NCBI RefSeq assembly: GCF_013403985.1
Contig: NZ_JABFDF010000002.1
Location: 372,001 to 436,000, forward strand
DNA length: 64,000 nt
Reading direction: 5' to 3'
Source: Winogradskyella ludwigii
GTDB lineage: Bacteria > Bacteroidota > Bacteroidia > Flavobacteriales > Flavobacteriaceae
In this document: one piece after another, positions 1 through 64,000 of the stretch
Layout: the number at the start of each line of letters is the position of its first letter
How positions within the stretch are numbered: the first letter of the stretch is position 1
Translations under genes and position numbers: made by a program
Notes under the pieces: model-generated
Databases searched by the model: none
Seen by the model: the letters and a program-made list of their open reading frames with translations, nothing else
Told to the model about the DNA's origin: nothing

Positions 1-1042
1 CTGTTTTTGAAATTTGATAACGTGTATCAAAAACTTTTAAGTCTGTTGAAATCCCTAATTGTTTTGCAGAATCTAATGCCATCATAACACCAACATGGAA
101 ATCTAAAACAACAGATAATCGTTTATCTTCTTTAATCTGTTCTTTAGTTGCTTCAACAGCATCTACATCAATTCTATCAAGACGATAAGGTAACATTAAG
201 GCTATTTTTTTAGTCTTAAAATTACTTAAACTACTTTTTAAATTTGCAGTTTCAAAAGTTTCTAAACTACCTGTACTATCAGAACCTGCAGGTACTTTTA
301 AAACCATTCCGGCTTTTAAACCTGTTGCTTTTAACTCTGGATTTAAGTATTCTAATTGCTCTTGAGTTAATTTAAGTTTGCCCTTTAAACCATAAAATGT
401 TTCTTTAGGCAATACTTCATAAACACCATAAGCTGGTTCAACCATCTTTTCTTCTTCATCTTCAATATTTGGCATATTTAAAATATCTCCTGGCTGAATA
501 ATAGCATTCATGTTAGGATTTAAGGCTTCTAATTCCGCAACTGTAATCCCAAATTTATAAGCAATTCTCCACTTACCTTCAGAAGGAAGCACGGTATATT
601 TTTTTACAGTATTACTCAACGTTTGCTTAGAAACAACTGTTCGATATCTCGGAATTCTAATTTTATCTCCTTTTTTAAGATTTTCAGAATATAAAAAACG
701 ATTAGCTTTTTTTATTTCATCTTCAGAGACACTATACTTTTGAGCTAAACCATACAATGTTTCTTTTCGTTTTACCTTATGATTTTTATAATCTATAAGT
801 TCTCTACTATCTTTTACTACAGCATCATTCTTAATTTTTGAATTCGGAATAATTAAAACAGTATTAGGTTGAAACTTGCGTTTAGCATCAGGATTTAAAG
901 CATAAATATCAAAAGGTGTTACTAAATGCTCTTTAGCAATACTTTCTATCGTTTCTCCAGGTTTCACGGTGTGCTCAATATAATTTTGCGCACTTATACC
1001 TATTGTAAAAACAATTAATAAAATGGATAAAAAATTCTTCAT
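1..1042 (-). CDS. LysM-repeat protein with C-terminal binding-protein-like domain (3' part cut off)
   Basis: The gene reads leftward from an ATG at 1042 and leaves the window at base 1 with no stop, so only about the first 347 residues are visible. A signal peptide (MKNFLSILLIVFTIGISAQ) precedes several LysM modules. Each has the pattern HTVKPGETIESIAKE or its like followed by NP and IP turns, at about residues 20-70, 90-135, 145-190 and 205-255. LysM modules bind peptidoglycan glycan chains. After about residue 275 the sequence changes character (KKIALMLPYRLD), resembling the start of a periplasmic-binding or amidase-type domain often found behind LysM in flavobacteria. It lies 40 bp downstream of guaA on the same strand and may be co-transcribed. 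The exact role is unknown. Confidence 0.85.
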   Translation of the reverse strand, partial: MKNFLSILLIVFTIGISAQNYIEHTVKPGETIESIAKEHLVTPFDIYALNPDAKRKFQPNTVLIIPNSKIKNDAVVKDSRELIDYKNHKVKRKETLYGLAQKYSVSEDEIKKANRFLYSENLKKGDKIRIPRYRTVVSKQTLSNTVKKYTVLPSEGKWRIAYKFGITVAELEALNPNMNAIIQPGDILNMPNIEDEEEKMVEPAYGVYEVLPKETFYGLKGKLKLTQEQLEYLNPELKATGLKAGMVLKVPAGSDSTGSLETFETANLKSSLSNFKTKKIALMLPYRLDRIDVDAVEATKEQIKEDKRLSVVLDFHVGVMMALDSAKQLGISTDLKVFDTRYQISKT

Positions 1043-1082
1043 GTATTGTATTCTATTTTACTTTATTTTCCGGAAATTATTT

Positions 1083-2618
1083 TTATTCCCACTCAATAGT
1101 TGCTGGTGGTTTTGAGCTAATATCATAGACCACTCTATTGACACCTTTTACTTTATTTATAATCTCATTTGAAGTCTTTTGCAAAAACTCATATGGTAAA
1201 TTTACCCAATCTGCCGTCATTCCATCAGTACTTTCAACAGCTCTTAAAGCCACACATTTTTCGTAAGTACGCTCATCTCCCATAACTCCTACACTATTCA
1301 CTGGCAACAACATAGCACCAGCTTGCCACACTTTATCGTATAGGTTCCAAGACCTTAAGTTATTTATAAAAATAGCATCGACTTCCTGTAATATACGTAC
1401 CTTTTCTTCAGTTAGATCTCCTAAAATACGAATTGCTAATCCTGGACCAGGAAATGGGTGACGTCCTAACAATTCTTTATCCATATTCATAGAAGCACCA
1501 ACGCGTCTCACTTCGTCTTTAAATAATGCTCTCAAAGGCTCAACAATTTTAAGCTTCATATAATCTGGTAATCCCCCAACATTATGATGACTTTTTATTG
1601 TTGCACTTGGTCCTCCTGTTGCAGAAACACTTTCTATTACATCTGGATAAATAGTTCCCTGAGCTAACCATTTCACATCTTTTATTAGATGAGATTCGTC
1701 ATCAAAAACATCTATAAATGCAGCGCCAATGGCTTTTCTTTTCAGTTCTGGATCACTTAATCCTTTTAACGCATCCAAAAAGCGTGCCGAAGCATCTACA
1801 CCTTTAACGTTTAATCCCATGCCTTCGTATTGATGCAATACATCTTCAAACTCATTTTTACGCAAAAGACCGTTATTCACAAAAATACAATAGAGGTTTT
1901 TACCTATAGCTTTATGCAATAACATGGCTGCTACAGAAGAATCTACACCTCCTGACAAACCTAAAACCACTTTATCGTTTCCTAATTTTTCTTTTAAATC
2001 TTCAACCGTTTCTTCTACAAAAGCATTTGGTGTCCAATCTTGCTCAACCTCAGCTATTTTAACCAAAAAGTTTTGAAGTAATTGATGTCCATCTGTTGTA
2101 TGATAGACTTCCGGGTGAAATTGAATAGCATAAGTTTGCTCTCCTTCTATTTTATAAGCTGCATTTTTAACGTCGCTTGTACTTGCCAATAACACACCAT
2201 TTGTGGGTAATTTTTTAATGGTATCACTATGGCTCATCCAAACTTGGCTCCCTTCGTGTATGTTTTCAAAGAAAATATCCTCCGCTTTTATATACTCTAA
2301 ATTTGCTCTTCCGTATTCTCTAGTATTAGACTCTGCGACTTCGCCACCAGAAAAATGAGCCAAATACTGTGCGCCATAACAAACGGCAAGCATTGGTTTT
2401 TTTCCTCGAATTCCGTCTAATTCGGGATGAAGAACATCTTCTCCTCGAACGGAATTTGGGCTACCAGATAGAATAACAGCTTTAAAGCTCTCTGAATCTG
2501 AAGGAATTTTATTAAATGGGTGAATTTCGCAGTAGATGTTTAATTCTCTAACGCGTCGCGCAATAAGTTGTGTGTATTGCGATCCGAAATCTAGTATTAG
2601 GACTTTGTTGTGTTGCAT
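1083..2618 (-). CDS. guaA: GMP synthase (glutamine-hydrolysing)
   Basis: Converts XMP, glutamine and ATP to GMP, the last step of guanylate synthesis in the cytoplasm. The N-terminal class I glutamine amidotransferase shows the nucleophile in AVCYGAQY (Cys about 80) and the FHPE His/Glu pair (about 168-170). The ATP pyrophosphatase domain has the P-loop SGGVDSS at about 222-228. The C-terminal dimerisation domain ends in KPPATIEWE, the usual GuaA terminus. The 511-residue length is normal for the family. I start at the ATG at 2618 rather than the TTG two codons upstream, because that TTG forms the end of a TATTTTTG promoter box and [15 protein letters not shown] matches known GuaA starts. Confidence 0.97.
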
Positions 2619-2621
2619 GTG

Positions 2622-2654
2622 CAAAAATAGTAATTACAACTAAATTTGAAACAA
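2622..2654 (-). promoter_or_regulatory. Promoter of guaA, flavobacterial type
   Basis: Read on the minus strand this is TTG, 22 bases, then TATTTTTG followed by CA. It fits the Bacteroidota consensus TTG-N(17-23)-TAnnTTTG. The box ends only four bases before the guaA ATG, so the predicted transcription start falls on or next to the start codon. Confidence 0.6.
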
Positions 2655-2673
2655 CAACAATGTAAATTTTATA

Positions 2674-4269
2674 TCAAATTGTTAACACTAAAAACTTACC
2701 TTTTAATGGCTCTAATGCTTTCATCAATTTAGGAATTAATTCATCACCATATTCTAAGTACAATTCTGCAAAATTAGTGTTTCGTTCTTGCAAACTTTGG
2801 CCAGGAAATAATTGCTCTTGCAATGTTGTACAACGACTAATTTGATCTGCTAATTTTCTTTTTTGAGCTAATAACAATCGTTTTTCAAGATGTTTTAAAC
2901 CTTTAATCTGCTTAACTTCTTGAGATTTTACCGCGCCTAAAAACGATTTATCCGTTTGTTCCGCTAGCTCATGTAGAGCACTAAATTGTTGTTCTAACTG
3001 TTTTATTTGTTCAGAAAAATCAATATCTATATTAGAAATTTGTCTTACTTTTTTATTAATGAAAGAATTACGTTTTAAAAACAAATCGCGATTAGAAATA
3101 TTTAAACTTTCCAATTTTGATGCTTGCTTTTCAGATTTAACCAAAGCCGAATTTCTAAGCAACAATATAGGAAACGTCACATTTTGCGCTTCAAAATTAG
3201 ATTTTAATTGCAACCAATAAATCATTTCTCCGCCACCACCTGTATAACACAAGTTTGGCAAAATAACTTCTTGATATAAAGGTCGCATAATTACATTAGG
3301 AGAAAATCGCTCAGGAAACTCATCGAGATGTTTTAGCAATTCACTTTCATTCCATTTAATTTTGGTATCTAAAACAGAATATTCTCCTGCACTTTCAATA
3401 ATACGTTCTCTCAATCCATCTTTAATATAGAATAGATTTATTTCTCTTGGATTTACTTGAATTTTTAAATCTAAATCTTCAAGTTTTTTATTCGTCTCAG
3501 AAACATGTTTAAATGCCGTTTGTGCTAACATTTCAGTTTTCATCTGCGGAATAAACAATCGTTTCAATTCTCTATCATCTGCATCCAAAATAACCAAACC
3601 ATGGTCTCCAAATAATTGATTAGCTAGATACCGTGTGGCATCTGCTAAATTATCATGGTTTACATAGGCATCTTTAAACCATTTTTTTAATTGATCTGCA
3701 TTTTTTCCTGCTCCAAACTCTGCAGAAATCACATTAAAAACAGCATCTAAGCCTTCAGTGTTAAAATGACCTACAGCTCCGGTTTGATTAGAATTCCATT
3801 GAATCTTTTTCCCTTTAAAATTAAAATAATTAATTTCTTCAAAATCATGATCCTCTGAAGCCATCCAATAAATAGGCACAAAATTGTAATCAGGATATTT
3901 ATTTTTAAGTTCTTTTGCTAAGTTTATAACTGAAATAATCTTGTAAAGAAAATATAAAGGCCCTGTAAACAAATTTAACTGATGCCCTGTTGTTATTGTA
4001 AACGTATGGTTAGAATTTAGGCTTTCAATATGGTTTAATGTAAGATCTGACGTGTCTAAATTACTATATTGCTGTTTTAGAACATCTACAAGTATCGCTC
4101 TATTTTTATGATTGAAGCTTTTTGATTTCTCATCAATTTGAGCTTTAAAACTTTCTAATGTTGGAAACCTATTATATAGTGGTTTTAACTCAGGCTTTTC
4201 GTCTAAATAATTACATATAAAATCTGAGAAATAGCTGGTTTCTCTAAACGGAATACAGTCAGTTGGCAT
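2674..4269 (-). CDS. bshC: Bacillithiol biosynthesis cysteine-adding enzyme BshC
   Basis: BshC catalyses the last step of bacillithiol synthesis, joining cysteine to glucosaminyl malate. Recognisable family features are the ITTGHQLNLFTGPLY stretch near residue 95 (nucleotide-binding-like HxGH-type motif region), PIYWMASEDHDFEE near 132-145, NVIMRPLYQEVILPN near 325 and TGGGGEMIYW near 343-352. A long helical coiled-coil region follows at about 400-480. At 531 residues it is full length. Bacillithiol is the usual low-molecular-weight thiol in Bacteroidota. No other bsh gene lies in the window. It sits upstream of guaA on the same strand with its own 55-bp gap. Confidence 0.93.
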   Translation of the reverse strand: MPTDCIPFRETSYFSDFICNYLDEKPELKPLYNRFPTLESFKAQIDEKSKSFNHKNRAILVDVLKQQYSNLDTSDLTLNHIESLNSNHTFTITTGHQLNLFTGPLYFLYKIISVINLAKELKNKYPDYNFVPIYWMASEDHDFEEINYFNFKGKKIQWNSNQTGAVGHFNTEGLDAVFNVISAEFGAGKNADQLKKWFKDAYVNHDNLADATRYLANQLFGDHGLVILDADDRELKRLFIPQMKTEMLAQTAFKHVSETNKKLEDLDLKIQVNPREINLFYIKDGLRERIIESAGEYSVLDTKIKWNESELLKHLDEFPERFSPNVIMRPLYQEVILPNLCYTGGGGEMIYWLQLKSNFEAQNVTFPILLLRNSALVKSEKQASKLESLNISNRDLFLKRNSFINKKVRQISNIDIDFSEQIKQLEQQFSALHELAEQTDKSFLGAVKSQEVKQIKGLKHLEKRLLLAQKRKLADQISRCTTLQEQLFPGQSLQERNTNFAELYLEYGDELIPKLMKALEPLKGKFLVLTI

Positions 4270-4386
4270 TTTGAATCTTTTATTAGGGTATAAATATACT
4301 GCTCTTCTATTTTTTAACTGCTAATTTTTAGTTAATTCAATTTCACTAACTATCTTTACTAGCTTTCAATCAAAATAGTATATTAA

Positions 4387-6867
4387 ATGCAAAAATTATT
4401 TCTAGTTCTATTGGTCGCTTTAGGTAGCTTAACCTTAACAATGGCTCAAAACATTAAATCTCCAAGTGAATTTTTAGGCTATGATATTGGCACACAATTT
4501 AGTCGTAACCATCAAGTTATCGATTATTTTAAATTTGTTGCAAATACAGTTCCTAATCAAATAAAGCTTGAAGAATACGGAAAAACAAATGAACGTAGGT
4601 CATTATATTTAGCTTATGTTTCTAGTGAAGAAAACATTAAAAACCTTGAGACTATTAGAGAAAACAATTTAAAAAACGCAGGTTTACTAGATGGAGAACC
4701 TTCTGCAACAGACATTGCTATCGTCTGGTTAAGTTATAATGTCCATGGCAATGAAGCATCAAGTTCTGAAGCCTCTATGCTTACCTTATATAAACTACTT
4801 TCAGAAAATCAAGATTTACTTAAAAACACGGTTGTAATTATTGATCCTTCTGTAAATCCGGATGGTCGCGATCGTTATGTCAATTGGTTTAATGAAACAG
4901 CTAACCAACCACATGATATTGACAGACAAGCTAGCGAACATAACGAACCTTGGCCAGGCGGAAGACCAAATCATTACCTTTTTGATTTAAATAGAGACTG
5001 GGTTTGGGCATCACAAGTAGAAACACAACAACGTTTAAAAGCCTATAACAAATGGATGCCACATGTGCATGTAGATTTTCATGAACAAGGTATTAATGAA
5101 CCGTATTATTTTGCTCCTGCTGCAGAACCGTTTCATGAAATTATTACGGACTGGCAACGCGATTTTCAAACTCAAATAGGACAAAATCACGCCAAATATT
5201 TTGATAAAGAAGGTTGGTTATTCTTTACAAGGGAACGTTTCGATTTGTTATATCCTAGTTATGGCGATACCTACCCAACATTTATGGGAGCCATGGGAAT
5301 GACGTATGAGCAAGGTGGTCATGGTATGGCAGGTTTAGGAATTCTTAATGATGAAGGTCATGTTTTAACTTTAGTAGAACGCTTAACGCACCATACAACT
5401 ACAGGAATTTCAACGATTGAAATGGCTTCTAAAAATGCTAAAAAATTAAATTCTGAATTTGCAAAATTCTTTGATAATTCGAGTTTAAAATATAAAAGCT
5501 ACGTCTTAAAAGGAAATCCAGATAAATTAAATAACCTAAAGAAACTTTTAAATAAGCATCAAATTACCTTTGAAAACCCTAACACTTCAAAAGTATCGGG
5601 TTACAATTATAAGACAGGTAAACAAGGAAGTATGAATATTAACGCTGCGGCTTTAGTAGTGCACAGCGATCAGCCTAAAGGTAAAATGGTAAAAGTTTTA
5701 TTTGAGCCAAATGCTAAACTTACAGATTCTTTAACCTATGATATTACAGCTTGGTCATTACCTTATGCCTATGGACTAGATGCTATTGCAAGCACGTCTA
5801 AAGTTCAGAGTGGCATAATTTCAGCTAGAAAAGCACTTCAAATTTTAAATGATGCTTATGGTTATGTTAGTAAATGGAATTCTATAGATGATGCTCAGTT
5901 TTTAGCTGAATTACTAAAAAATGATTTTAAAGTTCGCTTCACAGAAAAACCATTCACATCAAACGATAAAAAATTTGAGCGTGGCTCATTAATTATCACA
6001 AAAGGTGACAATAAGCATATTAAAGATTTTGTTTCAACGTTAAATACTATTGCGCAATCACAATTACAATCATTAACTGAAATCAACTCCGGATTTTCAC
6101 AAACCACTCCAGATATTGGGTCTCCTGACATAAAATTAGTGAATAAACAAAAGATTGCAGTGCTTTCTGGAGAAGGTACAAATTCTTTAAGCTATGGAGA
6201 AATTTGGCATTTCTTTGAGCAACAATTGCATTATCCAGTAACATCTATTAATACGGACGATTTTAGTAAAACTAATTTAGACAAGTACAATGTATTAATT
6301 CTTCCTAATGGTAATTACAGAAAAGTTTTGGACGCGGACAACATGACCACTTTAAAAGATTGGGTACGTTCTGGCGGAAAAGTAATCGCTATTGATGGAG
6401 CGCTTAGAAGTTTTGCAGGTAAAGACGGTTTCAGTTTAAACTATAAAAAAGCTGAAGATGAAGTCCAAAAAGACAACCTAACTTCTTATGCCAATCGTGA
6501 ACGTGAATACACCGATAATCTGATTACTGGAGCAATTTTCAACACAAAAGTAGACCATACTCATCCTATGGCTTTTGGTTATGACACTAATTATTTTACA
6601 CTAAAATTAGGTAGTGCATCTTATAGTTTATTAGATAGCGGCTATAACGTAGCTTACTTAAATGATACCAAGGTCTATTCTGGTTTTGCAGGACAGAATA
6701 CAAAAAAAGCCTTAGACCAAACCTTAGTATTTGGAGAAGAACGTATGGGAGGTGGTAGTTTTATTTACATGGTAGACAACACGCTCTTTAGAAGCTTCTG
6801 GGAAAATGGAAAACTGTTTTTTGTAAATTCAATTTTCATGGTGAATAACAATGCTTATGAATTATAG
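4387..6867 (+). CDS. Secreted M14-family zinc carboxypeptidase
   Basis: A signal peptide ending at LTMAQ (residue 21) directs export. The M14 zinc ligands are visible as HGNE (His120, Glu123) and the later DFHE histidine (about 232). The TYEQ glutamate near 307 is the likely catalytic base. The remaining 500 residues form beta-rich and DJ-1/PfpI-like regions (KIAVLSGEG at about 588, VLILPNGNY at about 636) seen in long flavobacterial M14 proteins of this size. It probably trims peptides in the periplasm or outside the cell. The 3' end of this gene has a decayed copy 670 bp downstream, on the other side of the peroxiredoxin gene. Confidence 0.9.
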   Translation: MQKLFLVLLVALGSLTLTMAQNIKSPSEFLGYDIGTQFSRNHQVIDYFKFVANTVPNQIKLEEYGKTNERRSLYLAYVSSEENIKNLETIRENNLKNAGLLDGEPSATDIAIVWLSYNVHGNEASSSEASMLTLYKLLSENQDLLKNTVVIIDPSVNPDGRDRYVNWFNETANQPHDIDRQASEHNEPWPGGRPNHYLFDLNRDWVWASQVETQQRLKAYNKWMPHVHVDFHEQGINEPYYFAPAAEPFHEIITDWQRDFQTQIGQNHAKYFDKEGWLFFTRERFDLLYPSYGDTYPTFMGAMGMTYEQGGHGMAGLGILNDEGHVLTLVERLTHHTTTGISTIEMASKNAKKLNSEFAKFFDNSSLKYKSYVLKGNPDKLNNLKKLLNKHQITFENPNTSKVSGYNYKTGKQGSMNINAAALVVHSDQPKGKMVKVLFEPNAKLTDSLTYDITAWSLPYAYGLDAIASTSKVQSGIISARKALQILNDAYGYVSKWNSIDDAQFLAELLKNDFKVRFTEKPFTSNDKKFERGSLIITKGDNKHIKDFVSTLNTIAQSQLQSLTEINSGFSQTTPDIGSPDIKLVNKQKIAVLSGEGTNSLSYGEIWHFFEQQLHYPVTSINTDDFSKTNLDKYNVLILPNGNYRKVLDADNMTTLKDWVRSGGKVIAIDGALRSFAGKDGFSLNYKKAEDEVQKDNLTSYANREREYTDNLITGAIFNTKVDHTHPMAFGYDTNYFTLKLGSASYSLLDSGYNVAYLNDTKVYSGFAGQNTKKALDQTLVFGEERMGGGSFIYMVDNTLFRSFWENGKLFFVNSIFMVNNNAYEL

Positions 6868-6882
6868 TTAAAAATACAACTA

Positions 6883-7533
6883 ATGAAAACTTTAAAAGAA
6901 CAAACTGACGCTAAGATTGCCGCTGGAAGAAAAGCAAAACCTGACTTTATGGAAGGTGTTGATGCCATCATTAATAAAGCAAAAGCTTTCCAACAAGGCG
7001 CTGATGCCCTTAAATTAGGTGAAAAAGCAGTAAATTTTGAATTACCAAATCCGCAAGGAAAATTAATCTCATTATCTAGCTTACTAGAAAAAGGACCTGT
7101 AATTGTAACATTTTATCGTGGTAGTTGGTGTCCTTATTGCAACTTACAACTAAGAGCTTTACAAGCCAAATTAGCCGACATACATAAATTAGGAGCGACA
7201 TTGGTTGCCATTAGTCCTGAGGTGCCAGATGAATCCATGACAGAAAACGAAATAAATAACATGGAGTTTATGGTATTGTCTGACCAAGATGCAAAAGTGG
7301 CATCACAATTTGGTGTGGCTTGGGAGGTACCTGAATTTTTATTGGATCACATGCGCGTCGATAGACAACTTGATTTAAAAAAAATCAATAATGGTAATGC
7401 TAGTGTTTTACCAATTCCTGCTACGTTTGTTTTAGGAACTGACGGTATAGTTAAATGGAATTATGTGAATATTGACTACAGAACACGTTCTGAGCCAGAT
7501 GACATTATTGAAGCACTTAAAAAAATAATTTAA
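6883..7533 (+). CDS. Peroxiredoxin-like (AhpC/TSA family) thiol peroxidase
   Basis: A cytoplasmic thioredoxin-fold protein of 216 residues without a signal peptide. The active site TFYRGSWCPYC (Cys83, Cys86) gives a CxxC arrangement typical of the AhpC-TSA/PRX-like branch that includes bacterial peroxidase-like homologues. Reduction of hydroperoxides is the likely activity, but is not shown here. The first 40 residues are helical and precede the fold. It starts 15 bp after the M14 peptidase stop, so the two are probably co-transcribed. It appears to be an insertion, because the sequence immediately after its stop resembles the M14 3' end again. Confidence 0.85.
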   Translation: MKTLKEQTDAKIAAGRKAKPDFMEGVDAIINKAKAFQQGADALKLGEKAVNFELPNPQGKLISLSSLLEKGPVIVTFYRGSWCPYCNLQLRALQAKLADIHKLGATLVAISPEVPDESMTENEINNMEFMVLSDQDAKVASQFGVAWEVPEFLLDHMRVDRQLDLKKINNGNASVLPIPATFVLGTDGIVKWNYVNIDYRTRSEPDDIIEALKKII

Positions 7534-7537
7534 GAAG

Positions 7538-7680
7538 TTAGTACTCGTTGAAGCTCTAAAAAAAAGCAACAGATTTATTTTCATGATAGACAACATGATT
7601 TATAGAATCTCCTGAAAAAATGAAAAACTATTTTAGTAAATTCTATTTTTATGGTGAATAACAATACCTATGAATTGTAA
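7538..7680 (+). pseudogene. Decayed copy of the 3' end of the M14 peptidase gene
   Basis: Bases 7574-7680 align with 6760-6867, the last 36 codons and stop of the M14 gene, at about 81% identity by hand count with a single one-base deletion. The copy has an in-frame TGA where the parent has TGG, and a frameshift caused by the missing T. It ends in the same ATGGTGAATAACAAT...TATGAATT context and a stop. Weaker ungapped similarity extends back to 7538 (TTAGTA, matching 6724), just after the peroxiredoxin stop. It cannot encode protein. It is a direct repeat of the parent with only the peroxiredoxin gene between them. Confidence 0.88.
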
Positions 7681-7742
7681 GCGGTAACACTATTAATTTA
7701 AACCAATTTCAAAGAAAAAATTATCTTTTCAATTTTATAATT

Positions 7743-10574
7743 ATGAAACATATTAAATCAACACTTCTAAGTTTATTGGTGCTTTTTACCATTTGGTCTT
7801 GTAAAGAGAACGCGACAAAATTAGAACAACAAGAAGAACAAGAATTCAAAGTTGAATACGAAAAATTCACTTTAGATAATGGTTTACAAGTCATTCTTCA
7901 TGTTGACAAATCAGATCCAGTGGCTGCTGTAGCATTAACAGCACATGTAGGTTCTGCACGTGAAAAAGCAGGAAGAACAGGGTTTGCACATTTGTTTGAA
8001 CATTTATTATTCTTAGAATCCGAAAATCTAGGCAAAGGTGGTTTAGACCAAATGAGTGCTCGTATTGGTGGTTCTGGAGCCAATGGCTCTACAAGTCGCG
8101 ATCGCACCAATTACTTTCAAACGGTACCAAAAGATGCCTTAGAAAAAATGATTTGGGCAGAAGCAGATAAATTGGGTTACTTTATTAATACGGTTACAGA
8201 TCCTGTATTAGCGAAAGAAAAACAAGTGGTTAAAAATGAAAAACGTCAGAATGTAGACAACCGTGCTTATGGACATAATTCGGCTGTAACAAATAGTAAT
8301 CTTTATCCTAAAGGACACCCTTACAGTTGGGAGGTTATTGGCTCTTTAGAAGATTTACAAAATGCTACTTTACAAGATGTAAAAAACTTTTACAAGCGTT
8401 GGTATGTTCCCAATAACGTAACGTTAACTATCGCTGGGGATATTGATGTTGCACAAACAAAAGCATGGGTAAAAAAGTATTTCGATGAAATTCCGAAAGG
8501 AGAATCCATTCCTAAAATGGAAAAACAACCTGTAACTTTAAAAGCAACGAAGCGTTTATTTTACGAAGATAATTTTGCACGTGCACCAAGACTTACAATG
8601 GCTTGGCCTGCAGTTTATGAATATCATCCAGATTCTTATGCCTTAAGTGTATTATCTCAATATTTAACTGAAGGTAAAAAAGCCCCTTTATATAAAATTT
8701 TAGTTGAAGATAAGCAACTAACAAGTGATGTTGGAATGTATCAGTACTCATCTGAAATTGCTGGTCAATTAATGCTAAGTGTTACGGCTTTCGATCAAAC
8801 GAATTTAAATACAGTTGTTACTGCAATCAATGAAGGTTTTAAGGATTTTGAATTGAATGGTATTTCAGAAAACGATCTTAATAAAATTAAAGCCGGTCAA
8901 GAAACAAATTTCTACAAAGGGTTATCTAGTGTTTTAGGCAAAGGTTTTCAATTGGCACAATACGAGATTTTTGCAGGTGATCCTGGGTTTATTAACCAAG
9001 ATGTCAAAAACATTTTGGCTGTAACACCAGAAGATGTGATGCGTGTGTATAACACCTATATTAAAGGAAAGAACTTTATTGCAACTAGTTTTGTACCTAA
9101 AGGACAAGCGAGTTTAGTTTTAGATAATTCGCAATTAGCAAATGTTATTGAAGAAGAAATTATTGAAGGAGCTGAAGAAAATTTTGATGCTAGCATTGCT
9201 GCAGATTACGAAAAAACACCAAGTAACTTTGATAGGTCTATAGAGCCTGAATATGGTGAAAGTCCTGATTTAATAATTCCTAAAGTTTGGAAACAAGATT
9301 TAGCTTCTGGAATTAAAGTTTTCGGTATCGAAAATACAGAAGTGCCTTTAGTAGAATTTGAACTGGAAATAAAAGGAGGTTTACTATTAGAAAACATAGA
9401 AAAGGTTGGAGTTTCTAATCTTATGGCTAGATTAATGAGCAAGGGTACTAAAAACAAAACACCCGAAGCTTTAGAAAACGCTATTGAAAGTTTAGGAGCT
9501 CAAGTTTATAGTTACGCAACTGAAAATAGTGTAACTATTGCTGGGACTACTTTAGCCAAACATTTTGATGCGACAATGGAATTAGTAACAGAGATGTTAT
9601 TGGAACCTCGTTGGGACGCAGAAGAATTCAACTTATTAAAACAAAGTACCATTAGTGGTATTCAACGTCAGAAAGCAAATCCTAATAGTATAGCCTCTAA
9701 TGCATTCGCGAAGCAATTATATGGTGAAAGTAATATTTTAGCTTATAACAATAATGGCACAGAAGCATCTGTAAATTCTATTACACTTGCCGATTTACAA
9801 GACTTTTACTCAGAAAAATTAACACCTACCTTGACCAACTTACATGTAGTAGGTTCTATCACAGAAAATGAAGTTATTAAAGCTTTAGAAACAATTAATA
9901 CCAATTGGGAATCTAAAAATGTTATAATTCCAGAATTAGCACAACCCATTTATCCTGAAACATCTAAAATATATTTCTATGATGTTCCTAACGCAAAACA
10001 ATCTGTTATAAAATTTGGTTACCCATCTTTAAAAGCGACCGACAAAGATTATTATGCAGCTTCAGTGATGAACTATCGTTTAGGAGGAGGTAGTTTCGCT
10101 TCACAATTAACACAAGAATTAAGAGAAGGGAAAGGTTATACTTATGGTATTCGTTCTGGATTTAATGGAGATGCAAACAAAGGAGAATTCTCAATTAATA
10201 GTGGTGTACGTACTAACGTTACTTATGAATCTGCAGCTTTGGTAAAAGAAATTTTAGAAAATTATGGCACTAATTATACAGAAAACGATTTAGAAATAAC
10301 AAAAGGTTACACACTAAAGAGTAGTGCTCGTGCTTTTGAAACGTTGGATGCTAAATTAAGTATGCTAAGTAATATTAGTAATTTGGGATATGCTGATGAT
10401 TATGCTAAACAACGTGAAACTATAGTAAAAGACTTAACTGTTGCAGATGTGCAAGCTTTAGTTAAAAAATACATTACACCAAATCAAATGATTTATGTAA
10501 TTGTTGGAGATGCTAAAACACAATTAAGCAAGTTAAAGGCTTTAGGTTTTGGTGATGCTATATTACTTAATTAA
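7743..10574 (+). CDS. M16-family (pitrilysin-like) zinc peptidase, lipoprotein
   Basis: The lipoprotein signal ends in TIWSC (Cys20), so the protein is probably anchored in the outer membrane or periplasm. The inverted zinc motif HLFEH (His83, Glu86, His87) marks the active N-terminal M16 half. The second half (from about residue 500) repeats the fold without the motif, as is normal for 900-residue M16 enzymes. GKGYTYGIRSGF near 800 corresponds to the conserved RxxxY substrate-binding region. Such proteins degrade peptides in the envelope. It is preceded by a decayed copy of the M14 3' end and followed by a strong terminator. Confidence 0.92.
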   Translation: MKHIKSTLLSLLVLFTIWSCKENATKLEQQEEQEFKVEYEKFTLDNGLQVILHVDKSDPVAAVALTAHVGSAREKAGRTGFAHLFEHLLFLESENLGKGGLDQMSARIGGSGANGSTSRDRTNYFQTVPKDALEKMIWAEADKLGYFINTVTDPVLAKEKQVVKNEKRQNVDNRAYGHNSAVTNSNLYPKGHPYSWEVIGSLEDLQNATLQDVKNFYKRWYVPNNVTLTIAGDIDVAQTKAWVKKYFDEIPKGESIPKMEKQPVTLKATKRLFYEDNFARAPRLTMAWPAVYEYHPDSYALSVLSQYLTEGKKAPLYKILVEDKQLTSDVGMYQYSSEIAGQLMLSVTAFDQTNLNTVVTAINEGFKDFELNGISENDLNKIKAGQETNFYKGLSSVLGKGFQLAQYEIFAGDPGFINQDVKNILAVTPEDVMRVYNTYIKGKNFIATSFVPKGQASLVLDNSQLANVIEEEIIEGAEENFDASIAADYEKTPSNFDRSIEPEYGESPDLIIPKVWKQDLASGIKVFGIENTEVPLVEFELEIKGGLLLENIEKVGVSNLMARLMSKGTKNKTPEALENAIESLGAQVYSYATENSVTIAGTTLAKHFDATMELVTEMLLEPRWDAEEFNLLKQSTISGIQRQKANPNSIASNAFAKQLYGESNILAYNNNGTEASVNSITLADLQDFYSEKLTPTLTNLHVVGSITENEVIKALETINTNWESKNVIIPELAQPIYPETSKIYFYDVPNAKQSVIKFGYPSLKATDKDYYAASVMNYRLGGGSFASQLTQELREGKGYTYGIRSGFNGDANKGEFSINSGVRTNVTYESAALVKEILENYGTNYTENDLEITKGYTLKSSARAFETLDAKLSMLSNISNLGYADDYAKQRETIVKDLTVADVQALVKKYITPNQMIYVIVGDAKTQLSKLKALGFGDAILLN

Positions 10575-10605
10575 GGAAGCTGTAATAAAATAGCATATAT
10601 AAAAA

Positions 10606-10647
10606 GGATGTTAGTTCTATTGGTACATAGAACTAACATCCTTTTTT
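10606..10647 (+). terminator. Intrinsic terminator after the M16 peptidase gene
   Basis: A perfect 13-bp stem (GGATGTTAGTTCT paired with AGAACTAACATCC) with a 10-base loop is followed by six T. Five A precede the stem, so it could also stop transcription coming from the minus strand (small ORF at 10700-10795). Confidence 0.9.
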
Positions 10648-10699
10648 ATTTTTGTAAATTGACTCTCAATGAAAATTTATTTTAAGACCAATAAATCAG

Positions 10700-10795
10700 T
10701 TACATAAAAAATATGAGCTGATATACTAAACTAGCTACAACAAGACAAGAGAATACCATTAATACTCTAAGTTGATTTCTTTTAATAGTACTCAT
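10700..10795 (-). CDS. Possible very small membrane protein (31 residues)
   Basis: On the minus strand an ATG at 10795 opens a 31-codon frame, MSTIKRNQLRVLM followed by FSCLVVASLVYQLIFFM and a stop. It has a basic N-terminus and one hydrophobic helix of about 20 residues. That is the layout of many flavobacterial single-helix proteins that gene callers miss. Support comes from the hydrophobic pattern and from the strong terminator placed just beyond its stop, usable from this strand. It lies directly downstream of the decayed rimO end, so it may once have been the gene after rimO. I recognise no family. It could be a chance ORF. Confidence 0.4.
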   Translation of the reverse strand: MSTIKRNQLRVLMVFSCLVVASLVYQLIFFM

Positions 10796-10850
10796 AATAA
10801 CAATGTATTTGATATTAATAAGACACTAAAATTAATGTAACGTCACATAG

Positions 10851-10934
10851 TTATTCACTTAAAACCTTACTATAAAGGTCAAAACCCTCTTTTTCAACAA
10901 CTTTGATCGTTTTAATTTCTACTCTTCATAAATA
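10851..10934 (-). pseudogene. Decayed copy of the 3' end of rimO
   Basis: Translated on the minus strand, the last 27 codons before a TAA at 10851 align without gaps to the C-terminus of the intact RimO encoded at 17069-18376. Fifteen of 27 residues are identical, including TIKV, then E.E and FDLY, then VL and the stop at almost the same place. A TGA interrupts it just after the conserved YL. Upstream (10935-10950) similarity fades (PLIRC may match the RIDA region with a deletion). There is no start or catalytic region, so it is a remnant. It has the same orientation as intact rimO, with the whole urease operon between the two. Confidence 0.8.
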
Positions 10935-11179
10935 GCATCTTATTAATGGCAAGCAGTAAACTAATCACGATTTATTAACAATTTGTGATAAAAACTAAGA
11001 ATAGTGTAGCTTTAACGCTTGTTTTTAAATTTCAAAAAAGCTAGATTCGTTTATCGTTGATTATAAAATATTGAAACGTTTTTATATCCACGCAACATCA
11101 GACGAACAATCTTTTTCGCTAAAAACTAACACCACAACAAAAAATCAACAACTAACGATCCTTTTTAAAAAATAAATTT
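10935..11179. other. Intergenic region upstream of the urease operon
   Basis: AT-rich non-coding DNA between the rimO remnant and ureA. It must carry the urease promoter, but I find no convincing TTG/TAnnTTTG pair. An ACGT-centred AAACGTTTT is present at about 11075-11083. I see no riboswitch-like structure or leader peptide that I can support. Confidence 0.5.
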
Positions 11180-11482
11180 ATGCATTTACTACCTAGAGAA
11201 ACTGAAAAATTGCTCTTGCATTTCGCTGGTGAATTAGCAACCAAAAGAAAAAATAGAGGCTTGAAACTAAATTATCCTGAGGCTATTGCATTAATTTCAT
11301 CAGAACTAATGGAAGCCGCAAGAGATGGAAAAACAGTGGCAGAACTCATGCATTTTGGAGCCACAATTTTAAGCAAAGATGATGTTATGGAAGGCATTGC
11401 AGAAATGATTCACGATGTTCAAATCGAGGCGACCTTTCCCGATGGCACTAAATTAGTAACCGTTCACACCCCAATAAGATGA
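11180..11482 (+). CDS. ureA: Urease gamma subunit
   Basis: The 100-residue gamma subunit of urease (urea to ammonia and carbamate, cytoplasmic). The family hallmarks are [20 protein letters not shown] at the start, [25 protein letters not shown] in the middle and the [13 protein letters not shown] terminus. Length is exactly typical. It is the first gene of an eight-gene operon and its stop overlaps the ureB start (ATGA). Confidence 0.98.
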
Positions 11483-11841
11483 TACCAGGAGAATATATAT
11501 TATCAAAATCTGCTATTCAATGCAATAGCGATAAAGCAACAGCTAAAGTTTCTGTGGTTAATTCTGGTGATCGGCCAGTTCAAATAGGTTCGCATTTTCA
11601 TTTTTTGGAAGTTAATAGAGAATTACAGTTTGAAAGAGAACATGCACTAGGAATGCGTTTAAATATTCCAGCAGGAACAGCAGTTAGGTTTGAGCCAGGA
11701 GAATCAAAAGACGTTGAATTAGTGGCTTTTGGTGGAAATCAAAAAATTGTAGGTTTTAGCAATTTAATTAACGGATTAGATCTCGTTAAAGACAAAGCAT
11801 TAATTCTTGAGCGCGTTAGAAATTTCACAAAACAATATTAA
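11479..11841 (+). CDS. ureB: Urease beta subunit
   Basis: Begins IPGEYI and carries the conserved [19 protein letters not shown] and [16 protein letters not shown] segments of the urease beta chain. At 120 residues it is slightly longer than the usual 100-110, the extra being a C-terminal tail (LIINGL to NFTKQY region). The structural subunits are kept as three separate genes, unlike the fused forms of Helicobacter or plants. It overlaps ureA by four bases and is ten bases ahead of ureC. Confidence 0.97.
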
Positions 11842-11851
11842 ATTTTAAGGT

Positions 11852-13567
11852 TTGGAAATCAATAGAATAAAATACGCAAACATGTATGGTCCAACCGTAG
11901 GTGATAAAGTGCGTTTAGCAGATACAGAGTTATTTATAGAAATTGAAAAAGATTTTACCGTTTACGGCGATGAAATTAAATTTGGTGGAGGAAAAACGAT
12001 TCGTGATGGTATGGCACAATCTGCCAGAGCAACTCGTAACGATGGTGTTCTAGATTTTGTAATTACAGGAGCCATGATTATTGATCATTGGGGAATTGTA
12101 AAAGCAGATATTGGTATAAAAGATGGTAATATTGTTGGTATTGGTCGCGCTGGAAACCCAGACACCATGGATAACATTACTCCTAATATGATTATAGGAG
12201 CCTCTACTGAAGTTCATGGAGGTGCTGGTTTAATTGCCACAGCTGGTGGAATTGACACACATATTCATTTTATTTGTCCGCAATTAATAGAACACGCGCT
12301 ATATAGTGGTATTACTACAATGATTGGTGGTGGAACTGGTCCTGCAGACGGAACCAATGCCACAACAGTAACTCCAGGTGCTTGGAATATTGAAAAAATG
12401 TTAGCATCAGCAGAAGCTTTCCCTATGAATTTAGGATTTATGGGCAAAGGAAACTGTGCAACACTAGAACCTTTACAAGAACAAATTGAAGCTGGAGCTT
12501 TAGGTTTAAAAATTCATGAAGATTGGGGTTCTACTCCTGCTGTAATTGATGCGTCATTAACAATGGCAGATAAATATGATGTTCAAGTCGCTATTCATAC
12601 AGATACTTTAAATGAAAGCGGATTTTTGGAAGAAACCATAAATGCTATCGATGGAAGAACCATTCACACGTACCATACGGAAGGTGCAGGTGGTGGACAT
12701 GCTCCTGATATTATTAAGGCAGCGATGTATCCAAACATTTTACCTTCGAGTACCAATCCAACACGACCTTATACCATAAATACGATTGAAGAACATTTAG
12801 ACATGCTTATGGTTTGTCATCATTTAGATAAAAATGTTCCTGAAGATGTATCATTTGCCGATTCTAGAATCCGACCAGAAACTATCGCTGCTGAAGATAT
12901 TCTTCATGATGAAGGTGTTTTTAGCATGATGAGTAGTGACTCTCAAGCTATGGGTAGAGTTTCAGAAGTTATTTCAAGAACCTGGCAAACGGCTCATAAA
13001 ATGAAAGTTCAACGTGGAGAGCTGTTAGAAGATAAAGGGAATAACAATGACAATTACAGAGTAAAACGTTATGTGGCTAAATACACCATTAATCCAGCAA
13101 TTGCTCATGGTATTTCAAATCATGTTGGGTCTTTGGAAGCAGGTAAATTAGCAGATATTGTTTTGTGGAAACCAAGTATGTTTGGTGTAAAACCAGAGCT
13201 TATTTTAAAAGGAGGAATGATTGCTGCTGCAAAAATGGGAGATCCAAATGCCTCTATTCCAACTCCACAACCTGTAATTTACAGACCTATGTTTGGCGCT
13301 TTTGGAAAAGCTTTAACAGATACATCACTAACCTTTGTTTCTAAGGTTTCTTTGGAATTAGGAATTAAAGAGAAATACGGATTGAAGAAAAAACTAGTCG
13401 CTGTTTCTAACTGTAGAGACATTTCTAAAAAAGATTTAATTCACAATGATAAAACACCAGATATAGAAGTTAATCCTGAAAACTACGAAGTAAAAGTAGA
13501 TGGTAAAGTTATCACGTGCGAACCAGCAACCGAAGTACCTTTAGCACAACGCTACTTTTTATTTTAG
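11852..13567 (+). CDS. ureC: Urease alpha (catalytic) subunit
   Basis: Holds the dinuclear nickel site. Visible are the HIH ligands (His137, His139), the lysine that is carbamylated to bridge the nickels (Lys220 in GLKIHEDWG), the flap region [13 protein letters not shown] with its histidines, and the SSDSQAMGR segment with the nickel-binding aspartate. The 571-residue length is standard. Translation must start at the TTG at 11852, because an in-frame TAA lies six bases upstream and later ATG codons would remove the conserved [12 protein letters not shown] start. The nearest purine-rich site (AAGG) is only one base from the TTG. Confidence 0.98.
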
Positions 13568-13574
13568 ATAGCAT

Positions 13575-14075
13575 ATGAAAATTTATAAAAAACTAGGTCA
13601 TATTTCTACGTTTCAAACCCAAAATAAAATAGTAGATCCTATTGCTTTTGAATGGTATGAAGTGCATAAGCGTATTGCTCATAAAACATCTCAAAATGGA
13701 AATTCAATACAAATTAAATTTTTAAATGAAAATCCTAATTTCCAAGAAGGTGATGTTTTGTTTGAAACAGAAACCCATATTGGTAGTGTAGAAATTACAC
13801 CTTGCGAATGTTTAGTAATTATACCAAAATCTAATTTTGAATTGGCTGCTGCATGTTTTGAAATTGGCAATAGGCATTTACCCTTATTTATGGATCATGA
13901 CGAATTAATGGTGGCTTTTGATAAACCATTAGCACGTTATTTTGAAGCTTCAAATTATAAAATTAAAAAGGAAGAACGAAAACTCGTAAAACCTTTAAAA
14001 ACAACCGTTGCTCCACATGGAGAAAACAAAAGTTTATTTACAAAAATCATGCAATTAACCCAACCTACATCTTGA
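13575..14075 (+). CDS. ureE: Urease accessory protein UreE (nickel chaperone)
   Basis: UreE delivers nickel to the UreDFG-apourease complex. The N-terminal peptide-binding domain is followed by the metal-binding domain, with GNRHLPLFM (conserved His near 103) and an acidic DHDELMV. It lacks the histidine-rich C-terminal tail of Klebsiella UreE and ends in a short basic tail, so it is probably a chaperone rather than a nickel store. It starts seven bases after ureC and its stop overlaps the ureF start. Confidence 0.93.
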   Translation: MKIYKKLGHISTFQTQNKIVDPIAFEWYEVHKRIAHKTSQNGNSIQIKFLNENPNFQEGDVLFETETHIGSVEITPCECLVIIPKSNFELAAACFEIGNRHLPLFMDHDELMVAFDKPLARYFEASNYKIKKEERKLVKPLKTTVAPHGENKSLFTKIMQLTQPTS

Positions 14076-14758
14076 ATTCAGCATTACTGCAATTATTACA
14101 TCTCAGCGATCCAACTTTACCCATTGGTGGGTTTTCTCACTCCAATGGACTGGAAACGTATGTGCAAAAAGACATTGTAAAAGATGAGACTTCTGCCCTA
14201 CTTTTTATTCAAAATATGCTTTCACAAAGTATCGTTTATAATGATGCGAGTTATTTATCTTTTGTATTTTCAGCTATTGAAAATGAGGATTGGGACACTA
14301 TTATTTCGCTCGATAATCATTGTAATGCTACAAAATTGCCTTCGGAAATTAGAATTGCAAGTCAGAAATTAGGATTGAGATTAATTAAAATATTTCAATC
14401 GTTAGATGAAAACAAAAACATTCAAATCTTACACCAAAAAATAAAAAGTAAAGAACTCTACGGCCATTATTGTATTGTGTTCGCTATTATTGCTCACGCT
14501 TTAAAACTGAAAAAAAAAGAAGCTTTAACCGGTTTTTATTATAATGCTGCTACTGCTTTCACCACAAATTGTGTGAAGCTAATTCCATTAGGACAGCAAT
14601 CTGGACAGCAAATAATTTTAAAATTAATGCCGTTAATGGAAACCTTAGTGGCCGCTTCTATGCAACCAGAAAAATCAAAATTAGGATTGTGTTCCATTGG
14701 TTTTGATATTAGAGCCATGCAACACGAAAATTTATACTCAAGACTTTACATGTCATAA
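14072..14758 (+). CDS. ureF: Urease accessory protein UreF
   Basis: An all-helical activation-complex protein of 228 residues. Family motifs are [25 protein letters not shown] at the start and [23 protein letters not shown] near 170-190. It bridges UreD and UreG and gates GTP-driven nickel insertion. The start is a TTG at 14072 that overlaps the ureE stop (TTGA), which indicates translational coupling. Confidence 0.95.
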
Positions 14759-14760
14759 AA

Positions 14761-15399
14761 ATGAAAGAAAGAACTTATATAAAAATTGGCGTAGCAGGAC
14801 CTGTTGGTTCCGGTAAAACCGCGTTAATTGAAAGAATCACAAGAGCCATAAGCAAGGATTATAGTATTGCTGTGGTTACCAATGATATTTACACACAAGA
14901 AGATGCACAGTTTTTAACTCAAAATAGTTTACTCGATCCCGATAGAATTATCGGAGTAGAAACAGGTGGTTGTCCGCATACCGCAATTCGTGAAGACGCT
15001 AGTATGAATATGGAAGCTGTTGATGAATTAGCCAACAGGTTTCCAGAAGTTGAATTGATATTTATTGAAAGTGGAGGTGATAATTTATCGGCTACATTTA
15101 GTCCTGATTTAGCAGATTTGACCATTTTTGTTATTGATGTTGCAGAAGGTGATAAAATTCCACGTAAAGGTGGTCCTGGAATAACAAGAAGTGATTTATT
15201 GGTGATTAACAAAATTGATTTAGCACCTTACGTTAGAGCAGATTTAGGGGTTATGGAAACCGATTCACGAAAAATGCGAGTTGGTAAGCCTTTTATTTTT
15301 ACCAATTTGTTTGATGGCACTGGCTTGGATGATGTTATTGGTTGGATTAAAAAATACGCACTATTTGAAACCGTTGAAGAACCCAATCTTTTAAAATGA
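14761..15399 (+). CDS. ureG: Urease accessory GTPase UreG
   Basis: A SIMIBI-class GTPase of 212 residues that powers nickel insertion. The P-loop is GPVGSGKT (about 14-21), followed by [10 protein letters not shown], the nickel-binding [10 protein letters not shown] (CPH motif), the [13 protein letters not shown] segment and the base-recognition motif NKIDLAP. All key residues are present. It begins two bases after ureF and overlaps ureD by four bases. Confidence 0.98.
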
Positions 15400-16181
15400 A
15401 ATCGACCGTTGCAATCCATACATTTAACAGAAATGGTATTACCTATTTAAAGGAATGCTTTGCCTCCAACCCATTTAAGGTAATGGATGTACGCGAAGAT
15501 AAAACTCAACCGTGTCTAGAACTAATGCTTATGAGTTCTTCACCTGGAATTTTAGATGGCGACCATTATACGTTTCAAATTGATGTGAAAGAAAATTGTG
15601 CTTTATCGTTGCATACACAATCGTATCAGCGTATTTATAATATGAAAACATCTGCTGTTCAAAACACAACGATTAACGTTGGCGAAAATGGATTTTTTCA
15701 ATATTTACCGCATCCAACAGTACCGCATAAAGATTCCAACTTCATAGCTCAAAACGACATTTATTTATCTACAGGATCTACGTTAATTTGGTGCGATTTA
15801 TTTAGTTGTGGCCGAAAACTAAATGGTGAATCCTTCGATTATAATTCGTTTGAAAATAGCACAACCATTTATCAAAATAGTATCCCAGTTGCTATTGAGC
15901 ATATTTGCTTTCAACCAAAATTACAGATGCCAACATTACTCGGTCAGTTAGAAGATTTCTCTCATAGTGGTAGTATTTTTATCATCAACGAAAACTTGGA
16001 TGTCAAAACCATTAAACAAAAAGCAGACGACATTCTAATTCAATTTGAAGACATTGAATTTGGGACGTCACTCGCGCCAACAAATGGTTTAATAATAAAA
16101 CTATTAGCTAATAGCGGAGAACATTTATTTCAGATTACACAAACGGTTGTTAAAGCACTTAAACTAGAAATTGAAAATTAA
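15396..16181 (+). CDS. ureD: Urease accessory protein UreD (UreH)
   Basis: The scaffold that binds apourease and recruits UreF and UreG. Recognisable segments are [16 protein letters not shown] (about 45-60), [12 protein letters not shown] (about 75-88), [15 protein letters not shown] (about 104-118) and [16 protein letters not shown] (about 130-145). The length of 261 residues is normal. UreD is placed after ureG here, giving the order A-B-C-E-F-G-D. It overlaps ureG upstream and the putative permease gene downstream (TAATG). Confidence 0.94.
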
Positions 16182-16885
16182 TGGACCATAGTTTTTCTCT
16201 ATTATTAACGTCTGCTATTGGCATCAGTATGATTCATACCTTAACTGGTCCTGATCATTATCTTCCGTTTATAGCCTTGTCTAAATCTGGAAAATGGTCG
16301 TTAAAAAAAACAATATTTTGGACGTTAATGTGTGGTTTTGCTCATGTTTTAAGTTCTATTTTAATTGGTTTAATAGGTATAGGAATTGGTTACACTTTAA
16401 TTCAATTTGACCTTATTGAATCTACGCGTGGTAATTGGGCTGCATGGTTGCTATTAATTTTTGGAATTGGTTATACACTATGGGGATTATATAGTCTAAA
16501 ACGCAATAAATTACACAAACATTTTGAGGTTAATGATGACGCTGATATTTTAATTTATGAACATAAAGATGATGGCAATGCTGTTTTACCAGACGAGAAA
16601 TTTAAGGTAACACCTTGGGTAATGCTTTTTATTTTTGCTCTTGGACCTAGCGAACCTTTAATTCCGCTTTTATTCTATCCTACTGCTGAGCAATCTTTTC
16701 ATCAAGTTAGCATTCTAATTATAGTTTATCTCGCTGTTACGTTACTATCAATGCTCTTTATGGTGTTGCTAGGTTATTTTAGTATTCAGCGTTTTCAGTT
16801 TGGCTGGCTAGAAAAATATATGGGATTATTGAGCGGATTGATTATTTTAACTTGTGGTATTGGAATGGTATTTTTGAATTGGTAA
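16181..16885 (+). CDS. Putative nickel permease (UreH-like/HupE-like membrane protein)
   Basis: About six membrane helices in 234 residues. The first helix carries HTLTGPDHYLPF, which resembles the histidine/aspartate signature of NiCoT-type and related UreH-domain transporters, although the spacing (H, five residues, DH) is one longer than the classical HX4DH. A central hydrophilic, acidic and histidine-containing loop (about 110-140) separates two halves, and the second half has FALGPSEPLIPL. Its start overlaps the ureD stop, so it is the last gene of the urease operon. Nickel uptake for urease is the obvious role, inferred from context. Confidence 0.78.
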   Translation: MDHSFSLLLTSAIGISMIHTLTGPDHYLPFIALSKSGKWSLKKTIFWTLMCGFAHVLSSILIGLIGIGIGYTLIQFDLIESTRGNWAAWLLLIFGIGYTLWGLYSLKRNKLHKHFEVNDDADILIYEHKDDGNAVLPDEKFKVTPWVMLFIFALGPSEPLIPLLFYPTAEQSFHQVSILIIVYLAVTLLSMLFMVLLGYFSIQRFQFGWLEKYMGLLSGLIILTCGIGMVFLNW

Positions 16886-17006
16886 TAGTTTATACCGCGA
16901 TTTTTTTTTATAAAACCATCAACCTTATATAAATATTCCAAGACCATAATACTTGTAAAAAATGGTCAGGGTTAAACTGTAGTAAAACTTAATATTTACG
17001 TTTAAC

Positions 17007-17051
17007 AAAAAAATGGTTGCTAATATGTCTAGTAAACACATTAGCAACCAT
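17007..17051 (-). terminator. Intrinsic terminator of rimO
   Basis: A 16-bp stem with one mismatch (ATGGTTGCTAAT..TGT with its complement, seven-base loop) is followed by seven T when read on the minus strand. It lies between the convergent ends of the urease operon and rimO. Confidence 0.88.
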
Positions 17052-17068
17052 TCAATAAATACTTTTAT

Positions 17069-18376
17069 TTAAGAGACTAAGACTTCTCCATAAAGATCAA
17101 AATCTTCAGCTTCTATAACTTTAATGGTGGCAAACTCACCAGTTTTTAAATAGGTTGTTGTAGCATCAATACGCACTTCATTATCAACATCTGGAGAATC
17201 AAATTCTGTACGACCAACAAAATAATTACCTTCTTTTCTGTCGATAACCACTTTAAAGACTTGCCCTATTTTAGCTTGATTCAATTCCCAAGAAATCTGA
17301 GATTGAATTTCCATAATGTCATTAGCACGTTGCATTTTCACTTCCTCAGGAACATCATCTTCCAAATTATAAGCGTGTGTATTTTCTTCGTGAGAATACG
17401 TAAAACAACCTAAACGTTCAAAACGCATTTCTGAAACCCAATTCTTAAGTTCTTCAAAATGTGCTTCAGTTTCTCCTGGATAACCAACAATTAGTGTTGT
17501 TCTAATAGTCATTTCAGGAACAATTGCTCTAAACTCATTAATCAATTTTGTGGTCTTATCTTTTGTAGTACCACGACGCATCGATTTTAATAAATCATCA
17601 GAAATATGTTGTAACGGAATATCTAAATAGTTACAAATCTTTGGCTCACGCTTCATAATGTCTAAAACATCCATCGGAAAACCTGTTGGAAATGCATAGT
17701 GTAAACGAATCCATTCAATACCTTCAACTTTAACTAAGTTTTCTAATAACTCTGCAAGATTTCGTTTTTTATAAATATCTAATCCGTAATATGTTAAATC
17801 TTGAGCAATAAGAATTAATTCTTTAACACCATTAGCGGCTAATTTTTCAGCTTCAATAACTAAATTCTCAATAGGAGTACTTTTATGTTTTCCTCTCATT
17901 ATTGGAATGGCACAAAAACTACAAGGTCTATCGCAACCCTCTGCAATTTTAAGATAAGCATAGTTTTTTGGTGTCGTTGTTAAACGCTCTCCAATTAACT
18001 CATGTTTATAATCGGCGCCTAATGCTTTTAATAAGCCAGGTAATTCTGTAGTTCCAAAATACTGATCTACATTAGGAATTTCCTTTTCTAAATCTGGCTT
18101 GTAACGCTCACTTAAACAACCTGTAACAAAAACTTTATCGACTTCGCCATCTTCTTTTTTCTGCATGTATTCCAAAATGGTGTTCACACTTTGTTCTTTG
18201 GCATTATTGATAAAACCGCAAGTATTAATAACAACAACGTTACCTTCTTGTTCATGGACAACGTCCTTTCCACTTGCTTTTAACTGTCCCATTAACACTT
18301 CGCTATCGTAAACATTTTTACTACAGCCTAAAGTAATGACGTTGATTCTGTTTTTCTTAAGAGTTTTTGTACGCAT
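17069..18376 (-). CDS. rimO: Ribosomal protein S12 methylthiotransferase RimO
   Basis: A radical-SAM enzyme that adds a methylthio group to Asp88 of ribosomal protein S12. The N-terminal UPF0004 domain has its iron-sulfur cysteines at 18, 53 and 87. The radical SAM site is CDRPCSFC (Cys148, 152, 155), and a C-terminal TRAM-like domain follows (about 370-435). MRTKTLKKNRINVITLGCSKN and ISDDLLKSMRRG fit RimO rather than MiaB. The 435-residue length is usual. A second, decayed copy of its last 27 codons lies beyond the urease operon at 10851-10934. Confidence 0.96.
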   Translation of the reverse strand: MRTKTLKKNRINVITLGCSKNVYDSEVLMGQLKASGKDVVHEQEGNVVVINTCGFINNAKEQSVNTILEYMQKKEDGEVDKVFVTGCLSERYKPDLEKEIPNVDQYFGTTELPGLLKALGADYKHELIGERLTTTPKNYAYLKIAEGCDRPCSFCAIPIMRGKHKSTPIENLVIEAEKLAANGVKELILIAQDLTYYGLDIYKKRNLAELLENLVKVEGIEWIRLHYAFPTGFPMDVLDIMKREPKICNYLDIPLQHISDDLLKSMRRGTTKDKTTKLINEFRAIVPEMTIRTTLIVGYPGETEAHFEELKNWVSEMRFERLGCFTYSHEENTHAYNLEDDVPEEVKMQRANDIMEIQSQISWELNQAKIGQVFKVVIDRKEGNYFVGRTEFDSPDVDNEVRIDATTTYLKTGEFATIKVIEAEDFDLYGEVLVS

Positions 18377-18395
18377 GTTTTTGTAAATCAGTTTG

Positions 18396-18403
18396 CAAAG
18401 ATA
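18396..18403 (-). promoter_or_regulatory. Promoter -7 box of rimO
   Basis: Read on the minus strand, TATCTTTG followed by CA matches the Bacteroidota TAnnTTTG element, 20 bases ahead of the rimO ATG. No clear TTG is seen at the -33 distance. Confidence 0.55.
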
Positions 18404-18500
18404 CGTAATGATTTACGATATTTGATTACTCGATTATGGTTTGTAATTTAAACGATTAAACCTTAGCTTATTTTTAGTGTCCTATATAAAATATAATCTT

Positions 18501-19577
18501 ATGAAAAACAGCTATTTTACATGTCTCATCTTATCTTTTTTACTTAGTTTTTCATGCGCTTCTAACGACGATACAGAGCCTCAAGAACCAGAAACTGAAG
18601 ACATATATTTTCCGCCTATAAATTCTAATGAATGGGAAACGAAGTCAATGTCTGAATTAAGCTGGAATGAAGATGAGTACGCTCCACTACTCAGCTTTTT
18701 AGAAGAAAAGAACTCTAAAGGATTTATTATATTACACAAAGGAAGGATAGTCGTTGAAGACTATTTCAATGATCATACAAGTAGTTCATCTTGGTATTGG
18801 GCAAGTGCAGGAAAAACGCTGACAGCAGCAGTTACAGGTATTGCACAAGAAGAAGGACTTATTGATATAAATAATAAAGTTTCAGATTATTTAGGAACGG
18901 GTTGGACAAGCGCTCCTTTGAATAAAGAAAATCTAATTACTTCTAAACATTTATTATCCATGACTTCTGGTTTAGATGACACTTTAGGTGATGATGTTTC
19001 ACCTAATAATTTACAATATGTTGACGATGCAGGCAGTCGCTGGGCATATCACAATGTATATGTAAAATTACAAGATATTGTAGCAGAATCTAGCGATACC
19101 AGTTGGGATAATTACTTTAATACCAATCTTAGAGATAAAATAGGAATGTCTGGGAGTTGGATAGATCTTGCTGGTTTAAGTGTTTATTTTAGTAATACGA
19201 GAAGCATGGCTAGATTTGGCTTATTAACGTATGCCAATGGTAAGTGGGAAGACGAACAAATTCTTCGTGAAAATTATATGTCTGCTGCCACAAACACTTC
19301 TCAAGATATTAATTTAGCGTATGGCTATTTATGGTGGTTAAACGGTAAGTCTTCGTACCACTTACCTCAAAGTCAACTTGAAATTTCAGGTGAACTTATT
19401 CCTGATGCTCCAAGTGATATGTATGCAGCATTGGGTAAAAATGATCAAAAAATCTATATCGTTCCTAGTAAACAGCTGGTAATAATACGAATGGGACAAT
19501 CTGCCGACGATGATAATTTTGCACTTTCTAATTTTGACAATGAACTTTGGGTAAAAATTAATGCGCTTATTGATTGA
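18501..19577 (+). CDS. Beta-lactamase-fold serine hydrolase, lipoprotein
   Basis: The start chosen is the ATG at 18501, which gives a clean lipoprotein signal (KNSYFTC to SFSC, Cys19). An upstream GTG at 18477 would bury it. The acidic stretch after the cysteine (ASNDDTEPQEPETED) resembles surface-exported Bacteroidota lipoproteins. The catalytic SxxK is SAGK (Ser102, Lys105) and the YxN motif is YHN (183-185), as in class C beta-lactamases, DD-peptidases and esterases. The substrate is unknown. The 358-residue length suits the simple single-domain form. Confidence 0.87.
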   Translation: MKNSYFTCLILSFLLSFSCASNDDTEPQEPETEDIYFPPINSNEWETKSMSELSWNEDEYAPLLSFLEEKNSKGFIILHKGRIVVEDYFNDHTSSSSWYWASAGKTLTAAVTGIAQEEGLIDINNKVSDYLGTGWTSAPLNKENLITSKHLLSMTSGLDDTLGDDVSPNNLQYVDDAGSRWAYHNVYVKLQDIVAESSDTSWDNYFNTNLRDKIGMSGSWIDLAGLSVYFSNTRSMARFGLLTYANGKWEDEQILRENYMSAATNTSQDINLAYGYLWWLNGKSSYHLPQSQLEISGELIPDAPSDMYAALGKNDQKIYIVPSKQLVIIRMGQSADDDNFALSNFDNELWVKINALID

Positions 19578-19694
19578 TTCAATAAAACATAAAATATTTT
19601 ATCAATTTTAAATTCCTCTATAGCGCAAGTTTTATGTAAAGAATACATCTAAAAAGTAAACAACTAAGTAGGATTATTCAAAAAACATAACACT

Positions 19695-21878
19695 TTGCAT
19701 ATAAAAAATAAGCTATTACTTACCATTTTCTTTTGCTACTCTATTCAAATATATGCCCAATTATGTGAAGGTAACTTAGGCGATCCTGTTGCTGAAATAG
19801 ACTTTGGTTCTGGTACTGCTAGAGGAGGTGCTTTAGGATCTGAAATCACCGCATTTTCATACAGCAATTCTGGAGAATTAGACGAAGGCGAATACACCAT
19901 ATCAAATACCACAAGCGGATTAAAAGCTAATGCTTGGCATGTAACAACTGACCATACAGGAAACTCTAATGGCTATATGATGGTCATAAATAGTGCTGTT
20001 CTCGCTAACGAAGGTGTTTTTTATACCAAATCTATTACAGGACTTTGTTCTAATACAACTTACGAATTTTCTGCATGGTTGATGAATATTATGAATCCAT
20101 CGGCAGGTACAGATCAATATCATCCCGATGTTACGTTTAGAATAAGTAGCCCAGGAGGTGAAATATTAGGATCATATAATACAGGTGATATTTCACAAAG
20201 TTCCTCCGGTATTTGGCAGCAATATGGTTTCTTTTTTACGCTAAACAATGATGAAACGGTTATTATAACCATATTAAACTCGGCTCCAAGTGCACATCCA
20301 GGAAATGATATTGCTCTAGACGATATTGCCTTTAGACCTTGTGGGCCAACAATTATAAATTCTATAGACAACCACATTAGCAGTGCAATTACACTTTGTG
20401 AAGATGAATTGGTTAACTATACCTTTCAATCTGATGTGTCTTCAGGTTATGTAGATCCTCAATATCAATGGCAATATTCTGATGATTTAGGTGAAACTTG
20501 GGTTGATATTAATGGAGAAACGTTAACGGAATTTACATTTACCGACACTGATAATTCTGGAATTTATTTATATCGTATAACGGTTGCAGATGGAACCAAT
20601 ATAAATTCGATTTCGTGTAGAATTACCTCAGAAAACTTTACGGTCACTATTCTAGAAACACCAGAGCCCTTAACAGGAGATTCTGAACAAACTTTTTGTA
20701 CAACGCAACAACCCACTGTAAATAATATTAACGTCAGTGCAACTGCCATTTGGTATGATTCATTAATTGATGGAAATATCATTACAGACACATCAATATT
20801 AATCGATGGTACTACCTATTATGGTGCTCAAGAAACGGTTAACGGTTGTGAAAGTGATGTACGGTTTCCTGTATTAGTTAGCATAGTATCACCAAGTTTA
20901 ATGATCACTAATGTAGAAACCTATATTTGTGACACCGACAATGACGCTGAAGAAAATATAGATTTAACACTTTATGAATATGACATGGTAAACTGTGAAG
21001 ATTGTACATTTAGTTATTTTGAAAATCTAAATGAAGCCCAGAATAATAGTGAAGATGATAAATTAATAAATCCAGAAAACTACAATTATTACCCTGAAAC
21101 TCTAACAATTTTTGTAAGAATAGATTCTCCTGACCAATGCTATCAAATAGCTGAAATTATATTAAATTTAGAAGCAACACCAATAATCGACCTAGAGGAT
21201 TCCATTGGGATATGTGCCACATACAATGCTATAAATATTGATGCAGGTTATGGTTTTGATAGTTATTTATGGTCCACTGGAGACACATCACAATCTATTA
21301 CTATCACCGACCAAAATCTAGGACTACATTGGGTTACTGTGACCGAAGATCATGACAATTATATTTGTTCATCTACTAAGAGTTTTGAAGTTATACTTTC
21401 CAATACTGCTGTTATATCTAATATTACCATTAACGATTGGTCAGATCATAACAACTCCATTACTGTTCATTTATCAAATCTGAGTTTAGGTGATTACGAA
21501 TATTCAATAGACAATATTTATTATCAAAATAGTAGTGTTTTTTCAGGTTTAGATCCTGGAGAATATACCGTTTATGTTAGAGATAAAAATGGTTGTGGCA
21601 TTATTGAAGAGGTTGCATATCTATTAAATTATCCGAAATATTTTACACCAAATGGTGATAATAATCATGATACTTGGTTTATAGAAAATTCCTCTTCAGA
21701 ACCAGAACTAACGATAAACATATTTGATAGATACGGAAAGATACTTCAAACCTTAAATCATAATTCTCAATGGGATGGCACTTATAAAGGAAGTGACATG
21801 CCAACATCTGATTATTGGTTTGTAGTGACAAGAGAAAATGGCAGAACTTATTCCGGACACTTTACTTTAAAGCGATAG
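19695..21878 (+). CDS. Secreted protein with T9SS type B (gliding motility C-terminal) sorting domain
   Basis: A signal peptide (up to IYAQ, about residue 22) leads into a lectin-like jelly-roll region at about 25-215 (ending DDIAFRPCGP), then Ig-like repeats rich in cysteine and aspartate. The last 80 residues (YFTPNGDNNHDTW, INIFDRYGKIL, WDGTYKGSDMPTSDYWF) are the type B T9SS signal. It is therefore exported across the outer membrane and probably attached to the cell surface, perhaps as an adhesin. The only possible start is the TTG at 19695. It lies inside a CACTTTGCA resembling a promoter box, so the true start is uncertain. Confidence 0.88.
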   Translation: MHIKNKLLLTIFFCYSIQIYAQLCEGNLGDPVAEIDFGSGTARGGALGSEITAFSYSNSGELDEGEYTISNTTSGLKANAWHVTTDHTGNSNGYMMVINSAVLANEGVFYTKSITGLCSNTTYEFSAWLMNIMNPSAGTDQYHPDVTFRISSPGGEILGSYNTGDISQSSSGIWQQYGFFFTLNNDETVIITILNSAPSAHPGNDIALDDIAFRPCGPTIINSIDNHISSAITLCEDELVNYTFQSDVSSGYVDPQYQWQYSDDLGETWVDINGETLTEFTFTDTDNSGIYLYRITVADGTNINSISCRITSENFTVTILETPEPLTGDSEQTFCTTQQPTVNNINVSATAIWYDSLIDGNIITDTSILIDGTTYYGAQETVNGCESDVRFPVLVSIVSPSLMITNVETYICDTDNDAEENIDLTLYEYDMVNCEDCTFSYFENLNEAQNNSEDDKLINPENYNYYPETLTIFVRIDSPDQCYQIAEIILNLEATPIIDLEDSIGICATYNAINIDAGYGFDSYLWSTGDTSQSITITDQNLGLHWVTVTEDHDNYICSSTKSFEVILSNTAVISNITINDWSDHNNSITVHLSNLSLGDYEYSIDNIYYQNSSVFSGLDPGEYTVYVRDKNGCGIIEEVAYLLNYPKYFTPNGDNNHDTWFIENSSSEPELTINIFDRYGKILQTLNHNSQWDGTYKGSDMPTSDYWFVVTRENGRTYSGHFTLKR

Positions 21879-21906
21879 AATATTCAATTAAGAGGTGATT
21901 GTTCTA

Positions 21907-22881
21907 TTATTTGAAGAATGAATCTACAAACTCATATTTATTAAAGACTTGTAAATCCTCAATACCTTCTCCCACTCCTATATATTTTACAGGGATTTGA
22001 AATTGATCGCTAATTCCTATTACAACTCCACCTTTTGCTGTACCATCTAACTTTGTTACTGCTAATGACGTTACTTCAGTTGCTGCAGTAAATTGTTTAG
22101 CTTGTTCAAAAGCATTTTGTCCTGTAGAACCATCTAATACTAATAAAACATCATGAGGTGCATCAGCAACTACTTTTTGCATTACACGTTTTACTTTAGT
22201 TAACTCATTCATTAAGTTAATCTTGTTATGTAAACGTCCTGCTGTATCAATAATAATAACATCTGCATTTTGATTCACACCAGATTGTAAAGCATCAAAA
22301 GCTACAGAAGCAGGATCTGATCCCATTTCTTGACGAATCATTGGCACATCAACTCTGTCTGCCCAAACTTGTAACTGATCTATAGCTGCAGCTCTAAACG
22401 TATCTGCTGCACCAAGGACAACGTTTAAACCTTTCTTTTTAAACTGATAAGCTAATTTACCAATAGTCGTTGTTTTACCAACACCATTAACACCAACCAC
22501 CATAAGTACATAAGGTGTTTTAGAACCGTCAGCTTGTTTTGGTAATTCCGGAATTGTATATTCTGTGTCTTCACCAGATTTGGTTTCTGACAGTAAGGCC
22601 GCAATTTCTTCTCTTAAGATTCTATTTAACTCAGAAGTACCTAAATACTTATCCTTAGCAACTCGTTCTTCAATTCGCGTGATAACCTTTAAAGTTGTAT
22701 TTACACCAACATCACTCGTTACTAATATTTCTTCAAGATTATCTAAAACGTCATCATCGACTTTAGATTTTCCTGCAACGGCTTTGTTTAACTTATTAAA
22801 AAAAGAAGATTTAGATTTCTCTAGTCCTTTGTCTAGTGTTTCTTTCTTTTCTGAAGAGAATATTTTTTTAAAAAAACTCAT
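21907..22881 (-). CDS. ftsY: Signal recognition particle receptor FtsY
   Basis: The membrane-docking SRP GTPase for co-translational targeting. It has a short basic N-terminus instead of the long acidic A domain of E. coli, then the NG domain. The P-loop is GVNGVGKTTT (about 129-138), followed by DTFRAAA, DTAGRLH and TKLDGTAKGG. At 324 residues it matches the short Bacteroidota form. Its stop faces the end of the T9SS type B gene 28 bp away. Confidence 0.97.
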   Translation of the reverse strand: MSFFKKIFSSEKKETLDKGLEKSKSSFFNKLNKAVAGKSKVDDDVLDNLEEILVTSDVGVNTTLKVITRIEERVAKDKYLGTSELNRILREEIAALLSETKSGEDTEYTIPELPKQADGSKTPYVLMVVGVNGVGKTTTIGKLAYQFKKKGLNVVLGAADTFRAAAIDQLQVWADRVDVPMIRQEMGSDPASVAFDALQSGVNQNADVIIIDTAGRLHNKINLMNELTKVKRVMQKVVADAPHDVLLVLDGSTGQNAFEQAKQFTAATEVTSLAVTKLDGTAKGGVVIGISDQFQIPVKYIGVGEGIEDLQVFNKYEFVDSFFK

Positions 22882-23243
22882 TTTGTTGTTCGGTTAGTTG
22901 TCTTATAGCTTTTTGTTGTTGCATTACGGATTACACATTGACATTGTATGTCTATTTCAAATTTGAACTAGCATCTTTTTAATTGACTGACTCAATTAAA
23001 TTAGAGTCAATACCTTTAAAGACAGCGTGTAAAACCCAAACCACATATTTACTCGTGGTAACGCACAAAACATAATACAACAACCTTGCCTTTAACAAGT
23101 TACTGCTAAGTTGTCATACTATACCAATATCTATTCAAAACAACTGAAATAAAAATGCTATGTTCCTTTACTTAATTAATAAAAAAACTTCATTTTATTT
23201 TACAATGATTTTAAAAAGAATCAGCTATTTCAAATATAAACAT
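22882..23243. other. Intergenic region between ftsY and the ribosomal protein cluster
   Basis: About 360 bases, AT-rich, with no ORF that I can support. It should contain the ftsY promoter. A CAAATTTG about 80 bases upstream of ftsY is one mismatch from the TAnnTTTG box. A weak inverted repeat (TTGACT and AGTCAA around 22985-23010) has no T tract. Confidence 0.45.
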
Positions 23244-23273
23244 AAAAAAACTGCTCTCAAATGAAAGCAGTTT
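23244..23273 (-). terminator. Terminator of the rpmB-rpmG-DUF4295 cluster
   Basis: On the minus strand AAACTGCTTTC and GAGAGCAGTTT form an 11-bp stem with one mismatch and a four-base loop, followed by seven T. It separates the cluster from ftsY. Confidence 0.85.
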
Positions 23274-23297
23274 AGTTAATCTATATTATAATAAAGA

Positions 23298-23450
23298 TTA
23301 TTTCTTATTCAAAAAGTCACTGACAAATTCTGGTGCCATTACTGATTCTACAAACATGTAAGCTCCAGTTTTAGGAGATTTTACCATTTTTATAGCTTTT
23401 GTCAAACGTTTTGATCCTGTCTGTAAAGACGCTACTGATTTCTTTGCCAT
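23298..23450 (-). CDS. DUF4295 ribosomal protein (probably bL38)
   Basis: A 50-residue basic protein starting MAKKSVASLQTGSKRLTKAI and ending FVSDFLNKK. It is the DUF4295 family, restricted to Bacteroidota and always next to L33 and L28. From memory, it corresponds to the extra large-subunit protein bL38 described in a Flavobacterium ribosome structure. I am sure of the family and less sure of that name. It starts six bases after the rpmG stop, so the three are one operon. Confidence 0.9.
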   Translation of the reverse strand: MAKKSVASLQTGSKRLTKAIKMVKSPKTGAYMFVESVMAPEFVSDFLNKK

Positions 23451-23456
23451 GTTTTC

Positions 23457-23639
23457 TTATTTTATCTCTTTATGAACTGTCATACGCTTAAGGATAGGAT
23501 TAAATTTCTTAATCTCCATACGGTCTGGCGTATTCTTCTTGTTTTTCGTTGTGATATATCTTGATGTTCCTGGTTGTCCAGAAGTTTTGTGCTCTGTGCA
23601 CTCTAAGATAACTTGTATTCTATTTCCTCTTTTTGCCAT
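23457..23639 (-). CDS. rpmG: 50S ribosomal protein L33
   Basis: A 60-residue L33 with [18 protein letters not shown] at the start and [23 protein letters not shown] in the core. This is the cysteine-poor form with only one cysteine, so it is zinc-independent. It lies 27 bp after rpmB in the operon. Confidence 0.97.
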
Positions 23640-23666
23640 TGTAAATTGACTTAAGCGTAAACGCTA

Positions 23667-23903
23667 TTATTTGTAAAATCCTTTTGCTCTAGCTTCTTTT
23701 AACATTGCATCGATACCAATTTTATTGATAGTCTTTAATGCTGATGTAGAAACTTTTAATGTTACCCACTTATCTTCTTCAGGAATGTAAAAACGTTTTT
23801 TGATTAAATTAGCATCAAATCTACGTTTTGTTTTATTCATTGCGTGAGAAACGTTGTTCCCAACCATCGCTTTTTTCCCAGTAAGTTCACAAACTCTTGA
23901 CAT
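23667..23903 (-). CDS. rpmB: 50S ribosomal protein L28
   Basis: Starts MSRVCELTGKKAMVGNNVSHA, followed by KRRFDANLIKKRFYIPEEDKWVTLKVS. The 78-residue length is standard for L28. It is the first gene of the three-gene ribosomal operon, with an unusually long leader of about 120 bases after its promoter. Confidence 0.97.
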   Translation of the reverse strand: MSRVCELTGKKAMVGNNVSHAMNKTKRRFDANLIKKRFYIPEEDKWVTLKVSTSALKTINKIGIDAMLKEARAKGFYK

Positions 23904-24032
23904 TGTTTTCTTTCTTTAGGTCTATAATTAATTTTCTGCTAATGCTTATTATTCTATTTCGTTTCTAGGATTTTCCTAAGAATTATAATAATAAGATTTT
24001 AAAATCCGAACATGGATATTTTAAACAGGGTG

Positions 24033-24062
24033 CAAATTTAGTAAAACTTTACGTTTCAACAA
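24033..24062 (-). promoter_or_regulatory. Promoter of the rpmB operon
   Basis: On the minus strand TTG, 19 bases, TAAATTTG then CA. This is the best match to the flavobacterial consensus in the window. The predicted start leaves a leader of about 120 bases before rpmB, which contains a small hairpin (TTAGGA and TCCTAGA around 23967-23985). Confidence 0.72.
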
Positions 24063-24232
24063 ACATAAAACTATACTTTTTTTTCTGAACCCAAATAAAC
24101 TTATATTTTCTCTCAAAAATGAAGAGATTTTCTCAGCATTTATAAACCCTTGCGAGTGTTCTGCAATTATTTTATTTTTTTAAAAAATAAGTATTAACGA
24201 ATCTTCAGCTCAGAGAAAAAAAATATTGCTAG

Positions 24233-25471
24233 TTAAATTTCTTTTTTAAGTAATTCAAAAGCTTTATTTGTAGCTCTTACTATAACTTTTTCACGAGGAG
24301 TTCCAAAATTAAAAACTTCAGAATACACATTATCTTTTGTTGCAATAGCAATCCAAACGGTTCCTACTTCTGCATCTGAATCTCCTTTATCTGGTCCTGC
24401 ATTACCTGTAGTACTTATGCCATAATCACTATTAAAAAGTGTTCGCACGTTTTTAGCCATTGTTTCTGCCACTTCTTTACTCACTACAGAATGGTCTTTA
24501 ATATCTTTTTCTGATACGTTTAAGATTTTTACTTTAGATTCTGTTGCATAAGTAACCACACTTCCTTTAAAATAAGCTGATGCTCCTGCATTTTCAGTAA
24601 ATGATTTTGCAATACGACCTCCTGTACAACTTTCTGCAACAGCCAATGTTTTGCCTTTTGCAGTTAATTGTTTACCAATTATCATTTCTATAGAGTCATC
24701 TTCTTCATAACCCACAAAAACATCTTCAATCTGAGGTAAAAGCAATTTAACTTGCTTTTGGATTTCGTTCTCTAGAATTGATTTTTCAGTTGCCTTTCCA
24801 GACAGACGTAAACGTACACGTCCTAAACTTGGTAAATAGGCTAATTTTATAAAATTAGGTAAATTGTCTTCCCATGCTTCTATTCGTTCTGCTAATGCAC
24901 TTTCTCCAAGTCCGTAAGTTAAGATCGTTTTGTGCATTATATATGGAAACTTGAATTTAGCTCTTAACTTCGGAATTACTTGTTCCGTAATTAATGCTTT
25001 CATTTCAAAAGGTACGCCTGGAAGCGATACAAATACTTTTCCATTGTTCTCTAACCACATTCCTGGTGCTGTACCATTATGATTCATAAGAACTTCAGCT
25101 TTAGTTGGTACTAAGGCTTGTTGTTTGTTGACTTCTAAAAGCGGAGCCGAACTATATTTTAAAAAAATCTGTTCTACATTAGCCAATACCGCTTTATCTT
25201 CTATTAACGTATCATTAAAATATTCGCAAATAGTGTGCTTAGTAATATCGTCTTTAGTTGGTCCTAATCCTCCTGTAATAATAATAATATCGGCATTCTC
25301 TTCAGCTTCCTTTAAAGCTTTAAGAATATGAGCTTTATCATCTTGAACTGAGGTAATCTGATATATAGAAATACCGTACTTATTAAATTCTTTACCTAAA
25401 AATGCGGAATTTGTATCTACAATTTGACCAATGAGAATTTCATCTCCTATAGTAATAATTTCTGCTTGCAT
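24233..25471 (-). CDS. cinA: CinA-family protein (competence/damage-inducible, NMN amidase)
   Basis: A two-domain protein of 412 residues. The N-terminal MoaB/MogA-like domain (about 1-170) has GDEILIGQIVDTNSAFL and TGGLGPTKDD. The C-terminal CinA domain (about 255-412) has AVAESCTGGRIAKSFTENAGAS and ISTTGNAGPDKG. The C domain hydrolyses nicotinamide mononucleotide in the pyridine-nucleotide salvage cycle. In other species the N domain is an ADP-ribose pyrophosphatase. Its ATG overlaps the stop of the HPt gene by one base. Confidence 0.95.
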   Translation of the reverse strand: MQAEIITIGDEILIGQIVDTNSAFLGKEFNKYGISIYQITSVQDDKAHILKALKEAEENADIIIITGGLGPTKDDITKHTICEYFNDTLIEDKAVLANVEQIFLKYSSAPLLEVNKQQALVPTKAEVLMNHNGTAPGMWLENNGKVFVSLPGVPFEMKALITEQVIPKLRAKFKFPYIMHKTILTYGLGESALAERIEAWEDNLPNFIKLAYLPSLGRVRLRLSGKATEKSILENEIQKQVKLLLPQIEDVFVGYEEDDSIEMIIGKQLTAKGKTLAVAESCTGGRIAKSFTENAGASAYFKGSVVTYATESKVKILNVSEKDIKDHSVVSKEVAETMAKNVRTLFNSDYGISTTGNAGPDKGDSDAEVGTVWIAIATKDNVYSEVFNFGTPREKVIVRATNKAFELLKKEI

Positions 25472-25812
25472 TACAGACCAAAATCGGTTTTAATCTCATT
25501 AACAGCATTCTCTACTGCAGTTAAAACTATCTGAAGTTGTTGGTCTACATTTTTATCAGTCTGCTCAAACTTTCCCCAATCTTGAACCTCTATTAGTGTA
25601 TCTAAAACACCCAATTCAAATAAATCTACAGTTGGTTTCATTTTGTGAGCCGCCTGATAAACTTCTTTATAATCTAATTCTGGGACTGCTTTTTTTAATC
25701 GTGCCGCATCTTCTGGTACTTCTTCTAAGAAAGCAGCTGCAATAGCTGAGATAAAATCCTCGTCGCCTTCTGCCATTTCACGTACGCGATGTAATTGATA
25801 ATGTTTTGACAT
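25471..25812 (-). CDS. Histidine phosphotransfer (HPt) domain protein
   Basis: A helical 113-residue protein with the HPt signature AAHKMKPTVDLF, whose histidine (about 57) accepts and passes phosphate between receiver domains in phosphorelays. There is no receiver or kinase beside it. The hybrid kinase at 27.6 kb is the only candidate partner in the window, and that pairing is inference. It is tightly coupled to cinA and starts one base before the end of the FAH gene. Confidence 0.88.
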   Translation of the reverse strand: MSKHYQLHRVREMAEGDEDFISAIAAAFLEEVPEDAARLKKAVPELDYKEVYQAAHKMKPTVDLFELGVLDTLIEVQDWGKFEQTDKNVDQQLQIVLTAVENAVNEIKTDFGL

Positions 25813-26424
25813 TTATTTTATTTTTATTGAAAACATTTCTTGGTCTTCAAGATATCCTATTAATTGATCGTTTGCAAAAACTTTACCAACTCCTGCTGGT
25901 GTGCCTGTAAATATAATGTCTCCAATTTTTAAAGTGAAATATTTTGACACATATTCTATAAGTTCATCAATTTTCCATAACATCAACTCTGTATTTCCTT
26001 TTTGAACTAACGTATCATTTTTCTTTAAACTAAAATTGATTTTATCAATATTTTCAAAATCAGTTTTTGGTAACCATCTACCTATTACTGCAGCACCATC
26101 AAAGGCTTTTGCTTTTTCCCAAGGAAGACCTTTTCCTTTTAACTGAGCCTGAAGGTCTCGTGCTGTAAAGTCTATTCCTAGTCCAACTTCATCATAATAT
26201 TTATGTGCAAATTTTCTATCTATATGCTTCCCAACTTTGTTGATTTTCACTAAAACTTCAACTTCATAGTGTACATCATCTGAAAAATCAGGTATAAAAA
26301 ACGGCTGTTTCTTTAACAAAATTGCTGTGTCTGGTTTTAAAAACACCACAGGATCTGTTGGTTTTTCGTTTTCGAGTTCTTTAATGTGGTCAGTATAATT
26401 ACGACCTATGCAGATTAGTTTCAT
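25813..26424 (-). CDS. Fumarylacetoacetate hydrolase (FAH) family protein
   Basis: A single-domain FAH protein of 203 residues. MKLICIGRNYTDHIKEL is the classic start. The metal ligands fall in VHYEVEVLVKI and DFTARDLQ, and GDIIFTGTPAGVG is the C-terminal loop. Relatives hydrolyse acylpyruvates or decarboxylate oxaloacetate, and the substrate here cannot be told. Its start codon lies six bases from a pair of inverted palindromic repeats filling the upstream gap. Confidence 0.9.
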   Translation of the reverse strand: MKLICIGRNYTDHIKELENEKPTDPVVFLKPDTAILLKKQPFFIPDFSDDVHYEVEVLVKINKVGKHIDRKFAHKYYDEVGLGIDFTARDLQAQLKGKGLPWEKAKAFDGAAVIGRWLPKTDFENIDKINFSLKKNDTLVQKGNTELMLWKIDELIEYVSKYFTLKIGDIIFTGTPAGVGKVFANDQLIGYLEDQEMFSIKIK

Positions 26425-26430
26425 ATTTCT

Positions 26431-26508
26431 GTCATTCCTGCAAAGGCAGGAATCTTATTAATTTGATCTTTATTTTATATTATGGATCCCTGCCTTCGCA
26501 GGAATGAC
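26431..26508. repeat. Pair of inverted palindromic repeats
   Basis: The left arm 26431-26454 (GTCATTCCTGC, AAAGGCAGGAATC) and right arm 26484-26508 (GGATCCCTGCC, TTCGCAGGAATGAC) are inverted copies with 22 of 24 bases paired. Each arm is itself a CCTGC/GCAGG palindrome. A further partial copy is at 43511-43528. It looks like a dispersed REP-like element of this genome. Confidence 0.8.
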
Positions 26509-26510
26509 AA

Positions 26511-27287
26511 TTAACTCAACTTGTTATTAAATTGACGAAGCTTAATAGCCGTAAGAACCTTCTTGGTATATAAAGGGAAATCTGCATTAAGTAACCATCC
26601 AAAATAACCTGGTTCTTTTTCTAAAACGTCTACGACTCGTTTTCCTTTATGCTTTCCAAATGAAAAACATTCTTCATCTTCTTTATTAAAAATTAAAAAA
26701 CCTGCAAAATCTGCAAACTTTTTACGCGAACTGAATTCAGCTAAAAACTTAGTGTCGTTTTCCAAATCCTCATAACGATCTAATTGTGCTTTTAAAACTT
26801 CGTAAGTTGCTTTTGTATCTGCTTCTGCACTGTGTGCATCCTCTAAACTTTTATCGCAATAAAATTTATAAGCAGCAACCAAGGTACGTTGTTCCATTTT
26901 ATGAAAAATAGTTTGTACATCAATAGATTGACTATTTTTCATATCAAAATCTACATCTGCGCGCAATAATTCTTCTGCCAATAATGGAATATCGAAACGA
27001 TTAGAATTAAAACCTCCTAAATCAGAATCTTTTATCATGTTATGCACTTCCTTAGATAATTCTTTGAATGTAGGCTTGTCTGCAACATCTGCATCTGAAA
27101 TTCCATGAATTGCAGTAACTTCTGCCGGAATTGGCATTTCTGGGTTTACCACCCAAGTTTTGGTTTCTTCTTTTCCATTTGGATAGACTTTAAGAATTGA
27201 AATTTCTACGATTCTGTCTTTTGAAACATTAATTCCTGTAGTTTCTAAATCGAAAAAACAGATTGGCTTTGTTAGATTGAGTTGCAT
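26511..27287 (-). CDS. DnaQ-type 3'-5' exonuclease with ExoX-like C-terminal domain
   Basis: The DEDD exonuclease motif I is FFDLETTG (about 11-18), motif II includes GGFNSNRFDIPLL and motif III is AHSAEADT (HxAxxD form, so DEDDh). The tail from about 215 (SFGKHKGKRVVDVLEKEPGYFGWLL) matches the small domain found at the end of exodeoxyribonuclease X. I start at the ATG at 27287. The first seven codons of the longer frame add nothing conserved. It is probably a repair or proofreading exonuclease. It is the first gene of the exo-FAH-HPt-cinA run. Confidence 0.9.
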   Translation of the reverse strand: MQLNLTKPICFFDLETTGINVSKDRIVEISILKVYPNGKEETKTWVVNPEMPIPAEVTAIHGISDADVADKPTFKELSKEVHNMIKDSDLGGFNSNRFDIPLLAEELLRADVDFDMKNSQSIDVQTIFHKMEQRTLVAAYKFYCDKSLEDAHSAEADTKATYEVLKAQLDRYEDLENDTKFLAEFSSRKKFADFAGFLIFNKEDEECFSFGKHKGKRVVDVLEKEPGYFGWLLNADFPLYTKKVLTAIKLRQFNNKLS

Positions 27288-27581
27288 TGTTTTTATTTTG
27301 AAAATCAAAGATAAATAGAATATGTAGAAAAGCCTTAATTAGAATAAAAAAGCTCATGTAGTCTTTTAAAATTTAATGTTTGACCAATCTAAAACTAACA
27401 ACATCAAAAACCTAAACCTATTAAAAGCTTAAAATACTGTGTAGAACCAACACCCTGTTTTACTAAAAACGATATTGAAAACGACTAAATTCATTATCCT
27501 TAAAATATTAGCTATAAAAAAGAACTCTCATCACATTTTTTTTAGTAATTTGACATATATTCTTACATATTGTCGATTTCC

Positions 27582-29810
27582 ATGCGAATACACCTCATAT
27601 ATTTAGTTTTTTTTCTACATTTTTTTGCACTTAATGCACAACAAAATAATAGCTCCACTAATAATCCAATACCTTCTGAAGACAACGAAATAAAACTTTA
27701 TTTAGATTCTGTAAGTGAGCTTATGAGAGCTGATTATTACAAAGAAGATTACAGTTCTGTTATTATTAAAGCAAACGACATATTAGAAATTGCAAAAAGT
27801 AATAAACTAAATGATGAAATTAGTAAAATTCGCAGTTTCTTAGCAAATTCTTATCTCAACTTAAACGACTCTCTAAAGTCACTAGATTATGCTAGAAAAA
27901 ACATTCAATTAGCAAGAAAACTAAACGATAATAGATCTTTAATAGGCGCACAGATTGATATTGGGAATATTTATTACGCTTTTGGAGAACCAGACCAAGC
28001 TATAAGTGCTTTTAAGAAAGCTATACCGCTTGCTGAAGAAGACAACAATGACCTCGCTCTTTTTCTCCTTAATCATAATATAGCTCAAATCTATTTTGAC
28101 CACTTTAATCTACATGAACAAGCCAAACCATATCTCGATGCAGCAGAATTATATGCACCAGAACATTTTAAGACTGGGCTTGCAGGCCTTAACGCATACA
28201 AAGCTCAATATGCATATGAAAAAAAAGATTACGATTTAGCTAAAGGTTTTTACCAACAAGCTATTTTATTATCTAAAGAAACCAATAGTTTAGATATATT
28301 AAAAAAAGCATATAATGGTTATATTGAATGCCTTGCTCAAACAGGCGATTATAAAAAGGCCTATGATATTAACAAAATAAAAGATAGCCTTTCTGTTGAA
28401 CAGAGTAAAGTAGAAATTCAAAAGTCGGCAGATAACCTGACTAATACGCTTAAAAATGCTAAAATAAAAGAAGAACTTAAAAATGAAGAACTCAGAAATG
28501 AGGTGATAATAGAAAAAGCGGCATCACAAAAAAATATCTTAGTCATAAGCATTTTAGTAACCCTCTTACTTTTAGTTCTCTTGGCCAACTTACTAAAGGT
28601 GACTAAAAATAGAAGAAAATTAAATATTGAATTAAAGAAAAAGAATGAAGAGTACTTAGCTGCCAAACTAAAATCCGAAAAATTAGCGGAAGCTAAATCA
28701 CGATTTTTATCTACCATGAGCCATGAACTTCGTACTCCGCTATATGGTATTATAGGCCTAAGTACTGTGCTTAATAATGATAAAAACCTTATATCTCATA
28801 AAACCGAATTACAATCTTTAAAATTTTCTGCAGACTATTTACTAAACCTTGTAAACGATGTATTGACTTTAAACAAAATGGATTCTGATGAAAAAATAAA
28901 ATTTAAATCAAAATCATTTCACCTTAATGACTTTCTTCATAACATAAAAGAGTCTTTAGAATACTTAACCAGACAAACTAATAACCAACTTATTATAACT
29001 ATTGATCCTAAAATTCCGAAATGGCTAAAAGGAGACCAAACTAAAATGTCTCAAGTTCTCATTAATTTATTAGGTAATGCATTAAAGTTTACTCACCATG
29101 GTAAAGTGGAACTTTGTGTGTCTATTATCGAAATCACAGAAAACGAATCAAAACTTAAGTTTGAAGTTATAGATAATGGACAAGGAATTCCTTTAGCTGA
29201 TCAACAAAAAATATTTGAAGAATTTGGACAACTTAAAAACCAAGGAGATTTTCAAGGATCCGGTTTAGGACTTACAATTGTTCAAAAATTACTTATCGAT
29301 ATGAAATCTAACATACAACTAGAAAGTGTTGTAGATGAAGGCTCAAATTTCTTTTTTGAAATAGCGTTTGGAATTTCAAAACGAGAGCGTTCCAATGAGG
29401 ATGTTCAAGATAAAATCTCTACAGACTTGCTTCGCGGCAAAAAAGTCTTAGTTGTAGATGATAATAAAATTAACCTTTTAGTGACAAAAAAGACATTGGA
29501 AAGTCACGAAATACTCGTAGACGTTGCCACTAATGGTCAAGAAGGTATAGATAAAATTATGCTAACTGATTATGATTTGGTGTTAATGGATGTTCATATG
29601 CCTATTATGGATGGCATTGATGCGACTAAAATAATCCGAGACCTACAAAAACCTACTGTTGTTATTGCATTAACAGCTGTAACACAAGACGAACAAGACG
29701 ACCGCTTTAAAGGTGCACAATTTGATGATTCTATTGTAAAGCCTTATAAAGTGAACGAATTTTTAAACACACTTGCCTCTAACCTTGTTTCTAAGCCTAA
29801 ACACGATTAA
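27582..29810 (+). CDS. Hybrid sensor histidine kinase with TPR sensor region
   Basis: I start at the ATG at 27582, which begins a good signal peptide (RIHLIYLVFFLHFFALNAQ). Periplasmic TPR-like repeats (about 40-270) come first, then a coiled segment and one membrane helix (about 318-339). HisKA follows with STMSHELRTPL (His about 381), then HATPase with N box NLLGNALKF, G1 DNGQGIP and G2 GSGLGLTI. A receiver domain (about 620-740) has VVDDN, phosphate-accepting Asp about 670 in LMDVHMP, and the KPY lysine. The phosphate may pass to an HPt protein, and a free one is encoded at 25471-25812. There is no DNA-binding domain. Confidence 0.93.
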   Translation: MRIHLIYLVFFLHFFALNAQQNNSSTNNPIPSEDNEIKLYLDSVSELMRADYYKEDYSSVIIKANDILEIAKSNKLNDEISKIRSFLANSYLNLNDSLKSLDYARKNIQLARKLNDNRSLIGAQIDIGNIYYAFGEPDQAISAFKKAIPLAEEDNNDLALFLLNHNIAQIYFDHFNLHEQAKPYLDAAELYAPEHFKTGLAGLNAYKAQYAYEKKDYDLAKGFYQQAILLSKETNSLDILKKAYNGYIECLAQTGDYKKAYDINKIKDSLSVEQSKVEIQKSADNLTNTLKNAKIKEELKNEELRNEVIIEKAASQKNILVISILVTLLLLVLLANLLKVTKNRRKLNIELKKKNEEYLAAKLKSEKLAEAKSRFLSTMSHELRTPLYGIIGLSTVLNNDKNLISHKTELQSLKFSADYLLNLVNDVLTLNKMDSDEKIKFKSKSFHLNDFLHNIKESLEYLTRQTNNQLIITIDPKIPKWLKGDQTKMSQVLINLLGNALKFTHHGKVELCVSIIEITENESKLKFEVIDNGQGIPLADQQKIFEEFGQLKNQGDFQGSGLGLTIVQKLLIDMKSNIQLESVVDEGSNFFFEIAFGISKRERSNEDVQDKISTDLLRGKKVLVVDDNKINLLVTKKTLESHEILVDVATNGQEGIDKIMLTDYDLVLMDVHMPIMDGIDATKIIRDLQKPTVVIALTAVTQDEQDDRFKGAQFDDSIVKPYKVNEFLNTLASNLVSKPKHD

Positions 29811-30056
29811 TAAATCAAAGTACTAAAAGTACTATTGTATTTATAATACAACAAAACAAAGACCATCAAAGAATTTGTATCTTTTCTAAATTGAATAAAA
29901 GCAAGATTACAAATAAGTTAGATCGCATAAACTTATAATTTACACAAAGGTAAATAATAGAAATAAAGGAGACTGAATTAGTCCCTAAAACCTAAAAAAT
30001 AGATTTGATAAACCTACTCATATTAAGTAAGTGAACAAAGACTATAACACCCCTTA

Positions 30057-32393
30057 CTACAGGCTACAATTACCACTAACAATATCTTGTACTGTAGGAT
30101 CAAAAGAATTATCTTCAATGTATACTCCATATATTGAAAATGGTCCTGAACTTTCTTCTTGGTAAGTACCGTTAATAAATAAATTTTGTAGTGCACAAAA
30201 ATCTACTAAATTTTGATTTGGAGCAATATTCATAACATCAAAATCCAAATCTCTACCAATATTAACACCTGTTACATTAATTAAATTATCTAAGCCATTT
30301 AAACTACTTAATGCATCATTACCACCAATAAAAAATAGATAAACAGACGATAAATTATCTAAACCAGAAAGATCTGTAAGTGCGTCATTATAACTAATTC
30401 TTAACCTGTTTAAATCTGTAATTTGATTTAATCCTTCTAGTGATGCCAACAACGGTTGTTCATAAATTTCTATTCTATTTGCAACCGATAAACTACTAAG
30501 TTCATAAATTGAATTTAATATAGCGTTATTTCGAATAGTAACATCATACGCAGATGTAAGTGACTCCAAACCAGCTAATGATATTAATGAATTGTTATTA
30601 TCAACGAAAACATTACTTGCATTTATAATTCCGTTTAATCCATTCAATGAATTAAGTAATTCATTTGAAGATATATATATATTTCCTACCTCTACTAAAT
30701 TATCTAATGATGTAATTGAAGCTAATGACGAATTAACATCTATACGAAGTTCTTCAACCGATATTAAACTATTAAATCCATCAAGATTTTGTAAGTTAGG
30801 ATTATTTTCGATTGTCAAGGCACCATCAATATTTTCTAGATGAGATAATGGTGTTAAATCAACAATATTGGACGCTGTATCATATACACCAATTTTCAAA
30901 CTGCCATTGATATTTGCATAGCCAAATATTCCAAAATTATTTACCTCATTTTGATTTAACAAAGTTACATCTCCATTAAATGTACCTCCTGTATCACCAC
31001 AAGTATTCAACATTCCTAAATTCACCTCTTGGCTATCTAATAATACATCCTCTGCAACTGCCCATTGATTAGTATCATAATCAAATACCATAACGGTGAT
31101 CATTTCTGTTGTTGAACAAGTCACAATACCTATATCAATTATTCCATCTGTAATACTAAATATATTTAGCTCGTCTATATAAATATATCCATTAGTTAGA
31201 GGGTTACCATCGCAATTAGTTGCTACACCTGTAAGCGATGTTGTGGTATACTCCTCAGTGAAAGAAACATTCAAACTAGCTTCCGTGGCATAGCCACCAA
31301 ACGTCTCAGAATGTATCAATTGATTATTACAAGATCCAGAAACACCATAAATTGATATTAAAAGCTCTTCATTTTTTGGTATTAATCCACACTCAGAATC
31401 CTCAGAAATTATATTCCCTGAATAAATTACTTGATTATTACTTACACGCTCAATAGACACGTAATAAAGAGTACTTGCCGCACTACTATCAGAATCAATA
31501 GAAAAACATAATTCTACAAAATCTAATGGAAGATCACAGTTCCACCAAGAAAAATGAGTTACTGTACCTATATATTTATTATTAGTTTTAATAGCTTCTC
31601 CTTCTTCCTTCCAATAACCTTGTACTTCATTAAAATACCATAGTGGAATAGTATCTGGCGCAATACCTGTTTGGTTAGGCACCACAGGTAAATATATCGT
31701 TGATGGACTATTTTCATCTATATTTAAAACCTCACCTGAAGGAGAAAACAGTTTAACAGAAATCATTCCATATGTTTCAAGAATTCTAGCATCATTTGTT
31801 TCTGTTTGTGCAAATAATCGACCTGGCATTTCTAAAAATGTACTCCTTATTGATGGATCTAGATAATTTAATATGACATCAACATCTCCATCATACGAAT
31901 CTCCTTGAGATGTTATAAAATCACCACTAAAGTCTACCTGAGCTCCGTTAGGCAAAGAGACTTCTGATGGCATACCACTACTCACTCTTGCCGTTACCTC
32001 TTTTTTTAATAAAACGATATTTATCTTACTAATACCATTAGCTTTTGGAATTACAACTCTTGACCCATCTATATAACCTTCTTTTTCAGCCTTTATGTAC
32101 GCGAATTTCTCAAATACCGAAGCGTTATTTAATAAAAAAACACCATTAATATCTGTAGTGGCATTAGAATTCCCTATTGTAATTTGCACGTTAGCCAATG
32201 GTTCACCTTCCTCATCAGAAATTATTCCTAAAAAATCTGCGTTTATTGATTCACCAAAATTTTCTGTTTGGAAAATGAGATCTTTTTCAATTTCAGAAAT
32301 CTCATCAATTGTTTCTGTTCTTATATCATCATCATTACAGCTTTGAAGTGTAACTAAAAGAATAAGTAAAAGGCTAAAAACGAATTTATTCAT
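30057..32393 (-). CDS. Surface lipoprotein with carboxypeptidase-like and leucine-rich repeat regions
   Basis: The lipobox is LQSC (Cys19), followed at once by NDDD, an acidic patch like the Bacteroidota lipoprotein export signal that sends proteins to the cell surface. A carboxypeptidase-regulatory-like beta domain lies at about 54-112 (GIISDEEGEPLANVQI). A large middle region of unknown type follows. The C-terminal 300 residues carry about nine degenerate leucine-rich repeats of 20-24 residues (LNSLNGLNGI, LASLEGLNQI, LTDLSGLDNL), similar to receptor L-domain repeats. It probably binds a ligand or matrix outside the cell. A (TTGA)10 tract lies 57-96 bases upstream of its start. Confidence 0.87.
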   Translation of the reverse strand: MNKFVFSLLLILLVTLQSCNDDDIRTETIDEISEIEKDLIFQTENFGESINADFLGIISDEEGEPLANVQITIGNSNATTDINGVFLLNNASVFEKFAYIKAEKEGYIDGSRVVIPKANGISKINIVLLKKEVTARVSSGMPSEVSLPNGAQVDFSGDFITSQGDSYDGDVDVILNYLDPSIRSTFLEMPGRLFAQTETNDARILETYGMISVKLFSPSGEVLNIDENSPSTIYLPVVPNQTGIAPDTIPLWYFNEVQGYWKEEGEAIKTNNKYIGTVTHFSWWNCDLPLDFVELCFSIDSDSSAASTLYYVSIERVSNNQVIYSGNIISEDSECGLIPKNEELLISIYGVSGSCNNQLIHSETFGGYATEASLNVSFTEEYTTTSLTGVATNCDGNPLTNGYIYIDELNIFSITDGIIDIGIVTCSTTEMITVMVFDYDTNQWAVAEDVLLDSQEVNLGMLNTCGDTGGTFNGDVTLLNQNEVNNFGIFGYANINGSLKIGVYDTASNIVDLTPLSHLENIDGALTIENNPNLQNLDGFNSLISVEELRIDVNSSLASITSLDNLVEVGNIYISSNELLNSLNGLNGIINASNVFVDNNNSLISLAGLESLTSAYDVTIRNNAILNSIYELSSLSVANRIEIYEQPLLASLEGLNQITDLNRLRISYNDALTDLSGLDNLSSVYLFFIGGNDALSSLNGLDNLINVTGVNIGRDLDFDVMNIAPNQNLVDFCALQNLFINGTYQEESSGPFSIYGVYIEDNSFDPTVQDIVSGNCSL

Positions 32394-32448
32394 GACTTAA
32401 TAGGTTTAGTCCTATAAACATAATATATTTTAGATTAAATTCATACTA

Positions 32449-32490
<42 letters not shown>

Positions 32491-32584
32491 ATAAGCATTT
32501 ATTTTTATCAGATATGATATTAAATCAAATGAAAAAATTAAGATAAATCTTGAAAATCGATTATTTTATTATTAATAAGATTTA

Positions 32585-34657
32585 CTAATCCAATAATTCT
32601 GGATAATTAAGAATCAATTCAATTTTCTTTATGATTACTGTGATTTGGCTCATTTGCATTTCTATATTTCTAAAAAATAAGCTAATATCTCTATTAACCC
32701 AACTTTCGGAAATAATCCTAGCACCCAAACTAATTCTTAAAATAGCACTCTGAATATCATTACTATATTTTACATTAACAGCTTGCCCAATATGACACTT
32801 TTGTCCTGCAAGTCTAATTATTTCTAATGGAGAACCTTGAAAATGCTCAGATATATCAGAATTTAATAATACGTAGAGTTTTTTAACCTGATCTATAGAC
32901 AACACCTTGCCGTTATTAACAATGAAAAACGGAAAAATGGTACGAATATTTCTCAATCCAAACCCTTTACTATTAGAGCAATTTGTTTTTGCTTCATCTC
33001 CATATAATGGCTCTAAAAAGGAAGCATCTTTTACAGAGTCTTCAACAAAATTACAGAACATTTCAATACCCATATTTCTGTAAAGAATTGGGGTTTTAAA
33101 ATACCTATCCATTTCAACTATGGCAGCATTCCAACGCATGTAAGAGCCATAATTAAATCCATCAGATAATTCATTTGAACACGACCATGTTGTTGGCCAA
33201 TCTGAATGATTGTAATAATTATTTAATCCTTTAGGCAAAGTGGTTTTTACATCAAAAATTTGGTTACTAATAGTTTTAGGAAAAATTAATGCTCCACAAT
33301 ATGGAGGACCAGTAAAATATTTACTCCCAGTAATACTTACAATATGCCCTCTGTTTAAACTATCTTGTATGTCTTGAGGATCTAACCTAAACTGAGCTGC
33401 ATCAATAACAACTTGTATTGAGATATTGTTAAGATTATTTATTTTTTCCATCATATCCTTACTAGGTGATTGATAACCTAATTTTGAATGATCCATAACA
33501 TGAAGAACAATCTGTTTACCAGATTCACTAGTTTTTAAAATGGCATTAAAGACTTCTGAATCTAACTGAGATGCCAGTTTTAACTCACCTTTTTCATCTC
33601 TTAAAGGTACTTTAATCAATTCAACATCTCTAAAACCTTCAATTCTATCTCCTTTTTTAATTGGGTAATTGAGTGCTGTAGTATTTTCAAAATGACAACC
33701 TTTTAATGCTGCAGCCACACCACTCCCGGTTTCATCGGATGCCACCAAAATATGCGCAATGTCTTTATCTGTAATAATTTGAGTAATACCTGCAATTTGA
33801 AGTGATGCATCAGTTCCCGATGGAGAAAAAATTATTTCACTCTCTTCGTTTAAATTAAATATACTTTTTAAGTTATTTTTTAAAGATTCAGAAAAGGCAT
33901 TGGTTGTAGATTGAAAACCATTCTTTAAACTATTTTTAATTAAAATACTTCTAACTTTATCTGTCTTATCAAAGGCATAATTAGAAACACTTGTCGCTGT
34001 TGATGAAGCGAAAGTAAAAGCATCTGGCCTAGGAAATGGTCTGCAACCATATTTATTTAACAGTGCAACTTCATCTATATTTAATCTTAAATCACCTCCA
34101 TCCATTAACAAATACTCTGTTGGTTTTGCTAAATTTTCTACAATTGGTTTCCAAGATGCTTTAAATTCTTTGTTGGTATTTTTTAAACCATGAAAATCTT
34201 GTAATTCTTCAAACTTCAGTAAAGCTTCAGCACTTATATCTTCACCTTTTTTAATTAAATCAATTAATATATGGTTGACAGATTCTAATTTTTCTTTGTC
34301 CTCTTTAGGTAATAATTTATAAAATATTCGAGTGACTCTAAATGCTGCAATATCACATAAAGCAACATCATCTTTTTTATTACCTAATGCTTTATACCAA
34401 AGTTGCCATTCAATACCATACCTCAAATAAACTAGAGCTAATACCGGATTTTTCAAATATAAAGCTCCTATTATGATGGATTTGTTTGGTACAATTTTAA
34501 ATACATCTGGCTCAGTAGTAGAGGTAATTATATTAATGTTATTTAATTTAGGAACAGTATTAAAACGTTTTAAAACGTGAACCAGATAATTCACATTATC
34601 TTTTTCAAATAGACTTGTTCTTTTATATTGATTTTCTATAATTATATTATTTGTCAT
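32585..34657 (-). CDS. Uncharacterised PLP-dependent enzyme (fold type I) with N-terminal extension
   Basis: A 690-residue protein whose central part looks like an aminotransferase class V or group II fold. SPSGTDAS (278-285) fits the phosphate-binding loop, VVIDAAQ (417-422) provides the aspartate that contacts the pyridine nitrogen, and GSKYFTGPPYCGAL has the Schiff-base lysine at 446. The first 190 residues (with a helical stretch containing GIEWQLWYKAL) and the last 130 are not from a domain I recognise. The substrate is unknown. It is a lone gene on the minus strand with its own long upstream region. No carrier protein, transporter or biosynthetic partner is adjacent. Confidence 0.75.
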   Translation of the reverse strand: MTNNIIIENQYKRTSLFEKDNVNYLVHVLKRFNTVPKLNNINIITSTTEPDVFKIVPNKSIIIGALYLKNPVLALVYLRYGIEWQLWYKALGNKKDDVALCDIAAFRVTRIFYKLLPKEDKEKLESVNHILIDLIKKGEDISAEALLKFEELQDFHGLKNTNKEFKASWKPIVENLAKPTEYLLMDGGDLRLNIDEVALLNKYGCRPFPRPDAFTFASSTATSVSNYAFDKTDKVRSILIKNSLKNGFQSTTNAFSESLKNNLKSIFNLNEESEIIFSPSGTDASLQIAGITQIITDKDIAHILVASDETGSGVAAALKGCHFENTTALNYPIKKGDRIEGFRDVELIKVPLRDEKGELKLASQLDSEVFNAILKTSESGKQIVLHVMDHSKLGYQSPSKDMMEKINNLNNISIQVVIDAAQFRLDPQDIQDSLNRGHIVSITGSKYFTGPPYCGALIFPKTISNQIFDVKTTLPKGLNNYYNHSDWPTTWSCSNELSDGFNYGSYMRWNAAIVEMDRYFKTPILYRNMGIEMFCNFVEDSVKDASFLEPLYGDEAKTNCSNSKGFGLRNIRTIFPFFIVNNGKVLSIDQVKKLYVLLNSDISEHFQGSPLEIIRLAGQKCHIGQAVNVKYSNDIQSAILRISLGARIISESWVNRDISLFFRNIEMQMSQITVIIKKIELILNYPELLD

Positions 34658-34689
34658 AAATGCTTTTATTTAAAACGTTTGTTAAAACG
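34562..34689. promoter_or_regulatory. Two similar AAAACGTTT sites flanking the PLP gene start
   Basis: AAAACGTTTTAAAACG at 34562-34577, inside the first codons, and AAAACGTTTGTTAAAACG at 34672-34689, just upstream of the ATG. Both combine a CG-centred palindrome with a second AAAACG, and they are 110 bases apart. They could be paired operators for a LacI-type repressor. This is pattern only. Confidence 0.3.
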
Positions 34690-35028
34690 ATTTTTCTTAC
34701 TGTAAAACTTATTAATCATTAAACCTTGCAGTATTTAATACTCTCTTATTTTAAGATGATATAAAAATAAGTTTATTTAAAAAAATTAAGAGCCATTCTG
34801 GTTTTTAATTGCTCTATTTTAAAATTTTCATAAAAAACCATAAGTGTAGATAATTGCGTGCGATGCGATGGATGAATGTTATTTATTTCTTTTTTTGGGG
34901 ACGTGACATTTCTAAAACTTCACACAAGTACAATGAAATCAATCTCATAACTAACGGTTTATTCTAAAAATTTTAACCAGATAATTTATTAAAACGAGAA
35001 GAATTAATATGAAATAAAATTTATTCAT
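34690..35028. other. Non-coding region upstream of the PLP gene
   Basis: About 340 AT-rich bases between the putative operators and the terminator of the acyltransferase gene. There is no ORF I can support. A locally GC-richer GCGTGCGATGCGATGG at about 34855-34871 is the only striking word, and I cannot assign it. Confidence 0.4.
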
Positions 35029-35059
35029 AAAAAAAGCACAGTATTTAAACTGTGCTTTT
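35029..35059 (-). terminator. Terminator of the E2 acyltransferase gene
   Basis: A perfect 11-bp stem AAAAGCACAGT/ACTGTGCTTTT with a six-base loop, followed on the minus strand by a run of T. Confidence 0.9.
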
Positions 35060-35099
35060 ATAAATTGTATGTCATAAAACTTAACTACTTAAGCTTAAA

Positions 35100-36509
35100 T
35101 TATATTTCACGATCAGAATCCCAATCTTCTAAATAATCTTTAACGGCTTTCACAAATTGTCCGCCAAGTGCTCCATTAACGACTCTATGATCGTAAGAAT
35201 GCGACAAGTACATTTTAAAACGTATACCTATATAATCTCCTTCTGGTCCTTCAATAACAGCAGGTGTTTTTCTAATAGCACCTAATGCTAATATCCCAAC
35301 TTGTGGTTGGTTAATAATTGGTGTTCCCATAATGCTGCCAAACGTACCAACGTTGGTCACTGTATAAGTTCCGCCTTGAATATCATCTGGACTTAATTTT
35401 CCTAATCGAGCTCTATTAGCTAAATCATTAACACGTTTTACCATGCCATATAAATTAAGTTGATCTGCATTTTTAATTACAGGAACAATTAAATTACCAT
35501 CTGGTAAAGCTGCTGCCATACCAACATTAATGGCTTTCTTTTTTATGATTTTATCTCCTTGAACAGAAATATTCATCATTGGGAAGTCTTTTAAAGCTTT
35601 AGTAATAGCCTCCATAAAAATTGGTGTAAAGGTTAGATTCTCACCTTCACGTTTCATAAAGCCATCCTTAACTTTCTTTCTCCAATTCCAAATATTAGTA
35701 ACATCAGCTTCAATAAACGATTGAACGTGTGCAGACGTCTGTACCGAATCTACCATATATTTTGAAATGAGTTTCCCCATTCTGGTCATTTCAATAACCT
35801 CATCACCACCAGAAATTGTAACTGGCTTTTCAGTAGGCTTCTCTGATTTTGGTTTTTCTTGAGCTGGAGCTATATCTTTTTTAGATGTTTCTATCGAATT
35901 TTGACGACGCTCAGCATCAAGCTTCATCGTATCTTCAGATTTAGTTGCTGAAATAGGCTCTGTTTTATGAACAGGACTTGGTGCAGAACTACGAGATTCT
36001 AAATAGGCTTTAATATCATTTTTAGTCACGCGATTATCCTTACCTGAACCAGATATAGTATCTAATTCGGCTTGAGAAATACCTTCTTGTTTTGCTATAT
36101 TTTTTACTAATGGAGAATAAAAACGATCTTCAGTAGACACAACGGGTTCTACTGATGCTTTTGCAGCAACAACAGTTTGTGCTACATCTGCTACAACTTT
36201 AGGAGCAACAGGCTCTGCAACAGTTTCTGGTTCTGCAGCAGTAGCTTTAACTTCTACAACATTACCTCCTTCAGTTTCAATGATTGCTATCGTTTGTCCA
36301 ACTTGTACAACATCGTCAACGTTAAATAGTTTTTCAACTAAAACACCTTCTACTTCACTTGGAACTTCACTATCTACTTTGTCTGTTGCTATTTCTAGAA
36401 CAGCTTCATCCTCTTCTATTGTATCGCCAACATCTTTAAGCCATGAGGTTATAGTTGCTTCTGCAACACTTTCTCCCATTTTAGGTAACTTAAGTTCAAA
36501 CTTTGCCAT
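35100..36509 (-). CDS. Dihydrolipoamide acyltransferase, E2 of a 2-oxo acid dehydrogenase complex
   Basis: A lipoyl domain at about 1-80 with the modified lysine in ATDKVDSE (Lys44), an Ala/Val/Pro/Glu linker, and a peripheral-subunit-binding domain at about 130-172 (YSPLVKNIAKQEGI, GKDNRVTKNDIKAYL). After a second linker comes the catalytic domain from about 235, with the active-site YDHRVVNGA near the C-terminus. The usual HxxxDG reads HRVVNG here; as I recall, asparagine at this place also occurs in the Azotobacter pyruvate E2. One lipoyl domain and 469 residues suggest a branched-chain or generic 2-oxo acid E2. E1 and E3 are not in the window. Confidence 0.9.
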   Translation of the reverse strand: MAKFELKLPKMGESVAEATITSWLKDVGDTIEEDEAVLEIATDKVDSEVPSEVEGVLVEKLFNVDDVVQVGQTIAIIETEGGNVVEVKATAAEPETVAEPVAPKVVADVAQTVVAAKASVEPVVSTEDRFYSPLVKNIAKQEGISQAELDTISGSGKDNRVTKNDIKAYLESRSSAPSPVHKTEPISATKSEDTMKLDAERRQNSIETSKKDIAPAQEKPKSEKPTEKPVTISGGDEVIEMTRMGKLISKYMVDSVQTSAHVQSFIEADVTNIWNWRKKVKDGFMKREGENLTFTPIFMEAITKALKDFPMMNISVQGDKIIKKKAINVGMAAALPDGNLIVPVIKNADQLNLYGMVKRVNDLANRARLGKLSPDDIQGGTYTVTNVGTFGSIMGTPIINQPQVGILALGAIRKTPAVIEGPEGDYIGIRFKMYLSHSYDHRVVNGALGGQFVKAVKDYLEDWDSDREI

Positions 36510-36546
36510 ATCTTTAAATTGTAGGTCGTTATTTGCTAATCGCGTG

Positions 36547-36554
36547 CAAAATTA
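36547..36554 (-). promoter_or_regulatory. Promoter -7 box of the E2 gene
   Basis: TAATTTTG followed by CA on the minus strand, 38 bases ahead of the start codon. The -33 TTG is not evident. Confidence 0.5.
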
Positions 36555-36599
36555 CTAAAAAAATAGATGTTTTACTGAATTTTATTCAATAAAATCATA

Positions 36600-37700
36600 T
36601 TAAAAGTGTAACACTTCACCTCTATTAATAGCACTATCGCTTCCGATGATAAATTTACTGTTTTTTGGAAGAAATCGAAACACAATATTTTCTTGCTTCG
36701 ATTTTTGTTTCATATCTGAGATCACAGTACTCGATTTCAACATGTTAAAATCATAAACTACAACACTGTTACTTTCAATTTCTTCTTGAATAGAATTTTT
36801 AATTATGATAGGTTTCACCAATTGCTTTAATAAATCTTGATCCGGAACGGTTGAATATAAATAGGTTTTGTTTTGCTTTACAACCACATCATCTTTGGTA
36901 TTACGAATGAGGTAAGCCATTTTAATACCTAACCAAACTATTGCATTAAATACTAAATTACGTTTAAAATGTGTTTTATAAAAGATCTGCATAGCTCCAT
37001 AAAACCGTTTGGCATATTTAGCATCTTTTAAAGTACTTTCCCCTTTAAAATGAATAACTGTTGTATCTCCAAAATAATAATTATCGTAACCTGCTTTTTT
37101 AACTTTATAGGATAAATCTATATCTTCTCCATACATAAAGTAAGCTTCATCAAAACCTCCAACAGCTTGGTAAACGTCTTTTTTTAGCCACATAAATGCT
37201 CCGACTAAAATATCTACTTTACCAGAACTTTCAATTTGAAGTTGGTTGGCATAATAATCGTTATCATTCCCTAACACTTTCTTTAAGGATACTTTAGGTG
37301 TTGGCACATTACGTTTACTTTCTGGAAGAAATTTACCTTTTCCGTCTATAAGTTGGCAACCAACAATACCAAGATTGGATTTGCTTTCTGTAAACTTTAA
37401 AAGTTTAGTAAATGTGTCTTCAGCTACAACCGTATCTGGATTAAGAATACACAAATATTCTCCTTTAGCTTGACCGACACCAATATTATTTCCTTTTGAA
37501 AACCCTGAATTATCTTTATTTTCTATAAGTTTTACAGAAGGAAACATGTCTTTTACCATAGCACAACTATCATCTTGCGAATTATTGTCTATCACAATAA
37601 TTTCTGCATCAAGGGTAGCAATAGCAGTTTGGACACTTTTTAGACATAATTCTAAAAAATCTCGAACATTGTAGTTGAGTATAATTACAGAGAGTTTCAC
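36600..37700 (-). CDS. Glycosyltransferase family 2 (rhamnosyltransferase-like)
   Basis: A GT-A fold glycosyltransferase. KLSVIILNYNVRDFLELCLKS opens the nucleotide-sugar domain, DNNSQDDS is the first acidic motif, CILNPDTVV is the DxD-like site and FMYGEDIDLSYKVKKAGY is the acceptor/catalytic region. The C-terminal 130 residues are less conserved. It probably adds a sugar to a cell-surface polysaccharide. No other glycan gene is nearby, so its pathway is open. It starts seven bases after the recR stop and is likely co-transcribed with it. Confidence 0.9.
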   Translation of the reverse strand: MKLSVIILNYNVRDFLELCLKSVQTAIATLDAEIIVIDNNSQDDSCAMVKDMFPSVKLIENKDNSGFSKGNNIGVGQAKGEYLCILNPDTVVAEDTFTKLLKFTESKSNLGIVGCQLIDGKGKFLPESKRNVPTPKVSLKKVLGNDNDYYANQLQIESSGKVDILVGAFMWLKKDVYQAVGGFDEAYFMYGEDIDLSYKVKKAGYDNYYFGDTTVIHFKGESTLKDAKYAKRFYGAMQIFYKTHFKRNLVFNAIVWLGIKMAYLIRNTKDDVVVKQNKTYLYSTVPDQDLLKQLVKPIIIKNSIQEEIESNSVVVYDFNMLKSSTVISDMKQKSKQENIVFRFLPKNSKFIIGSDSAINRGEVLHF

Positions 37701-37707
37701 GACAGCA

Positions 37708-38325
37708 CTAAGATTTTAATGATGCTTCAAAAGGCACACGATCTATAATACTTCTACCTAAGGTTATTTCGTCAGTGTATTCTAATTCGTTACCAGCTGC
37801 GACTCCTCTTGCAATGGTAGAGGTTGTTACGTTGTAACCTTCTAGCTGCCTAAAAATATAAAAATTCGTTGTATCTCCTTCCATCGTTGGACTCATAGCA
37901 AAAATTAATTCTTTTACTTTACCCATTTTTACTTTTTCAACTAACGAATTAATCTGTAAATCTTGAGGTCCAATTCCATCCATAGGAGATATTTTCCCTC
38001 CTAAAACATGATATAAGCCTTTAAAAGAACTCGTGTTTTCTACAGCCATGACATCTCTGATATCTTCAACGACACAAATTAATTCGCTATTTCGGTTTGG
38101 ATTTTCGCAAATTTCACAAATAACCTTATCACTAATATTATGACAAGATTTACAAAAATTAATTTCTGACCTTACTTTTGACAATGCATTAGCCAACTGA
38201 AACGTTTGATTTTCAGGCTGACGCAATAAATGCAATACCAAACGCAAAGCTGTACGCTTACCAATCCCTGGTAATTGCGACATTTCATTAACTGCGTTTT
38301 CTAAAAGTTTTGATGAAAATTCCAT
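37708..38325 (-). CDS. recR: Recombination mediator RecR
   Basis: A helix-hairpin-helix start ([17 protein letters not shown]), a four-cysteine zinc finger ([16 protein letters not shown]), a Toprim domain ([15 protein letters not shown]) and a C-terminal Walker B-like region. Its 205 residues match the family. RecR loads RecA at gaps together with RecF and RecO. Confidence 0.97.
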
Positions 38326-38491
38326 GGGCGCGAAGGTACAGATTTTTGTATATAAAAAAGTGATCGTTTTAAAAGACTATTCTAGAGCAAATTATCATTT
38401 ATGAGATAGTTTTTAATAATTAATTCTGTTTTAAGGCACTCTTTTTTTTCAAATGCATTACTTTCATAAATTATACTAAAACGTAATTATC

Positions 38492-39937
38492 ATGTCGCCA
38501 ACATCAATACTTCTACTAATTGTATGTTACTTTGGATTGCTTATTTTAATCTCTTATTTCACTGGAAAAGAAGATTCTAATGCCGCTTTTTTTAAAGCTA
38601 ATAAATCTGCTCCATGGTATTTGGTGGCTTTTGGAATGATTGGCGCTTCACTATCTGGTGTCACTTTTATTTCGGTTCCTGGTGCTATTGAAGCTAAGCA
38701 ATTTGGATATTTACAAGTGGTTTTTGGTTACTTTTTTGGGTATTTGATAATTGCCTATGCATTATTACCGCTTTATTATAAACTAAACCTCACCTCTATT
38801 TACACGTATTTAAGAGATCGTTTTGGCATTGTAAGTTACAAAACAGGTTCTGTAGCATTCCTAATTTCTAGAACCGTTGGAGCTGCATTTCGTTTGTTTT
38901 TAGTGGCTAAAGTATTACAGCTTCTTGTCTTTGATCTTTTTGATATTCCTTTTGCTATCACTGTAATCATTACCATTGCACTAATTTGGTTATATACTTT
39001 TAAAGGTGGTATAAAAACAATCATATTTACAGATACACTTCAGACTTTATTTATGTTGGTTTCTGTGGTTGTTACCATCGTGTTTTTGGCTTCGGCTTTA
39101 GACTTACATAGCATTGGCGAAGTTATTACTTACACTCAAGAAAGCAACCTTAGTAAAGTGTTCTTCTTTGATGACGTTAATGATTCGCAATACTTTTGGA
39201 AAAGTTTCTTGTCAGGGATTTTTATCACCATAACCATGACTGGATTAGACCAGGATATGATGCAGAAAAACCTAACCTGTCGTAATTTAAAAGATGCTCA
39301 GAAAAACATGATAACCTTTAGTATTGTGTTAATTTTTGTAAACCTCTTGTTCTTAGTACTTGGACTAATGTTAACCCAATATGCTGCTGCCAATGGAATT
39401 ACAGCTTCAAAAGATGATCTTTTTGCAACAATTGCTATGCTTCCAGAAATAGGCATTATAACCTCAGCATTCTTTTTATTAGGTTTAATTGCTGCAGCTT
39501 ATTCTAGTGCAGATTCTGCTTTAACCTCTTTAACAACATCGTTTTGTTTTGATATTTTAGATATTGAAAACAAACCCGAAACCAAAAGAAAAGGCTTAAG
39601 AAAGCGTGTTCATGTTGGCTTTAGTGCTGTACTTGTTTTGGTTATCTTATTATTCGATTTAATCTTTAAAGATGTCTCTGTAATTTGGGAACTATTTAAA
39701 GCTGCAGGCTACACTTATGGACCTTTACTTGGATTATTCGCCTTTGGATTAATAACCAAATCACAAATTAAAGATAAGTTTGTTTGGATTATTGCAATTG
39801 CAGCTCCAATCTTATCCTATGTTTTAAATATGTATTCTAAAGAATTATTTAATGGCTATGAAATCGGTTTCGAGATATTAATCGTTAATGGCCTCTTGAT
39901 GTTTTTAGGTTTGTTCCTAATAAAAAAGAAGTCTTAA
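38492..39937 (+). CDS. Sodium:solute symporter (SSS family)
   Basis: About 13 membrane helices in 481 residues. Family landmarks are SLSGVTFISVPG in helix 2, TYLRDRFG in the first cytoplasmic loop, and GLIAAAYSSADSALTSLTTSF, which carries the sodium-binding serines of helix 9. The substrate is not clear from the sequence. The stop codon overlaps the end of the convergent CoA-binding gene by four bases, so neither has a dedicated terminator. Confidence 0.92.
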   Translation: MSPTSILLLIVCYFGLLILISYFTGKEDSNAAFFKANKSAPWYLVAFGMIGASLSGVTFISVPGAIEAKQFGYLQVVFGYFFGYLIIAYALLPLYYKLNLTSIYTYLRDRFGIVSYKTGSVAFLISRTVGAAFRLFLVAKVLQLLVFDLFDIPFAITVIITIALIWLYTFKGGIKTIIFTDTLQTLFMLVSVVVTIVFLASALDLHSIGEVITYTQESNLSKVFFFDDVNDSQYFWKSFLSGIFITITMTGLDQDMMQKNLTCRNLKDAQKNMITFSIVLIFVNLLFLVLGLMLTQYAAANGITASKDDLFATIAMLPEIGIITSAFFLLGLIAAAYSSADSALTSLTTSFCFDILDIENKPETKRKGLRKRVHVGFSAVLVLVILLFDLIFKDVSVIWELFKAAGYTYGPLLGLFAFGLITKSQIKDKFVWIIAIAAPILSYVLNMYSKELFNGYEIGFEILIVNGLLMFLGLFLIKKKS

Positions 39938-40296
39938 TATTGATTAGTACTTAATAATACCAACGTACACGCCACCTCAAAAGCAATAGAATTCTGTTTT
40001 AACAGATTATAAAATTCAGGATTTTCTGTACCAGGATTAAAAATAACACGCCTTGGATTTAAACCAATAATATAGTCGTAATAGGATTCTTGACGTTGCG
40101 GATTAAGATAAAGTGTTACAGTATCTATAGCTTTATAAGGCATTAATTCTGTATCGATAGATACATCTTCAACCTCACCTTTTCTTAAACCAATTGCTTT
40201 TACGCTATGCTTAAAATAACGTAGCTTTTTAATGGCCTTATTAGAATAACGTTCTGTTTTTAATGAGGCTCCGATAACTAATGTTGTTTTTTTCAT
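39934..40296 (-). CDS. CoA-binding domain protein (YccU-like)
   Basis: A small Rossmann-fold CoA-binding protein of 120 residues. It starts KKTTLVIGASLKTERYSNKA and has the PQRQESYYDYIIGLNPRRVIFNPGTENPEF segment of the CoA_binding_2 family. Relatives bind CoA, but their physiological role is not established. Confidence 0.88.
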   Translation of the reverse strand: MKKTTLVIGASLKTERYSNKAIKKLRYFKHSVKAIGLRKGEVEDVSIDTELMPYKAIDTVTLYLNPQRQESYYDYIIGLNPRRVIFNPGTENPEFYNLLKQNSIAFEVACTLVLLSTNQY

Positions 40297-40399
40297 AATG
40301 TTAAAAAAATGTTAAGTAAAATTATATGAGTAACATAATATAAATATAGTCGTCTACTTAATAACAAACTATAAAATCAATCAAAATAATCAATCAAAA

Positions 40400-42847
40400 A
40401 TGAAGCATTTACTTTTAATGCTTATTATGGTGTCATCAACCATTTTAAGTGCACAACCCAACTCTAATTCTGACATAAAAAGCGGTTCTATTTCTGGACG
40501 TGTTATAGATGCAGAGCTCAACGAACCTTTACCCTATGTAAATATTGTTATTAAAGACGTTGCCAATAAAATTATTACTGGTGGCATTACTAATAGCAAT
40601 GGTACTTTTGGTATTGAGAACATTCCTGAAGGTACTGTTATTGTTTCTATTCAATTTGTCGGTTTTAAAACCATAGATAAGAATGTAACTTTAGGAAAAG
40701 GTAATTACAAAGTGAATCTTGGAGATATTAAACTCGAAGAAGAATCTACAGGTTTAGATGAAGTAACTATCGTTGCCGATGTGTCTACCATTCAGCAAAA
40801 AGTAGATCGAAAAGTAATTACCATTGGTAAGGATTTACAAACGGCTGGAGCCAATGCAAGCGAGATTATGAATAACCTACCTTCTGTTAGTGTAGATCAG
40901 CAATCTGGAGCTATTAGTTTACGTGGTAACCAGAATGTACGTGTTATGGTCGACGGAAAACTATCTAACATTCCTGCAGATCAGTTATTAAAACAAATTC
41001 CTTCAACATCAATTAAAAGTATTGAGTTAATTACCAATCCTTCTGCAAAATACAATCCTGAAGGCATGAGTGGTTTTATAAATATTGTTCTTCATAAAAA
41101 CACACAAATTGGCTTTAATGGAAATATTAATGTGGGTTTAGCCTATGATATTGAACCTAAATTTAATAGCTCTATTGATGCCAATTACCGAAACGGAAAA
41201 TTCAATTTATACGGTTCTTACAGTAATAATATTTCAAAAAATGTTAACAACGGTTATATCAATAGAACCGAACAAAACATAGAGCAAAACTTTGACATAT
41301 TAAATAATAATAAATCTCATTTATTTAAAATAGGGCTCGATTTTTACTTAAATGATAAGAATACAATTTCAGTTTTTACGAATCAGAATATATTTGATGG
41401 CAAAAACAATTCGAACTCTGCCATTGCTTATTTAAACGATTCAGCGCTTTTGGAAGAGCAATATGCTGAAGCCAATACTGAAAACGATTCGCAACAATAT
41501 AACTTTAATTATAAGCACGATTTTAACGATGAAGGTCACAATATAGAACTTGAAGTTGATTATAATACTTATGAAGGTATTGGTGACACCAACAATCTAT
41601 TTTTAAGTTCTCAACGTCCAAATTTCATAGAAGACACAGACACTGATAGAAAGAGTACAACCGTTAATTTAGATTATGTTAATCCATTATCTGAGTCTGC
41701 CAAATTAGAATTAGGTTTGGAAGCACGTTTATTTGACACTAATATTTTTTACGAATCTGATGCACGTGAACAGAATGAATCTGGAGATTATATTCCAACA
41801 ACGACCAACTTTGATTATGCAAGAGATATCTATTCGGCTTATGCTACTTATGGCAAAACATTAGAAAAATGGAGTTACCAAGTAGGCGTAAGAGCAGAAA
41901 CGGTTAATGTAGATTCTGATGCCTTTAAAAAAGATTTAGCTTCAGCAGAAGAGTTGGTTATTCCTTTTGAAAACAATTATTTTGAATTGTATCCTTCTGC
42001 TTTTGTTACCTATTCTGCTTCAGATAAAAACTCGTACCAGTTTAGTTATAGTAGAAGAATTGATAGACCAGGAATTGGACAAGTAAATCCTTTACCTAAT
42101 TGGAGTACACCTTTAATTTCCGAATTTGGAAATCAAGAATTAAGACCACAATTCACCAATTCTGTTGAAGCTAATTACACAAGACAACTAGAAAAAGGTA
42201 GCATAACAGCTGGTGTTTTTTACAGAATTATTGAAGACGAAATTCAACAAGCTATTTTAATTGACAGAACAGATGTTAATCGCTTAATCTTTACCAATTT
42301 GAATTTTGATAATACAACCGCTTTTGGTATTGAATTATCATCGAATTACAGACCAACAAAATGGTGGAGTATTAACGCGAGTTTCGATTTGTTTTCGCAA
42401 ACTCAAAAAAGTCTTGCAGAATCGTTTGATGTAAACCAAGACATTGTTTTAAATACTGTTGAAGTAGATAACGTTGCTTGGAACTTAAGAGCGTTTAACA
42501 ATTTTAAAGTGAGTAACAGTTTAAGTTTTTCTGCTTTTGGAATGTACAGAGCAAAAAATAAAAATATTCAATTTGAAATGAACGATATGCTTATGGTTAA
42601 CTTAGGTATGCGTTATAGTTTTCTTGAAGATAATAGAGCTAGCTTTAGCTTAAGTTACAATGATATTTTTAATACCATGTATGCACAGTTCGATGGACAA
42701 AGACCTTATGCACAACAAGGGAGATTTAACTGGGAAAGTCAACAAATATCTGGACGTTTATCATACCGTTTTGGAGGTGGAAAATACAGAGCAAAATCTC
42801 GTAAACAACGTGATAATGACGTTAAAGAAGGTGGCGGCATGTTTTAA
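40400..42847 (+). CDS. TonB-dependent receptor with carboxypeptidase-like N-terminal domain
   Basis: A signal peptide ends at ILSAQ. A carboxypeptidase-regulatory-like domain follows at about 28-115 (GSISGRVIDAELNEPLPYVNI), then a plug (about 120-230, with SLRGNQNVRVMVDG and IELITNPSAKYNPEG). The outer-membrane barrel runs to the end, belonging to the OMP beta-barrel 3 group. It ends in a basic tail after FGGGKYRAKSRKQ, so there is no classic terminal aromatic except MF. It probably imports a nutrient such as a peptide or siderophore. There is no SusD partner, so it is a solo receptor. Confidence 0.93.
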   Translation: MKHLLLMLIMVSSTILSAQPNSNSDIKSGSISGRVIDAELNEPLPYVNIVIKDVANKIITGGITNSNGTFGIENIPEGTVIVSIQFVGFKTIDKNVTLGKGNYKVNLGDIKLEEESTGLDEVTIVADVSTIQQKVDRKVITIGKDLQTAGANASEIMNNLPSVSVDQQSGAISLRGNQNVRVMVDGKLSNIPADQLLKQIPSTSIKSIELITNPSAKYNPEGMSGFINIVLHKNTQIGFNGNINVGLAYDIEPKFNSSIDANYRNGKFNLYGSYSNNISKNVNNGYINRTEQNIEQNFDILNNNKSHLFKIGLDFYLNDKNTISVFTNQNIFDGKNNSNSAIAYLNDSALLEEQYAEANTENDSQQYNFNYKHDFNDEGHNIELEVDYNTYEGIGDTNNLFLSSQRPNFIEDTDTDRKSTTVNLDYVNPLSESAKLELGLEARLFDTNIFYESDAREQNESGDYIPTTTNFDYARDIYSAYATYGKTLEKWSYQVGVRAETVNVDSDAFKKDLASAEELVIPFENNYFELYPSAFVTYSASDKNSYQFSYSRRIDRPGIGQVNPLPNWSTPLISEFGNQELRPQFTNSVEANYTRQLEKGSITAGVFYRIIEDEIQQAILIDRTDVNRLIFTNLNFDNTTAFGIELSSNYRPTKWWSINASFDLFSQTQKSLAESFDVNQDIVLNTVEVDNVAWNLRAFNNFKVSNSLSFSAFGMYRAKNKNIQFEMNDMLMVNLGMRYSFLEDNRASFSLSYNDIFNTMYAQFDGQRPYAQQGRFNWESQQISGRLSYRFGGGKYRAKSRKQRDNDVKEGGGMF

Positions 42848-42913
42848 AGACATATTTAATAGTTGAAAAAAAATGTTAATGGTTAGTGTTAGTAATCGAC
42901 TATTAAATTGAGA

Positions 42914-42949
42914 AAACCCGAAACGCAAGTTTCGGGTTTTTGTTTTTTT
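42914..42949 (+). terminator. Intrinsic terminator after the TonB-dependent receptor gene
   Basis: An 11-bp perfect stem AAACCCGAAAC/GTTTCGGGTTT with loop GCAA and a T-rich tail. It is preceded by TAGTGTTAGTAA at 42884-42895. Confidence 0.92.
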
Positions 42950-43079
42950 GTTAAATGCGAGTTAAACTCATTATCAATTGTAATATAACAAGAGTTATTA
43001 CGTCTATAGTAATAAGATTAATAGTAATTATTATAAATGGAGATTTATAATAGTGTTAGTAAAGTTGATTAATAGTTGG

Positions 43080-43112
43080 AAAGCCCAAACGAGAAATTGT
43101 TTGGGCTTTTTT
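43080..43112 (+). terminator. Second intrinsic terminator with the same upstream word
   Basis: An 11-bp stem AAAGCCCAAAC/GTTTGGGCTTT with an eight-base loop and six T. It is preceded at 43051-43062 by the same TAGTGTTAGTAA seen before the first terminator. No gene lies between the two, so the 130 bases between them may encode a short RNA. A TTATTAC/GTAATAA hairpin sits at 42995-43015. Confidence 0.88.
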
Positions 43113-43260
43113 AAATTTTATGAATTAAGATAATCTGTAAGTTTAAAAGAATGCTATCATTCATCAAATCCTTTTTTTTTTTACGTCTACTTCGCTCAAC
43201 GATCACAAAGAAAAACATTATTCATTTCTTAATTATCCCTCAACTTGCAAACTCATTTCC

Positions 43261-43443
43261 TCAAGGCTTTATTTTTTTCTTACTTTTATAAAACATTATA
43301 ATAAAAAGTATAATTCCGATAATTAACATCGCATACGCTTTATAATTATCTCCAAAATTCAGATTATCAAAATCTAAATAGGTGATTCCGAAAGTCAGAA
43401 ATATAACAGCAATAAACCCAACAAGTCCAAGATTATTCTTCAT
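43261..43443 (-). CDS. Small two-helix membrane protein, function unknown
   Basis: Sixty residues with helix 1 (LGLVGFIAVIFLTFGITYL), a short acidic loop, helix 2 (AYAMLIIGIILFIIMFY) and a lysine-rich tail KSKKKIKP. The hydrophobic pattern and basic end support a real membrane protein with the tail in the cytoplasm. Small proteins of this kind are common in flavobacteria and uncharacterised. It lies downstream of fabH on the same strand after a palindromic repeat. Confidence 0.65.
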   Translation of the reverse strand: MKNNLGLVGFIAVIFLTFGITYLDFDNLNFGDNYKAYAMLIIGIILFIIMFYKSKKKIKP

Positions 43444-43510
43444 AATTAATAATTGTAACTATATTATATTTTTTTTTTTAAAATTCATTTATTATAAGAA
43501 TTAATATACT

Positions 43511-43528
43511 CTTGCCTTCGCAGGAATT
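43511..43528. repeat. Partial copy of the dispersed palindromic repeat
   Basis: CTTGCCTTCGCAGGAATT abuts the fabH stop codon and matches the right arm of the inverted pair at 26484-26508. Confidence 0.7.
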
Positions 43529-44539
43529 CTACCATTTAATAATCACACTTCCCCAAGTAAAGCCACTACCAAAAGCAGCTAATACAACGGTATCGCCTTC
43601 TTTTATTTTTCCTTCTTCCCAAGCTTCACATAATGCTATTGGAATAGATGCAGCAGTTGTATTTCCGTATTTCTGAATGTTATTAAATACCTGATCGTCG
43701 GTTAACTTAAACTTACGTTGTATAAACTGTGCAATACGCAGATTTGCTTGGTGCGGAATTAGCATATCAATATCATCGACTTCTAATTTGTTTTTCATTA
43801 AACCTTCCATGATCACTTCACTAAAACGAACAACGGCATTTTTAAACACAAACTGTCCATTCATATGTGGAAAATAACTTACATCATCAGGATCATTATC
43901 TGCCAAAATATCACTTACCCAACGTTTACCCATTCCTGGAGCTACTAATACTAATTCTTCTGCATGTTCTCCTTGCGAATGTAAATGTGTTGATAAAATG
44001 CCTTTAGAATTATCTTCTTCTCTAGTTAAAACTGCAGCTCCTGCACCATCTCCAAAAATTACAGTAACTCCTCGTCCTCGAGTCGTTTTATCCATACCTT
44101 GAGAATGTAACTCACTTCCTATAACAAGGATATTTTTATACATCCCAGTTTTTATAAAATTATCGGCTACAGACATGGCATAAACAAAACCAGAACATTG
44201 GTTACGTACATCTAAGGCTCCTACTGTTTTTATATCTAAAGCATGTTGCACTTGTACACCTGGACCAGGAAAATACATATCTGGACTTAGTGTTGCAAAG
44301 ATTATAAAATCAATATCATCTTTATCTAATCCAGAACGTTCAATCGCCATTTTAGCAGCTTTCACTCCCATAGTTGCTGTAGTATCTCCATCATCTTTTT
44401 CTACCCAACGACGTTCTTTAATCCCTGTTCGCTCTTGAATCCACTCGTCATTAGTATCCATGAATTTAGATAAATCATCATTGGTTACCACATTGTCTGG
44501 TAAGTATTTTCCTAAGCCTATTATTTTTGAATTGTACAT
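43529..44539 (-). CDS. fabH: 3-oxoacyl-ACP synthase III (FabH)
   Basis: Condenses acetyl-CoA or branched acyl-CoA with malonyl-ACP to start fatty acid synthesis. The catalytic triad is visible as Cys115 in VRNQCSGF, the histidine in LIPHQANLRI and the asparagine in YGNTTAASIPIAL. I start at the ATG at 44539 (MYNSKIIGLGKYLPDN), the usual FabH beginning, giving 336 residues. A 13-codon upstream extension has no conserved residues. It is not beside other fab genes; flavobacteria often carry several FabH paralogues, so this could be an accessory copy. Confidence 0.9.
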   Translation of the reverse strand: MYNSKIIGLGKYLPDNVVTNDDLSKFMDTNDEWIQERTGIKERRWVEKDDGDTTATMGVKAAKMAIERSGLDKDDIDFIIFATLSPDMYFPGPGVQVQHALDIKTVGALDVRNQCSGFVYAMSVADNFIKTGMYKNILVIGSELHSQGMDKTTRGRGVTVIFGDGAGAAVLTREEDNSKGILSTHLHSQGEHAEELVLVAPGMGKRWVSDILADNDPDDVSYFPHMNGQFVFKNAVVRFSEVIMEGLMKNKLEVDDIDMLIPHQANLRIAQFIQRKFKLTDDQVFNNIQKYGNTTAASIPIALCEAWEEGKIKEGDTVVLAAFGSGFTWGSVIIKW

Positions 44540-44802
44540 CGAAAATTTATTTTTCGTTTCCGTGACATCGGAAAACATATTAGTTATCTCTTGCGAATTT
44601 AACCTATAAGATACAATTTACTTTTATTCCAAATCGGATTCGTTATGCACGCATAATACTTTAGAGTTGTGCCATCTTGTCATAATTAATTTCTTGGTAT
44701 TTTATTTGACTAGTAATTATCTGTAATTAAAATAATAAATAACAGCCTTCAATTACGTTTAGATTGCGCTTAACGTGACAAAGAGGTAAAAATTCAAATA
44801 AA

Positions 44803-46713
44803 ATGACAAAAGGAAGTATTAATGTATCGGTAGAGAATATCTTTCCGCTTATTAAAAAATTCTTATACAGCGATCACGAAATCTTTTTACGTGAACTTAT
44901 TAGTAATGGTACAGATGCCACACTAAAATTAAAGCACCTTACTAGTATTGGTGAATCTAAATCTGAATACGGAAATCCTATTATTGAAGTTGTAATTGAT
45001 AAAGAAGGTAAAAAACTTCATATTATTGATCAAGGATTAGGAATGTCTGCAGAAGAAGTAGAAAAATACATCAATCAAGTTGCTTTTTCTGGTGCTGAAG
45101 AATTCTTAGACAAATACAAAGATTCTGCTAAAGATTCAGGAATTATTGGACACTTTGGTTTAGGGTTTTATTCTGCGTTTATGGTAGCGGAAAAAGTTGA
45201 GATTATTACAAAGTCGCACACTGGAGCAGATGCTGCACATTGGACCTGTGATGGATCGCCAGAGTTTACGTTAGAACCTTCTGACAAAGCAACTAGAGGA
45301 ACAGAAATTATTCTTCATATTGCAGAAGATTCTACGGAATTTTTAGAAGAAAACAGAATTAGTGAGTTACTTAATAAGTATAACAAGTTTATGCCTATTC
45401 CAATTAAATTTGGAACTAAAGAAATTGACGATCCAGAATTTACACCTGCAACAACTACGGATGCTGAAGGAAAAGAAATTACTGAGCCTCAGAAAAAAAT
45501 CACGGTTGATAATATTATTAACAACCCAAATCCTGCTTGGACAAAACAACCAGCAGATTTAAATGATGAAGACTATAAAGGTTTTTACAGAGAATTATAT
45601 CCAGCTCAATTTGACGAGCCATTATTTAACATTCACCTTAATGTAGACTATCCGTTCAACTTAACAGGAATCTTGTATTTCCCTAAGATGACCAATGATA
45701 TGAACATGCAGAAGGATAAAATTCAACTGTACCAAAACCAGGTTTATGTAACAGATAATGTTGAAGGGATTGTACCAGAATTTTTAACCATGTTACGTGG
45801 TGTTATTGATTCTCCAGACATTCCATTAAACGTATCACGTTCTTACTTACAAGCAGATGGTGCGGTGAAGAAAATTTCATCTTACATTACACGTAAAGTA
45901 GCCGATAAGTTGAAATCTTTATTCAACGCAAATCGTGAAGATTTTGAAGCGAAATGGGACGATATTAAAATTGTTATTGAATACGGAATGCTATCTGAAG
46001 AGAAATTCTTCGAAAAAGCAGATGCCTTTGCTTTATACCCAACAGTAGATGGAAAGTTTTATACGTATGATGAGCTTTTCAACAAAACAAAAGCAACACA
46101 AACAGATAAGGATGGTAAATTAGTAATTCTTTACGCTTCTAACAAAGACCAACAGCACAGTTATATTGAAGCTGCAAAAGCGAAAGGTTACGAAGTGTTA
46201 ATGTTAGACTCACCAATTGTTCCGCATTTAATTCAAAAATTAGAATCTTCTAAAGAGAATATTTCTTTTGCAAGAGTTGATGGAGACCATATTGATAACT
46301 TAATTAAGAAAGACGAAACTGCCATTTCAAAATTAAGTGAAGAGCAACAAACGGAATTAGATACTATTTTAAAAGAAGTAATTCCTTCTGAAAAGTTCGC
46401 TGTACAATTAGAAGCTATGGATAGTGATGCGTCACCATTCATTATTACACAACCAGAATTTATGCGCAGAATGAAAGAGATGCAACAGACTGGTGGTGGC
46501 GGAATGCAGATGTTTGGTAATATGCCAGAAATGTATAACCTTATTGTTAACACAAATTCTCCTTTAGTTAATGAAATTTTAGAAACTAAAACGAAGAAGA
46601 AACAAGAACGTTTAATTACGCAAAGTTTAGATTTAGCGCGTTTATCTCAAGGTCTATTAAAAGGCGAAGAGTTAACCAACTTTATTAAACGTAGTTACGA
46701 GATGATCAAATAG
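44803..46713 (+). CDS. htpG: Molecular chaperone HtpG (Hsp90)
   Basis: GHKL-type ATPase chaperone. The N-terminal domain has FLRELISNGTDA, IDQGLGMS and GHFGLGFYSAFMVA. The middle domain has LYFPKMTNDMNMQKDKIQLYQNQVYVTD and NVSRSYLQ. The C-terminal dimerisation domain ends KRSYEMIK. Its 636 residues are typical. It is divergent from fabH, and a TTATGC/GCATAA inverted repeat at 44643-44656 lies in the shared 263-bp region. Confidence 0.97.
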   Translation: MTKGSINVSVENIFPLIKKFLYSDHEIFLRELISNGTDATLKLKHLTSIGESKSEYGNPIIEVVIDKEGKKLHIIDQGLGMSAEEVEKYINQVAFSGAEEFLDKYKDSAKDSGIIGHFGLGFYSAFMVAEKVEIITKSHTGADAAHWTCDGSPEFTLEPSDKATRGTEIILHIAEDSTEFLEENRISELLNKYNKFMPIPIKFGTKEIDDPEFTPATTTDAEGKEITEPQKKITVDNIINNPNPAWTKQPADLNDEDYKGFYRELYPAQFDEPLFNIHLNVDYPFNLTGILYFPKMTNDMNMQKDKIQLYQNQVYVTDNVEGIVPEFLTMLRGVIDSPDIPLNVSRSYLQADGAVKKISSYITRKVADKLKSLFNANREDFEAKWDDIKIVIEYGMLSEEKFFEKADAFALYPTVDGKFYTYDELFNKTKATQTDKDGKLVILYASNKDQQHSYIEAAKAKGYEVLMLDSPIVPHLIQKLESSKENISFARVDGDHIDNLIKKDETAISKLSEEQQTELDTILKEVIPSEKFAVQLEAMDSDASPFIITQPEFMRRMKEMQQTGGGGMQMFGNMPEMYNLIVNTNSPLVNEILETKTKKKQERLITQSLDLARLSQGLLKGEELTNFIKRSYEMIK

Positions 46714-46753
46714 ATAAAAGACCGCTTCGCTTTTAGAGCCAAGAGTCAAGACC

Positions 46754-46787
46754 AAAACCACTTTGTTAATTCAAAGTGGTTTTTTTT
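46754..46787 (+). terminator. Terminator of htpG (copy 1 of a repeated hairpin)
   Basis: Arms AACCACTTTG and CAAAGTGGTT, loop TTAATT, then eight T. The hairpin is identical to those at 47579 and 49466. Confidence 0.92.
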
Positions 46788-46816
46788 GTTAATTTTATCA
46801 GATAAAGTTTAAGATT

Positions 46817-47551
46817 ATGAAACCACTGCACAAAAAAATACTTTTAACGATACTCATTATTGGCTTTTTGTTTTACATCGATCCTGTTTATGCAGGTCCT
46901 GGTGGTACAATTGCTAAAGGACTATTTAAAACTTGGTGGGGAAAAATAATTTTGTTTGCACTCTTTATTGTGCTCTTTCCTTTAATCGCTTACACCTATT
47001 GCGTAGAGTTTTTTGCTGTCAAGAAAACCAAAAAGCAGCTCAATCAAATTGGATTAAAGAATAAAGATTTTTCGTGGTTAAACCTAGATAAAAATGTACG
47101 TAACGTATTTACGCGTGTTTATATCGCTTGGGATAAAGAAGACATGAAAGAAGTTTCAGAATATGTTAATCATTGGTATTGGCAGAACCAACAGAGCGTT
47201 CATTTAGACCAATGGAAAAAAGAAAATCTTAAAAACGTATGTAAGTTAGACCAAATTAAAAGTGTAAAACCGCTTTACATAGAGCTAAGTGACACTAAAG
47301 ATCTTGAAGGGTCTAAAATTGCTTTTGTTATTACTGCAGATATTAAAGATTATTTAAAAGACAGAGAAACAAATCGTATTGTACAAGGGAAAAATGAATT
47401 TGGTGACGAAGAGAAAATTTGGATTATGGAATATACCAATGGTAAATGGCTTTTGGATGATATTAGAGAAGGTAAATTTAGTTTAGCTTTTGCTAAAATG
47501 AAAAATGTAATACCAGAATTTCATAGCAGTACCACCCTAACAACAAAATAA
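46817..47551 (+). CDS. Tim44-like domain membrane protein
   Basis: An N-terminal signal-type helix (LTILIIGFLFYIDPVYA) is followed by a short GPGG segment, a second membrane helix (about 42-62, IILFALFIVLFPLIAY) and a soluble domain of about 165 residues. The domain layout (helical start, then VNHWYWQNQQ and a beta sheet ending NGKWLLDDI) matches the Tim44-like/NTF2-type fold. Its role in bacteria is unclear. It has its own terminator and stands alone between htpG and the next gene. Confidence 0.7.
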   Translation: MKPLHKKILLTILIIGFLFYIDPVYAGPGGTIAKGLFKTWWGKIILFALFIVLFPLIAYTYCVEFFAVKKTKKQLNQIGLKNKDFSWLNLDKNVRNVFTRVYIAWDKEDMKEVSEYVNHWYWQNQQSVHLDQWKKENLKNVCKLDQIKSVKPLYIELSDTKDLEGSKIAFVITADIKDYLKDRETNRIVQGKNEFGDEEKIWIMEYTNGKWLLDDIREGKFSLAFAKMKNVIPEFHSSTTLTTK

Positions 47552-47578
47552 ATCTTTAGTATTTTAAATATTACTTAT

Positions 47579-47610
47579 AACCACTTTGTTAATTCAAAGT
47601 GGTTTTTTTT
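47579..47610 (+). terminator. Terminator, copy 2 of the repeated hairpin
   Basis: The same arms (AACCACTTTG/CAAAGTGGTT) and loop TTAATT as copy 1, followed by eight T. It ends the Tim44-like gene. Confidence 0.92.
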
Positions 47611-47732
47611 ATTTTATAAACTCATTAAAAAGGATGTTACACTCATTAAAAAGCATCATTAACTAATTCCATATATTTTATTCCTTCAATGGTTCATAGG
47701 TTTGATTTATACTAACATTAAAATCTTATCTC

Positions 47733-48410
47733 ATGAAAAATCAATTCAACTTAGACATTAAAACACCTTGTTCAGAAAATTTCGATCAATTTTCTCCAAC
47801 CGTTCAAGGAGGATTTTGTGGTTCTTGTAAAAAGGAAGTCATAGATTTCACAAAAATGAATGCAAATGAGATTGGCCATTTTTTTAAGAACAAAACAACA
47901 GAAAACACTTGTGGACGATTTAATGATAACCAGTTAAAAACGCATAACCAAGAAGTCAAAAACAACAAATTACTGAGCTATGTAAGCGGTATTGGACTAG
48001 CTTGTTTAGCTTTTTTTACCAGTATCACAGCACAAGCACAAGATGCAAAAAAGTCAGTAGAGTCAAAAGAGAACACCTCTGAGATTAAAGCTTTAAAATT
48101 CAAAAAAAATATTACCATAAAAGGTTACGTGTCTGAAAGTGACTCACCATTACCAGGCGCTAATGTAGTATTACAAGGTACTGAAATTGGAGTTGCAACA
48201 GATTTTGATGGTAATTTTGAGTTTCCTGAAAAACTAAAAGTAGGCGATGTATTAATTATTAGTTATGTAGGGTTTGAATCTCAAAAAGTAGTTATAGAAA
48301 ATAAAACATCAGCTTCAAATATTGATTTAAAAATAGACATGAAATATACTTCTTGCGTAATTATGGGCAAAGTTGCAGTTAAACAAATCTACAAGTCTAA
48401 AAGAAATTAA
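47733..48410 (+). CDS. Cysteine-motif membrane protein with carboxypeptidase-like beta domain
   Basis: A 225-residue protein with an unusual order of parts. Residues 1-75 are soluble, with cysteines at 13, 29, 32 and 60 (FCGSC and TENTC), suggesting a metal site. A membrane helix follows at about 80-102, ending AQAQ like a signal cleavage site. A carboxypeptidase-regulatory-like domain at about 128-195 (ITIKGYVSESDSPLPGANVVL) follows, of the kind that precedes TonB receptors. The N-terminal motif is familiar from flavobacterial hypotheticals, but I know no function. It is 15 bases ahead of the transglutaminase-like gene, so the pair probably works together. Confidence 0.72.
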   Translation: MKNQFNLDIKTPCSENFDQFSPTVQGGFCGSCKKEVIDFTKMNANEIGHFFKNKTTENTCGRFNDNQLKTHNQEVKNNKLLSYVSGIGLACLAFFTSITAQAQDAKKSVESKENTSEIKALKFKKNITIKGYVSESDSPLPGANVVLQGTEIGVATDFDGNFEFPEKLKVGDVLIISYVGFESQKVVIENKTSASNIDLKIDMKYTSCVIMGKVAVKQIYKSKRN

Positions 48411-48425
48411 TCGAGTACATCAGTT

Positions 48426-49433
48426 ATGAAAAAACGATTCTTTTTCTTTTTTGCCTTCATATTAAACTTTAGCTTTTCTCAAGTATCTGATTTTAAAACT
48501 ATTGATTTTAGTAAAGCAGATAATATCGCAAAACTAAATGAAGGGCGTGACTTAAACAACTTACCTCTACTTACTCACAAATTAACGTCTAAACTACCTA
48601 CTGACGTAGAAAAATTTAGAGCAATATACACCTGGGTTTGTAAGAATGTAAGTGCAGATTCTTACCAACATAATAAAGTAAGTAGAAACCGTGAGAAATT
48701 TAAAAATGATAGTTTAGGATATATTGAATGGAATAATGAATTCAAAAAAATTGCTTTTAAAAAACTACTCAATCATAAAAAAACCATGTGTACAGGTTAC
48801 GCATATCTAATTAAAGAATTATGTTTTATTGCAAATATTGAATGTAAAATCATTGATGGCTATGGAAGATCTTTTGAAACCAATGTGGAAGAACTAAAAT
48901 CTATAAATCATTCGTGGAATGCTGTAAAACTAGATAACAAATGGTATTTATGTGATGCCACTTGGTCTAGTGGTTACATGATTAATGGCAATCTTTTTGT
49001 TCAAGATTATAATGACGGTTATTTTTTAACTGATCCCATATTATTTGCTAAAAATCATTATCCAATTGAAAAAAAATGGTTTCTTAATAAGAATTTAAAA
49101 GTATCAAAATTCATTGCAGAACCAATAATTTATGGAGAAACATTTCAGCATCAAATAATTCCAATTTATCCAAAGGAATTGAATACAACTATAAAAAAGA
49201 ATGAAGAAATCAATTTTAGCTTTAAGTTATTAAAACCTATTTCTAAAGAATCAATTTCATTAGTGAAGATTTCAGGAGATCATCAAAACCATTATAAAAT
49301 ATATGATTTTAAAAATGAAAACGGAATTATCACTTTTAAATATCGTTTTAAACGCAAAGGTTTTTATGATATACACTTAAAAATTGAAAATGATATTGTA
49401 GCAACCTATTCAATGGAAGTTACTAAAACATAA
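48426..49433 (+). CDS. Secreted transglutaminase-like protein
   Basis: A signal peptide (up to FSFSQ, residue 19) precedes a transglutaminase/protease core. The triad is Cys122 in KKTMCTGYA, His162 in NHSWNAV and Asp177 in YLCDATWSSG, with RAIYTWVCKNV at 65-75 as the usual start of the fold. About 140 C-terminal residues form a beta domain. Such proteins act as cysteine proteases, cross-linkers or peptidoglycan-related enzymes outside the cell. The substrate is unknown. It forms a two-gene unit with the preceding cysteine-motif protein and ends at a shared-type terminator. Confidence 0.85.
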   Translation: MKKRFFFFFAFILNFSFSQVSDFKTIDFSKADNIAKLNEGRDLNNLPLLTHKLTSKLPTDVEKFRAIYTWVCKNVSADSYQHNKVSRNREKFKNDSLGYIEWNNEFKKIAFKKLLNHKKTMCTGYAYLIKELCFIANIECKIIDGYGRSFETNVEELKSINHSWNAVKLDNKWYLCDATWSSGYMINGNLFVQDYNDGYFLTDPILFAKNHYPIEKKWFLNKNLKVSKFIAEPIIYGETFQHQIIPIYPKELNTTIKKNEEINFSFKLLKPISKESISLVKISGDHQNHYKIYDFKNENGIITFKYRFKRKGFYDIHLKIENDIVATYSMEVTKT

Positions 49434-49465
49434 TATAGTTCACCATAATTGACTAATACGAACTT

Positions 49466-49497
49466 AAAACCACTTTGTTAATTCAAAGTGGTTTTTT
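49466..49497 (+). terminator. Terminator, copy 3 of the repeated hairpin
   Basis: Arms AACCACTTTG/CAAAGTGGTT and loop TTAATT are again identical to copies 1 and 2, followed by six T. Confidence 0.92.
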
Positions 49498-49540
49498 ATT
49501 TACTTAAATTCATTAATTTGCTTAAAAACTCTCAATATAT

Positions 49541-50875
49541 ATGCAAGAGCCAAAGTCTTCAAAATCATTTAAAGAATGGTTAGATCATTTACAACAAGAA
49601 AGTTGGCAACTAGAGCTTGTTATTTCTGGTTTTTCAATTTTTGGTTTAATCTCCGTTTTTGAACCTCTGAGTTATCAATTTAGTTTAGCTCAAAATCTTG
49701 GCAATACCATAAAGGCTAATTTAATTATGATTACTCTAGCCTCTTGTTCTATTCTTTCTTTAAATCTTATTATTCATGTTATTCTTAGAGGCTTATGGAT
49801 TGGTGCCCTTGGTTTGCGCTATGTTTCTGGAGACATTGATTTTGACACGTTAAATTACTACTCAAAATTCGATAAATTTTTAAGAAAACGCATTGGCTCC
49901 TTTGATAAGTTTATAGAAAAATTAGAAAACTATTGTAGTATTATTTTCGCTACATCCTTTCTGATGATCTTTTATTTTTTAGCATTTTTTATATGCACTT
50001 TGTTGTTTGCCCTTTTAATTAAATTTATCACTACCTCATTCGACGCAGAAACAATAGCCTTAAAAATCTTAGGTATTGTTTTGATTGTAATATTTCTAAT
50101 ATCCATTCTACTTACATTAATAGATTTTGCAACACTAGGTTATTTAAAAAAGAAAAAATGGCTTGCTATTATATATTATCCTTTTTATCGATTTATTAGT
50201 CTTATTACTTTATCCTTTTTATACAGAAGCTTGGTCTATAATTTTCTGGATAACAAATTAGGTAGGCGAATAAGTTTCATTTTGTTTCCCTTATATATCT
50301 CAGTTGCCATATTCTCTGCTGTAAAATTTGAGAGTTCTAATTACTTCTTTAATGAGAATGCCTCTTCTTTTTCGCAAACTAAACCATCGCATTATGAAAA
50401 TTTAATTGAAGAAAACAAAGCGTTTGTTGATCTTGCATCAATACCATCAAAAATTATAACAACGCCTTATCTACCTATTTTTATAGAGTTTGATGATGAC
50501 ATAGAAGATAATATCGTTAGTTTTAATAAAGATTTAGAGATTGAAGAAGAAACTAGAGGTCTCAATATAAACTTTATTAGAGACACAGATAAAAACAACA
50601 GTTTTGATAGTTTAATTAAAAATTTGCAACCCATATATTTAAAAACGCTTGAGTCCTTTTTTACCATAACAATTGACACTTCAGAATATAAAGATGTTGA
50701 GTACACCTTTACTAAAAATAGATTTAAGCAAACAGGTTTTGAGACTGTAATGAAAATTACTCCACTTAAAGAAGGTAAGCATTTACTAAGTATTGACAAG
50801 CATATTAATCGTAAAGACTCGCTAATTAAAGTTAGCCATGTAAAAATTCCTTTTTGGTACTATAAAAATGATTAA
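49541..50875 (+). CDS. Multi-pass membrane protein, function unknown
   Basis: A 444-residue protein with about six membrane helices in the first 270 residues (for example SGFSIFGLISVF, LIMITLASCSILSLNLIIHVIL, SFLMIFYFLAFFICTLLFALL, ILGIVLIVIFLISILLTLI). A hydrophilic C-terminal domain of about 170 residues follows, rich in acidic and aromatic residues (ending IPFWYYKND). It begins with an amphipathic stretch EWLDHLQQESWQLEL. I recognise no family. It is a single-gene unit between two terminators of the repeated type. Confidence 0.75.
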   Translation: MQEPKSSKSFKEWLDHLQQESWQLELVISGFSIFGLISVFEPLSYQFSLAQNLGNTIKANLIMITLASCSILSLNLIIHVILRGLWIGALGLRYVSGDIDFDTLNYYSKFDKFLRKRIGSFDKFIEKLENYCSIIFATSFLMIFYFLAFFICTLLFALLIKFITTSFDAETIALKILGIVLIVIFLISILLTLIDFATLGYLKKKKWLAIIYYPFYRFISLITLSFLYRSLVYNFLDNKLGRRISFILFPLYISVAIFSAVKFESSNYFFNENASSFSQTKPSHYENLIEENKAFVDLASIPSKIITTPYLPIFIEFDDDIEDNIVSFNKDLEIEEETRGLNINFIRDTDKNNSFDSLIKNLQPIYLKTLESFFTITIDTSEYKDVEYTFTKNRFKQTGFETVMKITPLKEGKHLLSIDKHINRKDSLIKVSHVKIPFWYYKND

Positions 50876-50942
50876 TTATTCAATTTGTAATATTATGTCT
50901 TTAAATGTTTAGTCCTTATTATAAGGATACAATGAAACACTA

Positions 50943-50976
50943 AAAACCACTTAACCAAAAGCTTAGTGGTTTTTTT
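50943..50976 (+). terminator. Terminator, diverged copy 4 of the repeated hairpin
   Basis: The outer stem AAACCACT/AGTGGTTT is kept, but the loop region is replaced (AACCAAAAGC), followed by seven T. Confidence 0.85.
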
Positions 50977-51030
50977 GTAACTTTTCAGCAACAATTATCG
51001 TCTTACTATTATAATCAATCAAAAAACATT

Positions 51031-52686
51031 ATGAAAACATTTTATTCCTCTGCTCTATTTCTAATGAGCATTCTATTTACAACAACCATTTTAGCTCAAA
51101 ATCTAACCCAACAATTTGATGCCATTGTAGCTCAACATTACAATAATGCAGATGCACCAGGCGCTACAATTTTAGTCGCTAAAAATGGTAAAGCCATTTA
51201 CAGAAAAGCGATTGGGAAATCGAGTTTAGAATTGGATGTTAATATGGTTCCGGAAAATGTATTTATGCTCGCGTCTATTACTAAGCAATTTACAGCAGTC
51301 TCAATTTTAATGCTAGAAGAACAAGGCAAGCTAAGTTTAGACGATCCTATTACTAAGTTTATTCCAGATTATCCAACTCATGGTAAAACAATAACTGTAC
51401 ATCAATTATTAAATCACACTTCCGGAATAAAAAGCTATACAGACAATCCAAATTTTCTAGAATTGGCACGTATAGATAAAACATTAGATGAGTTAATTGA
51501 TACTTTTAAAAACGAACCTCTAGATTTTGAACCTGGAGATGCTTTTAAGTACAACAACTCTGGCTATATATTATTAGGCAAAATTATCGAAGTAATTTCT
51601 AAAGACACGTATGAAAATTTTATAGAAAAAAATATCTTTGAATTGTTAGGCATGACAAGTTCAAGCTATGGAAACAACAGAGAATTAGTAAAAAACAGAG
51701 TTGAAGCTTATGAGGAAGAAGATAACGGCTTTGTTAATGCTAGTTATTTAAGCATGACCTTACCACATGCAGCAGGTTCGCTAACCTCAACAATTGACGA
51801 TATGTTAAAATGGCAAAATGCTTTGACTAATAATACGTTAATAAAAGCGACATCATTAGATAAAGCTATCAATGGTTCTAAGCTTAATAACGGAGAACAT
51901 ATTACTTATGGTTATGGTTTAGCAGAAATGAATCTTAAAGGATCTAAAGGCTATACGCATAGTGGCGGAATTTTTGGAACATCTACCAATGGAATCTATT
52001 TAATTGAAGACGACGTTTACGTTATTGGTTTAAGTAATTGTAGCTGTAATGATATTGGAGCTGTAACGCAACATTTAGCGGCTATAGCTATAGGAAAACC
52101 GCTTCCTACTATGAATGATGTAATTATACTTTCCGAAGATAAATTAAAACAATGGGTTGGTGCTTATGAATTTGAAGATGGTGCTATTAGACATATATAT
52201 TTAGAAGATGGAAAACTGAATAGCATGAAAGAATCTGAAACAAATACGGCATTTAAAATTTTTCCATTATCCGAAAATCATTTTATGTTTGAAGACAGTG
52301 GTATTGAGTACAAATTTTCTAAATCTAAAGATGGAAAACGTGAAGCTATTTTTATTACTGATACAGAAAATATAGGAAAAGAAGTTAATAAGCCCTTACC
52401 AGAAGCTCGCAAAGAAGTAACGCTTACAAATGCTATTTTACAACAATACACAGGTAAATACCAATTAGCACCTAATTTTAATGTTACACTTACAGTTGAT
52501 GGAAGTCAAATTTTTGCGCAAGCTACAGGACAAGGTCAATTTGAAATTTATGCAGAAGATGAGACTAACTTTTTCGCGAAAGTTGCTGCCATAAAAATTA
52601 AGTTTAATAAAGATCCATCTGGAAACGTAGAGAGTTTTACCATATACCAAAGTGGCCAAGAAACCCTTGCAAAAAAAATTGAATAA
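51031..52686 (+). CDS. Beta-lactamase-fold serine hydrolase with C-terminal beta domain
   Basis: A signal peptide ends at ILAQ (about 23). The active-site SxxK is SITK (Ser82, Lys85), the tyrosine motif is YNN in KYNNSGYILLG, and HSGG replaces the KTG triad, as in class C-like esterases and D-aminopeptidases. The last 170 residues (LKQWVGAYEFEDG and QQYTGKYQLAPNF) form two DUF3471-like beta modules. It is probably a periplasmic peptidase or esterase. It is longer than, and not closely similar to, the other serine hydrolase at 18.5 kb. Confidence 0.88.
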   Translation: MKTFYSSALFLMSILFTTTILAQNLTQQFDAIVAQHYNNADAPGATILVAKNGKAIYRKAIGKSSLELDVNMVPENVFMLASITKQFTAVSILMLEEQGKLSLDDPITKFIPDYPTHGKTITVHQLLNHTSGIKSYTDNPNFLELARIDKTLDELIDTFKNEPLDFEPGDAFKYNNSGYILLGKIIEVISKDTYENFIEKNIFELLGMTSSSYGNNRELVKNRVEAYEEEDNGFVNASYLSMTLPHAAGSLTSTIDDMLKWQNALTNNTLIKATSLDKAINGSKLNNGEHITYGYGLAEMNLKGSKGYTHSGGIFGTSTNGIYLIEDDVYVIGLSNCSCNDIGAVTQHLAAIAIGKPLPTMNDVIILSEDKLKQWVGAYEFEDGAIRHIYLEDGKLNSMKESETNTAFKIFPLSENHFMFEDSGIEYKFSKSKDGKREAIFITDTENIGKEVNKPLPEARKEVTLTNAILQQYTGKYQLAPNFNVTLTVDGSQIFAQATGQGQFEIYAEDETNFFAKVAAIKIKFNKDPSGNVESFTIYQSGQETLAKKIE

Positions 52687-52708
52687 GTTTATTTACTACT
52701 AATAATTA

Positions 52709-52740
52709 GAAACCACTTTGCAAAAACAGAGTGGTTTTTT
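52709..52740 (+). terminator. Terminator, diverged copy 5 of the repeated hairpin
   Basis: AAACCACTTTG pairs with CAGAGTGGTTT (11 bp, one G-U), loop CAAAAA, then six T. The outer arm is the same as in copies 1-4. Confidence 0.88.
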
Positions 52741-52847
52741 CTAATATAAATATGCCGTTTAACTAGTATTCATATAGCCTATCGGATTTATTATTAACTC
52801 CTAATCGTTTTCAGTATCTTGAAAAAGACCTAAAGAACTCATTACTA

Positions 52848-53423
52848 GTGAAATCAAATAATTTAGTTATAAAAACAATCTTCAAAGACCTTAACTTCAA
52901 AGAAGATGACACTAAAATTATAGCATCTGTCTTTCAAAAAATAGAGGTAAAAAAAGGAACTATTCTACTTTATGCCAATGAATTTGCTGATTCTGAATAC
53001 TATGTTGTTTCGGGCTGCATAAGGACTTTCTATACCGATTCAAATGGAAAAGAATACACCGTTCAGTTTGCTATTAACGATTGGTGGATTAGTGATTACA
53101 CCGCTTTTTTCACTTCCGAAAAATCTATAATGACTATTGATGTGATTCAAGATGCAACACTTTACAAAATCACAAAAAAAGAAAAAGATATTTTATTTAA
53201 AAAAATACCTGAAATAGATCGCTTCTTTAGAATAAAGTTAGAACGTGCCTTTACCGCATTTCAAAAAAGACTATTGGCTAACCTCGCTCAAAACGCTACA
53301 GAACGTTATCTTAATTTTATTAAAACTTATCCCGATATTGAAAGAAGTGTAAAAAATTATCATATTGCATCTTACTTAGGTATTACTACAGAAAGTCTTA
53401 GCAGAATAAGAAAAGAATTATAA
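52848..53423 (+). CDS. Crp/Fnr-family transcriptional regulator
   Basis: A cyclic-nucleotide-binding-like beta barrel at about 15-120 (KKGTILLYANEFADSEYYVVSGCIRTFY) is joined by a helix to a short winged-helix region with the recognition helix at the end (IASYLGITTESLSRIRKEL). It lacks the Fnr cysteine cluster. Such single regulators in Bacteroidota often control stress or envelope genes; the target is unknown. The start is a GTG at 52848. The 191-residue length is normal. Confidence 0.9.
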   Translation: MKSNNLVIKTIFKDLNFKEDDTKIIASVFQKIEVKKGTILLYANEFADSEYYVVSGCIRTFYTDSNGKEYTVQFAINDWWISDYTAFFTSEKSIMTIDVIQDATLYKITKKEKDILFKKIPEIDRFFRIKLERAFTAFQKRLLANLAQNATERYLNFIKTYPDIERSVKNYHIASYLGITTESLSRIRKEL

Positions 53424-53473
53424 TTTATTTATGTTTATTACCATACATCAATTTTTTAAGATTTATATAATTC

Positions 53474-53566
53474 TACTTTTGCAGTCCTAACAAGGATAAA
53501 TAATCCCTTATTTTCCTAGGAATTAATAGCTAAAAAAGCGTGAGTTTTAAAACTCGCGCTTTTTTT
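53474..53566 (+). ncRNA. Candidate small RNA with own promoter box and terminator
   Basis: TACTTTTG followed by CA (53474-53483) is a good promoter -7 box. About five bases later a possible RNA begins. CCTA (53486-53489) pairs with TAGG (53517-53520) around an inner AAGGAT/ATCCCTT hairpin. The transcript would end at a strong terminator at 53532-53566 (AAAAAAGCG.GAGTT paired with its complement, loop TTAA, seven T). It would be about 80 bases long. The terminator could also serve both convergent genes, so this may be only a termination region. No ORF fits. Confidence 0.45.
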
Positions 53567-53605
53567 ATGTTTAAGTTTATTTAAAAACTAACTTGGAATA
53601 AAATG

Positions 53606-53633
53606 AAAAAGACCATCTTTCGATGGCCTTTTC
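53606..53633 (-). terminator. Terminator of the 1273-residue T9SS protein gene
   Basis: On the minus strand AAAAGGCCATC/GATGGTCTTTT forms an 11-bp stem with one mismatch, loop GAAA and a T-rich tail. Confidence 0.82.
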
Positions 53634-53655
53634 AATTATTAAGCATTACTAACTA

Positions 53656-56600
53656 TTAATCCAAAATTAACTTCTGTGACGTTCTTCCTTGTTCTGTAAG
53701 TACATTAACAATATAAATTCCATTAGACATCCCTCTAATATCCATAGAATTAATTCCGTTTTCTAATTTAGCTTGTTTTATTATGCGTCCTGATAGACCA
53801 ACAATTTGAACATTGATATCGCCAGACACTGAATTATCTATTTCTATACTAAACTGTCCTTTCGTAGGATTAGGATAGATATTTAAAACTGAAGACAGAT
53901 TAAAATCTTCTACAGATAATGACAATTGTGCTTCAAAAGATCCTATATCTCTAGAACCTCCAAATACCATCTGACCAATTTGATCTGCAAACGTATCTGT
54001 TGCATCTCCAGCATCAAAAGCAGGAGAATCACTTAACAATTGATGTGTTAATGTTACACCACCATTGTCTTCTAAAGTTCCTAATAAAGGATCTACTCCC
54101 TCTATATCATTAGTTTGAGTTGTAAATACTCCCAGATCATCAGATCCAATTAAATTGAAATCATTTGAAGTTAACAACCCTGACACATCTGTTCCTGAAG
54201 TTGCGGTATTTAAAGCTACAATCGTATTTTTTAAAGACACATTGTTTACAGCCTCAATTCCACCTGCAATTCCGACAGATGTATTCATTGCTACAGTTAC
54301 GGCATTAAGATCTAAACTTGCACCATTATTTGTTAATCCACCACCAGAAACCGATGCTGCATTCCCTGAAATTGTACTTGTCGTTACAGACGTCATTGAT
54401 CCTGTATTGTTATAAATCCCACCACCTTCAGAAGCTGTATTATTATCTATTGTAGACATAGAAACTGACATTATAGTCCCTCCTTGGTTCCATAATCCAC
54501 CACCTTCGTTAGCAGCAGCATTTCCTGTAATTGTACTTGTAGAAATGGTAACGATTCCAGACATTCCTGTAACATGAAATCCACCACCATTTCCTGGTGC
54601 TGCAATTCCTGCTAAGCCATTAACATCGTTATTAGACATTGTTGAATTTGAAAATATTAAATTACCATCAATAAGTTCAATAGCACCACCTGCTCTATTT
54701 GCTGCGTTACTGTCAAACGTTGAATCCATAATTGTAACATCACCAGCTGTACTTAATAATCCACCACCAGAAGCAGAAGCACCTGAAGCTATATTATTTG
54801 AAACTAAAGTTCCGTTCATCACATTTAAAGTTCCTCCATTATTGAAGATTCCAGCACCACCATCATCTGCTGCATCACCTAAAGCTTCATTAGCATCTAT
54901 AAGAACATTATCTGTTGTCATTATTCCAGAACCATTCCATAGCCCTCCACCTTCACGAGCAGCGTTATTTCCATTTACAGTTCCACCAAAAATATCAATT
55001 GTACTATCTCCACTTACATGAAGTCCACCACCATTTCCAGGTGCTCCTGTACCAGTTACAACTCCAGTTATATTAGTATTTAAAATAACATCAGTTAACG
55101 TTACTGGTCCACTTCCATTAGTTTCAATTCCACCACCTGCTCTATTCGATTCATTAAAAGCAATTGTAATTCCGTTCGCCATTAAAGCACCTGCTGCGTT
55201 TAAAATTCCGCCACCAGTAGATTGTGCTCCATCAGCTATATTATTTGTAATTTCAGTCATTCCTGACATATCAAGTGTACCACCTTCATTGTAAATTCCA
55301 CCACCACCAGCAGCACCTGCAGTCATAGCATCGTTTCCTGAAGCTATATTTCCATCAACCATATGATCTACAATAGTCATTACTCCTGATCCATTCCATA
55401 AACCACCACCTTCGTTGGCTGCTATATTATTATTTGTTGTACCACCAGAAATATTTGTAGTTGCTGGACCTGAAACATGAAGTCCTCCACCAGAACCTGG
55501 CGCTGCAACTGCAGGAGACACTCCAGCATTATTCATATCTAAAATTGTATCCATAAGATTTAAAACACCACCTGCAAGTTCAATTCCACCACCAGCTCTA
55601 TTCGCTTGATTAGATGTTACAGCAGAATTTGTTACCGTTACTGTTCCACCAACTGTTAAAATTCCACCTCCAGAACCAGAAGCTCCATCTGCGATATTAT
55701 TACTTATTATTGTATTATTTTGAACGATTAATGTTCCTCCATTATTAAAAATCCCTGCACCACCATCATCTGAAGAAGCTCCACTTGCTATATTTCCATT
55801 TATCGATACACCATCTACAGTCATTGTAGCTGTACTATTCCAAAGTGCACCACCTTCTCTGGCTGCTAAATTATTACTCATTGTACCACCTGTAATTACA
55901 GCTGTTCCTGAACCACTGATATGAAGTCCTCCTCCATTTCCTGGACTAGCCATTGCTGGTGAAACACCTGTATTGTTACCACTAACATTGTAATTTCCTG
56001 AGAAAGCAATAGAACCGTCTATAATTTCAATAGCTCCACCTGCACGATTAGATTGATTAAAAGCTAATACAGCATCTATAATTGTAACCGCTCCATCAGT
56101 ACTTAAAATTCCACCACCAGAACCTGAAGTTCCAGAGGCTATATTATTTGTTATTGCTGCTGCATTACCAACAACTAAACTTCCTCCATTATTAAATATA
56201 GCTCCACCACCATCATCTGCATCATTACCTAAAGCGATATTAGCATCCAAAAATGTAAAGCTTACATCCATAGTTCCTAAGTTATTCCATAATCCACCGC
56301 CTTCTTTAGCTGCAAAATTATTTGAAACCGTTGTAAAATTAGAAACCGTTGCATTTGTCGTACCTGATAAATGAACTGCACCACCATTTCCTGGGTTTGG
56401 AGTAATTGTATTTCCTAATCCAATGTCTACACCAGCAGCATTTCCTGTAAGTGTTACACCTGATAAAATTAAGGTTCCGTTAGAACTATCTTCAATTGCA
56501 CCACCTGCTCTACTGGCATAGTTCCCTGTAATTGATAAGCCATTAGCCAAATTTAAAATACCATCCGTATTATTAAAAATCGCACCACCACGACCTCCTG

Positions 56601-57477
56601 GTGTTGCACCTGAGGCGATATTACTTGATAATATTGTTCCTGCTGAAATATTTATAGTTCCATTACCATTGTTATAAATACCTCCTCCACCAGTAACATC
56701 ACCTAAAGCTGAGTTTTCTGTTATCGTTACATCAACCACATCTAAAACACCACTACCATTCCATAGTCCACCACCTTCTTTACCAGCTACGTTTCCATTA
56801 ACAGTTCCGCCATTAACAATTGCACTTCCTGCACCTGTAATATGTAATGCACCTCCATTTCCTGGAGCTGCAGTGGCAGGTAATACACCTGCGTTGTTAT
56901 TTATTAAATTAACATTAAGTAATGTAATTGCTAATCCTGCACCAGAATTATCTTCAATGCCACCACCTGCTCTATTAGCTATATTGTTTGAGATTTCAGA
57001 ATTATTAACTGTTAAGACTCCACCAATAGCATTAAAAATTCCACCTCCAGAACCAGACGCTCCATTTGCAATATTTCCTGTTATTGCTGAATTGTTAATT
57101 GCTACATCCGCGTTAGTAATATAGATGGCGCCTCCATCTCCTTCAAGACCATTAACTAGCATTAAATCATTTAAAACTACCAATCCTGAAGTAATATTAA
57201 ATATTCTACCATTACTGTTTGCATCTATAGTTGTCATAGATGACGAGTTTCCACTTATGATTAAGTCTTTATTAATTAAAAGCTCACTATTTAAATTTAT
57301 TGTTGATACTGATGCATCAAAAGTTATAGTTCCACCATTTGGTGTGTCTGCGATTTCTGTCCGCAATGTTCCGTCTGTTCCATCATCTGCACCACTAGTC
57401 ACTAACTGAGCGAATGCACTTGTTGAAATAAAGAATGTCATCGCCGTTGCAATAACAAAAGTAATTTTGTTTTTCAT
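53656..57477 (-). CDS. Giant secreted beta-helix protein with T9SS type A sorting domain
   Basis: A signal peptide ends at AFAQ (24). From about residue 110 to 1080 it is made of six imperfect modules of about 150 residues. They are recognisable by NRAGGGIE at 168, 322, 477, 626, 778 and 927 and by EGGGLWN at 234, 392, 541, 689, 842 and 991. The short GGG/NN turns are typical of right-handed beta helices (polymorphic outer membrane protein-like). A choice-of-anchor Q region lies at about 1085-1183 and the type A T9SS signal at 1193-1273 (NIYPNPTKGQF). It is probably a surface adhesin or matrix protein. The antisense strand has several long chance ORFs. Confidence 0.92.
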   Translation of the reverse strand: MKNKITFVIATAMTFFISTSAFAQLVTSGADDGTDGTLRTEIADTPNGGTITFDASVSTINLNSELLINKDLIISGNSSSMTTIDANSNGRIFNITSGLVVLNDLMLVNGLEGDGGAIYITNADVAINNSAITGNIANGASGSGGGIFNAIGGVLTVNNSEISNNIANRAGGGIEDNSGAGLAITLLNVNLINNNAGVLPATAAPGNGGALHITGAGSAIVNGGTVNGNVAGKEGGGLWNGSGVLDVVDVTITENSALGDVTGGGGIYNNGNGTINISAGTILSSNIASGATPGGRGGAIFNNTDGILNLANGLSITGNYASRAGGAIEDSSNGTLILSGVTLTGNAAGVDIGLGNTITPNPGNGGAVHLSGTTNATVSNFTTVSNNFAAKEGGGLWNNLGTMDVSFTFLDANIALGNDADDGGGAIFNNGGSLVVGNAAAITNNIASGTSGSGGGILSTDGAVTIIDAVLAFNQSNRAGGAIEIIDGSIAFSGNYNVSGNNTGVSPAMASPGNGGGLHISGSGTAVITGGTMSNNLAAREGGALWNSTATMTVDGVSINGNIASGASSDDGGAGIFNNGGTLIVQNNTIISNNIADGASGSGGGILTVGGTVTVTNSAVTSNQANRAGGGIELAGGVLNLMDTILDMNNAGVSPAVAAPGSGGGLHVSGPATTNISGGTTNNNIAANEGGGLWNGSGVMTIVDHMVDGNIASGNDAMTAGAAGGGGIYNEGGTLDMSGMTEITNNIADGAQSTGGGILNAAGALMANGITIAFNESNRAGGGIETNGSGPVTLTDVILNTNITGVVTGTGAPGNGGGLHVSGDSTIDIFGGTVNGNNAAREGGGLWNGSGIMTTDNVLIDANEALGDAADDGGAGIFNNGGTLNVMNGTLVSNNIASGASASGGGLLSTAGDVTIMDSTFDSNAANRAGGAIELIDGNLIFSNSTMSNNDVNGLAGIAAPGNGGGFHVTGMSGIVTISTSTITGNAAANEGGGLWNQGGTIMSVSMSTIDNNTASEGGGIYNNTGSMTSVTTSTISGNAASVSGGGLTNNGASLDLNAVTVAMNTSVGIAGGIEAVNNVSLKNTIVALNTATSGTDVSGLLTSNDFNLIGSDDLGVFTTQTNDIEGVDPLLGTLEDNGGVTLTHQLLSDSPAFDAGDATDTFADQIGQMVFGGSRDIGSFEAQLSLSVEDFNLSSVLNIYPNPTKGQFSIEIDNSVSGDINVQIVGLSGRIIKQAKLENGINSMDIRGMSNGIYIVNVLTEQGRTSQKLILD

Positions 57478-57683
57478 GTTGATTAGTATTAGATAAAATG
57501 GTTAATTATTCTTCCTCTTTGGAAAGCACAAATACCTACGAGAAAATTTTAAGGTCGGTTTTACAAAATAATTCCTTTAACATACTTTTAACATTTTAAG
57601 CTAATTAATAGCAAATTGTTATTTCTAAAATGACAGTAGTAATTATCTAACTTTTATTGTACTATTTTTTTTACTTTTAATGA

Positions 57684-58319
57684 ATGAAAATTATTTCTAC
57701 CAACATTGCACAACCCACAACTTTTTCTTGGAATGGTAAAGAAATTACAACAGGTATTTACAAAACACCAACTGATGCTCCTATATTTTTAGGAAAAGAA
57801 GACGTGAAAGGAGATGTGGTTTCAGATCGAAAAGTTCATGGTGGAGAATTTAAAGCTTGTTATTTATTCTCTTTGAATCATTACGACTATTGGAAAAATT
57901 TATATCCAAATTTAGAATGGACTTATGGCATGTTTGGTGAAAACATAACGGTTAAAGACTTAGACGAAAGTCAACTTTTTATTGGTGATATTTATAAGCT
58001 TGGTAATGCTCTAGTGCAAATCACGCAACCAAGAGAACCTTGCTTTAAGTTCGCGCATAAATTTGGATCAAATACCGTTTTAAAACAATTTATTGATCAT
58101 GGTTTCCCTGGTACTTATGTTAGAATTTTAGAAGAAGGAGAGGTAAAAACAGGGGATCACTTCACATTAATAGAATCTAAAAAAGATAGCGTATCAATTT
58201 ATGATTTTTTTAAATTGTTATATGCCAAGGAAAAAAATGAAAACCACATTAATTTAACACTCAACAATGTGGCTTTACCACAAAATTTAAGAAAGCGCTT
58301 AGCATTTTTCTTGAAATAA
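57684..58319 (+). CDS. MOSC domain protein (YiiM-like)
   Basis: A 211-residue MOSC protein. Visible landmarks are DRKVHGGEFKACY (about 49-60), the GMFGENIT segment and TQPREPCFKFAHKFG, whose cysteine (about 118) is the conserved MOSC residue thought to handle sulfur or the molybdenum cofactor. A short helical C-terminal extension follows. In E. coli the relative YiiM detoxifies N-hydroxylated bases. No partner reductase is adjacent. It has a clear intergenic gap and shares direction with the methyltransferase behind it. Confidence 0.88.
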   Translation: MKIISTNIAQPTTFSWNGKEITTGIYKTPTDAPIFLGKEDVKGDVVSDRKVHGGEFKACYLFSLNHYDYWKNLYPNLEWTYGMFGENITVKDLDESQLFIGDIYKLGNALVQITQPREPCFKFAHKFGSNTVLKQFIDHGFPGTYVRILEEGEVKTGDHFTLIESKKDSVSIYDFFKLLYAKEKNENHINLTLNNVALPQNLRKRLAFFLK

Positions 58320-58352
58320 ATTTGGTTACTTTAGTATCTAATTAGAATAAAC

Positions 58353-59144
58353 ATGTCAACCAAATTCAATAAAACAGGACTCATTGATAACGAAACACGT
58401 AAAGCAGATTCGTATTTGACTTCTCAATTATTAAAACATCTCAATCCTAATAAAAACGGATTGTATTTAGATGTTGGTTGTGGTACTGGCAATTATAGCA
58501 ATGCCTTGCAAGGAAAAGGATTTCAATTTGTTGGAATTGATCCTTCTATTGAATTACTTCAAAAAGCACTCTCTAAAAATCAAAATATAAAATGGAAAGT
58601 TGGTTCTGCTGAAAAAACAAATTTACCTCAGCATAGTTTTGATGGTATAATTGCAACGTTAACTATTCACCATTGGAAAAATCTGACGAGAGCATTTTCA
58701 GAATTACATTATATTCTAAAACCAGAAGGTAACATTGTTATCTTCACTTCTACTCCGCAACAGATAAAAGGGTATTGGCTAAATCATTACTTCCCAAAAA
58801 TGATGGAAGATTCTATGCAACAAATGCCAACATTAGAAGCTATTGAAGAAGCGATGCATACTTCAGGCATAAAAATGACAAGTACTGAAACTTACAGCGT
58901 AAAACCAAACTTAGAAGATCAGTTTTTATATTGTGGTAAAAAAAACCCAGAACTGTACTTTGATGACAGTATACGTCATGGTATTTCATCTTTTAATGAT
59001 TTAGCAAATATTAAAGACGTAAAAACTGGATTGTTGGCATTAAAAAAAGATATTGATAGCGGAAAAATTGACGAGACTATAAAATCTTACGATAATGATT
59101 TTGGCGACTATTTATACATCATAGGAAAAAAGACAGGAGCTTAA
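58353..59144 (+). CDS. Class I SAM-dependent methyltransferase
   Basis: Motif I is LDVGCGTGNYS (about 38-48), with GIDPSIELL as motif II and DGIIATLTIHHW as the motif IV region. IFTSTPQQIKGYW follows. The layout resembles small-molecule methyltransferases such as the UbiE/Methyltransf_11 group. The C-terminal 90 residues are not distinctive, so the substrate is not known. It starts 33 bases after the MOSC gene and could be co-transcribed with it. Confidence 0.88.
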   Translation: MSTKFNKTGLIDNETRKADSYLTSQLLKHLNPNKNGLYLDVGCGTGNYSNALQGKGFQFVGIDPSIELLQKALSKNQNIKWKVGSAEKTNLPQHSFDGIIATLTIHHWKNLTRAFSELHYILKPEGNIVIFTSTPQQIKGYWLNHYFPKMMEDSMQQMPTLEAIEEAMHTSGIKMTSTETYSVKPNLEDQFLYCGKKNPELYFDDSIRHGISSFNDLANIKDVKTGLLALKKDIDSGKIDETIKSYDNDFGDYLYIIGKKTGA

Positions 59145-59162
59145 AACCAAGTTCTTTTACCT

Positions 59163-59170
59163 TATCTTTG
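59163..59170 (+). promoter_or_regulatory. Promoter -7 box of rlmF
   Basis: TATCTTTG followed by CA, 21 bases ahead of the TTG start of rlmF. No TTG at the -33 distance. Confidence 0.55.
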
Positions 59171-59191
59171 CAATACTAAATTACAACCCAA

Positions 59192-60148
59192 TTGCAAGAA
59201 AAGAAAATACATCCCAAAGTAAAAACCGAACTTCATCCTAGAAGTCAGCATAGAGAACGCTATAATTTTAAAAAACTGATTAAAAGTTCACCAAAATTAG
59301 CAGCCTATGTTGCACCTAATAAATATGGAGATGAATCTATCGATTTTTTTAATCCAGATGCTGTAAAAGCATTAAATAAGGCATTACTAATTCATCATTA
59401 CGGATTACAATATTGGGATATTCCTAAGCATTATTTGTGTCCTCCAATTCCTGGAAGAGCAGATTACATACATAATATTGCCGATTTATTAAAAGGAGAT
59501 GGTACTGTTATTCCAAAGGGAAGTGACATAAAAGGTTTAGATATTGGTGTTGGTGCAAATTGTATTTACCCAATTATTGGTCAGCATGAATATGGTTGGT
59601 CATTTATCGGAAGTGATACTGATGAAGCAGCAATTATATCTGCGAAGGAAATAGAGCAGAAAAACTATAAATTAAGATCTACTATAGAAATTAGGCGTCA
59701 AGAAATCGCTAACAACTTTTTCTATGGAGTTTTAAAACCTGAAGAAAAAGTAGATTTCACCATTTGTAACCCTCCGTTTCATGCCTCTTTAGACGATGCT
59801 CAAAAGGCAAGTTTAAAAAAGCTAAAAAATCTTAATGGCAAACGTCCAAGCAAAGCACTTTTAAACTTTGGAGGACAACAAAATGAATTATGGACAAAAG
59901 GTGGTGAAGCACGTTTTGTAAAAGATATGATTTACGAGAGTAAGCATTTTGGAAAACAATGTTTTTGGTTTACAAGTTTAATTTCTAAGGAAGCGACACT
60001 TAAACCAACTTATAAAGTTTTGGAAAAAGTGAATGCGACTGTTGTAAAAACTATTGAAATGGGACAAGGTCATAAAATCAGTAGATTTATCGCTTGGACT
60101 TTTTTAACAGAACAAGAACAACACGACTGGATAAAAGAACGTTTTTAG
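59192..60148 (+). CDS. rlmF: 23S rRNA adenine-1618 N6-methyltransferase RlmF
   Basis: Methylates A1618 of 23S rRNA. The N-terminus HPKVKTELHPRSQHRERYNF is the family start, LDIGVGANCIYPIIG is the SAM-binding loop and NPPFHAS is the NPPF catalytic motif. NFGGQQNELWTKGGE follows. At 318 residues it is full length. The start codon is a TTG at 59192. An in-frame stop lies 15 bases upstream, so no earlier start is possible. Confidence 0.96.
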   Translation: MQEKKIHPKVKTELHPRSQHRERYNFKKLIKSSPKLAAYVAPNKYGDESIDFFNPDAVKALNKALLIHHYGLQYWDIPKHYLCPPIPGRADYIHNIADLLKGDGTVIPKGSDIKGLDIGVGANCIYPIIGQHEYGWSFIGSDTDEAAIISAKEIEQKNYKLRSTIEIRRQEIANNFFYGVLKPEEKVDFTICNPPFHASLDDAQKASLKKLKNLNGKRPSKALLNFGGQQNELWTKGGEARFVKDMIYESKHFGKQCFWFTSLISKEATLKPTYKVLEKVNATVVKTIEMGQGHKISRFIAWTFLTEQEQHDWIKERF

Positions 60149-60159
60149 AATAAATTTTC

Positions 60160-62238
60160 TTATGAATATTTGTCTTTATATTTATCGATAAAGGCAAATA
60201 TCTCCATTGTTATTTTTTTAGCATATCTATTTTCACTAATCATATCCCAAGTAATTTCACCATCTACAACTCCATCATAAATATAATTAGCAAATTTCAA
60301 TTTATATCTACTATTTAGTGTCTTCTTATTATCTGATATTTTAGGTAAATTAATATCCTTTCTACGATTAATTCTATTATTTAAAAATCCACCAAGACCA
60401 ATATTAGCATAATCACTTTCCGAAATATCATCAATATTGTTTATCAATTCAGCATCTTGATTTAAGACATCAACAATTATTTTTTTCAAGATTGAAAACG
60501 ATAATATATTTTCAATTTCAACAGCACCAGTGTGGCTGTATATAATATTATCATTGTCCTTGGTTATTTTTTTTAAGTAAGTATGCTTGGATTGTTTATC
60601 TGCACCATCTTTATCGGCTAACAAATAAATTCTATTTGATAATGAAAAAGCATTTATTTGATCTTTAATTTCCTCCTTTTGTTCGTCACTGACTTCACCT
60701 GTAAAATAATAATGAGCTAGGTTACTTCCTGCATATTCAAAAAAAGCAAAATCTACATCCTCCTTAAAATGGTATTCTTTCTCTATACTTCTTAAATAAG
60801 CTATTAAAAAAGCAGATAAATATTTTCTATCTGTAATTCCTTCAATCCAAATACTACAATTAGCTAAAAAAACCGATGAGTTATTAACGCCGAGATTTTC
60901 CATTAAACTTGAATCACCTGGCTTAACATTTCTAATTAAAACTTTGTGATCCTTTGATGTTTTACCTATTAATTTCGAAAATGAATAGATTGAAATATTA
61001 CTATGATTCAAAGTCAAATCAAGTAAATGATTAGAGTGTGTTGTTATGAAAAATCTTAAATTCTTTTTCTTAATCTCAGGATTCGAAAGTATTTGTTTTA
61101 AAAAGAGTCTTTGCATTCCTGGATGCAAATTCAATTCAGGTTCGTCAATAAAAATCCAAGAATTATTCTCTGCTGTAAATATGGGAAACATAAGTACTAT
61201 TATTGCCTGAATTCCATCACCTAAATCATGTATTTCAAGATCTTCATCATCAATATAAAAGCTAAGGTGATTATCCCCATCTAATGCTACAATATCAATA
61301 TCCTTCCCATTAAAGAAATACTTTTTTAGGAATAACTCGAATTTCTCAAATGATTTGCGAATCTTTCTTTTAGAATTTCTCACCTTTTTAACTTGATCAT
61401 ACAAATCCAATCCTGTGAATATTGAAATATTCTTGTAGGAATTATCAAACTCATTAACTTCAACTTCTTTGAAATATGTTTGAAGTATAGTACTCCTATA
61501 CAAATTACTATCAGCAGACATTGCACCACTTGATATTAAAGTTTTGGCACCTCTTTGAGTTGGTATAAAGATTTTTTTAGGTGAAACGATTTTGATAAAT
61601 TTTTTCAAAATATAATCCAAATGTTCAATAGTCTCTTGAATAAAAGGATTTACATCTTTAGCTAAATTAATATTAAATTGTATATTGACATTTACCCCAT
61701 TGTAATTACCACGAGCTTTTACATAGCCATAATTACTCAAAATTCCTTCTGTAATTTTGAGTATACCTAATAAGTGTTTCAAATTATTGATATAATCTTC
61801 CCTATTACCTAATTGAATATTATTAAGTAATTCTTTAAACATTGTAATAATTAATACCAAGTAACTTTTATCAAATTTTATATTACTATCAAAGTTCTTA
61901 TCCTTTGATTTTAATAACTGAATCTCTCTCTCAAGTATTTCGTATTGATTTAATCTATTAACATGAAAGGAAATAAACGCGTTAGAATTAAGCCTATTTT
62001 CAACTTTACTTAAAGAATCAATAATTTCAGATAAACTTTCCTCTAACTTATTCGAAAAAAGGATATGTTCTTGCATTTTTAATAATCCTCTTGAAAAACG
62101 GCTCTTTCCAGAATTATTCGCCCCAACAAAAATATTGACTTCAGCTATCTCGCTTAATCTATCAATTTTAGCTTTGTCACTTGTATAGTGAGTTTCAGTT
62201 AACTCTTTCGCAAGATTTCTAGTAAGTTGTATGTTCAT
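60160..62238 (-). CDS. OLD-family ATP-dependent nuclease (AAA ATPase with Toprim domain)
   Basis: An ABC-type ATPase with a split domain. The P-loop is GANNSGKS (39-46). A helical insertion of about 200 residues follows, then DLGDGIQAI (338-346, signature-like), Walker B IFIDEPELNLHPG (362-374) and H-loop TTHSNHLL. The C-terminal Toprim nuclease has WIEGITD (Glu466), LLADKDGAD (Asp542, Asp544) and EIEN (574-577). This is the overcoming-lysogeny-defect layout, also used by the Gabija GajA subunit. No UvrD-type GajB helicase is beside it, so it looks like a standalone (class 1) OLD protein, possibly a phage-defence gene. It sits convergent to rlmF and divergent from a housekeeping helicase. Confidence 0.88.
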   Translation of the reverse strand: MNIQLTRNLAKELTETHYTSDKAKIDRLSEIAEVNIFVGANNSGKSRFSRGLLKMQEHILFSNKLEESLSEIIDSLSKVENRLNSNAFISFHVNRLNQYEILEREIQLLKSKDKNFDSNIKFDKSYLVLIITMFKELLNNIQLGNREDYINNLKHLLGILKITEGILSNYGYVKARGNYNGVNVNIQFNINLAKDVNPFIQETIEHLDYILKKFIKIVSPKKIFIPTQRGAKTLISSGAMSADSNLYRSTILQTYFKEVEVNEFDNSYKNISIFTGLDLYDQVKKVRNSKRKIRKSFEKFELFLKKYFFNGKDIDIVALDGDNHLSFYIDDEDLEIHDLGDGIQAIIVLMFPIFTAENNSWIFIDEPELNLHPGMQRLFLKQILSNPEIKKKNLRFFITTHSNHLLDLTLNHSNISIYSFSKLIGKTSKDHKVLIRNVKPGDSSLMENLGVNNSSVFLANCSIWIEGITDRKYLSAFLIAYLRSIEKEYHFKEDVDFAFFEYAGSNLAHYYFTGEVSDEQKEEIKDQINAFSLSNRIYLLADKDGADKQSKHTYLKKITKDNDNIIYSHTGAVEIENILSFSILKKIIVDVLNQDAELINNIDDISESDYANIGLGGFLNNRINRRKDINLPKISDNKKTLNSRYKLKFANYIYDGVVDGEITWDMISENRYAKKITMEIFAFIDKYKDKYS

Positions 62239-62281
62239 ATTGAAATTATATTATATCTAAAAATAGATTAATTTTTAAAAC

Positions 62282-62289
62282 TACCTTTG
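62282..62289 (+). promoter_or_regulatory. Promoter -7 box of the DEAD-box helicase gene
   Basis: TACCTTTG followed by CA, 16 bases upstream of the ATG at 62306. Confidence 0.55.
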
Positions 62290-62305
62290 CAACAAACAAA
62301 ATTAT

Positions 62306-63541
62306 ATGTCATTTAAAGACTTACATCTAATAAAACCCATACAAAAAGCTGTTGCAGCTTCTGGTTATGTTGAACCTACTTTGGTACAACAACGTTCTAT
62401 TCCACTAATTTTAGATGGTAAAGATGTTATTGTATCTGCACAAACAGGTACAGGAAAAACGGCTGCTTTCGCCTTACCTATTCTTCAGCAATTGTACGAT
62501 AAGCAAGATGCTCCAAAAAAGGGTAAGAAAATTAGAGCCTTAATTATAAGTCCAACACGTGAATTAGCCATACAAATTCAAAAGAATTTTAAAACCTATG
62601 CTGAGTTTACAACCTTAAAATCTTTAGTGGTTTTTGGTGGTGCTTCTATAGAACCACAAATTGATATGCTAAAAAACGGTGTGGATATTTTAGTTGCCAG
62701 TCCTGGTCGTTTACTCGATTTACACAAGCAAGATTACATTAATCTGGATTTTGTTGAAACCTTTGTTTTAGATGAAGCGGATTTAATGCTCGCTATGGGC
62801 TTTATTGATGATGTAAAAAAAATTGAACGCCTTTGCCCTAAAGAGAAACAAACCTTATTATTCTCTGCAACGATTCCTTATAAAATTGAAGAATTAGCAA
62901 ATACATTGCTTAAAGATCCTGAACGTATTGATGTAACGCCGACAAAATCGGTTGCTAAAAATGTGAATCAAGTATTATATTATGTTCCTAAGCAAAATAA
63001 AATTGAACTGTGTTTACATTTAATGCGTAACACTATTGAAGGCAACGTTCTTATTTTTAGACGTACTAGAAATGGTGTGGATAAATTAGAAGAAACCTTA
63101 TTGAAAAATGGGTTCTCTGTAAATAGTATTCACGGTGATAAACCACAAAGTGAAAGACAAACGGCTTTAAATAAATTTAAAAACGGTTACGTTAAAATTC
63201 TTATTGCTACAGATGTTGCAGCACGTGGTATTGATATTAATGAATTAGACAACGTTCTTAATTTTGATATGCCAGGCATACCCGAAACGTATGTACATCG
63301 AATTGGTAGAACTGGAAGAGCTGGTCATACAGGTAATGCTTACTCATTATGCTCTGCGGACGAAAAGAATTACATAAAAAAGATACAACAAGCTATTAAT
63401 GTTCAGATTCCGGTAGAAACGGAACATCCTTACCCTTTAGATCCTAAAGCGGAACCTATTGTTCACAAAAGACAAGGTAGTAAGTATAAAAAAGGTCGTA
63501 AAAGTGAGGCTTCTAAGAAGAAGAAGAAACGTTGGTATTAA
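62306..63541 (+). CDS. DEAD-box RNA helicase (RhlE-like)
   Basis: All superfamily 2 motifs are visible: the Q-motif region (EPTLVQQRSIP), motif I AQTGTGKT, Ia PTRELAIQ, II DEAD, III SAT, IV LIFRRTRN, V TDVAARGIDI and VI HRIGRTGRAG. The C-terminal tail is short and lysine-rich (KKGRKSEASKKKKKRWY), typical of flavobacterial RhlE-like helicases in ribosome assembly or cold adaptation. The 411-residue length is normal. Confidence 0.95.
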   Translation: MSFKDLHLIKPIQKAVAASGYVEPTLVQQRSIPLILDGKDVIVSAQTGTGKTAAFALPILQQLYDKQDAPKKGKKIRALIISPTRELAIQIQKNFKTYAEFTTLKSLVVFGGASIEPQIDMLKNGVDILVASPGRLLDLHKQDYINLDFVETFVLDEADLMLAMGFIDDVKKIERLCPKEKQTLLFSATIPYKIEELANTLLKDPERIDVTPTKSVAKNVNQVLYYVPKQNKIELCLHLMRNTIEGNVLIFRRTRNGVDKLEETLLKNGFSVNSIHGDKPQSERQTALNKFKNGYVKILIATDVAARGIDINELDNVLNFDMPGIPETYVHRIGRTGRAGHTGNAYSLCSADEKNYIKKIQQAINVQIPVETEHPYPLDPKAEPIVHKRQGSKYKKGRKSEASKKKKKRWY

Positions 63542-63555
63542 TTAGTTGTTAAAGC

Positions 63556-63942
63556 ATGGCATATAAAACCTTAATGTTTCTTCATTTATACACCGTTTTA
63601 CCTTGTGTATTTATTGGTGCTTATCTTTTAATTGTAAAAAAAGGAACTAAAACTCATAAATTTCTTGGTAGAATTTATATGATTTTAATGCTGTTTACAG
63701 CAACCGTGACATTATTTATGCCTGCTGCAGTTGGTGAACGCTTTTTAAATCATTTTGGCTGGATTCACCTCTTTAGCGTTTTAACATTTTGGACTGTACC
63801 AACGGCATATATAGCTATTAAAAAAGGCAATGTAAAAGCTCATAAACGAAAAATGATTTTACTCTACTTTGGTGCAATCATTATCGCTGGCGCTTTTACA
63901 TTAACTCCTGGACGTTATTTACATGCTGTGTTGTTTGGGTAA
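63556..63942 (+). CDS. Small membrane protein, DUF2306-like
   Basis: A 128-residue protein with four membrane helices and conserved-looking histidines (FLHLYTV, KKGTKTHKFLGRIYM, AHKRKM). The LH and KGTxxHrxxGR pattern matches the DUF2306 family of unknown function. It starts 14 bases after the helicase stop and is probably read through from it. Nothing further is seen in the last 58 bases of the window. Confidence 0.8.
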   Translation: MAYKTLMFLHLYTVLPCVFIGAYLLIVKKGTKTHKFLGRIYMILMLFTATVTLFMPAAVGERFLNHFGWIHLFSVLTFWTVPTAYIAIKKGNVKAHKRKMILLYFGAIIIAGAFTLTPGRYLHAVLFG

Positions 63943-64000
63943 GCTACTCAAATTTCATTTCAAAAAGTAAGTAATGTTTAATCCCAAATTTCTCACCCCA

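Follow-up and report, generated by a model that had tools for sequence, protein, structure and literature searches.

Insertion of a urease block at the 3′ end of rimO in Winogradskyella ludwigii and an integron-like cassette system in Bacteroidota

The main result of this analysis is an integron-like system of Bacteroidota, in which single-gene cassettes with attC-like hairpins occur in arrays by a tyrosine recombinase and also singly in short conserved platforms upstream of the cassette gene. The window (the whole stretch of 64,000 nucleotides from Winogradskyella ludwigii that was analysed) contains a urease block that entered at the rimO 3′ end, with the native end of this gene left behind. 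An empty platform probably arrived together with the block and belongs to the integron-like system.

Insertion of the urease block at rimO

The region comprises the following features (coordinates, strand, description):

7743..10574 (+), M16 peptidase (ORF), native flank on the remnant side
10700..10795 (-), 31-codon ORF, 3′ of rimO in the empty site and native DNA beside the remnant; intact in the window, G016, and G021
10851..10936 (-), remnant, i.e. the decayed native rimO 3′ end (tblastn, shuffles, profiles, synteny)
10973..11106 (-), integron-like platform, empty (attI-like, 'R-end'), 134 nt, between the remnant and ureA
11180..11482 (+), ureA (ORF)
11479..11841 (+), ureB (ORF)
11852..13567 (+), ureC (ORF)
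13575..14075 (+), ureE-like (ORF)
14072..14758 (+), ureF-like (ORF)
14761..15399 (+), ureG-like (ORF)
15396..16181 (+), ureD/ureH-like (ORF)
16181..16885 (+), HupE/UreJ-type membrane protein (ORF), last gene of the block
16886..17068 (no strand), urease/rimO junction, attC-like hairpin absent in model searches
17069..18376 (-), intact resident rimO (ORF)

The urease gene names are presumptive assignments from general sequence knowledge, the last product of the block is taken to be of the HupE/UreJ type, and the name M16 peptidase is adopted, as an assumption, from an earlier sequence-only reading.

The earlier note had described a decayed RimO end to the left of the urease operon and an intact rimO in the same orientation to its right, and both were recovered. 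Read in the rimO sense (10936-10851), the remnant translates as ..YL*RVEIKTIKVVEKEGFDLYSKVLSE*, and 15/26 of its residues (57.7%) are identical to RimO, with one internal stop (tblastn, ~0.8 Mb, E 0.023). Profiles of rimO 3′ ends also match it (E 0.0022; larger profile, E 0.011). The shuffle test suggested in that note gave a divided answer: the ungapped 76-nt DNA match to rimO was equalled by 4/1000 dinucleotide shuffles under the first scoring, and none of 1000 shuffles was as good when the final 325 nt of rimO were used with a third scoring, but under a stricter scoring the same 76-nt match was equalled by 266/1000. Taken alone, the match is modest. The remnant is nevertheless a real rimO end, because it and its adjoining DNA are colinear with the DNA between rimO and M16 in W. 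undariae CCUG 63832 (G016; the window's own genome is G000), which is decisive and rules out chance similarity.

This relative carries the empty site, in which the rimO end is followed by the 31-codon ORF and M16, with a rimO-M16 gap of 289 nt and no urease. From the remnant to M16, its DNA and that of the window are colinear, with 254/279 sites identical after the stop. A urease-free relative in which rimO directly precedes the M16-side neighbours, as had been predicted, thus exists, and among 134 rimO ends (a list in which some genomes were entered twice and from which G039, with a masked rimO end, was excluded) its end fits the remnant best, whereas that of the resident gene ranks 67th; identity is 62/86 to the G016 end vs 53/86 to the resident rimO. 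As the remnant is still joined to the native downstream DNA, the proposal that a urease block entered at the 3′ end of rimO and left the native end behind holds; with its empty site, the case documents the displacement of a core gene's end by a metabolic block.

The further proposal, that the incoming DNA supplied a replacement rimO end, fared less well. At sites where the resident end and G016 differ, the remnant shares the G016 nucleotide at 11 and the resident nucleotide at 4, which favours an origin in another lineage; however, p is 0.12, and no donor of the resident end was found. Sliding identity against 29 relatives gave no clear breakpoint in rimO. An origin of the resident end in another lineage is likely but not proven, and these sequence comparisons are only suggestive. 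As to the mode of urease entry, we infer that donor DNA with a rimO end and the urease block may have crossed over inside the recipient rimO, and that its far end may have joined that gene by non-homologous means, somewhere in the final ~80-110 nt.

The eight urease genes are not, as had been stated, all that lies between the two rimO ends, since the conserved 134-nt element at 10973-11106(-) is there as well; the absence of an integrase was confirmed, as none of the window ORFs between the remnant and rimO is a recombinase gene.

The rimO-M16 gap across the genus

In a genus sample of 60 genomes (taken from a larger group and including the window's own genome; M16 and UreC called at E<=1e-100), rimO is present in 60/60 and M16 in 42/60, and the two lie tail to tail on one stretch in 37/60, with a gap of 289-40962 nt. 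UreC was found in two of the 60, including the own genome, the second at a different locus, and relatives of UreC occur in 6/299 family genomes at E<=1e-150, again with the own genome included. The Prx gene next to M16 is retained in only 4/29 loci and is of no use as a stable-neighbour control; the region is therefore fluid in general, and the gap length may not be special to rimO.

Downstream of rimO, copies of its end lie on the strand of the gene in seven cases and on the opposite strand in none (>12 bits, 103 regions, 1.21 Mb), or in 13 and one, respectively, with a shorter search window and >10 bits. The same-strand copies span about five lineages, the genomes concerned being G000, the close relatives G011 and G033, G019, G047, and Arcticiflavibacter luteus L189. 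In the last of these, five platforms follow one another in a row, and three of the joints carry a rimO-end copy of ~32 nt. Short second rimO ends also occur directly past the stop in G004, G011, and G033; the one in G004 adjoins a repeat, which we take to be REP-like.

The spread over about five lineages and the row in L189 speak for site-specific integration, in which the rimO 3′ end would be the attB of an element that arrived with a rimO end of its own and has since lost the recombinase. This explanation is unlikely, given that remnant length differs between genomes (~28 to ~112 nt) and that no credible recombinase was detected: among 628 ORFs (>=90 aa) of the rimO gaps that were screened for motifs, serine recombinases were absent and the single tyrosine-recombinase-like motif looks false, and no PF00589 domain was among the matches listed for the rimO gaps, or for the 20 kb past rimO where M16 is missing, of 20 genomes chosen by hand. 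Comparison of G011 with G033 did not yield clean element ends, and a search of plasmids with one L189 module gave no match.

An alternative in which the rimO 3′ end was duplicated in tandem in a single lineage and the second copy then decayed is less likely still as an account of the window. It agrees with the distal copies of L189, G011, G033, and G047, which are closest or near-closest to the own rimO (that of G019 ranks 8th), and as the distal copies are mostly near the own rimO, duplication in those genomes need not be replacement. In the window, the copy fits G016 better than its own rimO and is joined to native downstream DNA, the intact gene being joined to the urease block, all of which argues against duplication.

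The platform

The window platform scores 117.8 bits with model R1, among whose 12 sequences it is itself included; an HMM built without G000 finds it at 10968-11098 with an E of 3e-23, as the sole match in the 64 kb. The R-end is also conserved in the row of units of L189, where it precedes the rimO end that comes next. It contains an inverted repeat in which 5/13 predicted pairs show kept changes on both sides. Rfam returned no match to either the platform or the hairpin described below. Platforms were found in 8/10 hand-picked genus genomes, with 0 to 4 copies each, and in 29/299 family genomes (E<=1e-6), with up to ten copies; the 24 R-end matches of one search represent 19 distinct sequences, 16 of which built the model, and in the lists the loci L140-L219 overlap with the G genomes.

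Platforms immediately precede unrelated genes that are encoded on the opposite strand, and in many loci these genes terminate at a second conserved element, the L-end, which forms a long hairpin. Among 65 first genes beside platforms, which include native neighbours of empty platforms such as fmt (L280) and ureA (L224), only two pairs are related at E<=1e-5. No Pfam family was assigned at E<=0.01 to 6/20 hand-picked first-gene proteins, and in a PADLOC search of 10 hand-picked proteins some resemble antiphage proteins (AriA/GajA-like, SoFic, caspase, and PDC-S33 with a RelA/SpoT domain). Further products are regulators, a BLUF sensor, and a glycosidase.

Flanking direct repeats at 13 platforms, one of them (L225) beside rimO itself, were within chance in 11; the repeat of L225 is a short match only. 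At L227 (G011), the DNA beyond the cassette may hold a decayed copy of the end of the M14 gene next to it, which it resembles in sequence (3′ end; 5/1000 shuffles; 17/500 in the cassette-free G033), a weak lead to what would be, if real, a second case like rimO. With 11/13 platforms lacking a repeat beyond chance, gene-end copying may not be general for platforms.

Could the urease operon itself be a cassette that was captured by the platform and has since lost its attC? The platform and the start of ureA are 74 nt apart, a distance in the usual range. However, the window platform can be aligned with that of G357, which is empty, right across the point of cassette insertion, i.e. it is continuous through this point and hence empty, and at its 3′ end the operon has no attC of its own, as neither the L-end HMM (E<=10) nor the hairpin model R2 (window, E<=0.1) found one. 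The operon was accordingly rejected as a cassette, an explanation of very low probability, and as it lacks attC, the cassette machinery does not explain how urease entered.

Cassettes and their attC-like hairpin

Filled and empty states of one site are available in genus g45, where, behind a gene reading as pyk, G103 has a cassette and G357 a bare platform. Fifty cassettes were found, one of which was dropped for insufficient flank. Terminal inverted repeats of the same cassette score >=8 in 39/49, vs 78/2352 mismatched pairs, and by eye a G/A mismatch recurs in the cassette ends. Likewise, the 5′ end of array cassettes pairs with their own R'' at 7 or more of 9 positions in 37/44 cases, vs 321/1892 cross pairs.

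The hairpin has the features of an integron attC, being an imperfect palindrome with complementary R'' and R' and with GTT at the join. In its stem of 21 pairs, 99.0% of cells are paired, and the covariation score, computed on the same alignment from which the structure had been derived, was reached by 0/500 shuffles. Seven pairs are changed on both sides (reached by 3/500 shuffles), and 13 are invariant. The strand opposite the gene gives the better fold in 42/44, with modest z-scores (median -1.81; below -3 in 11/44). The R' box fits GTTRRRY, the printed R' consensus (PMC9892861), in only 3/44 array cassettes. At E<=1e-6, the hairpin is present in 52/296 Bacteroidota genomes and 37/139 genera, and the window's genome has at least nine.

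The notion that platform and hairpin are merely the conserved promoter and terminator of accessory genes draws on the position of the platform close upstream of start codons, where it may well carry a promoter, but is the least probable of all in view of the cassette-specific inverted repeats, the clean filled/empty pair, and the arrays beside the recombinase.

Recombinase and arrays

In 14/20 hand-picked loci, one or more attC-like hairpins lie within 1.6 kb of a tyrosine recombinase, in rows of up to 10, and the six loci without a hairpin reach the contig end 0.05-0.95 kb past the gene; control Xer-like loci (1.5 kb flanks) have a hairpin in 0/10. As in integrons, the cassettes are thus arranged in tandem beside the recombinase. 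The genome of the window, which itself occupies C22:372001-436000, encodes such a recombinase (C23:1255-2319), and an L-end lies 1 kb from it. In L333, L335, and L346, the start of the first cassette could be placed past the stop of the recombinase gene, and dyads were seen by eye beside the recombinase in L335 and L329, with no common model. The platform model had no match at the recombinase-side array starts.

With the integron-integrase model, sub-threshold tyrosine recombinases appear in 18/18 hand-picked genomes and also in 14/14 controls, so that presence alone is uninformative. Five recombinases score 176-202 bits with TIGR02249 (cut-off 265) and 198-229 bits with NF040815 (cut-off 220; 2/5 above). 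They match TIGR02249 in two stretches, skipping model positions ~180-238, the part of the model in which the IntI-specific domain lies. The alignment with IntI4 2a3v is likewise in two stretches; judged by the skipped positions, the IntI-specific additional domain is probably absent. The tyrosine recombinase would be the enzyme that moves the cassettes, acting in trans for solitary platforms.

Relation to known systems

The system resembles integrons, including sedentary chromosomal integrons, CALIN, and single attC sites, in its mostly one-gene cassettes, in their imperfect terminal hairpin with an R'' complementary to the 5′ end of the same cassette, in the GTT at the join, in arrays by a tyrosine recombinase, and in the stronger fold on the strand opposite the gene. 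Unlike in integrons, R' rarely fits the consensus, the recombinase skips the IntI-specific stretch, and solitary attI-like platforms lie away from the recombinase. The integron integrase is described as carrying an IntI-specific additional domain (PMC9668308, available passages). Because this stretch is skipped and the R' consensus is not followed, the system is filed here as integron-like rather than as a member of the integrons.

A broader reading, which we hold with slight preference, is that Bacteroidota have their own widespread class of integron, in which the recombinase is XerA-like and lacks the IntI domain, the R''/R' arms are long and cassette-specific, and cassettes are also housed in solitary attI-like platforms, scattered next to housekeeping genes (rimO and, going by sequence, pyk, trmD, recQ, and others), i.e. 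a distributed integron that would feed defence and accessory genes into fixed sites. If true, a divergent kind of integron is common in Bacteroidota and brings genes one at a time, including antiphage candidates, to many places in the chromosome; for testing, a specific recombinase, an attC, and empty and filled sites are now on hand.

SCC elements integrate at the rlmH 3′ end. The rimO case is like them in that insertion took place at the 3′ end of a housekeeping gene, the gene remained intact, and a direct repeat of the gene end was left on both sides, and unlike them in that the block contains no recombinase and the remnant varies in length between genomes. In mobile insertion cassettes (MIC), passenger genes are moved in trans, as may be the case here, but the cassette ends of the present system differ from theirs in being cassette-specific and hairpin-based.

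In titles, abstracts, and available passages (preprints and most subscription papers being outside this scope), no description of these arrays or platforms was found. The system has probably been overlooked since its recombinase and attC presumably fall outside the usual models. In the accessible portions of earlier work, intI genes are reported for the Bacteroidetes/Chlorobi group (PMC2426708), The Natural History of Integrons lists that group among integron carriers (PMC8618304), and the IntegronFinder 2.0 survey gives a single complete integron in Bacteroidetes. For Polaribacter phage P12002L, recombination of attC2 with attI1 via IntI1 is reported and that of attC1 is unconfirmed (PMC9892861), and the passages available from that phage attC study do not mention a chromosomal Bacteroidota system. 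Hairpin model R2 also matches P12002L (best E 4.9e-10, the published attC1 and attC2 not being matched to model coordinates), as well as Winogradskyella phage Peternella_1 (best E 4.4e-13).

Features within the urease window

A small open reading frame and a structured-RNA family match were noted in the window, both on the reverse strand:
10700-10795 (-), hydrophobic ORF of 31 codons between rimO and the M16 peptidase gene, shared with Winogradskyella undariae CCUG 63832 (G016, an empty site) and genome G021
12002-12296 (-), Rfam match to 5_ureB_sRNA (RF02514), antisense to ureC (66.3 bits versus 40)
Conservation of the ureC coding sequence alone may account for the RNA family match.

Gene ends and flanking DNA in other genomes

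In locus L093 (genome G004) and locus L216, a REP-like repeat lies within the 3′ end of rimO, directly at the stop, and behind it this gene end is present once more as a short copy. A protein of approximately 270 residues, carrying a C-terminal FTFGPxDGC or similar motif, recurs near and downstream of rimO in genomes G057, G032, G009, and G039 and loci L149 and L189 (Arcticiflavibacter luteus), among others. For the neighbouring M14 gene, a candidate lies beyond a cassette at approximately 14676-14750 of the oriented locus L102 (G011, a close relative of G033; 5 of 1,000 shuffles), possibly representing a decayed copy of that gene's 3′ end.

Cassette cargo and attC-like hairpins

Cassette genes at loci L272, L273, L239, and L271 encode proteins that resemble antiphage proteins, namely AriA/GajA-like, SoFic, PDC-S33 with a RelA/SpoT domain, and caspase. 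In the window's own genome, attC-like hairpins occur on contigs C2, C4, C23, C25, C26, and C29, several of them close to contig starts, as if the assembly had been broken by a cassette array. At E<=0.1, 4 attC-like hairpin matches were obtained in part of Winogradskyella phage Peternella_1 (L266, 5970-7360) and 9 in Polaribacter phage P12002L (L357), suggesting that cassettes with such hairpins may be carried by phages.
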